64,000 nucleotides of DNA, from contig NZ_BDUD01000001.1 in assembly GCF_003113895.1 (NCBI RefSeq), positions 2,331,118 through 2,395,117 of the forward strand. The letters are read 5' to 3'. The DNA is from Nostoc commune NIES-4072. Its GTDB lineage: Bacteria > Cyanobacteriota > Cyanobacteriia > Cyanobacteriales > Nostocaceae. Positions 1 to 64,000 of the stretch are shown one piece after another; within the stretch, counting starts at the first letter, position 1; each line of letters opens with the position of its first letter. Made by a program: the position numbers and the translations under genes. The notes under the pieces are model-generated. The model saw only the letters and a list, made by a program, of their open reading frames with translations, did no database searches and was not told the origin of the DNA.

Positions 1-164
1 GAACGAAGTAATTTTTCGTTTGCTCTCAGTAAGGTCGATAACCGAGTAGGTGCTAACCGTATGCAACGAGAGTAAAGATTTAGTCAGAAGCGAACGCTCT
101 GTTGTAATGACAGAGATATGCTGACGGACTTACGGTGATTTGGAGTGTAAAGTTATGAGTAGCA

Positions 165-1964
165 ATGCAAAAGTCTAATACACGACAAATTGCTCCTAAA
201 CCTAACAAAAACGGTTTTCTTCCCCTGAAGACTAACCCAATTAGAACGGTTTTGAGTAATGAATCGATGGTGGAATGGAAACACATCAACTGGCGTAAGT
301 TGGAAAGACGTGTTTTTAAGTTGCAAAAACGAATTTACAAAGCATCTCGTCGTGGTGATGTCAAAGCATTTCGCAGACTCCAGAGGACGTTGATGAATTC
401 CTGGGCAGCAAAGTGTCTATCGGTTCGTCGGGTTACACAAGATAACCAGGGCAAAAAGACAGCAGGGGTGGACGGTGTTAAATCACTATCCCCAGAAGCT
501 CGTTTGATACTGGTTACAAAAATAAAACCTAAGTCAAAGGTGAAACCGACACGACGGGTTTGGATTCCCAAACCAGGAACGGATGAGAAACGACCTTTGG
601 GTATTCCCGTAATGAACGACCGAGCCTTGCAAGCGCTGTTCAAACTGGCATTAGAGCCGGAATGGGAAGCACGATTTGAGCCTAACTCATACGGGTTCAG
701 ACCTGGGCGCTCATGTCATGATGCAAGAGAGGCAATATTCCAAGCAATTGTGCAGAAAAGTAAATTTGTGCTTGATGCCGACATTGCAAAATGCTTCGAC
801 CGCATCGACCATGAAGCACTGCTAAGAAAATTAAATACATCTCCCACCATCCGCCGACAAATTCGAGCATGGTTAAAAGCGGGGGTAATGGATGGTAAGC
901 AGTTGTTTCCAACATCTGAGGGTACGCCACAGGGTGGGGTAATCTCTCCGCTACTAGCTAACATCGCCCTTCACGGGATGGAAGAACGGATAAATAAGGC
1001 ATTCCCAGAAATGTCTCAAACCATGAGGGAAACTTGGTATCACAAAAAAGGTACAAAGTTCAGAAGCCCTCAAGTTATCCGATATGCCGATGACTTTGTG
1101 ATTCTCCACAAAGACATAACCGTTGTCCAAAGATGCAGGGAGATAATCTCTGAATGGTTAATAGACATGGGTCTGGAATTGAAGCTTTCTAAAACACGTC
1201 TAACCCACACTTTAAATAAGTATGGGTCAGAAAAACCAGGTTTTAACTTCCTTGGTTTTAACATAAGACAGTGGAAAGTGGGTAAATACCACTCAAAACA
1301 AGGCTTCAAGACAATCATCACCCCAAGCAAGGAAAAGCAAAAGATACATTACGACCGAATAGCAAGTATCATCGATGACCATAAAGCAGCGCCACAAATG
1401 GCGTTAATCAGCCGACTAAATCCGGTAATAACAGGATGGTCTAACTACTATTCAACATCAGTAAGCAAGGTTATCTTTGCTGACCTAGATAATCTCATGT
1501 ATCCAAAGCTAAAGGCTTGGGCGCAACACCGCCACCCCAAGAAATCCAGGGGATGGGTAACAAAGAAATATTGGCAAACCATAGGTGGTGATAATTGGGT
1601 ATTCGCAACCAGGCAAGAGGGTAAAAACCCGTTGCGGTTACGGTCACACGCGGAAACAAAAATTATTCGGCATGTGAAAGTTAAAGGCGAAGCTAGTCCT
1701 TATGATGGCAACCTAATTTACTGGAGTTCAAGAATGGGAGAACACCCAGAAACGACTACGAGAGTAGCAACACTCTTAAAGAAACAAAAAGGGAAGTGTA
1801 CCCACTGCCGAATGTACTTTCGAGAGGAAGATGTACTGGAGATTGACCACAAAATCCCCAAAAGTTTGGGAGGTAAAGACGATTATAAAAATCTCCAGAT
1901 ATTACACAGACACTGCCACGATGAAAAGACAACTGTAGATGGTTCAGTTGTGAAGTACGCATGA
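165..1964 (+). CDS. Group II intron reverse transcriptase/maturase with HNH endonuclease
   Basis: This multifunctional intron protein (599 aa) would splice its host intron and copy it into DNA at new sites. The N-terminal half carries the reverse transcriptase fingers/palm, with RIPKPGTDEKRPLGIP-like RT motifs near residue 128 and the catalytic YADD box at about residues 307-310. A maturase (X) region follows at roughly 390-480. The C-terminus has an HNH nuclease with CTHC, the EIDHKIPKSLGG core and a final HRHCH, so four zinc-type Cys/His positions look intact. The frame is uninterrupted and full length for the family, so the element may still be active. The start ATG at 165 is the first in frame; no strong ribosome site is visible. 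Confidence 0.95.
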   Translation: MQKSNTRQIAPKPNKNGFLPLKTNPIRTVLSNESMVEWKHINWRKLERRVFKLQKRIYKASRRGDVKAFRRLQRTLMNSWAAKCLSVRRVTQDNQGKKTAGVDGVKSLSPEARLILVTKIKPKSKVKPTRRVWIPKPGTDEKRPLGIPVMNDRALQALFKLALEPEWEARFEPNSYGFRPGRSCHDAREAIFQAIVQKSKFVLDADIAKCFDRIDHEALLRKLNTSPTIRRQIRAWLKAGVMDGKQLFPTSEGTPQGGVISPLLANIALHGMEERINKAFPEMSQTMRETWYHKKGTKFRSPQVIRYADDFVILHKDITVVQRCREIISEWLIDMGLELKLSKTRLTHTLNKYGSEKPGFNFLGFNIRQWKVGKYHSKQGFKTIITPSKEKQKIHYDRIASIIDDHKAAPQMALISRLNPVITGWSNYYSTSVSKVIFADLDNLMYPKLKAWAQHRHPKKSRGWVTKKYWQTIGGDNWVFATRQEGKNPLRLRSHAETKIIRHVKVKGEASPYDGNLIYWSSRMGEHPETTTRVATLLKKQKGKCTHCRMYFREEDVLEIDHKIPKSLGGKDDYKNLQILHRHCHDEKTTVDGSVVKYA

Positions 1965-1983
1965 TAAGCGCCGATTCATTGAG

Positions 1984-2050
1984 GAGCCGGATGAGGTGAA
2001 AGTCTCACGTCCGGTTTTGAAGACCAACGGGGTTGGTGACAACCTCGTTG
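1984..2050 (+). ncRNA. Group II intron domains V and VI
   Basis: Bases 1984-2017 form the conserved catalytic hairpin: the GAGCCGG arm pairs with CCGGTTT, and the inner arm GAGGTGAAAGTCTC carries the GAAA tetraloop. Bases 2025-2050 form a second hairpin (CAACGGGGTTG with CAACCTCGTTG), which is domain VI with the branch-site region beside it. Together they fix the orientation and the 3' end of the intron. Confidence 0.85.
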
Positions 2051-2131
2051 AGTTTACTAGTGTCAATTCTGGGTTGATTTTAAAAGTGTTGTAAATGGCT
2101 ATGCGTCGCTGACTGTAAAAGTATCCTATTT

Positions 2132-2494
2132 TTAGGGTAAGGGTAAATAAACTATTCTGTCTTGATATTCATCGTCTTCTGATGCCAAAGCAACTATTAT
2201 GAGTTCTTCTATATTTTCACCAATACTTAAATTTGGATTGAGGATAAAAATTCCTGGTACGTGACGATTAACAGCAATATGGTCAGCTAAATGTACTGGC
2301 ATAGAAGTTCGATTATTTGTCACTAATATAAAATTATTATCCTCACACCAACACAGAATTTCTGGATCGAGTGTACTTTTTGGTGGAGTTCCTGATTCTC
2401 CTACCACTTTAATCGCAATATTAGGTTCTCTTAGCCTAATTTGATTTGGATATATAGGATTGACATTTTCATCAATCAGATATTGCAGTGTCAT
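2132..2494 (-). CDS. PIN-like toxin, DUF5615 family
   Basis: A 120-aa protein beginning MTLQYLIDENVNP, the typical start of the DUF5615/Mut7-C-like PIN fold, in which the early Asp (LIDEN) and a later Asp/Asn pair in ILVTNNRTSM line the nuclease site. Proteins of this kind are predicted ribonuclease toxins. Its start overlaps the stop of the upstream DUF433 gene by 4 bp, so the two are translated as a pair, antitoxin first. The DUF433/DUF5615 combination is a recurrent toxin-antitoxin arrangement in cyanobacteria (VapBC45-like). Activity is inferred. The pair lies beside the group II intron. Confidence 0.82.
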   Translation of the reverse strand: MTLQYLIDENVNPIYPNQIRLREPNIAIKVVGESGTPPKSTLDPEILCWCEDNNFILVTNNRTSMPVHLADHIAVNRHVPGIFILNPNLSIGENIEELIIVALASEDDEYQDRIVYLPLP

Positions 2495-2829
2495 GCTTGC
2501 TGTTTAGCTTGTCTTTCAATTCGGAGTTGGCGCAGTTTTTCTGACACTGGCGGGGGATTAAGCCTCTGTTGTTCTCGCATTCTATGACCGTGTTCTATCC
2601 AGTTTTTGATGTAAGCACTGACAGTTTCTTTGTTTTGCAGATAATAAAGAATTGTTGCATATACTTGTTCTAAAGATATTGTTTGATAAATTTGGGCAAT
2701 TTCTTCTGGAGAACGTCCACAATCAATGTATTCATAAAGAATTGTTTCAATCCCAATTCTTGAATCTTTCAGTCTAATGTCTTCAGAAGAGAGAAAGTTG
2801 AAATACTCTACAATATGTTTGGTAGACAT
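2491..2829 (-). CDS. DUF433 family antitoxin
   Basis: A 112-aa protein with the DUF433 helix-turn-helix region (RIGIETILYEYIDCGRSPEEIAQIY, residues about 25-50, followed by LEQVYATILYYL). The family is the usual DNA-binding antitoxin partner of DUF5615 PIN-like toxins. The charged C-terminal tail (RQLRIERQAKQQA) probably wraps the toxin. It is the first gene of a two-gene operon and overlaps the toxin start (ATGA-type junction, 4 bp). Autoregulation by the pair is likely but no operator was identified. Confidence 0.8.
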   Translation of the reverse strand: MSTKHIVEYFNFLSSEDIRLKDSRIGIETILYEYIDCGRSPEEIAQIYQTISLEQVYATILYYLQNKETVSAYIKNWIEHGHRMREQQRLNPPPVSEKLRQLRIERQAKQQA

Positions 2830-3048
2830 AGATTAACCTATATTCATAGTTAGTTATTATATATAGTAATCTTTTTGTTCAAGCGATAAGCTTGACGGCA
2901 TAGCGATCGCTTACCACACTACATTAACGCTTTGCCAAAAAAAGCTTCGCATTCTTAAGTTATGCAGAAGAAAATAGAGGGCAATCTTATTTTCCTCACA
3001 AACAAGACGAGATACCTAACTTTTCAAAGAAGTCGGGGATCTATTTTA

Positions 3049-4887
3049 TTAGGATTTGATTAAAGATTCCTCAGACTGGCGATATTTAGTAATTAACCTA
3101 CGTCTTTTTGGGAGTGAATACAGCAATATGCTTACCAAGGGTAATCCGGTTCCTGTTAGTGCAAATAGGATGTAAGGATTGACAAATCTGACTATACAAA
3201 AAATTCCGAAGCTGGTTCCTAATCCTGCTGTGAGTAAATACAATATAACTTTAGACCAGTCCCATTCTCTATAGTCATTATGCCTTTTCCAACCCGCAAA
3301 AGCCCCAAACGCAAACCCCACAACACCCCCAATTACTACCCCAATTATTTCTATGTTCGCGTAAATATTATGATTAGCACCAAATACCATTGCAATAAAA
3401 TCAGTCAAGTACGCAATTAGTGTCCCCCCGAAACTTCCAATCATTAGTCCAATTCCTAGTCCAATTACTGCCTCCACTACCGCCATAATCACTCTCCATA
3501 AACCAGCGACAGCTATCAACCAAGTCATAGTTAAAGATAAACCAGCGACAGCTATCAACCAAGTCATAGTTAAAGATAAACCAGCGACAGCTATCAACCA
3601 AGCCATAGATATAGGTGCGATCGCACTAATTAATAACACTCCAGTAAGCCAAACATAGGGTACTTCTCGCTTTTCAATTGGTAAAGCAGCCGTCTGCACC
3701 TTTACCGTTAAAGTATGATTTGCTGGATAAGCATTACTGTGCAGTATCAGTTGACGTTTATACTGCTTATCTGCCATCAATTTACTCGTATCCACATGAA
3801 CTTGAAACCGAGTATGATTCCCGCTAAACTGAGCAGGTGTCACCGAAATCCAAGCATGATCATCTGGCGTATGGGGTGGGTCTTGAGGATGAGGTGCAAC
3901 TTCCCATCTACCTTCCAGTAAAGTATCTGATATGGGGTTCTCAATAGTAATGCTTGGCGTTAGCTTTTCTCCTAATCGGTTCGCTTTGAAGTTCAGCACT
4001 GTTTCACTGAAATCAACTCCCGCTACACGGATAACATCAAGTGACTTGAGTGCTTCTAAAGCTGATTGTGCATTTCCCGCTACACGAATAACATCAAGTG
4101 GCTTGAGTGCTTCTAAAGCTGATTTTGCATTAGCGAAACGGTTTTTCTGTATCGGTTGTACCATCTTTTCCAACCAACCCAGAAACCGTAGACTCAACCG
4201 AGGTAAAAGATGGTAAAACTTGATTAAATATGGATCATCTTGATCTTGCAATTGGTCTATTCTTGTTGATTGGATTCCTGTCAGTAAGCAAATCAAGGTT
4301 GCACCCAAAGCATACAAGTCTGTAGCGTCTGTTGGTTTAAACATTTGCTCAGGTGGAATAAAGCCAGGAGTACCTCTAAATACACTACTGGCTGCAACTT
4401 CCTGGCTACCAACACGAGCAAAACCAAAGTCAATTATATAGACATTGAGTTGCTCATCTACCAAAATATTTTCCGGTTTAATATCTCGATGAATTATCGG
4501 CGCAATCCGATTTTGCAGATATACAAGAATTTCTAAAGCTTTAACTGCAATTTGTTTAATTTCCTCTGGTGCAAAGCTGCGGGTTTCTGCTAAAGATGGG
4601 GCATTGATATATTCTTGAACTAGACAAAAGCCATCAGGTCGCTCAAAAGAACTGAGATACTGGGGAATACCAGGATGATTAAGTTTCTGTAAAAATTGAA
4701 TTTCTTTTTCGCAAGCTCTAAACCCCGACCAACTAGAACCAGCTTGAGCAAAGCAAAACTGCTTTATTACTACTTGTTCCCCTGTATCAACTTTTGATGC
4801 TAGCCAAGTAATCCTTCCTCCTTCCCGATTACGTCCCAATTCTCGCAAAACTTGATAGCCGTGTTCGCTGAAATCTGGATAGCTCAT
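3049..4887 (-). CDS. Ser/Thr protein kinase with C-terminal membrane domain
   Basis: A Hanks-type kinase (612 aa). The catalytic lysine is in VVIKQF (K42), the catalytic loop is HRDIKPEN (D135), and the metal site is DFG (D153), followed by the GTPGFIPPEQ activation segment. The glycine loop (GRNREGG) is less canonical than usual. After the kinase (to about residue 250) comes a linker with a duplicated 19-aa unit (residues about 253-289), a beta-rich Ig-like section (about 290-400), then a hydrophobic region with several membrane segments (about 405-595). A 13-aa transmembrane motif (TWLIAVAGLSLTM) is tandemly repeated at about 427-463. The C-terminal placement of the membrane part suggests a sensor of membrane state; substrates are unknown. 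Confidence 0.9.
   Translation of the reverse strand: MSYPDFSEHGYQVLRELGRNREGGRITWLASKVDTGEQVVIKQFCFAQAGSSWSGFRACEKEIQFLQKLNHPGIPQYLSSFERPDGFCLVQEYINAPSLAETRSFAPEEIKQIAVKALEILVYLQNRIAPIIHRDIKPENILVDEQLNVYIIDFGFARVGSQEVAASSVFRGTPGFIPPEQMFKPTDATDLYALGATLICLLTGIQSTRIDQLQDQDDPYLIKFYHLLPRLSLRFLGWLEKMVQPIQKNRFANAKSALEALKPLDVIRVAGNAQSALEALKSLDVIRVAGVDFSETVLNFKANRLGEKLTPSITIENPISDTLLEGRWEVAPHPQDPPHTPDDHAWISVTPAQFSGNHTRFQVHVDTSKLMADKQYKRQLILHSNAYPANHTLTVKVQTAALPIEKREVPYVWLTGVLLISAIAPISMAWLIAVAGLSLTMTWLIAVAGLSLTMTWLIAVAGLWRVIMAVVEAVIGLGIGLMIGSFGGTLIAYLTDFIAMVFGANHNIYANIEIIGVVIGGVVGFAFGAFAGWKRHNDYREWDWSKVILYLLTAGLGTSFGIFCIVRFVNPYILFALTGTGLPLVSILLYSLPKRRRLITKYRQSEESLIKS
3498..3608 (-). repeat. 39-bp tandem repeat inside the kinase gene
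   Basis: Two complete 39-bp units (3498-3536 and 3537-3575) and a third partial one (3576-3608) are virtually identical. Each encodes 13 residues, so the copy number can change without a frameshift. The units fall in the transmembrane region of the kinase. Confidence 0.95.
4019..4132 (-). repeat. 57-bp tandem duplication inside the kinase gene
   Basis: Two 57-bp units (4019-4075 and 4076-4132) differ at only a few bases and encode ALEALK-LDVIRVAG-type 19-residue repeats just after the kinase domain. The duplication is in frame. Confidence 0.92.
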
Positions 4888-5211
4888 AGTTCAAGGGCAA
4901 CAAGTAAAATATGCCAAATTTGCTGTGTATTACGCAAATACACTTAAATTAGCAGGGGTGATTCAATTAATCAACCTTTTTAACATTAGTTATAGGTCAA
5001 TACAGTTCAGTTAAGGATTTTTGGTACTGATTTTAGACCTGTAGAGACGCGAAATTTCGCGTCTCTAGCAAGGTTTTTCGGCTTAACTGAACGGTATTGA
5101 GTTATAGGTGGAGGAAATTTATATCAAAATTGCCCCTAAAAGTCTTCCTCTGCATTCTCTGTGCCTCTGCGGTTAAAAATCTTAACGTATCATCTAGCGA
5201 TCGCATACCGC

Positions 5212-5265
5212 TATATCGGCGCAAACGGTTCTGGTAAATCGAGTCTAGTAAAGGCAATTTTATGA
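5212..5265 (+). pseudogene. Walker A remnant of a P-loop ATPase
   Basis: The forward frame reads YIGANGSGKSSLVKAIL then a stop. GANGSGKSS is a textbook Walker A loop (GxxGxGKS) in the context used by AAA/ABC-type ATPases. Nothing before or after continues the protein, so it is best read as a residual scrap of a lost ATPase gene. It could also be chance, but a nine-residue exact motif in frame makes that less likely. Confidence 0.45.
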
Positions 5266-5343
5266 ATCAATTCTATGAGACTGTTGGCGAATTGATAGGG
5301 GGTCTAACCCATCAGCCCATCAGCCCCAATCCATCTTAATTTC

Positions 5344-5397
5344 AGTGCGTTTCAACGCACTTTAGCTATGAGCAAGTAATTTATTGCAGGGCGGGAA
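5344..5397 (+). repeat. Partial copy of the multi-hairpin repeat element
   Basis: AGTGCGTT/AACGCACT forms an 8-bp hairpin with a 2-nt loop. It is followed by TTAGCTATGAG and a GGGCGGG end, as in the full elements at 26984-27140 and 51411-51537. The left half is absent. Confidence 0.6.
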
Positions 5398-5582
5398 AGC
5401 AACGCAAAACCAGGATTTTAGGGATGGGGGATTTAACAAGAAAGTAAATCGACCAACAGTATCTTCTATTCGCCAGGGCTGAAGTAGCACATCACGTCAC
5501 CCAAATCTATAACTCCGCAGCAGAAGCCGTAAAGCATACAGGCAAGTTATAATTCTCTTGCGGATCAACGTAACAAAAATTT

Positions 5583-5909
5583 ATGAGTAACCCCCTTGTG
5601 CAAGCCTTTTTCGTAGGCAGAGCAGTAGCTGAAGTAGTTAATGAGCGTTTAGAGGTCGCCTTGACCGATGCTTTGAGCGATCTGGGCAAATTTGATGCAG
5701 AAGCTAGAGAGCAGCTGCGCCAGTTTACAGACGAAGTTCTAGAGCGTGCAAATCGGGCAGCAGAAGCTGCTAATGGTGGCCAAAGTAGCACAGGTACTGG
5801 ACAAGGCAGTTCTGATTCCGGTGACTTACAAGCAGATATTGATGAATTACGAGCAGAAATTGCCCTGTTACGAACAGAATTGCAACATTATCGTAGAACT
5901 TCTGCATAA
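5583..5909 (+). CDS. Conserved short cyanobacterial protein with coiled coil
   Basis: This 108-aa protein has no signal peptide. Residues 1-60 ([19 protein letters not shown] onward) are helical and conserved-looking, a Ser/Gly-rich linker follows (about 62-80), and the last 28 residues are a heptad-type coiled coil ([20 protein letters not shown]). It resembles a family of small cyanobacterial/plastid proteins that I recall as DUF6825, but I am not certain of that label. The function is unknown. It lies 240 bp upstream of the ABC1 kinase on the same strand, separated by heptamer repeats, so co-transcription is uncertain. Confidence 0.75.
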
Positions 5910-5919
5910 ATTTTAGTTA

Positions 5920-6075
5920 TTGGTTATTAGTCATTAGTCATTGGTCATTCGTCACTTGTACTAAGCTTTGCCGTAAAGCCTGCGGCACAGCTACGCATAG
6001 GACGCAGCCTCTCCAAGAGTTGTATTGGTCAAAAATTATTATGTGCAAATGACAAATGACAAAGGACAAAGGACA
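5920..6075. repeat. Heptamer repeats (STRR-type) around a palindrome
   Basis: TTAGTCATTGGTCATT-like heptamers (5926-5957) and their complement-type ATGACAAATGACAAAGGAC units (6045-6075) flank a GC-rich palindromic segment near 5965-6005. Such short tandemly repeated sequences are typical of heterocyst-forming cyanobacteria. Confidence 0.8.
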
Positions 6076-6150
6076 TTTAAAAAACAGTTTAGGAATCAGG
6101 TGTCTTTTCTTTCAAGGAATTCGGTTGCAAACCAACGGTAAACAAAGTAT

Positions 6151-7836
6151 ATGGAACAAGGTTATTCAGATAAAGCATACCGTTGGAATCGGGAAAAATA
6201 CTCTAGCAGACGGCGTTTTGTGGACATTTGGTCTTTTGTTTTGACCTTATTGTTCAAACTTTGGCGATACAACAAATCTTGGAGTTATCCGGGTGGTGTG
6301 ACTGAGGCAAAGCAAGCCACAAGACGCAAAACCCAAGCGGTGTGGATTCGCAATACCCTGCTAGATTTAGGCCCAACCTTCATCAAAGTAGGGCAATTGT
6401 TTTCTACCCGTGCTGATATATTTCCAGTTGAATATGTAGAAGAACTAGCCAAGTTACAAGACAAAGTACCGGCATTTAGCTATGAGCAAGTAGAAGCAAC
6501 CATTGAGAAAGAACTAGGCAAAAAAATTCCTGAACTCTTCCATAATTTTGAACCGATTCCTTTGGCTGCTGCTAGCTTAGGGCAAGTACATAAAGCTGTG
6601 CTGCATAGTGGAGAATCGGTTGTTGTCAAGGTACAACGTCCTGGACTAAAGAAGTTATTTGAAATAGATTTACAAATTCTTAAAGGAATTACCCGCTATT
6701 TTCAAAACCATCCCAAATGGGGACGGGGACGAGATTGGTTAGGTATTTATGAAGAATGTTGTCGCATTCTTTGGGAAGAAATTGATTATCTCAACGAAGG
6801 TCGTAACGCTGATACTTTTCGCCGGAACTTTCGCGGATATGATTGGGTGAACGTCCCAAAAGTATACTGGCGTTACGCCTCATCCAGAGTGTTGACTTTA
6901 GAATATCTCCCTGGAATTAAAATTAGCCAATACGAAGCTTTAGAAGCAGCAGGTTTAGATCGAAAGGCGATCGCTCGTCAAGGCGCTCAAGCCTATTTAC
7001 TACAACTTCTCAACAGTGGCTTTTTCCACGCCGATCCTCACCCAGGCAATATTGCCATTAGTGCAACTGGTGCTTTGATATTCTACGATTTCGGCATGAT
7101 GGGGCGGATTAAGTCAAATGTCCGCGAAGGACTAATGCAAACACTGTTTGGCATAGCCCAAAAAGATGGCGATCGCGTTGTTCAATCTCTAATCGATTTA
7201 GGCGCGATCGCCCCAACCGATGACATGGGCCCAGTCCGACGTTCCGTCCAGTACATGCTGGATCATTTCATGGATAAGCCATTTGAAAACCAATCAGTGG
7301 CAGCAATTAGTGACGACCTTTATGAAATAGCTTATAATCAGCCATTTAGATTTCCAGCAACCTTCACTTTTGTGATGCGAGCCTTTTCTACCTTAGAAGG
7401 GGTAGGCAAAGGTTTAGATCCAGAGTTTAACTTTATGGAAGTTGCCAAACCGTATGCAATGCAGCTTATGACCGATATGAATGGTTCTGAGGGGAATAGT
7501 TTTATTAACGAATTAAGTCGTCAAGCAGCTCAAGTAAGTAGTACCGCGTTTGGTCTACCACGTAGATTAGAGGATACCTTAGAGAAGCTAGAACGGGGAG
7601 ACATGCGCCTGCGCGTTCGGTCTATCGAAACTGAACGCCTATTGCGCCGACAGAGCAGTATTCAGCTCTCAATAAGCTATGCTCTGTTAATCAGTGCTTT
7701 CACCCTTTCAGCTACGATCTTAGTGGTTACCAATTATGCATGGTGGGCACTAGCGCCTGGTTTAGTTGCAGCAGGGCTTTCAGTGATCCTGATCAGACTA
7801 CTTTTACGCCTTGACCGTTACGATCGTATGTATTAA
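6151..7836 (+). CDS. ABC1/AarF/UbiB family atypical kinase
   Basis: A 561-aa member of the ABC1 (ADCK/UbiB) kinase-like family, whose members act in isoprenoid-quinone metabolism and, in plastids and cyanobacteria, in thylakoid lipid and redox homeostasis. The signature KxGQ helix is FIKVGQ (K79-Q82). The Ala-rich nucleotide loop is AAASLGQVHKA (about 135-145), the invariant lysine is in VVVKVQRPG, the catalytic loop is HADPHPGN, and the metal site is YDFGMMG. Two C-terminal hydrophobic helices (about 505-550) should anchor it to the membrane. The length is normal. A PP2C phosphatase gene follows after only 22 bp, suggesting an operon. The substrate cannot be read from sequence. Confidence 0.93.
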   Translation: MEQGYSDKAYRWNREKYSSRRRFVDIWSFVLTLLFKLWRYNKSWSYPGGVTEAKQATRRKTQAVWIRNTLLDLGPTFIKVGQLFSTRADIFPVEYVEELAKLQDKVPAFSYEQVEATIEKELGKKIPELFHNFEPIPLAAASLGQVHKAVLHSGESVVVKVQRPGLKKLFEIDLQILKGITRYFQNHPKWGRGRDWLGIYEECCRILWEEIDYLNEGRNADTFRRNFRGYDWVNVPKVYWRYASSRVLTLEYLPGIKISQYEALEAAGLDRKAIARQGAQAYLLQLLNSGFFHADPHPGNIAISATGALIFYDFGMMGRIKSNVREGLMQTLFGIAQKDGDRVVQSLIDLGAIAPTDDMGPVRRSVQYMLDHFMDKPFENQSVAAISDDLYEIAYNQPFRFPATFTFVMRAFSTLEGVGKGLDPEFNFMEVAKPYAMQLMTDMNGSEGNSFINELSRQAAQVSSTAFGLPRRLEDTLEKLERGDMRLRVRSIETERLLRRQSSIQLSISYALLISAFTLSATILVVTNYAWWALAPGLVAAGLSVILIRLLLRLDRYDRMY

Positions 7837-7858
7837 TTGTTGGTTGCAAAAATAATTT

Positions 7859-8584
7859 ATGAAACTTAATTTCACGGGTTTTAGCGATCCGGGACTTATT
7901 CGTTCTAATAATCAGGATGCTTATTATATCGACCCAGAGGGGCGATTTTTCGTTGTCGCCGATGGAATGGGTGGTCACGCAGGAGGTGAGGAAGCAAGTC
8001 GCATTGCCACTGGAGAAATTCAGGCGTATTTACTGGCAAATTGGGAATCTTCTAAATCTTCTCAAGAATTACTAGAGCAAGCTTTGTGGGGTGCCAATGA
8101 AGCGATTTTGCACGATCAGCAAAATCATCCCGAACGCGCCGACATGGGTACAACGGTTGTAGCGGTAATTTTTCGCGCCCCAGAGATGCCCTGGTGCGCT
8201 CATGTTGGTGATTCGCGGCTGTATCGCTTGCGAGAATCGCACTTAGAACAAGTCACAGAAGACCACACTTGGGTAGCACGAGCAATCAAAATCGGTGACA
8301 TCACCTCAGATGAAGCACGATCGCATCCTTTTCGTCATGTATTATCGCGTTGTTTAGGGCGTGAAGACTTGCATCAAATTGATGTACAACCACTAGATGT
8401 CAAAGCTGGCGATCGCTTGCTGTTATGTAGTGATGGTCTCACAGAAGAACTTGTCGAACAGAAGATTGCTAGCTGCCTCCAAGACAGCCCTTGGCTTGAT
8501 AAAGCTGCCATCTCTCTAGTTGAGGCTGCCAAAGACCACGGAGGGCACGATAACATCACAGTTGTCATCGTCTCACTCGACTAA
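7859..8584 (+). CDS. PP2C-family Ser/Thr protein phosphatase
   Basis: A 241-aa, single-domain PPM phosphatase with all metal-binding acids in place: D20 (SNNQDAYY), D35 in the VADGMGGHAGG motif, the CSDGLTEEL Asp, and the C-terminal GGHDNITVV Asp. It is cytosolic, with no signal or membrane segment. It is comparable to bacterial Stp/PphA enzymes that reverse Hanks-kinase phosphorylation. The ATG is 22 bp after the ABC1 kinase stop, so translation is probably coupled to an operonic transcript. Partners could be the two Hanks kinases at 3.0 and 10.1 kb, but that is only a neighbourhood inference. Confidence 0.94.
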   Translation: MKLNFTGFSDPGLIRSNNQDAYYIDPEGRFFVVADGMGGHAGGEEASRIATGEIQAYLLANWESSKSSQELLEQALWGANEAILHDQQNHPERADMGTTVVAVIFRAPEMPWCAHVGDSRLYRLRESHLEQVTEDHTWVARAIKIGDITSDEARSHPFRHVLSRCLGREDLHQIDVQPLDVKAGDRLLLCSDGLTEELVEQKIASCLQDSPWLDKAAISLVEAAKDHGGHDNITVVIVSLD

Positions 8585-9246
8585 ATAGTTATTGGTCATT
8601 GGTCATTAGTCAAGAGTTACTAGCTATTGGACAAAGGACAAATGACAAATTTGGTAGATATACTCAGCAATTTGTTCAGCATGAGCATTTTTACTTTTTA
8701 CAATTTGATACAAATATTTTTAGCCTCTAAAGTGACTTAAAAGAGGCTAAATTTGCATAAATTGGTAGATTTACATCTTGCACGTAATAAGGTAAAGCAA
8801 CTATAATTCACGCTTATTACCATCCACTCTCCAACCTCCTGAAAGTCCCAACCCTCTGAAGCTTCTTCCATATTGGGAGGAGACAGCATCTTAGTTTTTC
8901 TCAAACAAGGATAACTATGTAGGATTTAGGACAAAATTTGCTCATCTCCTCAAAGGAGATTTATGCAAAGCAAAAAGGAGTCAAGAGGTAGTTATATTTA
9001 TCCAAGACCAACAGAGAATATTTTCCGGAATATGGCTTGGCTGACTTGGGTAGTATATCACTAGGATTAGGTGCAAGATATCAAAGCAGAAAAGTTCCAC
9101 ACTTTGGATGTGGGCAATGTGTCAAACACTTGTTATCTTTCGTAATACGGAGGAACAAATGTTGGACAGATATCAGTCCAAATATCATCCAATTTGGACT
9201 TCTGTAACCGATATCACCTTTATTCTTTGTTTTTTCGGAGTTAATT
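8585..9246. other. Intergenic region upstream of nblA
   Basis: This region starts with heptamer repeats (8588-8650, TTGGTCATTGGTCATTAGTC type), then a terminator-like hairpin (8719-8751). The remaining 500 bp presumably hold the nblA promoter and a long 5' leader. I could not pick a convincing NtcA or -10 site. The base TTCGGAG lies about 10 nt before the nblA start and could serve as ribosome site. Confidence 0.6.
8719..8751 (+). terminator. Hairpin after the kinase/phosphatase operon
   Basis: TTTAGCCTCT pairs with AGAGGCTAAA (10 bp, 13-nt loop), with T-rich sequence on both sides (TATTTT before, TTTGC after). It could end transcription from the PP2C gene 135 bp upstream. Confidence 0.55.
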
Positions 9247-9444
9247 ATGAACCAACCAATGAAACTCTCCTTGGAACAGCAATTTAGCATCTGCTCATTT
9301 GCAACTCAGGTACAAAATATGAGCCACGATCAAGCTAAAGACTTTTTAGTAAAGCTCTATGAGCAAATGGTCGTGCGCGAGGCAACTTATCAAGAGCTTC
9401 TTAAGCACCAGTGGGGCTTAGATTCAGGTTCCACTATGGCATAG
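9247..9444 (+). CDS. nblA: Phycobilisome degradation protein NblA
   Basis: This 65-aa protein matches NblA strongly: LSLEQQFSICSFATQVQNMS, then HDQAKDFLVKLYEQMVVREA and YQELLKHQWG. NblA is a small helical homodimer that binds phycobiliproteins and guides them to Clp protease during nitrogen or other nutrient starvation, bleaching the cells. The length and the C-terminal LLKHQWG tail are normal. The gene stands alone with long flanking non-coding DNA, as expected for a strongly stress-induced gene. The ATG at 9247 follows a GGAG-type ribosome site. A second in-frame ATG (residue 5) is also possible. The usual position-9-to-12 sequence reads SICSF here, with a Cys where I recall Arg in many homologues. 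Confidence 0.96.
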   Translation: MNQPMKLSLEQQFSICSFATQVQNMSHDQAKDFLVKLYEQMVVREATYQELLKHQWGLDSGSTMA

Positions 9445-10085
9445 AGTCGTTCTACTGTCGCAGTGGGCGACCTCCTTCTCTTGCTTGGTTCCAAGGAGGA
9501 AAAGAGCTGGGGATGTCGGGGCGTCAACTTCGATAAACAATTCTCTAAATGTTGGACAAAAATTAAATTCCAAAAACTAACAAGGAGTAAACTTTTCGAC
9601 GATACATCTGCTAGAGTCTAAACTTACTTTAATTTTGTAGTACAAATCTACTTTTGGCTTTAGACAGACTTCCTTTTGGTTCGTCTAGTGTGAGAATTAA
9701 CCTGCGTAAATTTACAATCTCCCGGAATATATACACAGAAAGATTGAGAGAGAATTTAAATAGCCGTGATTTAGCAGCTAGTTTTTTCACTCTTTATACA
9801 TATAACTAGAACTTACATCTTTATACATATTTTGTTTATAAAAGTTTACATTCTTCCAGAAACCACTTCTTGGTTACATAGAATACATGTAATATAATTG
9901 AGGAATTCAGGAGCAAAGCCGGAGACATTTCCGTTAGCTCCGGTCAGAATCAAGACGCGACGCTCGAATACTCGCTACCGCTTTGCTATCGCGGACTCGC
10001 TTTCCGCGTCGCTATCCGCAATTTCTATCAAAATTTATTCTTAATTCTGACTTCTGACTCCTGAATTCTGTTCGAGAAATTGTTC
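9445..10085. other. Intergenic region downstream of nblA
   Basis: A stem CCTCCTT/AAGGAGG (9471-9499) just after nblA may stabilise or end its transcript; there is no T-run. A GC-rich palindromic repeat lies near 9955-10023 (CGCTACCGCTTTGCTATCGC type), followed by a TTCTGACTCCTGAATTCTG repeat related to 57038-57097. No gene was seen. Confidence 0.6.
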
Positions 10086-11639
10086 CTAGTTGGAAAGATC
10101 GTATGGAGAATCTGTATCAATACTTTGCAGTTTTAGGAGAATTTGAGGCTTAATCTTTTCATACTCACTTTTGAGTAAGCTTTTACTAATTTGCGAGTCG
10201 GCAGAAGAGATCAATGTGTTGCTCATTGCGAGCCACTCTTGCAGTCGTTGGCGTTGGGCAGAAGCGATGCTGGAATGTAGAATATGGGTACAGCGATTGG
10301 GTGTTTCTCGTGCAAAGAACAAGAGACGATAATAACCTGTCTGCTGTAGTAACCGGGCAATTTCTTGACCAAGACTGGTTTTGAGATCAAGGTAGTAAGG
10401 TAACCATTTAGCACCATGTTTGCGGTTGTAGATGACAGTAATCCATAGCAGCATGGGATGAGGAATAGAGATAAAAAGAAATTGGTTATAGCGGGTACAG
10501 AGTAAGCGCTTTTGAATTTCCTCTTGCGGTAGCATCACCCACAGAGCAGGTAAAAGCTCCCCATTGTTATTAATGGGCTGGGGAAACACAATATCGGCTA
10601 GTGGTTTATTTTGGGGCCAGGAAATGACACGAGCGATTTCATCGTTTGCCGAGGATACCCGCGAATCGCCTTTCGCCTTTTGTTCAAGCTCATTGCTGAC
10701 TCTAGTCGCAGGAACTAGCGCCTGGATGTCTTGCTTAATTTTGCGTGTATGCTCAGGCTTTTCTAGAGATGCTAAAACCTTAAGGATTTCAGTGATATTT
10801 TGGGGGCGATCGCGTGGTACTTTAGCTAGACAACTCATTACCAAATTTTCGATTTCTTTTGGTAATTCTAATCCGGGCGCAACCTCAGCAAAAGAACGTG
10901 GTTTTTGATAGTGATGTGTTTTATACCATGCTCCAAAAGAGTGAGTTGGTGGCGTCAGTGGCATTTTACCTGTGAGCATCTCAAACATCATGACGCCCAA
11001 ACTATAAATATCAGAACGATTGTCTAATTCCTTACCCTCCATCTGTTCGGGAGAAGAATAAGCCAATGTTCCCAAATAGAATTTTGTATGGTCGCCATCT
11101 GACTGTAATAATTTAGCAATACCAAAATCTAGAACCTTGACCAATTCTCCAAAACTGGGATCTTGAATCACCAGCATATTGCTTGGCTTAATATCGCGGT
11201 GAATAATTGGGCAAATATGGCCCTCAACTGGGATGCCATCATGAGCGCACTGTAACCCCAGGCTGAGTTGACGCGCCATACTCAAAAATCTTGGTAAAGG
11301 CAGCCCTTGTTTGCGAATAATATTGTTTAGGCTTTGTCCTTGTAGATATTCCATGACGTAGAAAGGGGTGTTATTGTCATCTACGCCATAGTCCATGACT
11401 CGGACAATGTGAATGCTTTTTTGCCCTAGTAAAGCACAGGTTTTTGCTTCTCGCTCAAAGCGGTCTTGCAATCGCATCTTTTCATTTTGGATTGATAGCG
11501 CCAGAAACTTAACCGCAACCGGTACACCTCCCAACAAAGTATCTTTAGCACGATAAACCCGACCCATTGCTCCAGTACCGATTAACTCCTGGAGTTGGTA
11601 GCGTTTGCTGAGTAAGCGACCAATGTTGGGGTCTGACAT
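10086..11639 (-). CDS. Hanks-type Ser/Thr protein kinase
   Basis: A 517-aa soluble kinase. The glycine loop is GTGAMGRV (21-28), the ATP lysine is in VAVKFL (K44), the catalytic loop is HRDIKPSN (D149), the metal motif is DFGIAK (D171), and the activation/P+1 segment is GTLAYSSPEQ. The kinase domain ends near residue 300. The C-terminal 200 residues have no membrane segment and no PASTA repeats, and match nothing I recognise, so this half may sense or recruit. It is canonical and probably active, unlike the membrane kinase at 3.0 kb. It stands alone on the minus strand. Confidence 0.93.
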   Translation of the reverse strand: MSDPNIGRLLSKRYQLQELIGTGAMGRVYRAKDTLLGGVPVAVKFLALSIQNEKMRLQDRFEREAKTCALLGQKSIHIVRVMDYGVDDNNTPFYVMEYLQGQSLNNIIRKQGLPLPRFLSMARQLSLGLQCAHDGIPVEGHICPIIHRDIKPSNMLVIQDPSFGELVKVLDFGIAKLLQSDGDHTKFYLGTLAYSSPEQMEGKELDNRSDIYSLGVMMFEMLTGKMPLTPPTHSFGAWYKTHHYQKPRSFAEVAPGLELPKEIENLVMSCLAKVPRDRPQNITEILKVLASLEKPEHTRKIKQDIQALVPATRVSNELEQKAKGDSRVSSANDEIARVISWPQNKPLADIVFPQPINNNGELLPALWVMLPQEEIQKRLLCTRYNQFLFISIPHPMLLWITVIYNRKHGAKWLPYYLDLKTSLGQEIARLLQQTGYYRLLFFARETPNRCTHILHSSIASAQRQRLQEWLAMSNTLISSADSQISKSLLKSEYEKIKPQILLKLQSIDTDSPYDLSN

Positions 11640-12145
11640 AGAGAATCTGAATCCAAAAGCAGGTTGTAAGTGTTTAGAAAAAAAAGTGCATTCAAACTGA
11701 ATATTTGATTATTGCGCCTATAAATGACTTTCCAGGCTGATACTGCAAGGCGGAAGTCAAAAGGAGCCATTGCGCTCTTGCGGTGCCAACTTATACCCCT
11801 ACGGGGAAGCAATCTATGCTTTTAGCATTCCCGTAGGGTAGCAATTGGCTCTCATTAAAGTCAAAAAAATTGTATTTTAAGCTCTTGCGCCATTTGGAAT
11901 GATATATTTATTCCCGCGCTTGCTGTACTAGCTTTTTTCAGTCCTCTTTTAGAAGATTGAAAGCATGATCTAGCTGTTTGCAACCGATGCGGTTATTACA
12001 ACTGGTGCAACATGTAAGATCAAACAAGTAGAAAGGGTAGATTTGTAATGACGTTTTGTACCATTTTACACTTTCATTGTGGTGTAATTTTAGTTTGCCC
12101 AATTTTGACTAAATAGATAACTCTAGGATCTACCAAAAAATTTAA

Positions 12146-12271
12146 TTAGGTAGTACCACACTCACCACAAAGTTCTAATAACTCAGTAATGAGTCTGGAG
12201 TTTTGAATATCAATAAAGTCTTCAGAGACGACATGAAGCCGTGCTGGGCAGATTTTATAAGCTCCAAACCC
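12146..12271 (-). pseudogene. Possible 3' remnant of an unknown gene
   Basis: The minus strand is open for 41 codons and ends at a stop. It reads GAYKICPARLHVVSEDFIDI, then QNSRLITELLELCGECGTT. The composition is protein-like, but there is no in-frame start and a stop lies directly upstream, so at most it is the tail of a decayed gene. No family was recognised. Confidence 0.25.
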
Positions 12272-12390
12272 TTATACCTTGTAAATAATGCTCTAGCTTA
12301 TTAGGATTTATGACTGTTGTTTTGTACGTGAATTCGACGGCTCATATAGTGTCTGCCTAATTAGGCTAGCTCAAAAGACCTCTAAGAAGT

Positions 12391-12480
12391 TTTACTACCC
12401 AAAACCGTCCCTATCCCACCGAGATAGGGACGACTTAAACTAAAATTCAAGGTAGGGAAAGGTTCGTCAGACTCAGGTTA
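12391..12480 (-). repeat. Dispersed repeat, copy 1
   Basis: Read on the minus strand this runs TAACCTGAGTCTGACGAACC, then TTTCCCTACCTTGAAT, TTTAGTTTAAGTC and a hairpin (GTCCCTATC/GATAGGGAC at 12407-12432). About two thirds of positions match 50436-50530, and its right part matches 51266-51323. Confidence 0.6.
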
Positions 12481-12676
12481 TTTCAGTAAGCAATGGCCTA
12501 CAACTAAAGTTTTGCTTAATTTAGTACTTTCCTCCTACCTCCAGCAAGGCTGTCCTCTGCGTTTATTTTGTAAGTAGGGATAATTAAAAATACTTATTAC
12601 CTTAGCAAGTTTTTGACCTTCAGGCTGATTCAGACTACGTAAGAAGGAATTATTTACTGAGACAAATATGAGACTA

Positions 12677-13690
12677 CTAATTGCTAGTTTTTCGTTCTCT
12701 CTGTATGTTATAAGAAATGTCAAAAACTGATTTATTACCCATTACATAGTATTGAATTCGACGTTCTATAATATTGTTCAATCGGGAAATAAAATCATAA
12801 AAGAAGTACGGATTTTTAGCCATTTCTGTCAATGCTTTTAACCATTTTCCTTCCTTGAGAGGCTCTACAACTTGAAGGTAAGCTAGATGTTTTTTATAGA
12901 CCGAATTATTATAAGACATAGCACGCATTAAAGCGGGATTTTTTTTCACAGCTTCTTGTTGCATGAAAGAATTACTAGCATTCAAATATTGATTTAGACG
13001 TGATAATTGGCTTTTATGTACAAGAGAGCCGGGGCGTGAGCGGTAGTAATAATAGGGTTTTGGCTCAAGGAAAAACCGTGCTCCTTTGATTAAGCATTTC
13101 ATATCAATCCAAAAATCTTGACCCATCCTGATGGCATCATCGTACTCGATGCCGTGCTTAACCAGAAATTCTCGTTTGAATAAAGGCTTACTTATACCAA
13201 GATGCAATCCTGGTTGTCCATAGACATCAGTTTCTACAAAATAAACGATATCAATTTGGAAAATTTTATCTATACTTTCTTCACTTTCTTGAATCAATGT
13301 ACTCCAAGGAGATGTTTCGCCATCGTTGATTAAATAAAGATCGTCAGCAATCATGTCTGCATTTCTTTCGTTTGCCAATGATACAAGTTTTTCCAATCTT
13401 TCAGGAGCATACCAATCATCTGAATCAAGTACAGCAATCCATTCTCCTTGGGCTGCTTTAAGGGCACGATTACGCGCAGCAGCAGCCCCAAGGTTTTGTT
13501 GATTAACTATTACTTTGATACGTGGGTCAGTAAAACTTTTAGCGACTTCTACAGTTTTATCAGTTGAAGCATCATCGACTATGATAACTTCAATATCTGT
13601 GAGCGTTTGCTCTAAGACTGACTCTATTGCCTTGGCAAGATAAGCTTCAGTATTGTAAGCAGGGATAATTACAGAGACTTTAGGATTCAT
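12677..13690 (-). CDS. Family 2 glycosyltransferase
   Basis: A 337-aa GT-A fold enzyme: VSVIIPAYNTEAYLAKAIES (5-24), the VIIVDDASTDKT nucleotide loop, and the metal-binding DSDDW (about residues 88-92). The acceptor half contains an ED-like region (RMGQDFW). There is no membrane helix. It probably transfers a sugar from a nucleotide-sugar to a cell-envelope glycan or exopolysaccharide; donor and acceptor cannot be read. It is isolated, with no sugar operon next to it, although other polysaccharide genes lie at 29-32 kb. Confidence 0.9.
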   Translation of the reverse strand: MNPKVSVIIPAYNTEAYLAKAIESVLEQTLTDIEVIIVDDASTDKTVEVAKSFTDPRIKVIVNQQNLGAAAARNRALKAAQGEWIAVLDSDDWYAPERLEKLVSLANERNADMIADDLYLINDGETSPWSTLIQESEESIDKIFQIDIVYFVETDVYGQPGLHLGISKPLFKREFLVKHGIEYDDAIRMGQDFWIDMKCLIKGARFFLEPKPYYYYRSRPGSLVHKSQLSRLNQYLNASNSFMQQEAVKKNPALMRAMSYNNSVYKKHLAYLQVVEPLKEGKWLKALTEMAKNPYFFYDFISRLNNIIERRIQYYVMGNKSVFDISYNIQRERKTSN

Positions 13691-13907
13691 GAAACTGGAC
13701 TCCAGACTACACGGTTCGGTAAAAATACTAAAAGTCTAAAGATAATTTGATAATTTCTTATTTAGTATACAACTCAGTAGGTCAGTGAGAATAAACGATA
13801 ATTCCTTGAGGTCAGGGATGAGATATCGGACTTTGAAGAAGCAGAAGCAGTAGATTGGGATTGTTTGAGCGCCAAGCTTCCAGCCTAGACGGACAGCAGC
13901 GCTACCT

Positions 13908-14354
13908 TTAGGTTGACTGACGCTCTAGGCTAACTTCCATTGTGTTAGTTAAAAAATGGCCAGCCATAATGCCACTACTGAGGTAATATTTATCTTCCGA
14001 AATTCGGTGCAGGGTTTCAAAGCCACTACGACGCTGACGATCGCCTATTACCCAGTAACGCTGCACAATTGTATCTAAACCAATCCACCCTTCACCTTCA
14101 ATCTGCCCCAAAGTATTATGCTGGAGTAAAAAAGTATACTGACGCTCTCCCTCATGCAGCCGCCCCTTGTATTGTAGAGAGATTTCTGAGCGATCGCTAC
14201 CAGGAAATATCAGTTTTGTAGCCATAGTAAACCAGTTATCTCGATTCCAAGCTACCAAGGTCATACCCTTGACACTGATTGGCATACCATTACGTTCCAA
14301 CCAATTTCCTTGCATTGTCCAGCGTCCTGGTTCCAATAAAAAAGTATGAGCCAC
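13908..14354 (-). CDS. Conserved hypothetical protein, beta-rich
   Basis: I do not recognise a named family. The 148-aa product starts MAHTFLLEPGRWTMQGNW, has alternating hydrophobic/aromatic strands throughout, no signal peptide, no membrane helix and no cysteines. The pattern (FLLEPGRW, LQYKGRLHEG, QIEGEGWIG) suggests a small beta-barrel, lipocalin-like. It lies 150 bp downstream of anmK on the same strand, but a functional link is not evident. The coding look is good: no overlapping competitor, and a clean start and stop. Confidence 0.7.
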   Translation of the reverse strand: MAHTFLLEPGRWTMQGNWLERNGMPISVKGMTLVAWNRDNWFTMATKLIFPGSDRSEISLQYKGRLHEGERQYTFLLQHNTLGQIEGEGWIGLDTIVQRYWVIGDRQRRSGFETLHRISEDKYYLSSGIMAGHFLTNTMEVSLERQST

Positions 14355-14503
14355 CTTCTATATTCCCTATTCCCTGTCTTGATCGAGTGCCGCCAAGACT
14401 ACAGTTATAGCAGTGCTAAGTTGCCTTAGCGATAGCGGGGTGTTGAGCCAGTGGAGAATGAAGAAATTTTTGATCTTGTTTATCGTTCCTGTCTCAGTAC
14501 TGA

Positions 14504-15745
14504 TTACTGACTTTGGTGAATTTCTCCCAAAAGCACTTCTTGAGGTGCCCCAGTCGCAGTAGGTAGGTTGCCAGGAATACCCAAATGTCGCCAGTAAGCT
14601 AAAACTGCAAAGGCGATCGCTTCTTTAAAATCTGCACTTAAACCAACTTCATCTGTAGTCAAGACTGGTATTGATGGTAACAACAACTCTAATCGACGTT
14701 TCAAATAAAGATTGCGACTACCACCGCCACATAATAGTACTCTTTGTGGCATTTCCGGCAAAAAAGTTCGGTAACTATGAACAATTGAAGCAGCTGTAAA
14801 TTCGGTGAGAGTTGCCAGTAACTCGGCAGCACTGAGTTGGTATGCTTGGGCATCTTTTAAACACTCATGCAGGTAAGCTACACCAAATAACTCTCGACCA
14901 GTGGATTTAGGCGGCGGCAGATGAAAATAGTCTTGGTTGAGCCATTCTTCTACCAATGGATCGCAAGGAGTACCACTCGCTGCCCAATTGCCATTTTCAT
15001 CGTAAGTTTTATCACCAGCGCTTAAATGCTCCACCGCCAGATCCAACAGACTATTTCCTGGGCCAGTATCCCAAGCGCGAATTTTTGAGAGCCAGTCACC
15101 ATGCCGAGGCGGAATATAAGCAACATTACCAATACCACCAATGTTTTGAATACACCGCCCTTCTTCAGGATGACTGAGTAAATAGGCATCTACTCTAGGC
15201 ACGAGAGGCGCACCATGACCACCAATAGCAATATCAGCAACCCGAAAGTTGCTCACCGTTGTAATGCCCGTAATATAGGTAATTAATTCACCTCGCCCTA
15301 GTTGGAGACTGTAACCTAGTAGGGAGTGAGCAGAGACGCGATTAATCGCGTCTGTACTAAGGAGTGGGGAGTTGGGAGTGGTTGTGTTTCCTATTCTCCT
15401 ATCCGCAGGTGGTCGGTGATAAACTGTTTGACCGTGGGAGCCAATGAGAGTGGCTGGCTGATGACCAATTTGAATATTTTGGGCGGCTTGGGCAAAGACT
15501 TGAGCGATCGCATCATCTATTTCTGCCAATTCTGCCATTGAGATGGCAACGCCTGCACCAACTGCCAAGATTCTTTCTCTGAGTTCGATTGGATAAGGAT
15601 ATGTTGCTCCGGCTAACAACTCAATTTTGAGATCCAATTCTGTACCGGAAATCTCTACCAACGCAGCGTCTATACCATCTACAGATGTGCCACTAATTAA
15701 ACCGATAACGCGAGTAGAGACAGCAGCTTCTTCAGTTGGATGCAT
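14504..15745 (-). CDS. anmK: Anhydro-N-acetylmuramic acid kinase
   Basis: AnmK phosphorylates and hydrolyses 1,6-anhydro-MurNAc to MurNAc-6-phosphate in peptidoglycan recycling. This 413-aa protein shows the N-terminal nucleotide motif [57 protein letters not shown] and DTGPGN, and a C-terminal LLCGGGSRN loop, so all expected blocks are present. It carries an insertion of about 25 residues (about 116-142) between [11 protein letters not shown] and LQLGRGEL. It is encoded by a palindromic repeat also found at 23.8-24.0 kb, in frame and without a stop. The fold probably tolerates it as a surface loop. Confidence 0.92.
15318..15400. repeat. Palindromic repeat inserted in anmK
   Basis: The core GAGACGCGATTAATCGCGTC (15333-15352) is identical to units of the tandem array at 23836-23991, and the match extends a few bases on each side. 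It is flanked by GGGAGTGAG/GGAGTGGGGAGTTGGGAGTG-type low-complexity sequence. Confidence 0.9.
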
Positions 15746-16331
15746 TGATCAAGACTCTTTTGTTGCAAGAGGTAGTTTAATTCATGTTACTACCTATGTC
15801 AAAAAAGCTTAGGTGGCATAGTTGACTGGAGAAAGACAAATTGTTAGCGAAGGGTTGAGAGGCAACCGACAGCTACCCGTCAAAGAAAGTGGTATTTCTT
15901 TGAACCAGAAAGAAGAATTAAATTTATTACTTTAAATAAAAACCAAGATAATCTTGAGCGTAAGGTTGAAAAACTATTCAGCCAAGGGATATGCACAGGT
16001 TTTCAAGAAATTGGCATAACATAATGCCTCATGCCTTCTTTACCTAGAACCCTAAAAATATGAACTGCCTGCGAATCACAAAATGGCACTTTTTATAAAT
16101 AAAGTTTGTTTATAATTTACCACTGATAACTTCGTGCTTTCTACATAAAGCGATAAATATTACAGAATCTAGTATCAGTATTTTTATTTAAATTCAGTCC
16201 AATAATTTACATTGTCATCTAAGTAAAATCAAATAAAAAAAGTAGTAATCCCTCTGATGTTGGAATTTAGAACCACATCGCACAATGAGGCATGAACACG
16301 AAAGATTTTAAAAACAAGAGGGATTTGTAAA
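15746..16331. other. Intergenic region, anmK to PEP-CTERM gene
   Basis: Mostly AT-rich. A 58-codon open stretch (15848-16021, + strand, including WYFFEPERRIKFITLNKN) ends at a stop but has no start and no recognised family. The last 130 bp probably contain the promoter of the PEP-CTERM gene; AAAACAAGAGGG just before its ATG gives a good ribosome site. Confidence 0.5.
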
Positions 16332-17132
16332 ATGAAAAGTCTTTTAATTAAGTCCGCGATCGCTTCTAGTGTCGTTTTGTCTTTGGCTACTGTTACCCGT
16401 CCTGTAATGGCTACGTCTTTTACGATATCAATAGAAGACCCAACCTTACAAACTGCAAATTCCTCAAATCTTGTTAATGCTCGTGTACAAGATTTTGATG
16501 CACTAACACAAGGTTACACTGCAACAGGCTTTACATGGACTGATTCAGGAACAACTATTGGTAGCTATAAGAATACTCTGATCGAGAATGTAGACCAATA
16601 TGGTGGCGCTAATGGAACAGGCAAATATTTTGATGTAAACACGGGTAGAGGTAGTAAGGAAACAGTTTCCACCCTTAATTTGACAACCGCACAAAAGTAC
16701 TTTGGACTTTGGTGGTCTGCGGGAGACGCTAATAACGTAATGACATTTCTTTCACAAGGTAAAGTTGTACAAACTATGACCACTGCTGATGTGGTTAGTT
16801 ATATCGCCAAGCTACCAAATAAAGCCAGCTATTACAGTAATCCTAATTCGCCATACAAAGGTCAAAATTCTGGAGAACCCTATGCGTTTATCAACTTCTA
16901 TGATGTTGACGGAACTTTTGATCAGGTTCAATTCACCAATGTCGGCGGCACAGGTTTTGAATCAGATAATCACACAGTCGCTACTGACTACAAGAGTATT
17001 ACCGGTAATGTAGTTGTTAAAGCCGTTCCTGAGTCTTCTTCTGTATTAGGAGTTTTTGTGATTGGTTTTGTGGGTGCTACTTCAGTTCTGACTCGTCAAG
17101 TCAAGAAAAAGTCAGCTTTGCAATTGTTATAA
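16332..17132 (+). CDS. PEP-CTERM sorting domain protein
   Basis: A 266-aa exported protein: Sec signal peptide (MKSLLIKSAIASSVVLSLAT, cleavage near VMA-TS), a beta-rich Gly/Thr/Asn-rich middle, and a C-terminal PEP-CTERM tail at about 233-262 (VPESSS, hydrophobic helix VLGVFVIGFVGATSVL, then basic RQVKKK). Such proteins are processed by an exosortase and displayed at the surface or in exopolysaccharide. PES replaces the usual PEP. The AGAGGG site lies 10 nt upstream of the ATG. No exosortase gene is in the window. The function of the middle domain is unknown. Confidence 0.88.
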   Translation: MKSLLIKSAIASSVVLSLATVTRPVMATSFTISIEDPTLQTANSSNLVNARVQDFDALTQGYTATGFTWTDSGTTIGSYKNTLIENVDQYGGANGTGKYFDVNTGRGSKETVSTLNLTTAQKYFGLWWSAGDANNVMTFLSQGKVVQTMTTADVVSYIAKLPNKASYYSNPNSPYKGQNSGEPYAFINFYDVDGTFDQVQFTNVGGTGFESDNHTVATDYKSITGNVVVKAVPESSSVLGVFVIGFVGATSVLTRQVKKKSALQLL

Positions 17133-17461
17133 GTAGATGCCCAAGCCAGGAAGCCTCCCTTCTGACTTGGCTACAAAACTAGGCCCCACCTTCGCATAGC
17201 CTGCTTACAGCAGGATTTCAAAACTTCCGACACAATTGAATATTAAATACAAGTTAGGGCGAACTTACTTCCGGTAGGTTCGCCCTAATCCTTTGATTTC
17301 GGATTGTTATACAAATACCTTGGTAAGGGTACAATGCTTATCGGTGTCAAATTGAGCAATGAAAAATGGAATTTGCGGAATTTACGGACACATAAACAAA
17401 GCCCACTTCTAAAGAATCGATATGATAGAAAAGTAGATAAAACTTAAAAAATATTTATCGA
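17133..17461. other. Intergenic region with hairpins
   Basis: An imperfect stem at 17141-17170 (CCAAGCCAG with CTGACTTGG) follows the PEP-CTERM stop directly, and a strong stem is at 17254-17288. No gene was seen; the last 150 bp are AT-rich and may hold the promoter of the transporter gene. Confidence 0.55.
17254..17288 (+). terminator. Strong hairpin, possible terminator
   Basis: TTAGGGCGAAC pairs perfectly with GTTCGCCCTAA (11 bp, 13-nt loop), followed by TCCTTTGATTT. It could terminate the PEP-CTERM transcript, but the form also matches common cyanobacterial palindromic repeats. Confidence 0.5.
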
Positions 17462-18877
17462 ATGGTGCTTCAATCATCTGGCTTGGCCAAGGTCAAAGAC
17501 TCATTAACACAAAAAATCTTCTTGGGTAATGAACCTAATGCAGAGTTAATTGCAATTCTCACCGTTTATTTTGTCCAAGGAATTTTAGGATTATCGCGTC
17601 TAGCCGTGAGCTTTTTCCTCAAAGATGAACTGCTGCTGAGTCCCGTCGAGGTGTCGGCGCTGTTGGGAATTGTCTTCCTACCTTGGATGATCAAGCCGGT
17701 GTTTGGTTTCATCTCTGATGGCTTGCCTATATTTGGCTATCGGCGGCGTCCTTATTTGATTTTATCGGGAATACTGGGAACTGCATCTTGGGCGAGTCTG
17801 GCCACAATAGTTCATACTAGCTGGGCAGCTACATTAGCGATCGCTCTTGGTTCTCTTAGTGTCGCCATGAGTGATGTCATAGTTGACTCGCTGGTTGTGG
17901 AACGAGCTAGAGGCGAATCCCAAGCAAAAGCCGGTTCATTACAATCTTTGTGCTGGGGTGCTTCTGCGATCGGAGGTTTGATAACAGCATACTTTAGTGG
18001 TCTGCTGCTTCAATACTTTACTACCCGTACTGTCTTTGGAATAACCGCCTTATTCCCTCTCATCGTCTCAGGGGTAGCTTGGTTAATTGCTGAGTCCCCT
18101 GTTAGTAAAGATGCTGAAGATATCAATCAGACCAACCCTTTACCAATCAAACATCAACTGAGCCAGCTACGCCAAGCCATTAGCCAAAAAAGTATTTGGC
18201 TACCAACTGCGTTTATCTTCATCTGGCAAGCTACCCCAAATGCTGACTCAGCCTTTTTCTACTTCGCTACCAACGAACTCCACTTTGAACCAGAATTTCT
18301 GGGGCGGGTGCATTTGGTGACAAGTTTCGCTTCTTTAGCAGGCGTTTGGATTTTTCAACGTTTCCTCAAAAGCATCCCTTTTCGGGTGATTTTTGCTTGG
18401 AGTACCGTCCTTTCGTCAATTTTGGGGATGACGATGCTGTTGTTAGTGACTCACACAAACAGGCGATTAGGTATAGATGATCACTGGTTTAGTTTGGGTG
18501 ATAGCCTGATTCTCACTGTGATGGGGAAAATTGCCTTTATGCAAGTGATGGTGCTAACAGCAAGGCTTTGTCCCCCTGGTGTGGAAGCAACATTATTTGC
18601 CTTGTTAATGTCGGTGTTTAATTCAGCAGGAACGGTTTCCCATGCATTCGGGGCATTAATCACCTATTGGCTGGGCATCACTGCAACAAACTTTGAATCA
18701 CTTTGGCTATTGGTGCTAATTACTAATCTCAGCACGCTGTTACCCCTACCATTTATCAACTGGCTACCGGCTGCTGAGGAAGAAACTGAGACATCCAAAG
18801 ATGGGGAACAAGCGTTTTTGCCAGATTTGATGTCTGAGTTGGTACTGAGAGAACCAGAGTCGAAAATAATCGAATAG
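17462..18877 (+). CDS. Folate/biopterin (BT1) family MFS transporter
   Basis: A 471-aa protein with about 12 membrane helices of the FBT/BT1 family, first known from Leishmania folate and biopterin carriers and present in cyanobacteria and plastids. Visible family features are the N-terminal FVQGILGLSRLAVSFFLKDE, PWMIKPVFGFISDGLPIFGY with the adjacent RRRPYL loop, and AMSDVIVDSLVVERAR between helices. It probably imports folate or pterins at the plasma membrane; the substrate is not proven by sequence. The predicted start follows an AT-rich leader without a clear ribosome site. The 3' neighbour is a broken carotenoid oxygenase. Confidence 0.9.
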   Translation: MVLQSSGLAKVKDSLTQKIFLGNEPNAELIAILTVYFVQGILGLSRLAVSFFLKDELLLSPVEVSALLGIVFLPWMIKPVFGFISDGLPIFGYRRRPYLILSGILGTASWASLATIVHTSWAATLAIALGSLSVAMSDVIVDSLVVERARGESQAKAGSLQSLCWGASAIGGLITAYFSGLLLQYFTTRTVFGITALFPLIVSGVAWLIAESPVSKDAEDINQTNPLPIKHQLSQLRQAISQKSIWLPTAFIFIWQATPNADSAFFYFATNELHFEPEFLGRVHLVTSFASLAGVWIFQRFLKSIPFRVIFAWSTVLSSILGMTMLLLVTHTNRRLGIDDHWFSLGDSLILTVMGKIAFMQVMVLTARLCPPGVEATLFALLMSVFNSAGTVSHAFGALITYWLGITATNFESLWLLVLITNLSTLLPLPFINWLPAAEEETETSKDGEQAFLPDLMSELVLREPESKIIE

Positions 18878-18963
18878 TGGAATAAATTTAACGCAAATTC
18901 AAGCCATTGCGCTGCCTTGCCGTGGTAGCAACTGGCGTAGTAAAGCTGCGAAAAAACTATTAG

Positions 18964-19797
18964 CGTATCAGGCAGCACGCTCATAGTGTTCCAGGTTTCT
19001 GTTTCATTCACGATTTTGTGATTACTCCCAATTACTGCATCTTCTTTCAAAATCCTGTCACTTTTAATCCCATACCTTTCGCTTTGGGAATACGTGCGGC
19101 GGGAGAATGTATCAAATTTCAACCACATCAGCCAACTCAAATCATAATTATTCCCCGCTTCCCCAAAGAAGGGCAAGAAGAGATAAAATTTTTGGAAACT
19201 CAGTCTGGTTTTGTCTTCCACCATGTTAATGCTTTTGAGGTAGGAGACGAAGTTTTGATTGACTCCATTTGCTACCAAGATTTACCCGAAGTGGAACCCA
19301 AAAGCGATTTTCGACAAGTTGATTTTGAAGCTTCTTCACCTGGGCAACTTTGGCGATTTAATCTGAATCTAAAGGATGGGACAGTCGGGCGGGAATTGAT
19401 TGAGAGCCGATGTTGTGAATTTCCCACTATACATCCGGCGAATGTGGGACGCCCTTATCGATATTTATATATAGGTGCGGCTCATGCAGAAACTGGTAAT
19501 GCTCCCTTACAAGCATTGTTGAAAATTGATTTAGAGTCTCTTGAAAGACAAATTTGGAGTGCTGCACCCCGTGGTTTTGTCGGTGAACCGATTTTTGTCC
19601 CGCGCCCAGGTTCTCTTAAGGAAGATGATGGTTGGGTATTAGCTTTGGTTTATGATGTTGCCCATCACCGTTCAGATTTGGTAATTTTGGATGCTAGTGA
19701 TTTCTCTAAAGGAGTAATTGCTCGCCTACATCTCAAGCATCATATCCCCTATGGTTTGCATGGAAGCTTTACTTCTGAGGTTTTTGGGGAAATTTGA
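18964..19797 (+). pseudogene. Carotenoid oxygenase, 3' half only
   Basis: The frame reads SVPGFCFIHDFVITPNYCIF (from about 18985) and continues for 270 residues through HHVNAFE, the YLYIGAAHAE block and a GLHGSF terminus, matching the C-terminal half of carotenoid/apocarotenoid cleavage oxygenases. These non-haem iron enzymes use four histidines. HDF, HHVNAFE and the last GLHGSF His are present, but the N-terminal blades with the first His are missing, and a stop lies at 18961. Intact members are near 460-490 aa. A GTG at 19018 opens a 259-aa ORF, but the product would be incomplete. The upstream junction is in repeat-like DNA (TGGTAGCAACTGGCGTAGT). It converges on kdpD with only 4 bp between. 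Confidence 0.8.
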
Positions 19798-19801
19798 TCG
19801 C

Positions 19802-20986
19802 CTATTTGGGTGAAACCATTTTTTCGCTAGCAATGATATGCAAATCTATATTTTTGAGCAAGCGCACTAATTTTTGCGTCAAAGATCCTTTGAGGAGCAT
19901 TTGCCAACGCGATCGCTGACTCTCTCCGATTACAATTTGGGTGATCCGATATTTTTCGGCGACTTGAGCGATCGCATTCGCTACATTACTGCTGGTAACA
20001 CGAATAAAAGTACCTTCAAATTCATTACAGAGTTTCTCACAAGTGTGAATGTGTAAGCTTTCTTCCTTAGTAAGGAAGCGTTCTGGATCGGCAACGAACA
20101 AGGTATAAAGCGGCGCATTCATGTAGTTAGCCAGCCTCGCACCCCGGCGTAACAGCTGCACTGAGTTGGGATATGTAGATATACACACCAAAACCCGCTC
20201 GTGAATATTACAAAATTGCCCATTGGGGGTAGTAGCGATTGCATTTTCTTCTACGTTGTCTGCTACTTCCCGCAAAGCCAATTCCCGCAAAGCAATCAGG
20301 TTACGGCGTTGGAAAAAATTATCGAGGGATTGTTGGATTTTTTCTGGTGCGTAAATCTTGCCTTCTAATAACCGTTCTTGCAATGTTTCCGGCGTGACAT
20401 CTATTACCACTATTTCATCTGCTTCATCCAGAATCCTGTCAGGAACACGCTCACGGACTACCACGCCTGTAATTCTAGCTACTAAGTCATTGAGACTTTC
20501 CAAATGTTGGACATTCATTGTGGAGTAGACATCAATACCTGCTGCCAAAACTACTTCTACATCTTCGTAACGTTTTTCGCGTGGAGAACCAGGGACGTTG
20601 GTATGAGCAAGTTCATCGATTAGGACTAATTGGGGCGTAGACGCAAAGCGGCTTGTCGCCAGACATCGCTTTAAAATCGCATCTGTATCCATATCCGTTA
20701 GCGTCAACTCACCGTGAGGATATTCCTTACGAGGTATAATTTCCAGTCCCTCTGCCTTCTCAGCTGTGTCCTTGCGTCCGTGGGTTTCTAAAAGTCCAAC
20801 AACGACATCTATTCCTTCCTGTTTAAGCGCTTGTCCTTCTTCCAGCATCCGGTAGGTTTTGCCGACTCCAGGAGCCATGCCAATAAATATTTTATGCTTA
20901 CCCCGCCGCCGTCCTGGATAAAGCGAATAACTTGCAGAATTCAAAGGTACAGTGCCAGTTGAACCAGTATTACTTTTATCTGACAT
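19802..20986 (-). CDS. kdpD: KdpD, sensor domains only (no kinase)
   Basis: This protein corresponds to the cytoplasmic N-terminal part of the KdpD potassium sensor: Walker A GMAPGVGKT, then ETHGRKDT, LIDELAHTN and NVQHLESLND blocks (KdpD domain), followed by a universal-stress-type domain (about 255-390). There are no membrane helices and no histidine-kinase module. The short form is known from cyanobacterial kdp operons. I chose the ATG at 20986 (MSDKSNTG) because the 27 upstream codons are repeat-derived (heptamers and GGGAATAGGG). It is last in kdpABCD. It probably modulates K+-dependent signalling through some other kinase. Confidence 0.92.
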   Translation of the reverse strand: MSDKSNTGSTGTVPLNSASYSLYPGRRRGKHKIFIGMAPGVGKTYRMLEEGQALKQEGIDVVVGLLETHGRKDTAEKAEGLEIIPRKEYPHGELTLTDMDTDAILKRCLATSRFASTPQLVLIDELAHTNVPGSPREKRYEDVEVVLAAGIDVYSTMNVQHLESLNDLVARITGVVVRERVPDRILDEADEIVVIDVTPETLQERLLEGKIYAPEKIQQSLDNFFQRRNLIALRELALREVADNVEENAIATTPNGQFCNIHERVLVCISTYPNSVQLLRRGARLANYMNAPLYTLFVADPERFLTKEESLHIHTCEKLCNEFEGTFIRVTSSNVANAIAQVAEKYRITQIVIGESQRSRWQMLLKGSLTQKLVRLLKNIDLHIIASEKMVSPK

Positions 20987-21049
20987 TTGAAAATAGGAAA
21001 TAGGGAATAGGGATTGGGGGAGATGAAGGGACAAGGAAAATAATCGATG

Positions 21050-21078
21050 CCCAATGATAAATGACAAATGACAAATTT
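21050..21078. repeat. Heptamer repeat between kdpC and kdpD
   Basis: AATGATAAATGACAAATGAC-type units separate kdpC from the true kdpD start and create the upstream in-frame extension. Confidence 0.7.
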
Positions 21079-21088
21079 ACTGATTTTA

Positions 21089-21679
21089 TTAACGACTAAA
21101 ATCTTGCAAGTCAAGAGCATAATTCAATCGGAGAACATTAACTCCCGGTTCGCCAAAAATCCATAAAAATCTGCCATCAGTATGCCTATTAATTAAAGGT
21201 AGGATCTCATCTTCTTTTACTCCTCGCGCACTAGCAACTCGCGGCAATTGCTCCCGTGCTGCTTTCAAGGAAATATGCGGATCTAAACCAGAACCAGAGG
21301 TATAAATCATATCAGCAATCGGTTGAATATTTTCGTCTCGCAATTGATTTGCCTGTTCTAAAATCCGGTTGAGTAGTTCTGGATTGCTAGCAGCAAGATT
21401 GCTGGCTCCAGAGATGCCAGTTGGCTTGGCTTTTTTGCCTTGGCTATATCTAACAGTACTGGGACGAGAATGGAAATATTGATCAGACGTGAACAACTGA
21501 CCAATCAAAGTCGAACCAATTGGTTCATAATTTTGATTCAGCTGGATGCTGCCATTAGCTTGGCCGGGTAAAAAAACTTGCCCGACTACAAGGATTATCA
21601 GAGGATAGATGATTGCAGTCAACAACCAAAGCATTAGAGTTATGAAAATTGCTCTGATAGTTTCTCGAATAATAGCCAT
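21089..21679 (-). CDS. kdpC: KdpC subunit of the K+-transporting ATPase
   Basis: A 196-aa single-span membrane protein that stabilises the KdpFABC potassium pump and assists ATP binding by KdpB. One N-terminal helix (about 10-35) precedes the KdpC blocks: GSTLIGQLFTSDQYFHSRPS (about 56-75), SGASNLAASNPEL, PIADMIYTSGSGLDPHIS and ILPLINRHTDGRFLWIFGEP. The length is typical. It starts 43 bp after kdpB in the same direction, so it is operonic. It is induced by K+ limitation in the family. Confidence 0.96.
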   Translation of the reverse strand: MAIIRETIRAIFITLMLWLLTAIIYPLIILVVGQVFLPGQANGSIQLNQNYEPIGSTLIGQLFTSDQYFHSRPSTVRYSQGKKAKPTGISGASNLAASNPELLNRILEQANQLRDENIQPIADMIYTSGSGLDPHISLKAAREQLPRVASARGVKEDEILPLINRHTDGRFLWIFGEPGVNVLRLNYALDLQDFSR

Positions 21680-21722
21680 AAAATTTTTCCAATTGCTGCT
21701 AATATTTTATTTTTTACTGTCT

Positions 21723-23819
21723 TTAAGCCAAGCCCACAATTGTAATCAGTAAATCTATTAATTTAATGGCGATAAACGGCGCAATCAGCCCACCTAAACC
21801 ATAAATTAAGATATTGCGTTGTAGTAGCTGATTCGCTGTCAACGGCCTAAACCGTACACCTTTCAATGCCAACGGAATCAAAGCGGGAATAATCAAAGCA
21901 TTATAAATCAGTGCTGATAAAACAGCAGAATTAGGGCTAGTTAAATTCATAATATTCAAGCTTTGCAAATTAGCCGTGACAAATATCACTGGGATAATCG
22001 CAAAGTATTTAGCAATATCATTAGCGATAGAAAATATCGTCAATGCCCCGCGAGTAATCAATAGTTGTTTGCCAATGCTAATTATATCGATCAGTTTTGT
22101 GGGATCGGAGTCCAAATCTACCATGTTGGCGGCTTCTTTGGCAGCTTGCGTACCTGTATTCATTGCAATGCCGACGTTCGCTTGGGCTAATGCTAGGGCA
22201 TCATTAGTTCCATCTCCTGTCATGGCAACTAATTTACCTGCTGTTTGTTCTTTCTTAATGACACTGATTTTGTCTTCTGGTGTGGCTTCGGCGATGAAGT
22301 CATCAACTCCAGCTTCTTTGGCAATGACAGAAGCTGTAATCTGGTTGTCTCCAGTTACCATAATGGTATCCACTCCCATCCGTCGCAGTGCAAGAAAGCG
22401 ATCGCGGATACCAGGTTTAACTATATCTTTGAGATAAATAACCCCATAGATTTCGTTATCTAGGCTAACTGCTAGAGGTGTACCTCCCAAGCGAGAAACT
22501 CGTTCGTAGGTAGCATCCAATTCTGGTGTATCGCGTCCGTTGCGGGAACGAACAAATCCTTTGATGGCTTCTACTGCTCCCTTTCTCGCCTCATACCCAC
22601 CAGGCAAGTTTGTACCACTCATCCGTGTTTTGGCAGAAAAATCAACTGCTTCTGCCTGGTTGAAGTCGAAATCAAACCTTGCGCCTAACTTTTCTGCCAG
22701 TCGCACAATAGATTTACCTTCTGGCGTATTGTCAAAGACACTAGCCGCCCAGGCAACATTAGCAATTTCTGACATTGAATGACCGTTGATGGGAATAAAC
22801 TCTTCCGCCAAACGGTTGCCGAGGGTAATTGTACCTGTTTTATCGAGAACTAAAGTGTTGACATCTCCACAAGCTTCGACTGCTCGTCCTGAAGTGGCAA
22901 TAACGTTAAATTGGGCAACTCGATCCATCCCAGCAATGCCGATGGTACTTAGTAAGCCGCCAATGGTTGTAGGAATTAATGCTACTAATAGGGCAATCAA
23001 AATTGGCACGCTGACTGGACTGTTGACATAGTAAGCAAGTGCAGGCAGAGTTACCACGACTAACAAAAACATTAAGCTAAGAACTGCAAGCAATACTGTC
23101 AAGGCAATTTCATTAGGTGTTTTGCTGCGTTCTGCCCCTTCTACTAAGGCAATCATCCGGTCAATAAAGCCTTTACCTGGGTCATTAGTGATGCGAATAA
23201 TTAGCTCATCTGAGATAATCCGCGTTCCACCAGTGACGGAACTGGCAACGTCGGAACCTGATTCTTTTAATACTGGTGCGGATTCTCCAGTAATTGCCGA
23301 TTCATCCACTGAGGCGACACCCATGATTACCTCGCCATCGGCGGGAATGATATCGCCAGCAATGACGTAGATGTTATCGCCCTGTTTAAGGCTGGTGGAT
23401 GAAACTTCATTAATTGTGCCGTCGGCAGCAATTTTTTTAGCGATCGTCTTTGATCTTGTTAATCGCAAGGCATTGGCTTGGGCTTTACCCCGCCCTTGGG
23501 CAATTGCTTCGGCAAAATTGGCAAACCAAACTGTAAAGAATAAAATCCCCGATAACAAGCCGTTGAAAACTTGCGGGTTCTTTTGGAGGGCTGGGCCAAA
23601 TAGGTTGGGATCAATTGTTAGCAATAGGATGATGATTGTCCCTACCCAAACCACAAACATCACTGGATTTTTGATTGCATACTTAGGGTTGAGCTTGACA
23701 AAAGCATCTTTCATTGCCCTTAAGTACAGCCACTTATTACTTGTTTTGGCCTTTTTACGTCCTTGGCGGCGATCGCCAGAACGAGGATTTGGCCGTCTAG
23801 CTTTGAAGTTAGTTGCCAC
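21723..23819 (-). CDS. kdpB: KdpB, P-type ATPase subunit of the K+ pump
   Basis: This 698-aa catalytic subunit hydrolyses ATP to drive K+ uptake through KdpA. Landmarks are the phosphorylation loop LVLDKTGTITLGN (Asp near residue 325), the TGES actuator motif, the nucleotide region with KGAVEAI, and the hinge MVTGDN and MTGDGTNDA. Seven membrane helices are expected. A basic N-terminal tail (RRPNPRSGDRRQGRKKAK) precedes the first helix. The sequence is full length and intact. It is separated from kdpA by an unusual 1.1 kb of repeats, so the two may rely on read-through or a second promoter. Confidence 0.97.
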   Translation of the reverse strand: MATNFKARRPNPRSGDRRQGRKKAKTSNKWLYLRAMKDAFVKLNPKYAIKNPVMFVVWVGTIIILLLTIDPNLFGPALQKNPQVFNGLLSGILFFTVWFANFAEAIAQGRGKAQANALRLTRSKTIAKKIAADGTINEVSSTSLKQGDNIYVIAGDIIPADGEVIMGVASVDESAITGESAPVLKESGSDVASSVTGGTRIISDELIIRITNDPGKGFIDRMIALVEGAERSKTPNEIALTVLLAVLSLMFLLVVVTLPALAYYVNSPVSVPILIALLVALIPTTIGGLLSTIGIAGMDRVAQFNVIATSGRAVEACGDVNTLVLDKTGTITLGNRLAEEFIPINGHSMSEIANVAWAASVFDNTPEGKSIVRLAEKLGARFDFDFNQAEAVDFSAKTRMSGTNLPGGYEARKGAVEAIKGFVRSRNGRDTPELDATYERVSRLGGTPLAVSLDNEIYGVIYLKDIVKPGIRDRFLALRRMGVDTIMVTGDNQITASVIAKEAGVDDFIAEATPEDKISVIKKEQTAGKLVAMTGDGTNDALALAQANVGIAMNTGTQAAKEAANMVDLDSDPTKLIDIISIGKQLLITRGALTIFSIANDIAKYFAIIPVIFVTANLQSLNIMNLTSPNSAVLSALIYNALIIPALIPLALKGVRFRPLTANQLLQRNILIYGLGGLIAPFIAIKLIDLLITIVGLA

Positions 23820-23835
23820 TTGATTTATGAATAAA

Positions 23836-23991
23836 GTTAGAAATAGAGACGCGATTAATCGCGTTTGTACAAGAGTTAGAAATAGAGACGCGATTAATTG
23901 CGTCTGTACAAGAGTTAGGAGTAGAGACGCGATTAATTGCGTCTGTACAAGAGTTAGGAGTAGAGACGCGATTAATCGCGTCTGTACAAGA
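23836..23991. repeat. Four tandem 39-bp palindromic units
   Basis: Units start at 23836, 23875, 23914 and 23953. Each has the palindrome GAGACGCGATTAATCGCGTC (one or two bases vary) and a TGTACAAGAGTTAG spacer. The spacers are alike, so this is a tandem repeat and not a CRISPR. Single copies occur in anmK and, diverged, at 5041 and 24210. Confidence 0.95.
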
Positions 23992-24171
23992 GTTAGGAGT
24001 TAGGAGTATAGGAATCCGGTTTGATTTATGAAAATATCCGTAGGATGTGTTAGCACAGAGAGTACGGCATCAAACCCTTGATAATAGTGCGTTACGAACT
24101 CCGTTCTAACACACTCTACAACACCTAATTTCGTTCAAAAATCAAATAGTAATCCTATAGGAGTAGCGCTA

Positions 24172-24299
24172 TCAAGGTGGGCGTTGCTGAATTGAAGTAT
24201 GAATCTGGATGTAGAGACGTAGCTTTTCTTCGTCTCTACAAGGATTTTGGTATTATGCAAAATCATTTTCATACATGGAATCAGCAACGCCTCAAGGTG
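24172..24299. mobile_element. MITE with terminal inverted repeats and 8-bp target duplication
   Basis: The element proper is 24180-24291 (112 bp). Its ends are GGCGTTGCTGA...TCAGCAACGCC, perfect for 11 bp and extending imperfectly to about 24 bp (AAGTATGAA against TTCATACAT). The direct repeat TCAAGGTG abuts both ends (24172-24179 and 24292-24299). The interior has a GTAGAGACG/CGTCTCTAC hairpin and no coding capacity, so movement would need a transposase in trans. Confidence 0.9.
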
Positions 24300-24303
24300 A
24301 GTT

Positions 24304-24372
24304 TTGTTTTCATAACTAGCTTCTGAACTCGGCACTTGAGCCTTTGAACTCGGAAGTTGAGCCTCTGAACTC
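24304..24372. repeat. Short 21-bp tandem repeat
   Basis: Three units of about 21 bp of the form TTGAGCCTYTGAACTCGGAA. The TTGAGCCTC half matches the 12-unit minisatellite at 48952-49203. Confidence 0.75.
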
Positions 24373-24915
24373 GGAATTTTCAAAATTCTAAAAGAACAAG
24401 TGAAGATTTTGTTTGAATGAATATGAAATTTAAGCTACATATCACCTTGACAGGGCTAGAGTTAGGAATTATTACAATACTGCTCGGTTAAGTTTAAAAA
24501 AGCACGGTAGGTTGGGTTGCAATACTTTTCGGTTAAGGGGGAAAAGGGAAAGGGAAAAGTTTGAATTCACCTTTCCCCCAAACTCAGTAACCTTTTCCCA
24601 GACCAAAAGAGAGATTGTTAGGCTTATCCGAAAAGTATTGAGTTGGGTTGAGGAACGTAGCAAGATCCCGCAGGGTAAACCAAGATTTTTAGGGCTTTGT
24701 TGGGTTGAAAGAAACCTAACCTAGAAATCTTCTTAACTGAGAAGTATTGGGAGTTATTAAGAACTTCCAATAAAAAACAGATCCAATCTGTAGAATGCGT
24801 TACGCGTAGGCGTAGCCCGTCGTAGACATCGCTAACACGCCCTACGAAACGGCATAATTTATTTTTTAGTATTCTCGTTATATTCCAAACTTATAACTCA
24901 TAACTCATAAATTTT

Positions 24916-26616
24916 CTAACTGCCAGATGCTAATTTCATACCCTCGGCTATGGGGCCTAAAGCCAGAACGGGAAAGAAAGTCAATACTCCCAAAACCAAT
25001 GTCACTCCAGCAGTGATACCAGTAAATACTAGAGAATCCGTTCTTAAAGTACCAGGGGTTTCAGGAACTGGTTGTTTGCCAGACATGCCGTCAGCTAACA
25101 AGAGGATGGCAATTATCGGAATGTAGCGTCCTCCAATTAAGCTAACTATTGTACTCAAGTTCCACCAGATGCTGTTATCCTTCAACCCTTCTAAGCCGGA
25201 GCCATTATTTGCTGCTGCTGAGGCATATTCATAAACTACTTGAGAAATACCGTGATAGCCACTGTTGCTAATTCCAGATAGAGAGATGGGATAAGCCAAG
25301 GCGATCGCACTGGGAATCAAAATTAGAATTGGGTGAATCAACAGCACGACGCCAGCCAGGACGATTTCTCGCTTTTCAATTTTGCGTCCTAAAAATTCTG
25401 GGGTGCGCCCTGCCATTAGTCCGGTTAAGAATACTGTGAGAATTAAGTAAATAAATAGATAAGCTGTTCCAGTTCCCTGGCCACCCCAGATAACTTGAAT
25501 AAATAAGTTGAAGAGTGTCGAGAATATTCCTTGCGGCATTAAAGAATCGTGCATTCCATTCACAGCACCAGACATAGTAGCGGTAGTCATAACTGCCCAA
25601 AATGCCGTTTGTGCCCAGCCAAATCGAACTTCTTTCCCCTCTAAATTGGGCTGTTCTAATCCAAAGGCGTTATTAACAAGGGGATTACCTTGCAGTTCTC
25701 CTACGGCTGCTACTCCCACCAGAACTACAAAAATCACAAACACCATCCAGAAAAGTAGCCAAGCTTGCTTGATGTTGTTAGCAAATATACCGTAAGTGTA
25801 AATCAAGGCTGCTGGTATAGAAATCATGGCGATCATTTCTATCAAGTTAGAAGCACCATTAGGATTTTCAAAAGGATGGGCTGAGTTTACGCCAAAAAAG
25901 CCTCCGCCGTTGTCGCCCAAAAGTTTGATCATTTCAAAGGATGCTACCGGGCCTCTGGCAATATATTGCGTTCCACCTTCTAAGGTTCTCAGAACTAAAG
26001 TCTCTTTTAATGTTTGTGGTACACCTGTTACAAGTAAGGCGATCGCTCCAATAATCGAAATCGGCAGCAAAATTCGCGTAATTCCACGCACAAGATCGAC
26101 GTAAAAGTTTCCCAACTTTCTACCCGTCAACCCGCGAATAAAAGCAATTCCCACGGCTAACCCGGTGGCTGCGGAGGTGAACATCAAAAAGCCTAAAGCC
26201 GCTACCTGGCTAAAATAGCTTAAAGTTGTCTCACCGACATAGTGTTGCTGGTCGGTATTGGTCACAAAGGAAATGGTTGTGTGTAATAATACATCCCATT
26301 TGATAGCACCGAAGCCGTTAGGATTCCAGGGCAAGAGTCTCTGAAAATATATCAGGAAATACACTGAAATACCCATGAGCAAATTACTAAAAATTACTGC
26401 CCGGATATACTGCAAACCCGTCATATCATCTTTCCTGCGGACACCTGCTAGTACGAACATACTTCGCTCTATCGGGTTCATTAAAAAATCAAGCAGTGTT
26501 CTTTCTCCCAAGAAGACACGCGCTATGTATTTACCCAGTAACGGAGTGATTGCTATGACAATACACAGCGTTAAGCCAATTTGCAAAAAACCTTGTCCCA
26601 TATATTTCGCGCTCAA
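24916..26616 (-). CDS. kdpA: KdpA, K+-binding subunit of the K+ pump
   Basis: A 566-aa membrane protein (about 10 helices) of the potassium transporter superfamily that forms the high-affinity K+ pathway of KdpFABC. Family blocks are [13 protein letters not shown], the selectivity-type loops [20 protein letters not shown] and [17 protein letters not shown], and [12 protein letters not shown] near the C-terminus. It is intact and of usual length. It is the first gene of the operon; the 680-bp region upstream probably holds the kdp promoter, shared divergently with the histidine kinase gene at 27299. Confidence 0.97.
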
Positions 26617-27298
26617 TTAAATTTAAGTGCTAGCAAGCCAATTTTTAGAAATAACAGATTAACTGTTGAGGTATTTGATTTCGAGAGATTTGGTGATATC
26701 TCATGTCACCGTCATTTTTAAATCTAGATTTAGTATTTTCAGTTATTACTATCCAGATATTTATTAATTTTCTTGTTAAGAATATTTAATTTTTTATGAT
26801 TAATTCATCTATCTTGCTAGTTAGGATTATTTGTTTATACAATACATTATCGAAGTTTGCTACTTTCAAAGAATATAAATATTCCAGAGAATTTTAGTAA
26901 AGGGATTACGGTTTGGGGAGGTTGTGATAAATACTCCATCGTTTTTGGTTAACTACTTAGCCCCCAATCTTCAGTTACCCAAAGCTATTTCATTCTCACC
27001 TAGCCCAACTCAGAATGAATTCTGAGTCTAATAGCGAAAGTCGTCTTTAGACGACTGAAAAAAGGTTATAGCCCGTTTGAACGGACTTTAGCTATAAGAG
27101 AGGTTTAGTTCTGGGCGGTTTATGTCTAGAACGAAATAGCCCTATTAGTCCGCAGTCGCGGTTTTTACATCTGGACAATCAGAATTTTTGGGTTAATGGT
27201 CAAGTTAACATTTGCAGATATAGATTGCAGATAAATCATAATCGCTGAATTAAATAATTGTAAAGATTGTAGGATAACGATTTTTTAGTAAATGAGAA
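26617..27298. other. Divergent intergenic region between kdpA and the histidine kinase
   Basis: AT-rich DNA that should hold both promoters. I could not select sites with confidence. It contains a complete multi-hairpin element (26984-27140). Confidence 0.6.
26984..27140 (+). repeat. Multi-hairpin structured element, copy at 27 kb
   Basis: The outer stem is GCTATTTC.TTCT (26984-26996) with AGAA.GAAATAGC (27128-27140). Within it GCCC (27003) can pair with GGGC (27113). Arm A is ACTCAGAAT/ATTCTGAGT (27008-27027, loop GA). Stem B is ATAGCgAAAGTC (27031-27042) with GACTTTaGCTAT (27084-27095) and encloses two hairpins: AGTCGTCT/AGACGACT (27039-27056) and CCGTT/AACGG (27073-27084). The layout matches 51411-51537. 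Confidence 0.75.
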
Positions 27299-28402
27299 AT
27301 GAAGATATTAAATCGATTAGTGGCTACGAAAGAAGCTATAAACGAGCGTAGGGAGACTTATGGGCTAATAGCGATCGCCTTTGCGATCGTGATCAGCTTG
27401 GAATATTTAACACCACCTGAGTACGTATTTGGCTATCTCTACACAGGAACTATTTTGTTAGCAGATTCACGATTGAATCGGGGTGCTGTGTTGGGAATCA
27501 CTTTTGCAGCTACAGGATTAACATTATTGAATTTGTTTGTTCCCGGAGGAGAAATGATTAATTCTCCAACGTTGGCAAATAGGCTGATTGCAGTTTTGGC
27601 GTTGGTGGTAACGGGTTGGTTAAGCGACCGCAACCACCGCAATGAAGAAGCGATCGCTTATACGCAAGCACAATTACGCTCCCAAGAACAACTAGCTACC
27701 ATGCGTGAAGATTTTGTTTCCACCCTAACCCATGATTTGAAAACACCCCTATTAGGAGCAATTGAAACGCTGAAATATTTGCAAAATGAGCAATTTGGTG
27801 AAATCACGCCAATGCAAGCAAAAGTCTTACAAACAATGGCTCGTAGTCATCGGAGTACACTGCAATTAGTCCAAACGCTTTTAGATGTATACCGCAATGA
27901 TGCCGAAGGGCTGAAACTACAGTTATCACCTGTTAATTTGGCAACTGTGGCACAGGAGGTAATCGCCACCCTGACTGAACTAGCCAAAACACGCCAGGTT
28001 TATATTTCTCTCCACTATGGCGAATCAGATTTTCGCAGCTTTCTTTGGGTAAACGGCGATCCTTTGCAACTGGGGCGAGTCTTTACCAATCTCCTGAGTA
28101 ATGGTATAAACCATACCCCTCGTGGCGGTAAAGTAGAAGTAGTACTTGAAAGTTATTCTAGCGATCAAGTAGTCAAAATACTTGATACTGGTTCCGGCAT
28201 TACCGAAGAAGAGTTACCCTACTTGTTTGAAAGATTTTATCAAGGACATAGCGATCGCCACGTCTGTGGATCTGGACTAGGGCTTTATTTAACCAGGCAA
28301 ATTATTACCGCTCATGGGGGTACAATTTGGGCAGAGAATCGCTCACCACGAGGCGCACTTTTTGGTTTCCGCCTCCCTGCTTGTCCACCACCGGGGAGAT
28401 GA
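27299..28402 (+). CDS. Membrane sensor histidine kinase
   Basis: A 367-aa kinase with three or four N-terminal hydrophobic segments (about 22-108), a coiled-coil linker, HisKA with phospho-acceptor H145 in STLTHDLKTP, and HATPase_c with the N box (TNLLSNGINHTP), LDTGSGI and GSGLGLYL. There is no large periplasmic domain, so the signal is probably sensed in or at the membrane. The last residues (ACPPPGR) run into GGGGCAGGGGGAGCAG-type repeats, which may have altered the tail. The response regulator gene begins 92 bp downstream, so the two form a pair. Its position beside kdp makes a role in K+ response conceivable, because the local KdpD lacks a kinase; this is inference. Confidence 0.92.
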   Translation: MKILNRLVATKEAINERRETYGLIAIAFAIVISLEYLTPPEYVFGYLYTGTILLADSRLNRGAVLGITFAATGLTLLNLFVPGGEMINSPTLANRLIAVLALVVTGWLSDRNHRNEEAIAYTQAQLRSQEQLATMREDFVSTLTHDLKTPLLGAIETLKYLQNEQFGEITPMQAKVLQTMARSHRSTLQLVQTLLDVYRNDAEGLKLQLSPVNLATVAQEVIATLTELAKTRQVYISLHYGESDFRSFLWVNGDPLQLGRVFTNLLSNGINHTPRGGKVEVVLESYSSDQVVKILDTGSGITEEELPYLFERFYQGHSDRHVCGSGLGLYLTRQIITAHGGTIWAENRSPRGALFGFRLPACPPPGR

Positions 28403-28500
28403 GGGGCAGGGGGAGCAGTGGGAGCAAGGGAAGCAGGGGAGAATAATAACTCCTGACCAATGACAAATGACAAATGACAAATGACCAATGACAAATGACA
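28403..28500. repeat. Low-complexity and heptamer repeats before the response regulator
   Basis: GGGGCAGGGGGAGCAG-type heptads (28403-28440) are followed by ATGACAAATGACAAATGAC-type heptamers (28459-28500). The response regulator ATG (28495) lies inside the last heptamer. Confidence 0.85.
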
Positions 28501-29169
28501 AAAATCTTACTCGTTGAAGATGATGAATTGTTTCGCCTTGGTCTGCGGATGCGGTTGCAACAAGAAACCACTTTGGAGATTGTTGCAGAGGCAGAAGATG
28601 GGGAACAAGCTGTAGAATTAGCAAATCGCTATCCCCTGGATTTGGTCTTGCTGGATATAGGTTTACCGGGGATTGGCGGAATAGAGGCTTGTCGCCAAAT
28701 CAAGCAGAAGCACCCAAATTTACCAATTCTTGTTTTAACCTCTCGTTCTGAAAAACCCCTGATTTCGCGGTTAATTGCCGCCGGGGCCCAAGGTTACTGC
28801 CTCAAAGGTATTCTGGCTGAGTCTCTAATATTAGCAGTGCGATCGGTTGCAGCAGGGGCTTCTTGGTGGGATCAAACGGCAACAACAGAAATTAGAGCAG
28901 CTTTTGAGGGCAATTCTACTGTGGTGCTGCCTGCAAAAACTGAGGAATCCTTAGAAAATCCCCTAACCAAGCGGGAGCAAGAAATTTTGGCACTCGTAGC
29001 AACTGGCAAAAGCAATCAAGAAATTGCTGAAGTTCTCTACATTGCCCCTGGTACAGTGCGGGTTCATGTCCATACTATTTTACAGAAACTAGAAGTACGC
29101 GATCGCACTCAAGCCGCAGTTTTAGCGATCCAAAAAGGATTAGTAGCACCAGAATTGTTGATTAATTAG
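28495..29169 (+). CDS. NarL/LuxR-type response regulator
   Basis: A 224-aa two-component regulator. The receiver domain has the acidic pair D9/D10, phospho-acceptor D54 (LLDIGLPG), a T/S switch in VLTSRSE and a K in LKGILAE. The C-terminal LuxR-type HTH (about 153-215) includes LTKREQEILALVATGKSNQE and PGTVRVHVHTILQKL. It binds DNA and is activated by phosphorylation, most likely by the kinase encoded just upstream. The start codon is part of a heptamer array; the following codons read MTKILLVEDDE, a normal start for the fold, so 28495 is right. Confidence 0.94.
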   Translation: MTKILLVEDDELFRLGLRMRLQQETTLEIVAEAEDGEQAVELANRYPLDLVLLDIGLPGIGGIEACRQIKQKHPNLPILVLTSRSEKPLISRLIAAGAQGYCLKGILAESLILAVRSVAAGASWWDQTATTEIRAAFEGNSTVVLPAKTEESLENPLTKREQEILALVATGKSNQEIAEVLYIAPGTVRVHVHTILQKLEVRDRTQAAVLAIQKGLVAPELLIN

Positions 29170-29185
29170 AAATTTTCCCGCCGAC

Positions 29186-30451
29186 TTACTTATATCTTAG
29201 AAGATTCTGATTGGATATCATTTTATAAATTTCAATTAATTTGTCATTTAACATACTAATATCGTAGTTTTTTTCCACAAATGACCGACCTGCTAAACCC
29301 ATAATTGACCAAGTTTCTGGATGCTCGACTAAATAACTCAATTTGTCAGCTAAAGCGTTCACATCCTTTTCAGGAACTAAAAAACCTGATTTCCCATCCA
29401 GCACACCATCAGGAATCCCATTGTGCAATGTAGATAATACTGGTAATCCCATAGCTTGCGCCTCTTGTAAAACTAGCGCTTGTCCCTCTTTATCTCCATC
29501 AGAGGCAATTACACTTGACAGAATAAAAATGTGAGAATCAGCATAAATTTGGCGGATTTCATCTTGTGTCTTCCATCCTAAAAATTTAACTTCATTTGTA
29601 ATTTTAAGTTGGCTGGTTAGCTTTTCTAGTGATTTACGAAGTTCACCCTCACCAACTATTTTATATTCAATATTGGAATATTTTTTTAACACCTTGGCTA
29701 CTGCCCTAATTGAATATTCAATACCTTTTTTCTCAACTAATCTTGCAACTGTGATAATTTTTATAGTTTCCTTAGAGCGAAGTACTTTTTTTTGGAAATT
29801 ATACTGTGATATCTCAATACCTACAGGAAGCCTAAAAATCTTATTTGGTGAGCAACCTAACTCTATAGCCTGGTTACCTGTAAAAGTTGTATTAACAATG
29901 TACATATCTCCAAGTTCAAGAATATGTTTATACTTTTCCACATATTTTCTCATATAATTTTTATTTACATCATAACCATGAAAAGTTGTAATTACTCCTC
30001 CTTTAATTACACCTAGTTCTCGCAATATTAGAGCTTTGATACCATTAGGAGCAAAATGACAATGAATAATGTCATATACTGGATGTTTCTCTAAAAGGGG
30101 AATAGTTGCATAGAATAAGGTTAATGATGTAGACATTTTCCGATACTGGAAAATATTAAGGGTACTTAATAGAAGCAGGAAGTTTTGCCAATTATTCCTT
30201 TTGATTAAGTGAGAAATTAATAAACTAAACGCCTTGACAATTCTCCAAAGGTAATTCTTAGGTTCTCCTAAATAGAATGTATGCTCCAAAATATTATACT
30301 TTACTACATTTGAGTGTATTTTGACAGTATCAGCAATTCGTTCAGCATAAATATCAACTTCATACCCACGCTCCAATAGGTCTATTATCTGATTCAAGAT
30401 AAAAGTTTCTGATAAAACTGGAAACTGGCTAACTATGAAGGCTATTTTCAT
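29186..30451 (-). CDS. Family 4 glycosyltransferase
   Basis: A 421-aa GT-B fold enzyme, most like the colanic-acid type. The N-terminal domain has FIVSQFPVLSETFILNQI and IIHCHFAPNG. The C-terminal GT1 domain has TVARLVEKKGIEYSI, IVGEGELR and the E-x7-E-like donor site EAQAMGLPVLSTLHNGIP. It is a cytosolic or membrane-associated step in surface polysaccharide synthesis; the sugar is unknown. Codon use is AT-richer than in neighbours such as priA, as often seen for transferred polysaccharide genes. A flippase gene lies 500 bp away on the other strand, which supports an envelope-glycan role. Confidence 0.92.
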   Translation of the reverse strand: MKIAFIVSQFPVLSETFILNQIIDLLERGYEVDIYAERIADTVKIHSNVVKYNILEHTFYLGEPKNYLWRIVKAFSLLISHLIKRNNWQNFLLLLSTLNIFQYRKMSTSLTLFYATIPLLEKHPVYDIIHCHFAPNGIKALILRELGVIKGGVITTFHGYDVNKNYMRKYVEKYKHILELGDMYIVNTTFTGNQAIELGCSPNKIFRLPVGIEISQYNFQKKVLRSKETIKIITVARLVEKKGIEYSIRAVAKVLKKYSNIEYKIVGEGELRKSLEKLTSQLKITNEVKFLGWKTQDEIRQIYADSHIFILSSVIASDGDKEGQALVLQEAQAMGLPVLSTLHNGIPDGVLDGKSGFLVPEKDVNALADKLSYLVEHPETWSIMGLAGRSFVEKNYDISMLNDKLIEIYKMISNQNLLRYK

Positions 30452-30458
30452 AATAGAC

Positions 30459-30671
30459 TTACCTGAAATTTTCCAAAATATTTGTTTGTAGCTTATAAGA
30501 TGATCTAGTTATTTCTATAGTTATTTCTATTTTGCTTGTATGATATTCCAATAGAAATGGCTCTCCTGCTAATCCTGCTTTAAATCTTTTCCATGTCATT
30601 TCCAGGTTTTTTAATATTCGTTTTACTTTAGCTTGATTAACTGAAACCCCTATTTTTACGTTCGTTTTCAA
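30459..30671 (-). CDS. Short hypothetical protein upstream of the glycosyltransferase
   Basis: Unrecognised 70-aa frame ending 7 bp before the glycosyltransferase start, same strand. It is Lys-rich (VKRILKNLEMTWKRFKAG) with no domain that I know. It could be a small protein translated with the glycosyltransferase, or the tail of a decayed gene; the very close spacing is the only support. Confidence 0.35.
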   Translation of the reverse strand: MKTNVKIGVSVNQAKVKRILKNLEMTWKRFKAGLAGEPFLLEYHTSKIEITIEITRSSYKLQTNILENFR

Positions 30672-30987
30672 AACTTTGTGGTTTACTGATATTGATACTT
30701 GCAGATAAAGGTGACATATCTATGACAAATTTATGGTGCAAATGTGACGAGATGGATTATCGGTTTTAAACAACCACAGCAAAAAATTTTATTGAAAAAT
30801 CTAGTAGCGACTACTTATTGTATTAGCTTTACTTATGAAAGTACACCAGGGCAAATGCATCATGTCAACAAAAAGTTAAAATCGCCTTTTCCATATTTCG
30901 TAAAAAGTCAGATTAAATAATACACTTTAAATAATATAGTTTTTGAAATAAAAATAAGTTGAAGCCAGGCACTACTTTAGCAGATTT
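30672..30987. other. AT-rich divergent intergenic region
   Basis: Between the minus-strand glycosyltransferase unit and the plus-strand flippase gene. No repeat or structure stood out. It presumably contains promoters in both directions. Confidence 0.5.
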
Positions 30988-32487
30988 ATGAAAAATTTCT
31001 CTTCTAATAAAAAACAGGACAATTATTTTAATACAGAGCACCTCAAAGGAGACCTTAAAGGTCGTTCTGTTCGTGGTGGTGTAGTGACTATGGGTGCCCA
31101 AGCTTTTAAGTTTAGCTTGAACTTAATATCTAACGTAGTGTTAGCTAGATTACTGACACCACAGGATTACGGATTGATAGGTATGGTAACTGCGGTTATT
31201 GGGTTTGTCAGTCTATTCAAAGACTTGGGGTTGTCGATGGCAACCGTTCAAAAGGAAGAGATTAATCATGAGCAAGTCAGTACCTTATTTTGGCTGAACG
31301 TAGCACTTAGTGTATTTACTTCACTCGTTGCTTTAGCACTCGCACCAGGAATTGCTTGGTTTTATCACGAACCCCGTTTGATTTGGATTACTCTGGCGCT
31401 GCTATCTGGATTCATATTTAGCGGGTTAGGTGTTCAGCACAATGCCTTGCTCAATCGTCAGATGCACTACAAGGCATTGATGTTCAATGATGTTATCGCT
31501 ATGTTATTTGGGGTCATAGCTGCAATAAGTGCAGCCTTATGTGGACTTGGCTACTGGTCACTGGTGATTTTACCACTTGTTTCAGGATTAGTCAACACTA
31601 TCGGACTCTGGATAGCCTGCACTTGGCGTCCTAGCGCACCTGCTTGGCAATCAGGAATAGGCTCAATGCTGGCTTTTGGAGGACATCTTACTGGTTTCTC
31701 AACTATTAATTACTTTGCGCGAAATCTTGATAATGTTCTTATCGGAAAATTCTGGGGCGCTCAACAATTAGGTTTATACGCTAAAGCCTATCAATTGTTA
31801 CTTCTGCCAATTAATCAGATTAATGCACCAATTACTGCGGTAGCGATTCCAGGTCTGAGTAGATTGCAACACGAACCACAAAAATTTCGCCACTATTACC
31901 TTAAAGCTATTTCAATGATTGCTTTTCTTACCATGCCAACTATTACTTTTATGATAGTGGCTTCAGAAGAGATCATTGTATTTCTTCTTGGTTCCCAATG
32001 GCGGGATGCTAGCACAATCTTTCGATTGTTAAGCATATCCGCATTAGTTCAACCTATTTGCAATACTACAGGTTGGCTATATATAGCTAGAGGCAGAAGT
32101 GATTATATGTTCAAATGGGGTTTATTCTCTTCTTCCTGGCTCGTAATATCATTTTTTATCGGTTTGCCACATCAAGCATTTGGAGTTGCTTTGTCTTATG
32201 CCATAGCGATGCTTTTACAGGCAGTTCCTTGCATATATTTCGCAACACGAGGCACATCAATCACTATTCTTGATGTCTTGCAAGTAATCAAAGAAATATT
32301 CACATCATCTGTAGTAGCAAGTCTAGTAGTATTAGGCATAAAAATTAGTATTGGAAATAGTCTACCATTATGGGCAACAGTAATTATCTATTCTGTTGTA
32401 ATGAGTGTAGTATATTTTTGGTTATTGTTTTATATATTTAAGATGAAAAATTATTATTTAAACTTATTAAAGGAATTAAAAAAATAA
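30988..32487 (+). CDS. Wzx-like polysaccharide flippase (MOP superfamily)
   Basis: A 499-aa protein with about 12-14 membrane helices. After a polar N-terminus (about 35 residues), the family signature GGVVTMGAQAFKFSLNLISN and VVLARLLTPQDYGLIGMV appears, followed by FKDLGLSMATVQKEE, which is typical of WzxC-type lipopolysaccharide/O-unit translocases. It would flip lipid-linked sugar repeat units across the inner membrane. The nearest partner is the glycosyltransferase at 29.2-30.5 kb. No Wzy polymerase is in the window. The final 100 residues are AT-rich in codons. Confidence 0.91.
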   Translation: MKNFSSNKKQDNYFNTEHLKGDLKGRSVRGGVVTMGAQAFKFSLNLISNVVLARLLTPQDYGLIGMVTAVIGFVSLFKDLGLSMATVQKEEINHEQVSTLFWLNVALSVFTSLVALALAPGIAWFYHEPRLIWITLALLSGFIFSGLGVQHNALLNRQMHYKALMFNDVIAMLFGVIAAISAALCGLGYWSLVILPLVSGLVNTIGLWIACTWRPSAPAWQSGIGSMLAFGGHLTGFSTINYFARNLDNVLIGKFWGAQQLGLYAKAYQLLLLPINQINAPITAVAIPGLSRLQHEPQKFRHYYLKAISMIAFLTMPTITFMIVASEEIIVFLLGSQWRDASTIFRLLSISALVQPICNTTGWLYIARGRSDYMFKWGLFSSSWLVISFFIGLPHQAFGVALSYAIAMLLQAVPCIYFATRGTSITILDVLQVIKEIFTSSVVASLVVLGIKISIGNSLPLWATVIIYSVVMSVVYFWLLFYIFKMKNYYLNLLKELKK

Positions 32488-32568
32488 TATTTTAAGAGAC
32501 TTGAGTAAGAAGAAGTGAGGAGGGGACTATGATGTACCTCATGGAAACAGTGCTGAGTACCTAGTTGT

Positions 32569-32607
32569 GAGTGCTGAGTAAAAAAGCAATAATTGCACTC
32601 AGCACTC
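32569..32607. terminator. Hairpin between convergent wzx and priA genes
   Basis: GAGTGCTGAGT pairs with ACTCAGCACTC (11 bp). It lies between two convergent genes and could stop either. The same GTGCTGAGT/ACTCAGCAC sequence recurs in the insertion at 40439-40711, so it is also a repeat. Confidence 0.5.
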
Positions 32608-32692
32608 GTGAAGTGACTAGCAAACGTTATAGTCTAAGCATATCCTGTTTATTTAGATAAATAAGATTTCTCAATATTTTACCCCGATAAAA

Positions 32693-35368
32693 TCACATAA
32701 TATTTAATGGATCTACATCAATAGTTAAACTCACAGATGAAGGACAAAGCGATCGCACTTCTTCCCAATCTGGCAATTGTGGTAATGCATCGGGGGCAAA
32801 TTTAATCAATATCTGCCAACGATAACGATTAGCTACCCGCAAAATACTTGCTGGTGCTGGGCCTAATACCTCAATTTCTTCTTCTGTACTCAAGGTTGTG
32901 GCAATTATTTGGGCGGTATTTTGCACTTGAATGGGATCGAGACTACTTAAGCGCAATAAAATTAACCGCCCATAAGGAGGATAATTGAGCGCTTGGCGTT
33001 GTTCTAATTCAGCTTGCGAGAAAGAGTGATAATCGTGCGATCGCACTGCTGCAATTACCTGATGTTCTGTAGTATAAGTTTGTACAATTACCCTCCCCGG
33101 ATCATCGCCTCTACCAGCACGTCCAGCTACTTGAGTTAACGTTTGAAATGCCCGTTCACTGGCGCGATAATCTGATAAATTTAACAATCCATCGGCGGCG
33201 ACAACGCCCACAAGCGTCACTTGGGGTAAATCCAATCCTTTGGTGAGCATTTGCGTACCTACTAATAAATCTGCTTCGCCGTTGGCAAATTGGGTGAGTA
33301 GGGTACGGTGTGAGCCTTTGTTACGAGTGGTATCGCTATCAAAACGAATCAAGCGTAATTCTGGGAACTGTCGCGCTAGTTCTTGCGTTACTCGTTGAGT
33401 ACCGCTACCGAAAAATTTTAGATAAGGGGAACTACAATCAGGGCAAAATTTGGGGTGCGATCGCGCATAGTTACAATAATGGCAGCGCAATAATTCCGGC
33501 GCTTTTTCTTCGGTGTGGTGATACGCTAACGACACATCACAGTAGGGACATTCCAACACATATCCACAACTACGGCAAGATACAAAAGTACTGTGTCCCC
33601 GCCGATGAATAAATAAAATTCCCTGTTGTTTTCTCTCTTGCAATTCTTGCAAAGCTTCTTGCAACGATCTACTAAATATAGAACGATTTCCCTGCTGCAA
33701 CTCTTGCCGCATATCTACTATTTCCACCGGCGGTAGAGGGCGTGAGTTGATCCGTTCGGGCAAACTTAAATAATGAGTGTTGAGTGAAGAGTTAGGAGTT
33801 AGGAGTGAGGAGTTATGAGTTATAAATTCTCCCTCTGCTCCCCTGTCCCCCTGCCCCCCTGCCCCCCTGCCCCCCTGCTCCCCCTGCTCCCCTGCTACCC
33901 CTGCCCCCTGCCTCCCCACCCTTACCCAACTCTCCAACGAGGGCGTAGCGGAACCCAACACCAAGGGGCAATTTTCTAATTCGGCTCGCCACTGAGCGAC
34001 GGTACGGGCGTGGTAGGTGGGTATGGGTGAGTCTTGCTTAAAGCTGCTATCGTGTTCTTCATCTAAAATAATTAAACCCAGGTTGGGCAAAGGGGCGAAA
34101 ACTGCACTGCGCGTACCAATGACAACTTGAGGTTCTCCTGTGAGCATTTGTCGCCAAGTGTCGTAACGTTCACCATCGGAGAGGGCGCTGTGATAAACGC
34201 TGACTTTATTACCAAAACGGGCGCGAAAACGATCGGTTAGCTGAGGTGTGAGTCCAATTTCTGGGACTAAAACAAGGGCGGATTTGCCTTGGTTGAGTAA
34301 AGGAGCGATCGCTTGCAAATATACTTCTGTTTTTCCTGAACCTGTCACCCCATGCAATAAAACTTCAGCAAACCCATCTAGTGTTTGGATTGTTTCTAAG
34401 GCGCTAGCTTGGGCTGTATTTAATGACTTTGGTTGATCTTGAGCTAATGCTGGGCCTTGTTCCCTTCGCAATACTTCCCGTTCTTCGATGACGATGTAAC
34501 CCTTTTGTGTCAACGTCTTGAGGATAGAAGAACTAGCATTACAAATTTGTAGTAGTTCATTTTGCCATAACTCGCCATTATGCCGCCGCAGCACTTCCAA
34601 AATCTCTCTTTGGCGAGTAGTTAATTCGTGGTCAATTGTACCTGTAAGCGTGACTGCTTTTTGCAACTTTGGTCGAGTTAGTCGCGGTGGTTCTAAGTAA
34701 CTTTCTACTAAACCAAATCGCAGCAATTCCCGAATTCCCCGATAGGCAGATTTAACTTTTTGTTGCAAGTAAACAAAACTGTAGTCTCCCGTCGGTTGCG
34801 TTTGTAAAAGTTCCCAAACTTGCCGCGCAGTAGGAGTCAAAAAAGCTAAAGGATCAGAAGATGCCAGCAAATAACTACTTCCCCCTGCCCCCAGCTCCCT
34901 GCTCCCTGCTCCCTGCTCCCTGCCCCCTGCCCCCCTGCCTCCAACAAGGCGGATACGACGCTGCGATCGCCCCAGTAACCCTGGCGGTAGAGCAACCCGG
35001 ATTACTTGAATTAGGGGCGTATAGTAATATGCAGCGACTCGATTGAGTAATTCCCAATAAGCACTTGGGAAAAATCCAACGCTGACTATATCTTCTACTT
35101 CCCGGATTTTTTCTGGTGGTAAATCGACATTTGGTTGTGCCAGTAACCGAATAGCGATCGCTCCTAATTGTTGTGCCCCAAATGGCACGCTCAAAATATC
35201 CCCTGGTTTTATTTCTAACTGGGCTGGCAATCGATAAGTAAATAGTCCTGTACTTCCTGGACAGTCTACCAATACTTCAACCCACCTATTAACAGTTATA
35301 CCTGACTGGTATGATTGACTAGGTTCAGATACTAATAAAGGAGATAATTTTACGTCATTAATATACAT
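32693..35368 (-). CDS. priA: PriA, primosomal replication-restart helicase
   Basis: PriA reloads the replisome at stalled forks. This 891-aa protein has an N-terminal 3'-DNA-binding domain (about 30-130), a superfamily 2 helicase core with Walker A GVTGSGKTEVYL and Walker B LDEEHD, and a Cys-rich zinc module (CRSCG, CPYC, CHYC, CPDC). GTQMLTKGLD and VAGRAGRG lie in the second RecA lobe. It is longer than usual because of two low-complexity insertions: about residues 142-168 (Gly/Arg/Glu/Gln-rich) and about 484-535 between the LESW block and YLSLPERINSRP. Both are in frame and made of CCCCTGC-type heptads in the DNA. The key motifs are intact, so the helicase is probably functional. Confidence 0.95.
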   Translation of the reverse strand: MYINDVKLSPLLVSEPSQSYQSGITVNRWVEVLVDCPGSTGLFTYRLPAQLEIKPGDILSVPFGAQQLGAIAIRLLAQPNVDLPPEKIREVEDIVSVGFFPSAYWELLNRVAAYYYTPLIQVIRVALPPGLLGRSQRRIRLVGGRGAGGREQGAGSRELGAGGSSYLLASSDPLAFLTPTARQVWELLQTQPTGDYSFVYLQQKVKSAYRGIRELLRFGLVESYLEPPRLTRPKLQKAVTLTGTIDHELTTRQREILEVLRRHNGELWQNELLQICNASSSILKTLTQKGYIVIEEREVLRREQGPALAQDQPKSLNTAQASALETIQTLDGFAEVLLHGVTGSGKTEVYLQAIAPLLNQGKSALVLVPEIGLTPQLTDRFRARFGNKVSVYHSALSDGERYDTWRQMLTGEPQVVIGTRSAVFAPLPNLGLIILDEEHDSSFKQDSPIPTYHARTVAQWRAELENCPLVLGSATPSLESWVRVGRQGAGVAGEQGEQGGRGAGGQGDRGAEGEFITHNSSLLTPNSSLNTHYLSLPERINSRPLPPVEIVDMRQELQQGNRSIFSRSLQEALQELQERKQQGILFIHRRGHSTFVSCRSCGYVLECPYCDVSLAYHHTEEKAPELLRCHYCNYARSHPKFCPDCSSPYLKFFGSGTQRVTQELARQFPELRLIRFDSDTTRNKGSHRTLLTQFANGEADLLVGTQMLTKGLDLPQVTLVGVVAADGLLNLSDYRASERAFQTLTQVAGRAGRGDDPGRVIVQTYTTEHQVIAAVRSHDYHSFSQAELEQRQALNYPPYGRLILLRLSSLDPIQVQNTAQIIATTLSTEEEIEVLGPAPASILRVANRYRWQILIKFAPDALPQLPDWEEVRSLCPSSVSLTIDVDPLNIM
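33775..33915. repeat. Heptad repeat insertion in priA (downstream)
   Basis: CCCCCTGCCCCCCTGCCCCC-type units plus GAGTTAGGAGTTAGGAGTGA-type units. They encode a Gly/Gln/Arg-rich loop of about 50 residues and are in frame. Confidence 0.9.
34866..34945. repeat. Heptad repeat insertion in priA (upstream)
   Basis: CTCCCTGCTCCCTGCTCCCT-type heptads encode a loop of about 26 residues of Gly, Arg, Glu and Gln. The sequence class matches 28403-28440 and 33835-33915. Confidence 0.9.
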
Positions 35369-36167
35369 AGTTTCTGAATTTATAATTAGATATTCCCCTC
35401 ATATAGCTGGTCAAAAATAACCTAGCTTAATTAAGTCTAATTTTTTATTTTGTTAGACTTAAATGGTATTTCCCAATACTGTTATCCTTCATAATACTTG
35501 ATAAGTTTCCTCTTATGTAATCTACTAGACAAATTCGTATCAACTGTACATGCAATAAATATTTGGTACCCACTATACAAATAAAAGCATGTCAGCCCTT
35601 CCTACAACAGTTGCTCCATCTACTAAATAGGGAGTAGCCTTTTTCCGCCTATCGATAGATATTCAACCCTTTCTGTATATGAGATGCTTTTATACAAATA
35701 AGAATATCTTGAAATTAAGCTGCCATTATTATAATTTCTCTCGTCGGGGTAAATTTAAATCAGGAATGCATAACTACAGCACCAAGTTCTTGATTTATCG
35801 AGTGATTTCCAAAGGATAAACATTAAAAATATTTATAAAAATATATGAAAGTTTAAGATATTTGGATGGTTAGCTGAGAATTCTATGTTTGTTAAGGTTG
35901 AGAAAGTTTGAGGGGGTTTGACATATTTGGTAATTAAGAAAAAAATGAAGAATATAATCTGTTAGGAGCCTGAGAAGAAAGTTTTGTTGGGTGCGAAGGC
36001 CAGTTTAGTTATAGGTTGTATCTAACTGTAACGTATATGTGTTAGGTAAATGCCGATTTTCATTCCTGAAGAAAAATTAGCATAAGCCTGAATTTCGCTA
36101 TATAAACGGGTGCATTCGTCCCTTAGGGAAAACTACCAAGCCTCAAACGAGTAGCTGTAACTAAATT
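35369..36167. other. Intergenic region upstream of the sigma factor gene
   Basis: About 800 bp, AT-rich, between divergent priA and the sigma factor. A TTGACA at about 35918 has no clear -10 partner at normal spacing (TATAAT lies about 30 nt away). A long leader is likely for the sigma gene. No gene or obvious repeat was seen. Confidence 0.5.
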
Positions 36168-37340
36168 ATGTACCAAACAAAGCAACAATCCCTAAAGGAA
36201 ACTATGAATATTGTTGAATTAGGAGAAATGGAAATACTGGAGAATACTGCTGATATTGAAGAACCATTACTCGATATTTTAGAAGCAGTGGCAGATGAAG
36301 AGCCTTCAATTGTAGTAGAAAATCTGGAATCAGACGAACGCGACGGGGATGATATGGCTGCCGCCCGTCCTTCGGGATACAATAAAACCGAGCATGATGA
36401 TGCCGTCGGCGCGTTTTTTAAAGAGATGGCGCGTTATCCGCTTCTAAAAGCTGATGAAGAGGTAGAGTTAGCACGGCGAGTTAGGTTTTTAGAAGAAGTT
36501 AGAGAATTACAAGCAGCCTTAGAATTAAAACTGGGACAGGAACCTAGCAAGGTAGAGGTGGCTTCCGAGCTAGAAATGACGGAAAAGCAATTAGAAAATC
36601 GCTTGTATCAAGGTAGAGTAGCGAAACGCAAAATGATTCGCTCGAATCTGAGATTGGTAGTTTCTATTGCTAAACGATACCTGAATCGGGGAGTGCCTTT
36701 CCTGGATTTAATTCAAGAAGGAGCAATGGGTTTAAATCGCGCTACAGAAAAGTTTGATCCAGATAAAGGCTATAAGTTTTCTACTTACGCCTATTGGTGG
36801 ATTAGACAAGCGATTACTAGAGCTATAGCTAACGATGCGCGGACAATCCGGCTACCTATTCATATTGTTGAAAAGCTTAACAAGCTGAAAAAAGCACAAC
36901 GAGAACTCAAGCAAAAGCTTTGTCGCAATCCTACTGAAGGAGAAATGGCAGAAACTTTAGAAATTAGTGTGCAACAACTACGCCAGCTACAACAGCTACG
37001 CCGTCAAGCACTTTCGCTCAACCACCGTGTTGGTAAAGAAGAAGACACGGAATTGATGGATTTGCTAGAAGATGAAGATAACCTGTCTCCAGAAGCAAAA
37101 ATGAATGAAAACATGATGCGTCAGGAGATTTGGGAAGTCTTGGGTGATGTGTTAACGCCACGGGAAAAAGATGTAATTTCTCTGCGATATGGTTTGACAA
37201 CCAGCGAACCCTGTACTTTAGAAGAAGTTGGCAACATGTTCAATCTTTCTCGTGAGCGAGTGCGACAAATTCAAAGCAAAGCCATGCGAAAATTGCGCCG
37301 TCCCCACATAGCCAAACGTTTAAAAGGTTGGTTGATTTAA
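36168..37340 (+). CDS. Group 2 RNA polymerase sigma factor (sigma-70 family)
   Basis: A 390-aa non-essential primary-like sigma factor of the cyanobacterial SigB/C/D/E group. After an acidic N-terminal tail (1-75), region 1.2 begins at DAVGAFFKEMARYPLL. Region 2 has NLRLVVSIAKRY, DLIQEG and YKFSTYAYWWIRQAITRAI for -10 recognition and melting. Region 3 follows (RLPIHIVEKLNKLKK), then region 4 with LTPREKDVISLRYGL and the HTH NLSRERVRQIQSKAMRKLR for -35 binding. It lacks the long group 1 region 1.1. Members respond to light, carbon, nitrogen or stress; which one this is cannot be told. A second ATG at residue 13 (MNIVELGEME) is an alternative start. Confidence 0.94.
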   Translation: MYQTKQQSLKETMNIVELGEMEILENTADIEEPLLDILEAVADEEPSIVVENLESDERDGDDMAAARPSGYNKTEHDDAVGAFFKEMARYPLLKADEEVELARRVRFLEEVRELQAALELKLGQEPSKVEVASELEMTEKQLENRLYQGRVAKRKMIRSNLRLVVSIAKRYLNRGVPFLDLIQEGAMGLNRATEKFDPDKGYKFSTYAYWWIRQAITRAIANDARTIRLPIHIVEKLNKLKKAQRELKQKLCRNPTEGEMAETLEISVQQLRQLQQLRRQALSLNHRVGKEEDTELMDLLEDEDNLSPEAKMNENMMRQEIWEVLGDVLTPREKDVISLRYGLTTSEPCTLEEVGNMFNLSRERVRQIQSKAMRKLRRPHIAKRLKGWLI

Positions 37341-37745
37341 TTACATCTACAAAGATAGATTAGCTTCATTAACAAACATGGATCAAATAAAGTGCAAAAC
37401 TTTAAATCTAGTAGGGGAGCCAGTGCGTTGCGGAGGTTCCCGACGCTCGATAGCGCAGCGTTAGCGACGCAGGAGCGTCTGACTCGCTAACGCTACGCTA
37501 TCCGTTGTAGCAACTGGCGTTCTGTTATCGCGTAGCATAACGCACCATCCTAGATTTTAGGTGCGTTAAGACAAATGCCTGTAACACACCTTACAAAAGT
37601 TGCTCTTTATTAAATCCACATGCCTAATGAATGAAGGAGAGCTAGGGTGTTTTGTACCTTTTTTCGGCTTTTCTTTAATCATTAGTCCAAAAAACTTGCA
37701 CAGTTGCCTATAGACTATGGACTATGAACTATAGACTATAGACCA
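37341..37745. other. Intergenic repeats upstream of the GNAT gene
   Basis: A composite palindrome (about 37415-37535, CCAGTGCGTTGCGG ... GTAGCAACTGGCG enclosing GCGTTAGCG hairpins) is followed by GACTATA heptamers (37706-37746) that run up to the next start codon. No gene. Confidence 0.65.
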
Positions 37746-38252
37746 ATGACTTTGCATAGCAATTTAATTGTGCGTTTTGCTGAACCAACTGATTACAGCG
37801 TACTGTTTAAATTAATTCAGGGGCTGGCTGAGTATGAAAAATTATCTCATGCTGTCACTGGCAATGCTCTGGAACTTAAAGAGCATTTATTTGGAGCGCA
37901 CAAATATATAGAAGCGATTTTAGCAGAATCTGCGGGCCAAGCTGTTGGTTTTGCTCTATTTTTTCATAATTATTCAACATTTCTGACTAAGCCAGGAATT
38001 TATCTGGAAGACTTATTTGTTTTACCAGAATATCGTAGGCAAGGTATTGGTAAGGCTCTCTTAACTAAATTAGCTCAGATAGCTGTAGAACGTGATTGTG
38101 GGCGCTTAGAGTGGAGTGTGCTGGATTGGAACGAATCAGCCCAAGAATTCTATCGTAGTATGGGAGCATCTATATTAGATGATTGGCGAATTTGTCGTGT
38201 TACAGGAGACGCGCTTACTCAGTTAGGGGCTGTTCAAATAATTCACAATTGA
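37746..38252 (+). CDS. GNAT acetyltransferase, diamine-acetyltransferase-like
   Basis: A 168-aa single GNAT domain. The acetyl-CoA loop is LEDLFVLPEYRRQGIGKALL (about 94-113), preceded by the conserved strand FALFFHNYSTF, with WSVLDWNESAQEFYRSMGA near the end. This arrangement is typical of spermidine/spermine-N1-acetyltransferase-like enzymes that acetylate small amines; the exact substrate is inferred from similarity only. The ATG directly follows a GACTATA heptamer array, and no separate ribosome site is seen. Confidence 0.9.
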   Translation: MTLHSNLIVRFAEPTDYSVLFKLIQGLAEYEKLSHAVTGNALELKEHLFGAHKYIEAILAESAGQAVGFALFFHNYSTFLTKPGIYLEDLFVLPEYRRQGIGKALLTKLAQIAVERDCGRLEWSVLDWNESAQEFYRSMGASILDDWRICRVTGDALTQLGAVQIIHN

Positions 38253-38684
38253 TATGAGAATGATGCTCTTACCTTGCTAACGTAATTCCTAATAATAGCG
38301 GTAAGCAGTTTGTAATAAGGACTTTAGTCCTTAATTTTGAAGGGACTTCCAAATAAAAAATACTCAAAAAAGTAGCGGAAAAACTCTCTTTTCCTTATTC
38401 CTCTGTGTTCTCTGTGTCTCTGTAGTAACCTGCGGCAAGCCGCTTTGCGTCTATATTTATTTGGATAGTTTAAACCATACTTAAATACAAGAAAGAAAAA
38501 CGAACCACAAAGGACGCAAAGAACACAAAGAAAGAAAGAAAGAAAAAGTTAAGAGGGTTTAGTGCAGTATCAAAAAACTTGATAGCGAAGTTTGACAGCT
38601 TGTCATTTGACTATAGCAGCGCATCAACTGACAATTATGGAGGATATCGTAGCGAATAAGCTGTCATTGGAGAGAGAACACGAA
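38253..38684. other. Intergenic region upstream of petJ with inverted repeats
   Basis: Holds CTCTGTGTTCTCTGTGTCTC (about 38401-38420) and, inverted, AACCACAAAGGACGCAAAGA (about 38504-38523). This repeat type also occurs near 5155 and 43560-43620. The petJ promoter should lie in the last 150 bp. Confidence 0.6.
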
Positions 38685-39020
38685 ATGAAGAAAATTATTA
38701 CAGTGATGCTGTTAGGCATAGCAATCTTCACCTTTGCCTTCAGTAGTCCAGCTTTGGCAGCAGATGCTGTTAGTGGAGCTAAAGTATTTAGTGCTAATTG
38801 TGCCTCTTGTCATGCGGGAGGTAAAAATCTGGTTCAAGCTCCGAAGAACCTGAAGAAGGAAGCTTTAGAAAAGTATGGTATGTACTCAGCAGAAGCGATT
38901 ATCGCCCAAGTTACAAAAGGTAAAAATGCTATGCCTGCTTTCGGTAGTCGTTTAAAAGCTAACCAGATTGAAGATGTAACAGCTTATGTGCTTTCACAAG
39001 CAGATAAGGACTGGAAGTAG
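38685..39020 (+). CDS. petJ: Cytochrome c6 (soluble electron carrier)
   Basis: A lumenal c-type cytochrome that shuttles electrons from cytochrome b6f to photosystem I or to the terminal oxidase, often replacing plastocyanin when copper is low. From the ATG at 38685 the protein is 111 aa: a Sec signal of 25 residues ending SPALA, a mature start [10 protein letters not shown], the haem motif CASCH (39-43), and the axial Met in NAMPAFG (M83), all in normal places. I prefer this ATG to one 93 bp upstream because it gives a regular signal peptide and has GAGAGAAC before it. A terminator follows at 39052. Confidence 0.95.
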
Positions 39021-39051
39021 ACTAAAAGCTAACTTCAATAATTAAGAATTT

Positions 39052-39077
39052 GCGGGGCTTTTTGTCCCGCTAATTTT
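39052..39077 (+). terminator. Rho-independent terminator of petJ
   Basis: GCGGGGC pairs with GTCCCGC (7 bp with one G-U pair, TTTTT loop), followed by TAATTTT. It begins 31 bp after the petJ stop. Confidence 0.8.
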
Positions 39078-39209
39078 AAGATTGCCGAAATTCTTAAATA
39101 GGATGCATATACCAATTTTGGATTTTAGATTTTGAATTTTGGATTAAGGTTTTTACAAAAAGACTGTTCCAAGAATATCAAAGAATACTCCCTATCCTCA
39201 TTTGGTATT

Positions 39210-40133
39210 ATGAGTTATTTGTGGCGATTATTTCTCAGTGTAGTTATTGCTTTCCCGCTTAATTTTCTGACTTTACCTGCACATTCAGCACCTGTTTTAA
39301 TTACCCCAATTACAGCAGGTGATTTATTAAAATTGGGTGTAGATAAGATGCGGCGGGGTAATTACCAGGAAGCAATAGAGAATTTTAACCAGGCAATTGA
39401 CGTTGAGAAAGATTTTGCTGTAGCTTATAGCGATCGCTGTCTGGCTTATCTCCAATTACAAGATTACCATCAAGCTGTTACAGATTGTACTCAAGCCATA
39501 AATTTTGCACCCGATAACTTTGAGGCTTATCTAAACCGGGGAGTAGCACATTACAGACAAGGGGATTATCCAGGTGCTATTGTCGATCTTAATCGAGCCG
39601 TTGCACTTAAACCATCCGATTTTCGAGCTTACTACAACCGAGGGCTAGCCCGTGCTGGGGATGGGAAAGACTCGGAAGCAATTCTTGACTTTAATTTGGC
39701 TTTAACTCAAATTCCCCGAATCAGCAACTTAATACTTGCAGATATCTATAATGACAGAGGTTTAGCGCATTTTGCCTTGCAAGATACCCAAGCAGCTATG
39801 CTCGACTTTAATCTAGCAATTCATCTCAATGCTAACGATTATAGAGCGTACTTTAACCGGGCTTGTGCTTGCGGACGAAATGGAGATAACTTTGGTGCAG
39901 TGCGTGATTTTTCTCAAGTCATCAGACTTAACCCCAGTAATGCCCAAGCTTATGTTAATCGAGGAGTAGCTAACTATCGCTTAGGATATCATTTAGGAGC
40001 ATTGTCTGATTTACAAAAAGCATCTAAGTACTTTGAAAACCAAGGGAAAAAAGTTGCTTACGAAAAAACTCTAGATTTACTGAAGAGTTTGCGACAACAA
40101 ATTTCGTCTGTAACGGAAATCGCTCTTTTCTAA
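39210..40133 (+). CDS. Exported TPR-repeat protein
   Basis: A 307-aa protein made of about seven tetratricopeptide repeats (for example NYQEAIENFNQAIDVEKDFA, DYHQAVTDCTQAINFAPDNF, DYPGAIVDLNRAVALKPSDF), which form a protein-binding solenoid. The ATG at 39210 gives a clear signal peptide (MSYLWRLFLSVVIAFPLNFL ... PAHSAP); an earlier in-frame ATG at 39132 would bury it, so I chose 39210. It probably acts as an assembly or scaffold factor in the periplasm or thylakoid lumen; the partner is unknown. It follows petJ by 190 bp, beyond its terminator. Confidence 0.88.
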   Translation: MSYLWRLFLSVVIAFPLNFLTLPAHSAPVLITPITAGDLLKLGVDKMRRGNYQEAIENFNQAIDVEKDFAVAYSDRCLAYLQLQDYHQAVTDCTQAINFAPDNFEAYLNRGVAHYRQGDYPGAIVDLNRAVALKPSDFRAYYNRGLARAGDGKDSEAILDFNLALTQIPRISNLILADIYNDRGLAHFALQDTQAAMLDFNLAIHLNANDYRAYFNRACACGRNGDNFGAVRDFSQVIRLNPSNAQAYVNRGVANYRLGYHLGALSDLQKASKYFENQGKKVAYEKTLDLLKSLRQQISSVTEIALF

Positions 40134-40145
40134 TAGTGATAAGAG

Positions 40146-41074
40146 TTATACAGGGTATCCACCAGCTTGAAAAATCTGTTCGGGGGTTAGATTTAATTCG
40201 GGGAACAAAGGTGAGATAATGCGTTCCCCGGAGGGGTTGCCGCAGGCATCGCTACCTCGAAACTGGCTGACTTGGTATTCTCCATCAATTAAGGTGTAGA
40301 GGGAAACAGTTGGTTGTTTGGGGTTGCCAATAAATCGCCTACCGCCTAAAGCAGCATAGTCTACAATCCAGTATTCTGGAATGCTACAGCTTCATAGTCA
40401 GCAGCTTTTTTTAAATAATCATCACGCCAATTACTACTCACCCTTACGGGTTCGTCAGTTGCTTCAACGCGGGGAACCCGCGCAACGCACTGACTCACCA
40501 AAACAGTGCTGAGTGCCGAGTAACGAGTGCTGAGTAAAAAGTAAAATTAATTGCACTCAGCATATAGGGTCTGAATCCTTACAATTTATTTATGAAAAAA
40601 ATAAAAATATTTTTTTTGAGACACGTAGTGCAAGAAAAAATACGTCCTTGTTTTCAATCCCCTAGTTTTAACTATGGGGTTATACTCAGCACTCAGCACT
40701 CAGTACTCAGCACTACTGAATACCTCAACTACTAAAGGTATTGATTCCGCTTGGCTTACAGTAGATTCTTTTTTCCACAGAGGTTCGTTTACTAAATTGG
40801 GGCGATTTAATATCAGCACATCTGGTGAGTAAGCAGATTCATTTTCAGGCGGTTTGACTAATGCTGTTTTAGGTATGAAGTAGGGAAGATTTAAACGGAT
40901 ACACTCTCTAGTAACTTCAAAGGCTAAAAATCCAACTACCTCTTCATGGTCGCCTGTTGGTTGGGACATTTCGACTATTACTCCATCATGTAATTCATAA
41001 CGTTTTCCAGTGTTGTCAGGATATTTAGCAACGAATTCATCGAATGTAACTAGTTTGCGTAAAGTTTGAACCAT
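40146..41074 (-). pseudogene. Uma2-family nuclease gene broken by insertion and frameshift
   Basis: The 5' part (40712-41074) reads MVQTLRKLVTFDEFVAKYPD through YELHDGVIVEMSQPTGDHE, SPDVLILNRPN and PLVVEV, the Uma2 (DUF820) restriction-endonuclease-like core. Translation then runs into an insertion and stops. The 3' part resumes at 40438 with SNWRDDYLKKAADYEA, shifts frame by one base near 40381 (GIPEYWIVDY is reached only in another frame), and continues as LGGRRFIGNPKQPTVSLYTL to a stop at 40146. The tail also contains a small GATGCCTGCGGCAACCCC repeat (encoding ACGNPSGE). Three independent lesions make it a clear pseudogene. Uma2 genes are numerous in cyanobacteria. Confidence 0.9.
40439..40711. 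mobile_element. 273-bp repeat insertion in the Uma2 gene
   Basis: Bounded by the direct repeat ACTACT (40433-40438 and 40712-40717), a possible target duplication. It contains a palindromic CGTCAGTTGC ... GCAACGCACTGAC block on the left, AGTGCTGAGT units (about 40502-40540), their inverse ACTCAGCACT units (about 40683-40711), and a CCCCTAGTTTTAACTATGGGG hairpin-like stretch. No coding potential; the class of element is unknown. Confidence 0.6.
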
Positions 41075-41401
41075 AATTTATTGTCTTCTATTGTGTTTGC
41101 AAAGCTTCCAGTTTTCCCAATTCAGAAGCAGTAAATGAAGCTCTGCGTTTTCTCATTAGACTTGCAAGTAAAAATTGTTTTTAAAACTATAAAATTGTAT
41201 CCATAAAAATTAGACATAATTCACGCAATTAAAAATTGCTATAGCCCTACTTAATCATTTTTGAACAACAAAATTATCCGAACTCTCAGAGAAATCGGGA
41301 ATATAAGGCGGGGAAATATGACAGCGTGTCTTTTGACATGATTTTACTATTACAGCAACAATACTACGTGGTGGCTGTTTTTAGTTGGTGTGAAAGAGAA
41401 C
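41075..41401. other. Intergenic region upstream of the TonB-dependent receptor
   Basis: AT-rich. I looked for a cobalamin riboswitch and saw no B12 box, nor a clear Fur box. The last 100 bp probably contain the promoter. Confidence 0.45.
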
Positions 41402-43480
41402 GTGAAAAAGGATTTTTTGTTGCTAACAGTTGCTTTACCGAGTTTACTGATAGCGTCTCCTGGCTTTGCTGCTGAAAGTGAAATTAACCAGAGAAATACT
41501 GATACCGAAGTTATTTTAAATATTCCAAGTTTGAGTGAAATTGAGCTACCCGTTACTAATGCCGAATTATTAACTCAACAATCTGCACCGAATGAAGTTA
41601 ATCCAGAAACAGAGCAAATTCCGAGCGATGATGCAGACATTTCTATAGAAGTAATTGCAGAACCAGATAACCTACCTCAATCTACTCCAACTTACGTAAT
41701 TGATAAAGAAGAAATTCAAAAGCAGGGCGCTACAAGTTTAGCCGATATTTTAAAAAGAATGCCTGGTTTTGCGATCAATGATGTAGGTCATGGTGCAGAT
41801 ATTCACACAGGTACATACTACCGGGGAGCTTCAATTAATCAGTCTGTATTTTTGATTAATGGCAGACCAATTAACAATAATGTCAACACTTATCATGGTG
41901 GAACTGACTTAAATAGCATTCCTGTAGAGGCTATTGAACGAGTGGAATTATATAGCGGCACAGCCTCCGCTTTATATGGTTCTTCAGCCTTTGGAGGAGT
42001 TGTGAATATTATCACCAAGGAAGGTTATGGCAAACCTAAATTGAGCGCTAGTGCAGAATTCGGCTCATTAAGTTTAAATAATCAACAAGTAACTTATGGT
42101 GGTTCATCTAATAATGTCAAATATAACTTTAGCTTTGAAAGATTTTTTACAGATAACCGTTACCGCGTCCCTGTAGGTGCTGCTAATCGTGATGAACAAG
42201 GATTTTTATTCAATGCAGACACAGCTACAAGTACCTACTTTGGTAGCATTGGAGTAGATTTAGATAAGAAAAATTCTTTGAATTTAGATGTTACTGCACT
42301 CAGCAGTCGTCGCGGTTTAATTTATTTTGGGTTCCCTCTCCAAAGAGATAGATTAGACCACGATGGTTTAAATGTCGGCTTATCTTGGAAAACTCGACTA
42401 GGTAATGGGGAAAGCTCTAATCTTACAACTTCAATTGGTTATAACCAAGATTATTTTAGCACTTATGGCCCTACAGGAGCATCATTTTATCGTAGAGGGT
42501 CTTTAGATACACAACAACTCACAGCCAGAGTCGATCATGAGTGGAAAATTACTTCCAATAATAAGTTGCGTTGGGGATTAGATTTGAAAAATACCGATTT
42601 AATCGGTGATGTTTTGAGTACAGATCCTAATAGGATTGCCGAAAACGAAAAGGAAGATCGGAGTTTGTTCAATACAGCTTTATTTGCTGTCAATACTTGG
42701 AATATTAGCGATAATTTTCTGATAGATTTAGGGCTAAGGCAAACCTTTGATAGCCAATTTGGAAATTACCTCAATCCTAGTGTTGGGTTACGTTATGCTG
42801 TCACACCAATAGTAGCAGTGCGTGGAAGTTGGGCAGGGGCACAACGCAATCCTGGGTTAGATCAGTTGTATGTTTATGATACGGTTCATGGTTGGAGACC
42901 TAATCCTGATTTAAGCCCGGAAACTGGCTCTACTTGGAGTGCAGGAGTAGATGTAAATTTTTCTCAAAATCTAATTGGACAGTTTACTTACTTTGGTAGT
43001 AGTATAGGCGATCGCTTAGGAGTCATCGCCGGAAGATGGGAAAACATTGGATTAGTAGATACCAATGGTTTAGAAGCTGCTTTGCAATTAAGAATTGCTT
43101 CAGGCTGGTCAACTTTCCTCAACTATACTTATACAGATGCTCAAATAAAAACAGGTACAGAGAGAGGTTTACAGTTAGGTTTAATTCCCTACTCTGTACT
43201 TCAAACTGGTGTAGGTTATGACAATGCAGGATGGCAGGCTAACTTATATGTTACTTACAATAGCGGCGCTCGTAGATCCATCTTCGCTAACTCTACTGAC
43301 AAGCCTACAGATTTTGCACCATCTTTCGTGAATTTAGATTTGACCGGTCGTATACCTTTAACTACCAATTTAGGATTGACAGTCTATTTAGAAAATCTAC
43401 TCGGTGAGCAATATGAGCGAGTTAATCGCATCTATAGCCCTGGATTCACTTTTCGTGTGGGTTTAAGTGCCAATTTTTAA
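41402..43480 (+). CDS. TonB-dependent outer-membrane receptor
   Basis: An outer-membrane gated porin for siderophores, haem or cobalamin. With the GTG at 41402 the protein is 692 aa: signal peptide (KKDFLLLTVALPSLLIASPG, cleavage near GFAA), an acidic spacer (to about 95), a plug domain (TYVIDKEEIQKQGATSLADI, GTYYRGASINQSVFLINGRP, IERVELYSGTASALYGSSAF, GGVVNIITKE), then a 22-strand barrel ending with Phe (GLSANF). A GTG 12 bp earlier (41390) is also possible, but AAGAGA before 41402 is the better ribosome site. It lacks the N-terminal AMIN or STN domain seen in many cyanobacterial receptors. No siderophore synthesis or ABC uptake genes are adjacent, so the ligand is unknown. Confidence 0.93.
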   Translation: MKKDFLLLTVALPSLLIASPGFAAESEINQRNTDTEVILNIPSLSEIELPVTNAELLTQQSAPNEVNPETEQIPSDDADISIEVIAEPDNLPQSTPTYVIDKEEIQKQGATSLADILKRMPGFAINDVGHGADIHTGTYYRGASINQSVFLINGRPINNNVNTYHGGTDLNSIPVEAIERVELYSGTASALYGSSAFGGVVNIITKEGYGKPKLSASAEFGSLSLNNQQVTYGGSSNNVKYNFSFERFFTDNRYRVPVGAANRDEQGFLFNADTATSTYFGSIGVDLDKKNSLNLDVTALSSRRGLIYFGFPLQRDRLDHDGLNVGLSWKTRLGNGESSNLTTSIGYNQDYFSTYGPTGASFYRRGSLDTQQLTARVDHEWKITSNNKLRWGLDLKNTDLIGDVLSTDPNRIAENEKEDRSLFNTALFAVNTWNISDNFLIDLGLRQTFDSQFGNYLNPSVGLRYAVTPIVAVRGSWAGAQRNPGLDQLYVYDTVHGWRPNPDLSPETGSTWSAGVDVNFSQNLIGQFTYFGSSIGDRLGVIAGRWENIGLVDTNGLEAALQLRIASGWSTFLNYTYTDAQIKTGTERGLQLGLIPYSVLQTGVGYDNAGWQANLYVTYNSGARRSIFANSTDKPTDFAPSFVNLDLTGRIPLTTNLGLTVYLENLLGEQYERVNRIYSPGFTFRVGLSANF

Positions 43481-43719
43481 CAAGGAGATTTTGCAAGGTA
43501 ATTTCTAGATTATTAGAAATCATAAACTGCGTAGGTTGGGGAACCGCAAGGACGCACTGGCTTCTCTGTGACTCTGCGGTTTAAAAGTTATTGATTGAAC
43601 CACAGAGGCGCAGAGAACACAGAGAAAAGATAAAGACGACGCACCGCCGTACAATATGGTGCGTTAGGCTAAAGCCTTAATGTACCCTACTTAAGATTTA
43701 CTTTTAATCTAAAATTGAC
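43481..43719. repeat. Intergenic dispersed repeats
   Basis: CTCTGTGACTCTGCGGTTT (about 43564-43582) and its inverse AACCACAGAGGCGCAGAGAA (about 43599-43618) form an inverted pair like the one at 38.4-38.5 kb. A GACGCACCGCCGTACAATAT-type repeat and GGTGCGTTAGGCTAAAGCCT hairpin follow. Confidence 0.65.
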
Positions 43720-44016
43720 ATGAGAGCCAGAATTGAAAATAAAATACTTCTTATCCACCACGAAGATTTACCAGAGTTTAAGAAGGGTGGTTCGGTGGTG
43801 AGAAACTCTTATTTCTGGGCGCTACGTTCAATTGCTGGTAAGGCTACGCGTTATCGGGATTGGGAATACGAACCGGAGGTTTGGCTAGCGCTTTCACGAA
43901 TGCTTTTGTCGTTCGCTGAATCTGGATATTTGGGTCTTAGAGAAACCTTGCTGGAGTTTCCTTTATCTCAAGGGGAAATTCCTAGTTTGCTGCGAGATGT
44001 ATCCACTTTTGAGTAG
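43720..44016 (+). CDS. Conserved hypothetical small protein
   Basis: A 98-aa frame with no recognised domain. It begins MRARIENKILLIHHEDLPEF and has a mixed alpha/beta pattern, many aromatics (EYEPEVWLALSRMLLSFAES) and no signal peptide or membrane helix. Composition and a clean ATG support a real gene. It stands alone. Function is not assignable. Confidence 0.6.
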   Translation: MRARIENKILLIHHEDLPEFKKGGSVVRNSYFWALRSIAGKATRYRDWEYEPEVWLALSRMLLSFAESGYLGLRETLLEFPLSQGEIPSLLRDVSTFE

Positions 44017-44296
44017 GGTTGCTGCCGCGAGTATCAAAAAATATGTAAAATATGCGCGATGCAAATAAGTGTTTCAGATGGGAGCTTGATATTTCATAAA
44101 GCGATCGCATTTGCTTGTTGAGCGATCGCCTTTCCTGCTGTAACTAATATTACATGAATAAAATAATGCTTGAACTCATCGGGCACTCAAATGAAGTTCA
44201 ATCCGTCACGACTAGCCATCATACCCAAACTTTGGTTGAAGTAAGGGCAGTTGTAAGAAGACAATTAAAATACACCAGTTAGTGGAAGAAGATAAC

Positions 44297-44686
44297 GTGA
44301 AAATAGCGATTATTGCTAAAACATTACTTACATCTATATGTTTGCTAGCTTTATTTGCCCCAAGTCAAGCATCAGCTCAACTGATACCGCAACCTTGGGT
44401 TTCAGTCGGTGGAAAAGATGGTGATGTAACTTATGCTGTAGGAGCTAGGGCTTTAAATTTTGGAGTTGAACTAGGAACTGGCCCTGATGGTGCTACAGGA
44501 GTAGATGTTTTAAAATTTATCAGCTTGCCTGTAATTTCACCCTATGTAGGAGTTGGACTTTATTCAGAAGATAAAGGTGTCGCAGTTTCAGGTGGGGTTC
44601 AGGTAGGCGCTACTGATAACGTTTTTGTTGGTGCTGGTTACAATTCTATTCGTGGGTTTAACGGGCAACTGGGAATAAGATTTTAA
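44297..44686 (+). CDS. Small exported beta-rich protein
   Basis: Unrecognised 129-aa protein with a Sec signal (KIAIIAKTLLTSICLLALFA ... SQASA) and a Gly/Val-rich mature part of alternating strands, ending in ...GQLGIRF with a terminal Phe, as in outer-membrane beta-barrels. It could be a minimal barrel or a periplasmic beta protein. The GTG at 44297 has GGAAGAAG upstream; the GTG 15 bp earlier would add five acidic residues before the signal and is less likely. The start context AACGTGAAA resembles that of the receptor gene at 41402. Confidence 0.65.
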   Translation: MKIAIIAKTLLTSICLLALFAPSQASAQLIPQPWVSVGGKDGDVTYAVGARALNFGVELGTGPDGATGVDVLKFISLPVISPYVGVGLYSEDKGVAVSGGVQVGATDNVFVGAGYNSIRGFNGQLGIRF

Positions 44687-44793
44687 TAGTTAAGTAAGTT
44701 AGCGAGAAAAATTCCATCTACATCTATGATGAAGTCTAATTTTATTGACATAGTTGGAAATATTCTTGCCCACCTACTTAGTCCCATTCGATT

Positions 44794-45436
44794 TTAGCCT
44801 TTATACAAAGCACTCTGTTGCTTTTTGCCCTTGGTGGCTGAAACACCAATGAAAGCAATAAAAGTCATTAGACCTAAGACAGAGGTTGGTTCAGGAACGG
44901 ATTGAATTCCAAAACTATCATCATAGTATGTGCGGAATGTGTAATCATAATATGGGAATGATTTAAATCCTCTGTTTGCATATACTTGACCATTTGGATA
45001 AGGATTGTTAGTATCACCAGCGATCGCTAGATTACTGGGCGACTCAAATACGAGGAATAAAGTCTTATTGGGTGTAACAGCTACGGGGTTCCAGAATACT
45101 TCTGTCCACGCATCGGGAAACTGTTCGAGTGCTATACCAGTTCCTAAAACCTCTCCTCCAGCAATTCAACAAGGATATTTTAACGTCACCAACTGTTCCA
45201 ATACCCTTTGTAAGTTTGATAGCAGCACCTGCAACATTATTAGCCGTTGGTTTGAATGATTGTGCTAAGTCTGACTGCGAAAAATATGCCATGTTTACAT
45301 TACTGCTAGACTGTTCTTGATCGATAAACAGTGCAGCATTTGCCGACTTAGCTTCTAACCCAATAAAAGCAGCTGCTAATGCTGATCCAATAACAGCAAC
45401 TGACAATTTTTTTACACTTTTGAAACTCAATACCAT
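44794..45436 (-). pseudogene. PEP-CTERM protein gene with a frameshift
   Basis: The 5' frame gives a signal peptide (MVLSFKSVKKLSVAVIGSAL, AKSANA) and LAQSFKPTANNVAGAAIKLT, as in choice-of-anchor/PEP-CTERM proteins, up to GDVKISLLN near 45165, then runs to an early stop. In the next frame the protein continues as GGEVLGTGIALEQFPDAWTE, VFWNPVAVTPNKTLFLVFES and ends with a complete sorting tail SVPEPTSVLGLMTFIAF ... KGKKQQSALYKG at 44794. The original gene would have encoded about 210 aa. A single-base indel, or a sequencing error, near 45160-45170 explains the break. Confidence 0.85.
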
Positions 45437-45457
45437 TGTTTTTACTTTTAAAGACAA

Positions 45458-45721
45458 TTTTTTTGTCTTTTCGGTTATGTTACAGTATGCATATTAATAT
45501 ATACATGTAATCTTTAAAAAACTATTTAGGGAATTTACATAAACTTTATGAAAAAAGCTACTAGTATAGAAAACTTTAAGAATTAAAATTGATATGTGAC
45601 AACAGTTACAAACATATATATAACGTTTATAAAAATTATTTTTATATTTAAAGTAATGATGAAGTATATTATGATTTGATTAAAAAATTAAACATACAGG
45701 CAACAAAGAATATATAAGTAT
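45458..45721. other. AT-rich intergenic region
   Basis: Very AT-rich, no repeat or gene seen; it should contain the promoter of the PEP-CTERM pseudogene. Confidence 0.4.
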
Positions 45722-48244
45722 TTACGCCGGAGGAATAACTGAAGTTGAGATTAGTTCTCTAACATGCTCTGCGGAATCTTGTTGTAATGCTGATGCCACG
45801 ATCGCTTCACTCTCCCCTATACTAAACCTAGCGATCGCCTGTTTCACTCCAGGTATACTTTGAGGATTCACGCTCAACTCATCCAGCCTTAAACCTAATA
45901 AAATTGGTGTTGCTAAAGTATCTGCTGCTAATTCTCCACATAATCCAACCGTTATTCCCGCCGCATGAGCAGCTTGGATCGTTTGCTGTACCATTCTCAA
46001 CACTGCTGGATGTAGCGCATCAACTAAATTTGCCACGCGGGGATTAGTGCGATCGCTAGCCATAACGTACTGACTCAAGTCGTTAGTCCCTATACTAAAG
46101 AAGTCTACTTCAGCAGCTAACTGATCTGCGATCGCAACTGCTGCCGGAACCTCTACCATAATTCCTACTTTTATCGCTGCATCAAAAGAAATACCAGCTT
46201 GATTTAGTTCAGCCTGCACTTCACCCAAAATTACTTTAGCTGCGCGTACCTCAGTTACACTAGCAATCATTGGCAACATGATCTTAATTTGGTGTCCTAC
46301 ACTGGCTCTCAAAATTGCCCGTAACTGAGTTTTGAACAAATCCAAATGATCCAAACAGAAACGAATTCCCCGCCAACCTAAGAAAGGGTTAGCTTCTGGT
46401 AAACCAACTCTCAGATAAGGAAGTGGCTTATCACCACCTACATCTAAGGTACGAATAATTAGCGGACGATTATCTAAAACTTGGGCGATCGCCTGATACA
46501 CTTCAAGTTGTTCTTCTTCAGTGGGGGCGCTTGTCCTATCTAGATAAAGAAACTCTGTGCGGAGTAGTCCTACACCTTCTGCACCGCTAGCCACCGCAAC
46601 TTGCACATCATTTATACTACCAATATTGGCGAAAACGCTAACTTGCCGACCATCACGAGTAATTGCTGGCTGATGTGCTGTCGCTCGTGCTTCTTGTTGG
46701 GCAGTTTGCCAAGCTTCTCGCTTTGCTGCCAGTAAATCTAGGATATGTGATTCTGGTTCTACCCAAGCTTTGCCACTTTCACCATCAAGTGCCATTAGTG
46801 TACCATCTGCCAAGTGCAACACCTGGGCATCTACTCCCAAAACTGCGGGAATACCCAATGTCCGGGCAATAATTGCGCTGTGAGATGTGGCACTACCTGA
46901 AGTTGTACAAATACCCAATATCTTTGTCGGGTCTAGTCTCGCGGTATCTGAAGGAGTTAAATCAGTAGCCACCAAAATTGCTGGTTCCTCAAGATGCAGG
47001 TTAGCAGGGGCATTTCCAGCTAATAATCGCAGTACCCTTTGCCCGACATCCACAACATCGTCAACTCGTTCTTGCAGATAAGAATCCTCAAGTGTGCGGT
47101 AGGAAGTCGCTACTTCATCGACTACGGCTTGCCAAGCAGCTTCAGCATTTATATGGTGTTCAAAAATGCGCTCTTTTACCGCTTCCAACAATACTGGATC
47201 TTCTAAAAATAGTAGTTGGGCATCGAAGATAGCGGCTTCAGCGTCACCAATTTGCAGAGAAGCTTGGGAGAAAACTGCTTGAATTTCTTGTTTGGCGGTG
47301 TGAATTGCTGCTTGTACTCGTTGCCACTCTGGCTCAGGATCGTCTACGTGGTATTCCGTAATCGAAAAGTGTGTGGGTTGATAATGAACAACAGGTGCGA
47401 TCGCTACTCCAGCAGAAGCTGCAATTCCCAAAAGTTCGCCGTGAATTGCTGGTGTAACTTCATGGTGCAATGCTGGTGGAGAATTCAAAGCAACATTATC
47501 TTCACCAAAATTATTTGCGAATAATCCTTGTAATGCTGTCAGTGCTTCATCTGCATCAGAACCGATGGCAGTAATCAGCAATTCGTGTCCTTGACGCACC
47601 CCTAAAGTTGTAACTTGGTTAATACTGTCACCCCTAACAAGCTCAGTATTTCTCGTTAAATTCCGCACCAAAATTTGCGATTGAAACCGGGCTGCGGTTG
47701 TCACAAACTGCGCTGCGGGACGGGCGTGTAATCCTAAGCGATTGCTCACAATCAGCCGGATTTCTCGCGTTGATGATTCTACATTAGTTGTTGTTGGGGT
47801 ATTGTGGACAAGTGATAACGGTCTACTAACTACACCCAATTGAGTTGCTTTTGCTAAGAGTGCGCCGCGTGCTTCCGCCATGACTTGGTGAATATCTCTA
47901 CCAGCCGCCGCAGCGACTACAGCAGCGATCGCACCTTCTACTAAAGGCGCTTCACACAAATACACTTTTTGCTGCTGTGCTTCTGGCAAAAACTCTATTG
48001 CCATTTCTGCACTCAGCAAAGCACTACCCAAATCCATTAATACCAGGACACCATCATCAGAAAAAACAGAAGCGATCGCTTCATAAACCTGAATGGTATC
48101 TGTACCCAGTGGATTTTCCGGATCTTCAATACCTGCTGCAACAGCGATAGAGACTTCGCCCTGAACCATCTGTGCGGCGAGTTCCCGCACACCCAAAGCT
48201 AGTTGTTTACTGTGAGAAACGAGGACAATTCCGATCACTGCCAC
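45722..48244 (-). CDS. dhaM: DhaM-type PTS fusion: EIIA(Man)-HPr-Enzyme I
   Basis: An 840-aa phosphorelay protein that passes phosphate from phosphoenolpyruvate to dihydroxyacetone kinase in the PTS-dependent Dha system. Domains in order: an EIIA-mannose-type domain (1-130, active His11 in VLVSHSKQL), HPr (about 160-245, His173 in GLHARPAAQ), and Enzyme I (about 270-830, His455 in GSATSHSAIIA, then FLYLDR-type PEP sites such as GLLRTEF and MVEVPAAV, and GLCGEL with its Cys). All three phospho-histidines are present. No dhaK or dhaL is in the window, so partners must lie elsewhere. It stands alone on the minus strand. It could also feed another regulatory EIIA pathway. Confidence 0.92.
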   Translation of the reverse strand: MAVIGIVLVSHSKQLALGVRELAAQMVQGEVSIAVAAGIEDPENPLGTDTIQVYEAIASVFSDDGVLVLMDLGSALLSAEMAIEFLPEAQQQKVYLCEAPLVEGAIAAVVAAAAGRDIHQVMAEARGALLAKATQLGVVSRPLSLVHNTPTTTNVESSTREIRLIVSNRLGLHARPAAQFVTTAARFQSQILVRNLTRNTELVRGDSINQVTTLGVRQGHELLITAIGSDADEALTALQGLFANNFGEDNVALNSPPALHHEVTPAIHGELLGIAASAGVAIAPVVHYQPTHFSITEYHVDDPEPEWQRVQAAIHTAKQEIQAVFSQASLQIGDAEAAIFDAQLLFLEDPVLLEAVKERIFEHHINAEAAWQAVVDEVATSYRTLEDSYLQERVDDVVDVGQRVLRLLAGNAPANLHLEEPAILVATDLTPSDTARLDPTKILGICTTSGSATSHSAIIARTLGIPAVLGVDAQVLHLADGTLMALDGESGKAWVEPESHILDLLAAKREAWQTAQQEARATAHQPAITRDGRQVSVFANIGSINDVQVAVASGAEGVGLLRTEFLYLDRTSAPTEEEQLEVYQAIAQVLDNRPLIIRTLDVGGDKPLPYLRVGLPEANPFLGWRGIRFCLDHLDLFKTQLRAILRASVGHQIKIMLPMIASVTEVRAAKVILGEVQAELNQAGISFDAAIKVGIMVEVPAAVAIADQLAAEVDFFSIGTNDLSQYVMASDRTNPRVANLVDALHPAVLRMVQQTIQAAHAAGITVGLCGELAADTLATPILLGLRLDELSVNPQSIPGVKQAIARFSIGESEAIVASALQQDSAEHVRELISTSVIPPA

Positions 48245-48410
48245 ACCGCCAAACTTATTAAGAGGTTTGCGTTTAGCTAGTTATCCCTTTCATTTTCCCA
48301 TTCCGTACCGCTAAAAATAGCGCTTATCTTTATAGCCCTTCTTAGTTGATTCCAATACAGACCTAACCCCCAGCCCCTTCCCTACTAGCGTTGGGAAGTA
48401 AAATTCAAAG

Positions 48411-48433
48411 CCTCTCTCCTCTTAGGAGAGAGG
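48411..48433. terminator. Perfect hairpin between minus-strand genes
   Basis: CCTCTCTCCT pairs with AGGAGAGAGG (10 bp, 3-nt loop), 36 bp beyond the stop of the gene at 48469-48870. A second stem CTTCCC/GGGAAG is adjacent (48376-48397). This form is a common Nostoc repeat and may act as terminator. Confidence 0.5.
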
Positions 48434-48468
48434 TAAGAGTGTATTGCATACAAACGAAAAGCGCTATA

Positions 48469-48870
48469 TTACAATTCCAACTGCCCGAAAATATTCCGGT
48501 CTTTCCAGCTAGAAATCCGAATTAAATAGCCTTCTTTTACAGAAATACGTGGTGTCCACTCATAAACTCCATCGCTAGCGGTACGGGAAGAAATGTTTTG
48601 GATAAGTTTGTTTCCATCGTACAACTTAATCGAGACATCGCCGTTAAGATTATCCCGCCACAATATTAAATAAGGCTGATCTTTTTTTGCAAGTACTTTA
48701 TTCACTGGCTGATTGATCAAGATTTTTGGTGCAACCTGATTTTTGGTTTTCTTCCGAAATCCCAGATAATGAGGTAGGTGTTGGAAAGCAGGATTTTCTT
48801 GCAGATTAGATAGTTGTGGAACAATAATATTTCCAGAATGGGAATTGAATAAATTGATGACAACATTCAT
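48469..48870 (-). CDS. Hypothetical protein with a Kre9/KNH-like beta domain
   Basis: A 133-aa protein without a signal peptide. The C-terminal 70 residues (YLILWRDNLNGDVSIKLYDG, YEWTPRISVKEGYLIRISSW) have the strand pattern of the Ser-Thr-rich GPI-anchored/Kre9-KNH family domain, found in bacteria as an extracellular beta-sandwich; here it is alone and lacks export signals. The N-terminal 60 residues are unrecognised. The function is unknown. Confidence 0.65.
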   Translation of the reverse strand: MNVVINLFNSHSGNIIVPQLSNLQENPAFQHLPHYLGFRKKTKNQVAPKILINQPVNKVLAKKDQPYLILWRDNLNGDVSIKLYDGNKLIQNISSRTASDGVYEWTPRISVKEGYLIRISSWKDRNIFGQLEL

Positions 48871-48951
48871 TGGTATTTTGTTGAGGCAAAAATATTTCTC
48901 AGGAATTATAATCTAGATTTTGATATTACTCAGGTTTTGAAGTCCAAGTTT

Positions 48952-49203
48952 GAGCCTCAGAAGGTCAAAGTTGAGCCTCAGAAGGTCAACGTCGAGCCTC
49001 AGAAGGTCAACGTCGAGCCTCAGAAGGTCAACGTCGAGCCTCAGAAGGTCAAAGTTGAGCCTCAGAAGGTCAAAGTTGAGCCTCAGAAGGTCAAAGTTGA
49101 GCCTCAGAAGGTCAAAGTTGAGCCTCAGAAGGTCAACGTCGAGCCTCAGAAGGTCAAAGTTGAGCCTCAGAAGGTCAAAGTTGAACCTTAGAAGGTCAAA
49201 TTT
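48952..49203. repeat. 21-bp minisatellite, 12 units
   Basis: Twelve units start every 21 bp from 48952 (GAGCCTCAGAAGGTCAAAGT and variants). Two unit types alternate in blocks: one with AAAGTT and one with AACGTC at the unit end. Both strands are open through the array (heptads EPQKVKV on plus, LLRLNFD on minus), a consequence of 21 being a multiple of 3. I treat it as non-coding; it lies between the start regions of two divergent genes. Confidence 0.92.
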
Positions 49204-49258
49204 CAAGCAACCTTAGTTGTAGTATAGTTTTGCTTTTGTATTATTAATGGTATAAGAG

Positions 49259-50437
49259 ATGACGCCTAAATTTGAATACAGCACTCTTGCTCATCCCCAG
49301 GATATTCAGCAGCTTGGGAGTATTTTCGAGCAGTGTTTCATCAGTGGACTTGGTGGCGAGGAAGCTTACATTAATCTGCTTGGCATAAAAAACTTCCGCA
49401 TTATTCGTGAGTCAGAACAATTAGTTGGTGGATTGGCAACTCTGGATATGGGCCAGTGGTGGGGTGGTGTGCGTGTACCAATGACAGGAATTGCGGTAGT
49501 GGGCATTGCTCCAGAGTATCGCGGTTCGGGAGGTGCGATCGCTCTTATGCAGCACACCCTAAAAGAACTTTATGCTAGAGGTATACCGCTCTCTGCTCTT
49601 TATCCAGCAGTTCAAAGCTTGTATCGAAAAGTCGGGTATGAGCAGGGGGGTAGCTGGTGTAATTGGGAAGTTCCGACTAAAAGTATCCAAGTGCGAGAGC
49701 AACCCCTACCTTTGCAACCAATAGTGCCAATCAATCATCAAGTCTTTCACGAACTATATCAGCAGCAGGCGAGATTAACGCATGGATATTTAGACCGACA
49801 TCCCGCAATCTGGGAGCGCTTAATCCAGCCAAATGATAAAGAAACATTTTACGCATATTTTATTGGTACAAAAGAGAAGCCCGAAGGCTACATTCTTTTT
49901 AGCCAACATTCAACAGAAGATGGCGCAATCCTGCGAATAAAAGATTGGGTAATTCTCACAGTTGCGGCTGCACAAACATTCTGGTCTTTTCTTGCCAGTC
50001 ATCGCTCCCAAATTGACCAAGTGCGATGGAGGAGTTCTGCAATTGATTCCTTGACATTGCTGCTACCAGAGCAAACTGCCAAACTTAAGAATACAATGCG
50101 TTGGATGCTGCGGGTAGTAGATGTAGTCAAAGCGCTGGAGATGCGCGGTTATCCATCGGGAATTCAAGCTGAACTGCACTTAGAAATTCAAGATAATTTG
50201 TTAGATGCAAACAATGGTAAATTCATTCTTTCTGTTGCCAATGGACGCGGTGAAGTTACCAAAGGTGGAAAAGGTGAGTTGCAGCTAGATGTCCGAGAAC
50301 TAGCACCACTATATACAAGTTTGTTCACACCCTACCATTTGCAAATAGCCGGAAAACTGCATGGGACAGAAACAGCTATTTCAACAGCAACGCAAATATT
50401 TGCAGGTAGCTCTCCTTGGGTGGCTGATTTCTTTTAA
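49259..50437 (+). CDS. Eis-like N-acetyltransferase
   Basis: A 392-aa member of the Eis family: two tandem GNAT-type domains (about 1-140 and 150-285) and a C-terminal SCP2-like domain (about 290-392). The acetyl-CoA loop is IAVVGIAPEYRGSGGAIALM (about 78-97), followed by SLYRKVGYEQGG. The C-terminal end (SSPWVADFF) carries the usual terminal aromatic carboxylate thought to act as general base in Eis. Mycobacterial Eis acetylates aminoglycosides and lysines; the cyanobacterial substrate is unknown. It starts 55 bp after the minisatellite. Confidence 0.9.
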   Translation: MTPKFEYSTLAHPQDIQQLGSIFEQCFISGLGGEEAYINLLGIKNFRIIRESEQLVGGLATLDMGQWWGGVRVPMTGIAVVGIAPEYRGSGGAIALMQHTLKELYARGIPLSALYPAVQSLYRKVGYEQGGSWCNWEVPTKSIQVREQPLPLQPIVPINHQVFHELYQQQARLTHGYLDRHPAIWERLIQPNDKETFYAYFIGTKEKPEGYILFSQHSTEDGAILRIKDWVILTVAAAQTFWSFLASHRSQIDQVRWRSSAIDSLTLLLPEQTAKLKNTMRWMLRVVDVVKALEMRGYPSGIQAELHLEIQDNLLDANNGKFILSVANGRGEVTKGGKGELQLDVRELAPLYTSLFTPYHLQIAGKLHGTETAISTATQIFAGSSPWVADFF

Positions 50438-50530
50438 CGTGAGTTTGACGAACCTTTCCCTGTGTTGAACTAAAGTTTAAGTCTGTTCTTTTTTCCCCTT
50501 AGGTCGAGGGACAGTTTTAACAAATAGCTG
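50436..50530 (+). repeat. Dispersed repeat, copy 2
   Basis: TAACGTGAGTTTGACGAACC ... AAGTTTAAGTCTGTTC ... TAGGTCGAGGGACAGTTTTA. It matches the inverse of 12391-12480 along most of its length, and its right part is repeated at 51266-51323 with few changes. Confidence 0.7.
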
Positions 50531-50660
50531 ACAACTCATCCGTATTTACCCCGCTATTTAATTCGCTTTGTAAAGTAACGTGTAATTTCGTATCACCCCT
50601 CTATAATCCAGTTTTAGTTGATACATACTGAATGCAGTCTAAGCTCGCTTCGGAGTTTAT

Positions 50661-50879
50661 ATGATCAGCAAAATCAAAGCTCTAACAACTGACAAAGAAA
50701 AAAACCTGCAAGCTCCAGTCGAAATGGAGGAACTATCAGACGGAGAAGCTATAAACGTAGTAGGGGGTCGTTCGGATTATTTCTATTACGGAAGCATCGG
50801 AAAGTTTAGATTTCCTATTTTCCTAGTTCGTACGGGGGGAGGGAGCTTAAGCTTACTACGTGAGGGGAGTAATAAATAG
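50661..50879 (+). CDS. Double-glycine leader peptide (RiPP/bacteriocin-like precursor)
   Basis: A 72-aa peptide with a charged N-terminus and the leader motif MEELSDGEAINVVGG (22-36), which fits the ELSxxE...GG site cut by C39 peptidase/ABC exporters. The predicted core is 36 residues (RSDYFYYGSIGKFRFPIFLV, then a Gly/Ser-rich basic tail) without cysteine, so it is not a lanthipeptide; a toxin, pheromone or signal peptide is possible. CGGAG lies 7 nt before the ATG, a strong ribosome site. No exporter, modification or immunity gene is nearby, so it would rely on a distant PCAT. A hairpin with a T-run follows at 51064. Confidence 0.7.
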   Translation: MISKIKALTTDKEKNLQAPVEMEELSDGEAINVVGGRSDYFYYGSIGKFRFPIFLVRTGGGSLSLLREGSNK

Positions 50880-50901
50880 TTGTTCACCCATACATAATAG
50901 C

Positions 50902-51178
50902 TCACACCTGCACATCAAACCTACAACCTCGATTTGCTAGAACAAATTTCTGTACCACTTCTGCTAGTTCGGGGCTTTCCGATAGCTGGCACTGCCCAAT
51001 TGGCAATGCTAGTTGACATTCGTGAGCATTTGCGCTTGCTCTTGTGAACCTGATGATGATGACCAGCCAGCAGCTTACTACCCCAGTAAGACTTGCTGGC
51101 TGTTTTTAGTTTCGGTTTATACCTTTGGCAAAACCCGCGATACTTTTTGGCACATTCATCTAATGTTTTACCCAGTTG
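50902..51178 (-). pseudogene. Decayed 3' end of an unidentified gene
   Basis: Minus-strand frames together read KTLDECAKKYRGFCQRYKPK and SYWGSKLLAG (about 51065-51178), then in other frames SSSSGSQEQAQM and QLALPIGQCQLSESPELAEV followed by VQKFVLANRGCRFDVQV and a stop at 50902. At least two frameshifts separate them and no N-terminal half is found. The FCQRYKPK ... WGSKLLAG ... KFVLANR pattern reminds me of cyanobacterial REP-associated tyrosine transposases, but I am not sure. Confidence 0.4.
51064..51107 (+). terminator. Two-part hairpin with T-run
   Basis: CAGCCAGCA (51064-51072) pairs with TGCTGGCTG (51094-51102), the inner CTTACT pairs with AGTAAG, and TTTTT follows (51103-51107). It has the form of a strong intrinsic terminator and lies 185 bp after the GG-leader peptide gene. 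Confidence 0.7.
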
Positions 51179-51265
51179 TAAAAAAAATTGTAAGTTGGGT
51201 TGAGGAACGAAACCCAACATTGATCGGAGTGTTGGCTTTCGCGTTGCTCAACCCAACCTACATCT

Positions 51266-51323
51266 AAAGTTCAAGTCTGTTCTTCTTTCGCTTTAGGTCG
51301 AGGGACAGTTTTAACAAATAGCT
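51266..51323 (+). repeat. Dispersed repeat, copy 3 (partial)
   Basis: AAAGTTCAAGTCTGTTCTTC ... TTTAGGTCGAGGGACAGTTT ... AACAAATAGCTT matches 50474-50530 nearly base for base. Confidence 0.85.
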
Positions 51324-51372
51324 TATTTGCTCATAGTTCTCGTTTACGTGAGGTACACCCGTAGGGGTACGA

Positions 51373-51598
51373 CACTGCCCATTGGTGTCAACTTAACGTA
51401 AGAATCATGTCCCGCAAGGAACTGAAGTTCCTTGCTAATAGCGAAAGTCATCTGAAGATGACTAAAATATACTCAACAATCTTTAGTCTACTTGAGTAGA
51501 CTTTAGCTATTAGCCTTGAACTTTAGTTCGAGGCGGGTGAGTCAGCCAAGCCAACAGTTAAGCTATTTCTAGGCTTTTGTTGACACGTATGGGCAGTG
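51373..51598 (+). repeat. Multi-hairpin structured element with terminal inverted repeats
   Basis: The ends are CACTGCCCATTGGTGTCAAC (51373-51392) and GTTGACACGTATGGGCAGTG (51579-51598), inverse repeats matching at 18 of 20 positions. Inside, 51411-51537 is almost fully paired: closing CCCGC/GCGGG; arm A 51415-51434 (9 bp, loop GA); stem B 51435-51449 with 51499-51513 (14 pairs, one mismatch) enclosing hairpins AGTCATCT/AGATGACT (51446-51463) and AGTCTACT/AGTAGACT (51485-51502); and arm C 51514-51533 (9 bp). There is no coding frame. See the copies at 26984 and 5344. Confidence 0.8.
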
Positions 51599-51930
51599 CC
51601 GCCCCGACGCGAAATATATATATATGTATTAGGGTTTTACTTTCTCTCTCTATACAAAATATAAATTGGAAACATAATTAATCCTTCCCTCGTCTTTCGG
51701 CTAGATTAACAATTTCTGTTGTTGTCAACTCACACCACAAATAAAACTATCAGCGATTTACTTTAAATAAGTAATGATGATTTATCGTGCTTATCTAATC
51801 CCAAATATTATCCCCAAAAATAACTCAACGGGATTTATAACTTTTTCTCCGGAAGTTCAGCACAATCATCAGAAAAAAATCTAAGTAAAGCTGATTAGTC
51901 GCTCCTAACTTGCACACCCACAATCACAAC

Positions 51931-53253
51931 ATGAAATCACATCTACTAGCGATCGCTTTAAGCAGTTTGGTTCTAGTTGCAGGACAAGCTAAAGCCTCAC
52001 AATTACAGTCTTGGTACTATGATTCTAGCCAAAACCAATTAGATTTAACTACCACTTCGGGAATAGAACCAAAAGCCTTTTTATTAGATAATCCTAGCCG
52101 ATTGGTAATTGACTTACCTGGAACTAATTTTAATTCTGATACTGTCAAACAAAGTTTTGGCAAGGCAGTGAAAGAAATTCGCCTTGGCAAACCAGACTCT
52201 CAAACAACTCGTTTTGTCGTAGAGTTAGCTCCTGGTTATGATGTTCATTCCCAAAACATATCAATTAAAGGAGATTCTCTTTCTCATTGGATTTTCAAAT
52301 TCAATTCATTTGACCACCAAAACAATCCTATTGTTGGGGAAAATCGAGAAGATATCGCTATCAAATCTACAGATGCTTCCACATTTGCTGGAGTTGTGAA
52401 TCTTGGGCAAGAGATGGTTGGTATCACTTCTCAAATTCGCACTTTGTTAGCAAGTTATAAAACATTAAATCCTGGGATATTTTTCTTAGATTTAGCTACA
52501 GGAAACTATATAGATATTAATGGTGAAAAAAGATTTGCGGCTGCCAGTACAATCAAATTTCCCTTATTAGTGGCTCTTTTCCAAGAAATAGACGCTGGTA
52601 GAATTAAACTCACCGATAAATTAGTGATGCGGCGCGATTTAAAGGTTGGCGAATCTGGAACTATGCAATACAAACCCATAGGAACTAAATTCAGCGTCCT
52701 AGAAACTGCTACCTTAATGATGACAATCAGCGATAATACCGCCACAAATCTGATTCTAGATCGTTTGGGTGGTGCAGCAAAAGTTAGCCAACGTTTTCGT
52801 AGCTGGGGATTGCAAAATACAGCACTTCGGAATCTACTTCCAGACATCGCTGGCACAAATACAACTAGTTCTAAAGATTTGGTCAGATTGGCGGCGTTAG
52901 TTTATAACAATCGTTTGCTATCTCCAAACAGCCGCAATCAAGTTTTAGGTATTATGCGCCATGTCAAAACCAATAGTTTACTACCAGCTGGTATTGGTCA
53001 AGGAGCGACGATCGCACACAAAACTGGTACATTGAGATTTATCATTGGTGATGCGGGTATAATTCAAATGCCCAACGGCAAAAGCTATTTAGCAGGTGTT
53101 TTGGTGCAAAGACCAAACTACGATCCCAAAGCTGGAGATTTTGTCCGGGAAGTTTCGAGAAGAGTCTACAATTACCTAGACAATACCAAAGTTAGCAATA
53201 TACAACCGATACTTGGCGATGCCTCCGGCGGGCTACGCCTACGCACTCCTTAA
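51931..53253 (+). CDS. AMIN-domain serine hydrolase (class A beta-lactamase-like)
   Basis: A periplasmic 440-aa protein: signal peptide (MKSHLLAIALSSLVLVAGQA), AMIN domain (about 25-125; cell-wall/protein-localisation domain), then a beta-lactamase2/serine-hydrolase domain (about 165-420) with SxxK as STIK (Ser205), SDN at about 266 and KTG at about 363. The class A ExxLN deacylation motif is not seen, so it is more likely a peptidoglycan-type hydrolase or penicillin-binding relative than a true resistance enzyme. A TTG 21 bp upstream could start a longer form; the ATG gives the better signal. The last residues (DASGGLRLRTP) come from a GGCGGGCTACGCCTACGC repeat element. Confidence 0.88.
   Translation: MKSHLLAIALSSLVLVAGQAKASQLQSWYYDSSQNQLDLTTTSGIEPKAFLLDNPSRLVIDLPGTNFNSDTVKQSFGKAVKEIRLGKPDSQTTRFVVELAPGYDVHSQNISIKGDSLSHWIFKFNSFDHQNNPIVGENREDIAIKSTDASTFAGVVNLGQEMVGITSQIRTLLASYKTLNPGIFFLDLATGNYIDINGEKRFAAASTIKFPLLVALFQEIDAGRIKLTDKLVMRRDLKVGESGTMQYKPIGTKFSVLETATLMMTISDNTATNLILDRLGGAAKVSQRFRSWGLQNTALRNLLPDIAGTNTTSSKDLVRLAALVYNNRLLSPNSRNQVLGIMRHVKTNSLLPAGIGQGATIAHKTGTLRFIIGDAGIIQMPNGKSYLAGVLVQRPNYDPKAGDFVREVSRRVYNYLDNTKVSNIQPILGDASGGLRLRTP
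53216..53252. repeat. Palindromic repeat forming the end of the hydrolase gene
   Basis: GCGATGCCTCCGGCGGGCTA and CGCCTACGC match the inverse of 24795-24835 at about 25 of 29 positions. The stop codon lies just after the repeat. Confidence 0.75.
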
Positions 53254-53257
53254 TAAA

Positions 53258-53287
53258 TGTAGGGGCATACATCTGTATGCCCCTACA
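53258..53287. terminator. Perfect hairpin between convergent genes
   Basis: TGTAGGGGCATACA pairs with TGTATGCCCCTACA, 14 bp with a 2-nt loop, midway between the serine hydrolase and the peroxidase genes. It could serve as a bidirectional terminator; similar palindromes are dispersed in Nostoc genomes. Confidence 0.7.
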
Positions 53288-53321
53288 TATCTATCGGTAT
53301 CAGCTATTTCGTGAAATATTG

Positions 53322-55601
53322 TTAGTTCAAGAAATTTCGTATAGCACTACCGCCATTCCTACCAACAGCAGGAATTTCTAGTAAGCTATTCGTAGCATTG
53401 CCCGTACCATCGTCGGTAACGAATGTCTGATTACCCGGATGTCCATTGGGCACGAAAAGTTGCGGATGATCAAAAGGCGCTTTCTCGAACCTAACTCGGT
53501 CATCAGTCAGTCCCTTTAAAAAGGCGACCAATTGCTGTTTTTCTTCTGATGACAGATTCAGTGGGGGAAGAACTCCAAAGTCACCACCTCGATTGTAAAA
53601 ATCAACCACTTGCTCTAAAGTCGCTTGACCTCCATTGTGGAAGTAGGGGGCAGTGAGTTCGACATTGCGAAGTCCAGGTGCTTTGAAAGCTCCGTCTGCA
53701 AACACTTTTTCACTAGAAATCAACGGTGGATTGAGGGTGGGGGGGTTTTCGCCCAGGAGAAGCTGAAATTTCCCTAACTGAGCCAATCGTGCTTCTGAAA
53801 GCGGATTATTCTGCACAGGGTCATTACTACCCAAACCGGGGTCGTCCGTAACAGGTCTAACGCCGATATTGAAGAAGCCATTGTCTTCAGGGGATTTTGC
53901 ACCGAACGGCGCACGTTTGATTCGTCCGTCTTTAGCCACGCTGCTTACTGAAGCAGCTGTTAATTCTGATCCCACGTGGCAACCAATACACAGAGCCTTG
54001 CCCTGAAACAGGTCTTTACCTAGTTGCTGCTGAGAGGTTAGGGCTGTGGTGTTTCCTGCCAAGAAACGATCAAAAGGCGTATCGTTGGCAATGAGTGTAG
54101 ACTCGTACAACTGAATTGCCAGCCCAAAGAACAGCGAGAAGTTATACTCTAACAGCGTGTACTCATTGGTTTGAGAAGAGTTATCAGCGTTGTTGACAAA
54201 AGTCCGTCTACCTTCAGCATCAACTTGAATGAGTCGATTAGACCTCCACCACTCCGGCTTAAAGGCATCTTTAATTAGCTGTTCGTAGGTTTTATCTTTC
54301 AGTCCGGGCTGAGGATATCTACTGTCTGCACCTAAAACACTATCTTGTGGATGCACAACCTGTTTGCCTAGCGGTCTGAGGGTAGATAACTTTCGCCCCA
54401 AGACTCTGGGGAGCTTTGTACCCCTAAGTGACAGAACATTTTGCAGCAGTGTGTTGATAGATTTAGTGTTGCCAATTTGCGCCAAATTACCAGTAAGTTC
54501 ATCAACAGAATTAAGTAGCGGCCCAACTAGATTATCAGCAAGATTATCTAAATTATCTAGTGGCAGCTTGCTGAGAGATTTTTTGTTGTCAACTCGCCCG
54601 AACTTATCACCAATTTCTTGAAAAGTGCGACCATCAGCCGACAGCTCGAAGGAACTTAGTGGCGGCCCAAGCGCCTGAGAAGCCAAAGACGAATTATTCA
54701 GTCTGACTTTGACAAATTTGAGTTGATTTGGCTTTTCTGCTTTCACCACAGAGGCGTTAGGGTCTCTTAAACCGAAGGTATTTACCCCATTAAAGATGTT
54801 CTGTGCCCTTCCATCCCAAAAGTTGCGGAAATTGAATGCTGAATTAATCACGGTTGGCGTGTTACGCGGCTGGACACGGCGCACATTCGTACCTCCCACT
54901 TTAAACACCGGGTCTAGCTCGTTTTTTACTTCGTCTTCCGCGCTACCAGGTTTAACATCAACAAACTTAGCATTGAACACACCCTGAGAGGAACTGACAT
55001 CATTTCGGTCAGATACAACGGTTTTAGGATCATTCGGGTTTGACAGTTTGTGGAAGGGAAAATCTCCCGGTTTAAGCTGGTAGTTTGGCGCACCACCTAC
55101 ATCAAAAACTGTATCCGGATTCGCTGTACCATCAGCGTTAATCCGCAAAAGTCCAGGAGAAATCTGATTTTTGGATCTATTGTCGGCTCCAGCATGGAAG
55201 TGACAAGTAGCACAGGAGGTCTTTCCGTCGCTTCCAACTTGCATATCCCAGAAAAGAGCCTTTCCTAACTTGATTGCAGCTACTTTGTCTTTTACAAAGT
55301 CTCCTAGATTGTTAGGCTCTGGAACCGATACGCTTTTGAGCGAAGTTAAAGGCGGCGGCGTAACCTGTGCCGATACAGTATTTCCAGCTATTACTGCTGC
55401 CAAAATAATGGCAGCAATTGTTATAGTCTTTGAAAATCTTGATCTCAGGTAGTTAATCTTGTTATTCCTGAATTTCCACCCTTGGCGTTTTATTTTTGTT
55501 ACCAAAGATTTGAGCAAAAACCGACCTCTTGAGGTCAGTAGCAAGTAAATTGATAAGCTAGTAATAAAGACTACTAAGCTTATTATGGGTATGATCCCCA
55601 T
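53322..55601 (-). CDS. Di-haem cytochrome c peroxidase (CcpA/MauG family)
   Basis: A 759-aa exported enzyme related to bacterial di-haem cytochrome c peroxidases and MauG. N-terminal hydrophobic segments (one near 1-20, one about 57-75 before GNTVSAQ) give membrane anchoring or export. The two haem motifs are CATCH (130-134, in TSCATCHFHAGADNR) and CIGCH (near 535), with GLRDPNAS and NRGGDFG-type family blocks between and after. Classical enzymes are about 330-350 aa; here a central stretch (about 275-450) carries extra, partly Leu/Asn-rich sequence. I chose the ATG at 55601 (MGIIPIISLVV); an upstream ATG at 55658 is in frame. It probably reduces H2O2 or oxidises a small partner in the periplasm. 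Confidence 0.88.
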   Translation of the reverse strand: MGIIPIISLVVFITSLSIYLLLTSRGRFLLKSLVTKIKRQGWKFRNNKINYLRSRFSKTITIAAIILAAVIAGNTVSAQVTPPPLTSLKSVSVPEPNNLGDFVKDKVAAIKLGKALFWDMQVGSDGKTSCATCHFHAGADNRSKNQISPGLLRINADGTANPDTVFDVGGAPNYQLKPGDFPFHKLSNPNDPKTVVSDRNDVSSSQGVFNAKFVDVKPGSAEDEVKNELDPVFKVGGTNVRRVQPRNTPTVINSAFNFRNFWDGRAQNIFNGVNTFGLRDPNASVVKAEKPNQLKFVKVRLNNSSLASQALGPPLSSFELSADGRTFQEIGDKFGRVDNKKSLSKLPLDNLDNLADNLVGPLLNSVDELTGNLAQIGNTKSINTLLQNVLSLRGTKLPRVLGRKLSTLRPLGKQVVHPQDSVLGADSRYPQPGLKDKTYEQLIKDAFKPEWWRSNRLIQVDAEGRRTFVNNADNSSQTNEYTLLEYNFSLFFGLAIQLYESTLIANDTPFDRFLAGNTTALTSQQQLGKDLFQGKALCIGCHVGSELTAASVSSVAKDGRIKRAPFGAKSPEDNGFFNIGVRPVTDDPGLGSNDPVQNNPLSEARLAQLGKFQLLLGENPPTLNPPLISSEKVFADGAFKAPGLRNVELTAPYFHNGGQATLEQVVDFYNRGGDFGVLPPLNLSSEEKQQLVAFLKGLTDDRVRFEKAPFDHPQLFVPNGHPGNQTFVTDDGTGNATNSLLEIPAVGRNGGSAIRNFLN

Positions 55602-55883
55602 AGAGTTTTTGTAGTAAATTAACACCGAAAAAATTATACATCTGGAATCAAATTTCAAATGTAATATTCATGTAAAGTAATTAGACAATTTACAAATTTT
55701 ATGTGATCAAAAAACGCTATCAGACTATAAAGAGATTCAGTAAAGTACGTAAGCTATTCTACATTTAACTTGCATTTAGCAGGTTATTAACATGCTTTAT
55801 ATACAAAAGCTTGATAAAATTTAGGTATACAAATTGGATACGTTTTAATTTATTATCTGCCATACTCTGGGTAAAATATTTGA

Positions 55884-56807
55884 ATGTCACTACATAAAAC
55901 TTCTGGTCGCTGGCGTTTAGGGCTAGCCTTATCGCTATTAACGGTCTTATTGTGGGGCATTTTACCTATTGCTCTGGCGATCGCTCTGCAAGTACTTGAT
56001 GTCTATACAGTTATTTGGTTTCGCTTTTTAATATCTTTTTTACTACTTGGTGTGTATTTAGGAATACGCGGTAAATTACCAAAGTTAGAACAACTGCGTT
56101 CTGCTTCTTGGAAATTATTAGCGATCGCTACACTATTTTTAGGGATTAATTACTTGCTCTTCATGCAAGGTTTAGCACTAACATCGCCTGCTAACGCTGA
56201 AGTTCTCATTCAATTATCTACCCTTTTATTAGGTTTCGGAGGGTTAGTGATTTTTAAAGAACGTTATCGGCTATATCAATGGATTGGTGTCAGTGTAATG
56301 ACTTGCGGTTATCTTTTATTTTTTTGGGAACAACTGACAAATTTAATTACAGCGCATGGCACATACATACTAGGTAGTAGCTTGATTGCGCTAGGAGCAA
56401 CGTCATGGGCTATTTATGCTTTGGCGCAAAAGCAGTTATTACAATCTTTATCTTCCCCTAGCATTATGCTGATTATTTATGGAGGTTGTGCTTTATTATT
56501 CACTCCTCTAGCCAAAATACAATCACTTTTTATACTTGATAGCTTTCATTTATTAATGCTAGTTTTTTGTGCTTTTAATACTTTAATCGCTTACGGTGCT
56601 TTTGCCGAATCATTAGAACATTGGGAAGCATCACGAGTTAGTGCAGTAATAGCTTTAGCTCCCATTGTGACATTAATAACAGTTGCAGTTGTATCAGTTA
56701 TTGCACCTAACTGGATACCATCAGAAAACTTCACTTTCATAGCTATATTAGGCGCAGGTTTAGTAGTCACAGGTTCAGTAGCGATCGCCTTGGGAAAAGC
56801 TAATTAA
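55884..56807 (+). CDS. EamA/DMT-superfamily transporter
   Basis: A 307-aa membrane protein with ten predicted helices in two EamA repeats (about 15-145 and 160-300). Typical features are the first-helix LTVLLWGILPIALAIAL, DVYTVIWFRFLISFLLL, and SPANAEVLIQLSTLLLG at the end of the first repeat. Relatives export amino acids, purines or other metabolites; the substrate is unknown. It is a single gene with its own upstream AT-rich promoter region. Confidence 0.9.
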   Translation: MSLHKTSGRWRLGLALSLLTVLLWGILPIALAIALQVLDVYTVIWFRFLISFLLLGVYLGIRGKLPKLEQLRSASWKLLAIATLFLGINYLLFMQGLALTSPANAEVLIQLSTLLLGFGGLVIFKERYRLYQWIGVSVMTCGYLLFFWEQLTNLITAHGTYILGSSLIALGATSWAIYALAQKQLLQSLSSPSIMLIIYGGCALLFTPLAKIQSLFILDSFHLLMLVFCAFNTLIAYGAFAESLEHWEASRVSAVIALAPIVTLITVAVVSVIAPNWIPSENFTFIAILGAGLVVTGSVAIALGKAN

Positions 56808-57202
56808 TAAGAATAGTTTTCAGGATTAATACTGGGTTTTTGATATAGTAAAATCGTGCCATCTTCAAAGCTACAACATAAATACTGAGGCAGAGCATTT
56901 TTTATTTGTTATGATTTACTAGTGAAGGCAAACTACGGGGTCAGCCTCTTATAAGATGGATACTTTAACCATCTGTGTGACTCTGTAGGATCTGATTTTT
57001 GAATTGATAGCCAAGAGAAAATTCTTGAAAAAGAATTCAGAATTCAGGAGTCAGAATTAATTACTAGAGAATTCTAACTACTGACTCCTAAATTCTGTTT
57101 TGATAAAATCCAGGCTAATAACTTTAAGTAAACCAAGCAGGGTGTCCGAATAACTACCAAAGCCAACACTTGATAAAACCAGACTACCGAAACAGTTGAG
57201 CG
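56808..57202. other. Intergenic region with an inverted repeat
   Basis: A long inverted pair at 57038-57054 and 57081-57097 (CAGAATTCAGGAGTCAG with CTGACTCCTAAATTCTG, 16 of 17 matched) is the only notable structure. The same sequence occurs at about 10045-10070. No gene. Confidence 0.65.
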
Positions 57203-58912
57203 ATGAATAGTTTGTTTGGTAATTGGGCCAGCACCCTGAGAAAAAATTCCCTATTGCTGGTTCTTTCAATGGTGCTGCCAACATTTGGAATTAGCAATTC
57301 TATCTTGGCAGCAGAGCGGATTTATGCATCTTATTCAGCCTTAGAGCTTTCCATTTCAGTCACTACTTTAGAAAAATATGCCAAAACAGGTATAATTAAT
57401 GAAGACTTGGCAGCCTATCAGCAATATTTGCCTCTTCAACAGCTTCAAGAATTGCGGCAGATTTTACTTAATCGTGTGAAAGTTAGTCCGGTAGTAGTTT
57501 CGCAACTTCTCTACACACCCCAAGGAGAGTTGTTGCTGCATCGGTTGGCGCAAATTATCAAAACCAGTCATCCAGAACCAGGATTTGGTGCTTTGCGTTC
57601 GGCGCTAATTTTAGCCTCTGGTGAATCGGAAGGCTTGACACTATTGAATGTGTTGCGTAAATATCCCACCAGCAGTATTCGCCTTGACGTAGCGCAGACT
57701 TTGGAAATAGCTACGGAATTAGACAAACTTGTTAACCAAACCCATCGGGCGATCGCAGCAGTTTCTCAAGAGTCTAAAATAGAAGCTGCTACCATCAAAG
57801 AACCAAATTTATCGCAATTACCTGATTTAAAGGTTCCGGGAAAGTTTAAGTCGCAAAAATACACCCAAAAGTTTTTTGACTCAACACGCAATCGGCTTTT
57901 ATTAACTGATGTTTATATTCCTAATGTCCAGAATGCCGCACCCGTAATTGTAATTTCTCACGGGTTAGGTTTAGATAGCAGCAACTTTCAATATTTAGCC
58001 ACGCATCTAGCTTCTTACGGATTTGCCGTCGTCGTTCCCAATCATCCTGGTAGTGATGCTAAACAATTGCATTCTCTGTTGAATGGACACGTCAATGAAA
58101 TCGCAGAACCAGGTGAATTTCAAGACCGACCAATGGACGTAACATATATCTTGAATGAATTGGAAAAAGGTAATCAATCTGATTCACGGTTTAAAGGTCG
58201 GTTAAATCTGCAACAAGTCGGAGTATTTGGTCAATCTTTGGGAGGCTACACAGCCTTAGCCTTGGCAGGGGCTAAAATCAACTTTGAGCAGTTAAAACAA
58301 GACTGTCAACCAGCAGCACTGCAAAATACCTGGAATATGTCTTTAATGCTCCAGTGTCGCGCTTTAGAATTGAGCATCAGCAAGTATGGCAAAGATTATA
58401 ACCTGCGGGATGAGAGAGTGAAAGCTGCGATCGCAGTTAATCCCATTACTAGTTCTATTTTCGGTAAAGCTGGCTTAAGTCAAATTAAAACTCCAGTAAT
58501 GATTGTCAGCAGTAGTGACGATACAGTTGCACCAGCTTTATCCGAGCAAATTCTCCCTTTCTCCTGGTTGGCGAATTCACAAAAATATCTCGTCATGCTT
58601 GTAGGTGGCACTCACTTTTCCACTATTGGTAATGCCAACCCGGCCAATCAACAAGTAGCATTACCTGCCGATATGATTGGCGACGCTTCCCAAGCGCGTC
58701 GTTACATGAATGTTTTAAGTTTACCTTTCTTCCAAACTTATGTTGTAGAAAGACCGCAATACACCCCCTACCTTAACGCCGCCTACACTCAAAGCATTTC
58801 TAGTAAGTCGCTTGGTTTGAGTCTCGTCAAGTCATTGAATACAACCGAATTAACACAATTGCTGGATGTTAAAGGAGACAAACCCGCAAAAAAAAACTTC
58901 CCAACACCATAG
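57203..58912 (+). CDS. DUF1400 alpha/beta hydrolase, exported
   Basis: A 569-aa protein: signal peptide (about 1-37, ending SILAAE), the cyanobacterial DUF1400 domain (about 38-170), and a dienelactone-hydrolase-like alpha/beta hydrolase domain (about 215-520). The nucleophile is Ser in GVFGQSLGGYTAL, the oxyanion region is VIVISHGLGLDSSNF, and acid and histidine appear in IVSSSDDTVAPAL and VGGTHFSTIG. It is likely a periplasmic esterase or lipase-type enzyme; the substrate is unknown. A diverged 150-bp piece of this gene lies downstream at 59397-59545. Confidence 0.9.
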   Translation: MNSLFGNWASTLRKNSLLLVLSMVLPTFGISNSILAAERIYASYSALELSISVTTLEKYAKTGIINEDLAAYQQYLPLQQLQELRQILLNRVKVSPVVVSQLLYTPQGELLLHRLAQIIKTSHPEPGFGALRSALILASGESEGLTLLNVLRKYPTSSIRLDVAQTLEIATELDKLVNQTHRAIAAVSQESKIEAATIKEPNLSQLPDLKVPGKFKSQKYTQKFFDSTRNRLLLTDVYIPNVQNAAPVIVISHGLGLDSSNFQYLATHLASYGFAVVVPNHPGSDAKQLHSLLNGHVNEIAEPGEFQDRPMDVTYILNELEKGNQSDSRFKGRLNLQQVGVFGQSLGGYTALALAGAKINFEQLKQDCQPAALQNTWNMSLMLQCRALELSISKYGKDYNLRDERVKAAIAVNPITSSIFGKAGLSQIKTPVMIVSSSDDTVAPALSEQILPFSWLANSQKYLVMLVGGTHFSTIGNANPANQQVALPADMIGDASQARRYMNVLSLPFFQTYVVERPQYTPYLNAAYTQSISSKSLGLSLVKSLNTTELTQLLDVKGDKPAKKNFPTP

Positions 58913-59396
58913 TCAGCTTCGGATTTTGGATGTTGGATATTGGTGTTGCATTGTTGCATGTGATGATTTTTATTTGACTATAAACAATAGACTTGTCGTC
59001 TAATAAAGTTTTTGAATTTTTCGAGCCAGGCAGAGCAAGGGTTTTAGACACTAATTTTTTAGAAAGCCACAAGTCTAATTAGTTTGTTTATTCTCCGGCG
59101 AGTTCTGGCGCAATGTCCATGTTTGCTGCGAAAACAGGTACAAGATGATATGCGATCGCATTCATACTTCTGGCCATATACTTCTAATTGACGAAATCTG
59201 CTTCTTAGCAGTGTATTTAGCTATAGAAATCATATTTGATTTCTGAAAAAATCTCAGTAGTCTTGTAGGGTGTGTTAGACGAAAGTACGGCAGCATTCCA
59301 AGCTTGTGGTGTTGTACTTTCTGCGCTAATATACCCTAGTTCGTGCACTCGTAGAGAAGTGCGGGCTATACTGAGGTGAAAAACATCTCCAAAATG
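58913..59396. other. Intergenic region
   Basis: No gene. A GGGTGTGTTAGACGAAAGTA-type repeat lies near 59267-59300 and a small CACTCGTAGAGAAGTG hairpin near 59346. Confidence 0.45.
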
Positions 59397-59545
59397 GATT
59401 ATAACCTGCGGGATGAGAGAGTAAAAGCTGCGATCGCAGTTAATCCCATAGTAGTTTTATTTTCGGCAAAGCTGGCTTATTTCAAATCAAAACTCCAGTG
59501 ATGATTGTCAGCAGTAGTGATGATACAGTTGCACCAGCTTTATCG
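59397..59545 (+). pseudogene. Duplicated fragment of the DUF1400 hydrolase gene
   Basis: Bases 59397-59545 repeat 58396-58545 with few substitutions (shared blocks GATTATAACCTGCGGGATGA, GCTGCGATCGCAGTTAATCC, GATGATTGTCAGCAGTAGTG). A small deletion where the parent has CCCATTACTAGTTC breaks the frame. It is therefore a dead partial copy of about 150 bp, ending 24 bp before the HigA stop. Confidence 0.93.
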
Positions 59546-59568
59546 GATAATGTTGATAGAAAGAAGTA

Positions 59569-59877
59569 TTAGATTACATCATTCAACGAAAGTGTAGGTA
59601 TTTGATTATAAATTTCTAAATTTTCTTCAAGAGCTTGACGTATATCGTATTGCGTTTGTAAATTTAACCAAAACTGAGCGCTGTTACCAAAATAGCGAGA
59701 TAAACGCAAAGCCGTATCTGCTGTGATAGTACGTTTTCCAGATAAAATTTCACTAATTCTTGTCTGAGCTACACCTATATCTTTGCTTAATCGATAAGGA
59801 GTGATATTGAGTGGCTCCAAAAATTCTACTTGTAAGATTTCTCCAGGGTAAATATTTGGCAAACGATTGTTGTTCAT
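59569..59877 (-). CDS. higA: HigA-family antitoxin
   Basis: A 102-aa XRE-type DNA-binding antitoxin. The N-terminal PGEILQVEFLEPLNITPYRL and helix-turn-helix VAQTRISEILSGKRTITADT (about 38-57) match HigA/VapI, followed by ALRLSRYFGNSAQFWLNLQ. It neutralises HigB and represses the operon. It lies 15 bp downstream of the toxin gene, toxin first as is usual for higBA. Confidence 0.94.
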   Translation of the reverse strand: MNNNRLPNIYPGEILQVEFLEPLNITPYRLSKDIGVAQTRISEILSGKRTITADTALRLSRYFGNSAQFWLNLQTQYDIRQALEENLEIYNQIPTLSLNDVI

Positions 59878-59892
59878 AATTATTTTTAGGCG

Positions 59893-60177
59893 TCAGTGGT
59901 AATCTACTATTTCAACTTCCGAAGCATTGTTCTCATCCGTCCACAGAAAGCAGATTCGCCATTGCTCGTTAATACGAATACTGTACTGCCCTTTCCTATT
60001 GCCAAGTAGCTTTTGTAAACGATTACCAGGTGGAACGCGTAAATCGTTAATTGATGTTGCAGCGTCAATAATAAGCAGTTTTCGTAAAGCGGTTTTTTGG
60101 ATATTGGCCGGATACTGAGAAGATATAAAGCCGTCAAAGATAAGCTTTGTCTCTTCAGATTTAAAATTAACAATCAC
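59893..60177 (-). CDS. higB: HigB-family ribosome-dependent mRNA interferase
   Basis: A RelE-fold toxin of 95 codons with IVNFKSEETKLIF, then LRKLLIIDAATSINDLRVPP, GNRLQKLLGNRKGQYSIRIN and QWRICFLW, ending VEIVDYH, all standard for HigB. It cleaves mRNA on the ribosome when HigA is lost. I chose the GTG at 60177 (VIVNFK...), which aligns with the usual MIVSFK start; an ATG 30 bp upstream (60207) would add ten atypical residues. Confidence 0.92.
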   Translation of the reverse strand: MIVNFKSEETKLIFDGFISSQYPANIQKTALRKLLIIDAATSINDLRVPPGNRLQKLLGNRKGQYSIRINEQWRICFLWTDENNASEVEIVDYH

Positions 60178-60371
60178 AATTCTATCGCTTTGCGTTACTA
60201 TCGTCAAACGTTAGTATACACTTCAAGGTAAGCTTGCGAATTTCCTGGGTCAAAACCGCGACAATAGCAGACTCTCAAAATGGCTCAAGAACTTTTAATT
60301 ATTAAAAGAACCGCCAAATACGCCAAGAGAGAAGGAGTAATAACTGAGTGCAAGGTTATGGAGAATTGATA

Positions 60372-62777
60372 TTAGACAATCACTAAATTAGTTAAGTCGC
60401 CTTTGTAGCCACTAATCTCAATAACAGCATCCGTGAGGGCAGAAAATCCATTAGTACTATCATTGAGTGCCACAAAAGTTCGCCCATGACTGCTTGTACC
60501 CAAGGTAAAAGTTGCCGCACCTTTAGCCACAAAAGCAGTTGTAGTCAATATTTGTTGTACGTCTGACAGATTCAAACTTGCAACCGGGCCAAGTTGAAGC
60601 AAATTAGTTGCAGAAACTGCATTCAGACCATCAATTTTATCTTCACCGATTTTTAAATCAGTAATCTTATCAAAACGAGACAGCAGTGAATCACTTAGGT
60701 TATTGATTACAAATTCATCATTCCCACAACCACCTGTTAGGGTATCACTACCAGCGCCACCGTTAAGGATGTCATTACCGTTACCACCAACTAGTTTGTC
60801 ATTTCCTGCTAATCCAAATAGTTTATCGTTGCCGTTTTTCCCGAAAATTTGATCATTGCCAGTTCCACCAGTGAGTGTATCTTTACAGTTGCTACCGTAT
60901 AAAGTTTTGTTCGGTACATTTGCATCGTTGGTGGTTGTACTGAGGAGTTGACCGTTGGCATTATATAAATAACTGACAACTACATCAATAATACCATCGC
61001 TGTTATTGTCAATATCTGAGTCAGTCAGTTTGCCATTGGCATCGTAGTTGTAAGTGGTAATCTCGTCACCCAGTCCATCATTATTTTTGTCAACTACCTG
61101 TGCTGCTAGTCTGTTGTTAGCATCGTAGCTGTAAGCTGTTACCTCATCAATGATGCCATCACGATTATTATCAATCTTTTGTGTAGTTAATTTTCCCTTA
61201 GCATCGTAGCTATAGATACCAACCGTATCAATTACACCATCATTATTGAAGTCATAACTGGCGGTTGCGCTTCCATAAATATAGGTTATGGAAGAATCAG
61301 CAATGCCGTCGCCGTTGTTGTCACGACTAAAGGATGTCTCGTTGCCGTTGGCATCATAAGTATAGGTTATGGAGTTTTCAGTGATGCCATCGCGGTCATA
61401 GTCATTACCCTCAAATTTGGATGTCAATTTTCCGTTGTCATCATAAGTGTAGTTTGTGATAGAGTCACCGTAGGCTTCATTGCTGTTAAAAAAACTTATA
61501 ATTTTGGATGTCAACCTGCCCTTGGCGTCATATTTAGCGGCTCTGCGAGCTTGAATGAAGCCGAATAAGTTTTGACTATAGAATGTCTCGTTGCCGTTGG
61601 CATCATAAGTAGAGGTTGTGACCTCTTCAGGAGTGCCGTCGCTGTTGTAGTCACCGCTTTCGGATGTTAAGTTGCCGTTGGCATCATAAGTATAACTATA
61701 GGTTGCGACTTCATCTGCAATGCCGTCGCCGTTGGTGTCAAAGCTTTCAGATGCCAACTTGCCCTTAGCATCATAAGTAGAGGTTGCGACTACATCTGCA
61801 ATGCCGTCGCCGTTATCGTCACGACTATAGAATGAGAATGTCCGGTTACTGTTGGCATCATAGGTAGAGGTTTCCACGTAATCAGTGATGCCGTCGCCGT
61901 TGTTGTCACGACTTAAGGATGTCACGTTGCCCTTGGCATCATAAGTAGAGGTTTCCACGTAATCAGTGATGCCGTCGCCATTGTTGTCACGACTAAAAGA
62001 AAAAGATGTCAGGTTGCCGTTAGCATCATAAGTAGAGGTTTCCACATAATTAGCGATGCCGTCGCCATTGTCGTCACGACTAAAAGATGTCACCTTGCCG
62101 TTGGCATCATAAGTAGAGGTTTGCACATAATTAGCGATGCCGTCGCCATTGTCGTCACGACTAAAAGATGTCACCTTGCCGTTGGCATTATAAGTAGAGG
62201 TTTCCACATAATCAGCGATGCCGTCGCCGTTGGTGTCAGTGCTTAAGGATGTCAGCTTGCCTTGAGCATTATAAGTAGAGGTTTGCACATAATTAGCGAT
62301 GCCGTCGCCATTGTCGTCACGACTAAAAGATGTCACCTTGCCGTTGGCATTATAAGTAGAGGTTTCCACATAATCAGCGATGCCGTCGCCATTGTCGTCA
62401 CGACTTAAGGATGTCACCTTGCCTTGAGCATTATAAATATAAGTATAGGTTGTGACATAATCAGCGATGCCGTCGCCGTTGGTGTCACGAATGAAGGATG
62501 TCTTGTTGCCGTTGGCATCATAAGTATAAGTTTCGACATAATTAACGATGCCGTCGCCGTTGTCGTCACGACTTAAGGATGTCAGCTTGCCTTGAGCATT
62601 ATAAGTAGAGGTTTGCACATAATTAGCGATGCCGTCGCCGTTGTCGTCACGACTATAGAATGTCAGGTTATAGCCGTAGGTAATAACTGAGTCTATTGTC
62701 CCATCATTGTTGTTGTCTATGTTCTGGGATATCAGTTTGCCGTCGGCATCGTAAGTATAAGTTGTGGTTGAGGTCAT
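60372..62777 (-). CDS. Repeat protein: Ca-loop/YD-like repeats plus RTX region
   Basis: An 801-aa protein without a Sec signal. Residues 1 to about 620 are about 22 repeats of 24-29 residues such as [20 protein letters not shown] followed by GKVTSFS. Each has a DxNxDGxxD loop, as in dockerin/thrombospondin-3 calcium sites, joined to a YDANGxxTS unit like YD (Rhs) repeats. Repeats 14-16 are degenerate. At about 626-696 come nonapeptide RTX repeats ([20 protein letters not shown]), then a beta tail that fits a C-terminal type I secretion signal. It is likely secreted and folded by calcium; the role could be surface or matrix. No type I transporter is in the window. The DNA repeats at 62030-62650 are nearly identical, suggesting recent expansion. 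Confidence 0.85.
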
Positions 62778-63073
62778 AAAGTTATGTTCCTAAATAAATA
62801 TTTGTATGACTCCAGTCGGATACTGCTATGTGTTTTAATTACATTTATTTTAAGAGCAGTAGGGAAAATACTGAATTTCAGCATTCTATCAGCATCATAA
62901 ATGCTTTGCAATCAATTCTGAATCCAGTAATTACTCGGTCGCAGGAAATACCTTTATTCTGTTATCAACATTTATAAAAAATTTCCTCGCATTCATACTA
63001 CTTGGCATATACTTTAAAGAAATGTGACATTTAATTGCGCTATTGTAAAAATCAGCTTTACATAAGTTGATTT
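62778..63073. promoter_or_regulatory. Divergent region between the repeat protein and phytochrome genes
   Basis: 296 bp, AT-rich, with promoters expected in both directions. TTAGGAACATAACTTTATG-type sequence precedes the minus-strand start (AGGAAC ribosome site). No structured element was recognised. Confidence 0.45.
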
Positions 63074-64000
63074 ATGAGGCAGTTTGAAAATACTACTACC
63101 CAAGCTACTGCTCTGACTAACCACGATCGCAAACCTATTCACATACCTGGCTCTATTCAACCTCATGGTGTTCTACTGGCACTCAGTACTCAGTTAGAGA
63201 TACTGCAAGTTAGCAACAATACCCAAGAACACTTGGGCAAAGAGCCAGAAGATTTGCTTGGTAAACCGTTGAGCTATTTGCTAGAAGCTCAACAAATAGA
63301 AACTGTAAAGCAGTGCTTGGTAAAAAAAATTGGCAGTCCTAATGCGTTTAAAGTATCAATAAATACTTTGCATCGGCAACAAGATTTTGACGCTATTGCT
63401 CATCGTACAGAAGAGGCTGTGATTCTGGAGTTAGAACCGACAGACTCAAAATCTGAGGTAAGTTTTTTAGGCTTTCATGCTTTGGCGGGTGAAGCGATCG
63501 CCAAAATGCAGAGAACATCAAACCTGATAGAATTTTTGCATGTAGTGGCACAAGAAGTCCAAAAAATTATCGGTTTTGATCGGGTAATGGTCTATAAATT
63601 TGACCAGTCGGGAGCGGGTTCTGTTGTTTCAGAAGTCAAACGAGAAGATTTATCACCTTATTTAGGACTCCACTATCCCGCAACAGATATTCCAGCGCAG
63701 GCTAGGGAATTATACACGCGCTGCTTTCTGCGATTTCTCCCCGATTTGACTGCCGAACCTATTAAACTAGTTCCAAAGGAAAATCCGACAACACATCAGC
63801 ATCTTGACTTAAGTTACTCTCTGCTACGAAGTTTTGATTCGTGTTGTGCTGAATATCATCAAAATATGGGAGTGAAGGCTCTTTTGGTGATTTCGCTTAT
63901 TCAAGAGCAGAAACTTTGGGGATTAATATCTTGCCATCACTTAACACCAAAGTATATTTCTTATGAAGTGCTAAAGATGTGCGAATTTTTGGGACAGATT
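63074..64000 (+). CDS. Phytochrome photosensor, truncated by the window end
   Basis: The first 309 residues of a bilin photoreceptor. PAS domain: RKPIHIPGSIQPHGVLLALS (about 20-39), the knotted N-terminus; the bacteriophytochrome Cys before this motif is absent (NHD). GAF domain (about 145-309): DRVMVYKFD, the signature PATDIPAQARELY, and LRSFDSCCAEYHQNMGV at the bilin site. Cys257 lines up with the Cph1 bilin-binding Cys, so a phycocyanobilin-type chromophore is expected. The next residue is Cys258 where Cph1-type phytochromes have His. CHHLTPK (Cph1 His290 region) is normal. PHY and output domains lie beyond the window, so kinase activity cannot be judged. Confidence 0.9.
   Translation, partial: MRQFENTTTQATALTNHDRKPIHIPGSIQPHGVLLALSTQLEILQVSNNTQEHLGKEPEDLLGKPLSYLLEAQQIETVKQCLVKKIGSPNAFKVSINTLHRQQDFDAIAHRTEEAVILELEPTDSKSEVSFLGFHALAGEAIAKMQRTSNLIEFLHVVAQEVQKIIGFDRVMVYKFDQSGAGSVVSEVKREDLSPYLGLHYPATDIPAQARELYTRCFLRFLPDLTAEPIKLVPKENPTTHQHLDLSYSLLRSFDSCCAEYHQNMGVKALLVISLIQEQKLWGLISCHHLTPKYISYEVLKMCEFLGQI

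What the first reader, a model, noticed from the sequence alone, without database searches (positions are those of the whole stretch)
51373..51598. Nearly fully base-paired multi-arm element with terminal inverted repeats
Bases 51411-51537 fold on paper into a closed junction: arm A (9 bp), a 14-pair stem B carrying two 8-bp hairpins with 2-nt loops, and arm C (9 bp), closed by CCCGC/GCGGG. Inverse repeats of 20 bp (18 matched) flank it at 51373 and 51579. This looks like either a MITE that carries a conserved structure or a structured RNA that has become mobile. I know of no named family with this layout.
Basis: seen in the sequence. Interest (0 to 1): 0.72.

Follow-up and report, generated by a model that had tools for sequence, protein, structure and literature searches.

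The report
Nested mobile hairpin element in cyanobacteria
This is a small non-coding jumping element of a Nostoc-like cyanobacterium that sits at the centre of a DNA palindrome and carries a four-hairpin core which several other kinds of small jumping element in cyanobacteria also carry.

Summary
Window 51380-51591 is a 212-bp MITE. Its left 17-bp end is identical to, and its right end a diverged copy of, the ends of an intact IS4-family insertion sequence in a related genome (L407). Over 83 TIR-TIR elements in held loci, flank identity peaks only at 9 bp (0.72, against 0.16-0.35 at other lengths). 46 of 83 lie inside a palindrome, against 0 of 64 control flanks. One relative has the palindrome empty near the same right flank.

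The multi-arm core (51411-51537) is a separate repeat family. Its four hairpins covary: 145 of 1055 cells changed on both sides, at most 20 when partners are slid. The closing stem and stem B hardly covary. Cores lie between at least six kinds of end. No Rfam family matches.

'MITE carrying a conserved structure' is supported; 'structured RNA that became mobile' has no positive support. How the core spreads is unsolved: no empty host, no RAYT partner.

The parts
51380..51591 (+). MITE (212 bp), non-autonomous IS4-family element
   Evidence: TIR pair and 9-bp duplication; no ORF of 60 aa or more overlaps it; 53 of 61 core-bearing relatives in held loci are 201-223 bp, the other 8 are 243-447 bp
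51380..51396 (+). left terminal inverted repeat CATTGGTGTCAACTTAA
   Evidence: identical to the ends of IS copies L407 (intact) and L123 (broken)
51575..51591 (-). right terminal inverted repeat, diverged (TTTTGTTGACACGTATG)
51371..51379 (+). left 9-bp target-site duplication GACACTGCC
   Evidence: 9-bp signal over 83 elements
51592..51600 (+). right 9-bp target-site duplication GGCAGTGCC (7 of 9 matched to the left one)
51361..51370 (+). left arm of the target palindrome (GTAGGGGTAC)
   Evidence: uninterrupted palindromes (up to 3 mismatches) in 38 of 59 genomes, own included, reversed control 0
51601..51609 (+). right arm of the target palindrome, eroded (GCCCCGACG)
51411..51537 (.). core: inverted pair of two-hairpin half-units (four hairpins)
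   Evidence: covariance model R1, 135.1 bits on + and 132.7 on - (this copy is one of the 24 in the model); covariation
51414..51435 (.). arm A hairpin
   Evidence: helix 2: 8 of 10 pairs with double changes, 92.1% of cells paired
51446..51463 (.). inner hairpin B1
   Evidence: helix 4, 97.4% of cells paired; 224 of 237 inner hairpins with the constant frame are perfect in the variable triplet
51485..51502 (.). inner hairpin B2
   Evidence: helix 5, 97.6% of cells paired
51513..51534 (.). arm C hairpin
   Evidence: helix 6: 6 of 9 pairs with double changes, 96.3% of cells paired
51436..51442 (.). stem B, 5' side (TAATAGC); pairs with 51506-51512
   Evidence: conserved, one pair of seven with a double change (helix 3)
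51506..51512 (.). stem B, 3' side (GCTATTA)
   Evidence: as above
27004..27119 (.). second core in the window, between ends of the GGGCTATTTCATTCT kind
   Evidence: 78 bits; L201
5308..5395 (.). weak, degenerate third core match
   Evidence: 21 bits, E 0.0019

Best explanation
The element is a type I MITE: a short passenger whose ends are recognised in trans by an IS4-family DDE transposase. It was inserted, with a 9-bp duplication, at the centre of a dispersed palindrome (GTAGGGGCAC..GTGCCCCTAC). Shown from sequence: ends shared with an intact IS, the 9-bp duplication over many copies, a palindromic target in over half of the copies examined, the bare palindrome near the same right flank in a relative, many copies. 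Inferred: cut-and-paste movement in trans, now stalled in this genome because no intact transposase of the kind was found. Its cargo, the four-hairpin core, is a palindromic unit that also lies between at least five other kinds of end. Inferred and less certain: the core acts and is kept at the DNA level, each hairpin being renewed as a perfect palindrome either by selection for extruded hairpins or by template-switch correction during replication, and it spreads mainly as cargo of whatever MITE holds it.
For: Ends: intact IS at L407 (1413 bp, same 17-bp ends, perfect 9-bp duplication AATTAAGGG, 439-aa transposase; NF033592 IS4 194.4 bits against a cut-off of 115, DDE_Tnp_1 58.8 against 23). 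Duplication: 83 unique TIR-TIR elements in held loci, mean flank identity 0.72 at 9 bp and 0.16-0.35 at the other lengths from 2 to 14, 28 exact at 9 bp. Target: 46 of 83 in a palindrome, against 2.0% of shuffled flanks and 0 of 64 flanks 300 nt away; the left 9-mer is itself self-complementary in 26 of 83 against 0.8% shuffled. Bare palindrome near the same right flank in G019 (L270); right ends of the same kind in that place in G011, G016, G030, G071 and G008. Copies: 55 BLAST matches, many partial, in the own genome; 43 of 59 genomes, own included; TIR pattern (up to 1 mismatch) in 53 of 53 genus genomes, up to 192 per genome with a reversed control of at most 6 per strand. Core separate: 102 of 156 hand-listed cores have at least one of five end motifs within 110 bp, against 3 of 75 control flanks; a sixth kind of end surrounds cores in Fischerella/Pelatocladus records. 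DNA level: both strands score nearly alike; 224 of 237 inner hairpins are perfect against 14.5% expected for independent arms, while left and right hairpins agree in only 12 of 88 cores.
Against: The own genome has only one weak transposase match (E 1.9e-6), so present mobility is unsupported. 37 of 83 elements are not in a clear palindrome, and IS copies also lie outside palindromes by eye (L407; of the sister IS, L402 and L403). The focal duplication matches at only 7 of 9 bases and 55 of 83 are not exact. Only one intact IS with exactly these ends was found; four of the five places with exact IS duplications are of a sister IS with a one-base different end. Host MITEs without the core were not found: the pattern for one host gave 0 of 52 genomes, so capture or insertion of the core is not shown. 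Oriented copies lean towards G.U (14 against 7), not significantly. The covariance model mixes orientations, which helps its symmetry. Loci were fetched because they matched, so proportions are not unbiased.
Confidence: 0.85

Rival explanations
1. The core is a structured RNA (regulatory element or terminator-like RNA) that became mobile by capture in MITEs.
For: Strong folding and strong covariation of four hairpins; intergenic position; a non-significant lean to G.U in oriented copies.
Against: No Rfam match over threshold. Nearly symmetric: both strands fit the model about equally (with the caveat of a mixed-orientation model). G.U is not significantly more common than A.C. The stems that would hold the RNA junction together hardly covary. 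No expression data.
Confidence: 0.08
2. The core is itself a mobile palindrome (REPIN-like), moved in trans by a single-strand transposase of the Y1/RAYT kind, and it enters other MITEs by insertion at hairpin tips.
For: Defined unit of two inverted half-units: 66 of 85 half-units have the inverted partner within 160 nt downstream; 1 match 1000 nt further on, number examined there not printed. Found between several kinds of end. The own genome has 22 Y1_Tnp matches.
Against: No core in the 20 fetched Y1 loci (best E 0.45) and no half-core motif there. No GTAG tag at the foot of the hairpins. No empty host found for the one kind tested. No target duplication of its own seen.
Confidence: 0.2
3. 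The perfect hairpins reflect only template-switch correction of quasi-palindromes during replication; the core has no function and spreads purely as cargo.
For: Local palindromes are perfect and vary independently of each other; 2089 of 2298 paired cells are Watson-Crick; the target palindrome also shows matched changes in both arms between genomes, e.g. in G045.
Against: Linker sequences (CTAATAGC, AAGTC) are conserved beyond what pairing asks for, which suggests recognition by something.
Confidence: 0.35

Closest known systems
IS4-family insertion sequences and their MITEs
   Same: Ends, 9-bp duplication and transposase family of the partner IS
   Different: Frequent but not absolute insertion at centres of dispersed palindromes; cargo core shared with elements of other ends
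ISRm22 (IS4 family), inserted in REP elements of Sinorhizobium meliloti (PMC1525189, passages read)
   Same: IS4-family element whose target is a repeated palindrome; insertion at a symmetry axis is described there for ISPsy8
   Different: Other organism, other palindrome; no MITE nor nested core described in the passages read
REP/REPIN and GTAG-tagged palindromes, including cyanobacterial GTAG-12/-15/-16 (PMC3733652, passages read)
   Same: Dispersed palindromes, inverted pairs, some nested in longer palindromes; the target palindrome here begins with GTAG
   Different: The core has no GTAG tag and no RAYT partner was found in the own genome; the consensus sequences of GTAG-12/-15/-16 were not seen, so identity with the target palindrome is untested
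MITEs of Anabaena sp. 90 with three sets of inverted repeats A, B, C (PMC3542288, passages read)
   Same: Small multi-hairpin MITEs in a Nostocales genome
   Different: Sequence not compared (supplement not available); reported there as type II, without an IS partner
Nezha MITE of Anabaena/Nostoc (Zhou 2008; paper not held; seen only as a mention and citation)
   Same: Cyanobacterial MITE; recalled to form stem-loops and to have an autonomous partner
   Different: Could not be compared

Membership tests
Type I MITE of an IS4-family insertion sequence | Terminal inverted repeats shared with a full-length IS | tested here: met
   Left end identical to both ends of L407 (intact) and of the broken or shortened copies L123, L406, L410; right end diverged
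Type I MITE of an IS4-family insertion sequence | Target duplication of the same length as the IS | tested here: met
   9-bp signal over 83 elements, 28 exact; exact 9 bp at L407 and at four places of a sister IS; focal copy 7 of 9
Type I MITE of an IS4-family insertion sequence | Short and non-coding, many copies | tested here: met
   212 bp, no ORF of 60 aa or more overlaps it; copies
Type I MITE of an IS4-family insertion sequence | Partner transposase belongs to IS4 | tested here: met
   NF033592 194.4 bits over cut-off 115, PF01609 58.8 over 23
Type I MITE of an IS4-family insertion sequence | Movement in trans by that transposase | not testable with these tools
   Needs a transposition assay
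REP/REPIN moved by a RAYT (for the core) | GTAG (or CGTC) tag at the foot of the hairpin | tested here: not met
   Alignment A2, by eye: CCGCC and CTAATAGC at the feet, no tag
REP/REPIN moved by a RAYT (for the core) | RAYT gene flanked by the repeat | tested here: inconclusive
   0 of 20 fetched Y1 loci of the own genome carry a core or half-core; 2 of the 22 matches were not fetched; other genomes not tested
REP/REPIN moved by a RAYT (for the core) | Inverted pair of units | tested here: met
   66 of 85 half-units
Known structured RNA family | Match to an Rfam model | tested here: not met
   the only match up to E 1 is CRISPR-DR46 at 25.2 bits against a cut-off of 50
Nezha MITE | Sequence and ends as published | not tested
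   Paper not held
Small dispersed repeats of Nostoc punctiforme | Sequence as published | not tested
   Paper not held

The most novel reading that the evidence does not exclude
The core is an independent mobile palindrome of cyanobacteria that homes to the tips of other palindromic elements, producing stacked hairpins: palindrome, then IS4-type MITE at its tip, then core within the MITE. One enzyme or replication process that acts on extruded hairpins would then explain its presence between unrelated ends.
Probability: 0.2. Interest if true: 0.72.

Novelty: new variant of a known kind. Interest (0 to 1): 0.5.

Why it matters
It gives a concrete IS-MITE pair with a measurable preference for the centres of palindromes; the one cyanobacterial MITE study whose passages I read (PMC3542288) found no IS partner for its MITEs. 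More unusual is one four-hairpin cargo shared by elements with at least six different ends. It makes testable whether small palindromes spread as hitchhikers, by their own movement, or by hairpin-directed insertion, and why their arms stay perfect while their sequence drifts.

Tried and rejected
Structured RNA: Rfam at gathering threshold and at E up to 1 gave nothing over threshold at the element; the G.U test gave no significant asymmetry. Rod-shaped fold: favoured by energy minimisation, not borne out by covariation. RAYT/Y1 as mover of the core: no core or half-core in 20 fetched Y1 loci of the own genome. Empty host for the GGGCTATTTC kind: 0 of 52 genomes, exact ends only. Empty site for a core outside the IS4-type MITE (L158 locus): the search showed that this core lies in a further repeat of about 176 bp; of the regions fetched, L273-L278 and L292 were not analysed. 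Of the 13 regions fetched for the focal place (L259-L271), ten were printed; L263, L268 and L269 were only compared by BLAST. A first palindrome test with shuffled pairs of flanks was weak because flanks share a consensus (25 of 83 against 14.5%) and was replaced. A first energy comparison was invalid because of two-base loops and was replaced. Literature: searches for cyanobacterial MITEs, REPs, Nezha, small dispersed repeats, IS4 and REP targets, and mcy-inactivating MITEs (listings) and for literal stretches of the core and ends (0 papers) showed me no description of this core or these ends; of the papers listed, only passages of PMC3733652, PMC3542288, PMC1525189 and PMC10969869 were read.

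Full report
What is there. The window lies in contig 1 of an 8.2-Mb genome. The element lies in the gap between a 72-aa ORF and an AMIN/beta-lactamase-family gene, apart from overlapping short ORFs upstream of it.

The outer element. The ends are CATTGGTGTCAACTTAA at 51380-51396 and a diverged copy at 51575-51591. The pattern TTGGTGTCAACTTAA with up to one mismatch occurs in 53 of 53 genomes of the genus, up to 192 times per genome, with 0 to 6 reversed-pattern matches per strand. Among all held loci, 83 unique TIR-TIR elements of 100-450 bp were found, 61 with a core-like motif; their flanks agree at 9 bp (mean identity 0.72, 28 exact) and at no other length from 2 to 14 (0.16-0.35). Held loci were mostly fetched by similarity, so this is not a random sample.

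The partner. A query with a related transposase found matches in 47 of 52 genomes; the own genome has one weak match only. Of 32 loci scanned for ends (two of them the same place), L407 has an intact 1413-bp IS with identical ends, a perfect 9-bp duplication and a 439-aa transposase. Five distinct places have exact 9-bp duplications; the other four belong to a sister IS whose end reads CATTGGTGTCAAGTTAA. The L407 protein passes the IS4 model and DDE_Tnp_1. Other copies with these ends are broken: L123 has its frame in two parts, the match in L406 has a stop, and the copy on a Nostoc sp. UHCC 0926 plasmid has a short frame (276 aa; its left end seen).

The target. 46 of 83 elements have arms of at least 7 of 8 complementary bases outside the duplication, against 2.0% of shuffled flanks and 0 of 64 flanks 300 nt away; the left duplicated 9-mer is self-complementary in 26 of 83, against 0.8% shuffled. 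The uninterrupted palindrome TAGGGGCACRGCANTGCYGTGCCCCTA (up to 3 mismatches) occurs in 38 of 59 genomes, up to 175 per genome, 12 in the own genome, control 0. At the focal place, 13 relatives' regions were fetched and ten printed: G032 has a 94% copy of the MITE between the same outer flanks; G011, G016, G030, G071 and G008 have a right end of the same kind with the palindrome arm, their left ends not traced; G019 (L270) has the bare palindrome; G065, G002 and G003 show none of these; the three not printed (G029, G025, G024) share only flank matches. The nearest right flank includes sequence that may itself be repeated, so the match of place in G019 rests on the flank from 51666 on and on similar spacing.

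The core. Aligned over 24 copies, 94.1% of cells pair in the multi-arm form; 145 of 1055 cells are changed on both sides against 9 to 20 when partners are slid; covariation score 0.374 against 0.035-0.077. The alternative rod gives 0.085 and 75.3% paired. The support lies in four separate hairpins: the closing stem has no double change, stem B one pair. Half-units come mostly as inverted pairs: 66 of 85. The model finds 107 strand-wise matches, about 55 places, in the own genome and matches in 22 of 98 genomes of the phylum: 2 of 2 of the genus, 13 of 13 of the rest of the family, 6 of 17 of the rest of the order, 1 of 8 of the rest of the class, 0 of 58 beyond (stricter filters). A pattern scan of named genomes for a half-core stopped at its limit with 108 stretches; of the 80 listed, 78 are cyanobacterial records (Nostoc, Fischerella, Symploca, Planktothrix, Microcoleus, Calothrix and others) and 2 are contigs of one Chloroflexi MAG; of those two, L321 gives a full core by the model (67.7 bits).

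Many hosts. Of 156 hand-listed cores, 102 have at least one of five end motifs within 110 bp on at least one side (IS4-type 62, CAGATCTTGCACC 20, GGGCTATTTC 12, GTGTACACACAAGTC 5, CATTACCCACAT 4; one core counts twice), control flanks 3 of 75; both sides carry the motif in 37, 8, 8, 2 and 2. The other 54 carry none of the five. A sixth end, GGGAGCATCCCAA, surrounds cores in Fischerella/Pelatocladus records (5 elements). Some copies of the GGGCTATTTC and GTGTACACAC kinds show direct repeats of about 9-10 bp, and one CAGATCTTG-type copy shows TA at both edges (by eye), which suggests different transposases; none was identified.

DNA or RNA. In 97 unique cores, 2089 of 2298 cells with letters are Watson-Crick, 51 G.T, 62 A.C, 96 other. 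In 23 cores oriented by their MITE, G.T 14 and A.C 7, p 0.19. So RNA is neither supported nor excluded by this; the near symmetry of the core and the perfect but independent hairpins (224 of 237 with the constant frame are perfect; left equals right in 12 of 88) fit a DNA-level process better.

Mechanism. Shown: an IS4-type MITE with matching partner, duplication and preferred palindromic target. Inferred: movement in trans, selection of extruded hairpin tips as targets, present immobility in this genome for want of an intact transposase. Open: how the core came to lie between different ends. No RAYT link was found in the own genome and no empty host of the one kind tested.

Noticed in passing
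window 1981-2057: Group II intron domain V match (RF00029, 53.9 bits; RF04357, 62.4 bits).
   Followed up: no
window 48913-49206: Tandem repeats, heptapeptides in translation so about 21 bp, open in several frames.
   Followed up: no
window 50661-50879: 72-aa ORF with a VVGG motif that looks like a leader-peptide precursor (recalled resemblance); no Pfam match.
   Followed up: partly
L091 (Nostoc sp. C052 plasmid) 2076-2168; L023: Another MITE-like element (TAGGACTTACGCA...TGCGTAAGTCCTA, about 93 bp) inserted inside copies of this MITE.
   Followed up: partly
L125, L126, L131-L134: Further elements with the same IS4-type ends but different palindromic cargo.
   Followed up: partly
L321, L331 (Chloroflexi MAG Dive96_bin3.112): Half-core matches outside Cyanobacteria; L321 has a full core between CATTACCCACAT ends. 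Could be transfer or mis-binning.
   Followed up: no
L297 (Anabaena lutea) and L369 (Anabaena catenula): Same core with similar flanks in two species, which suggests a shared old insertion.
   Followed up: no
own genome, 22 places: Many Y1_Tnp (IS200-like) matches, four of them with the same score, none with the core beside it among the 20 loci fetched.
   Followed up: partly
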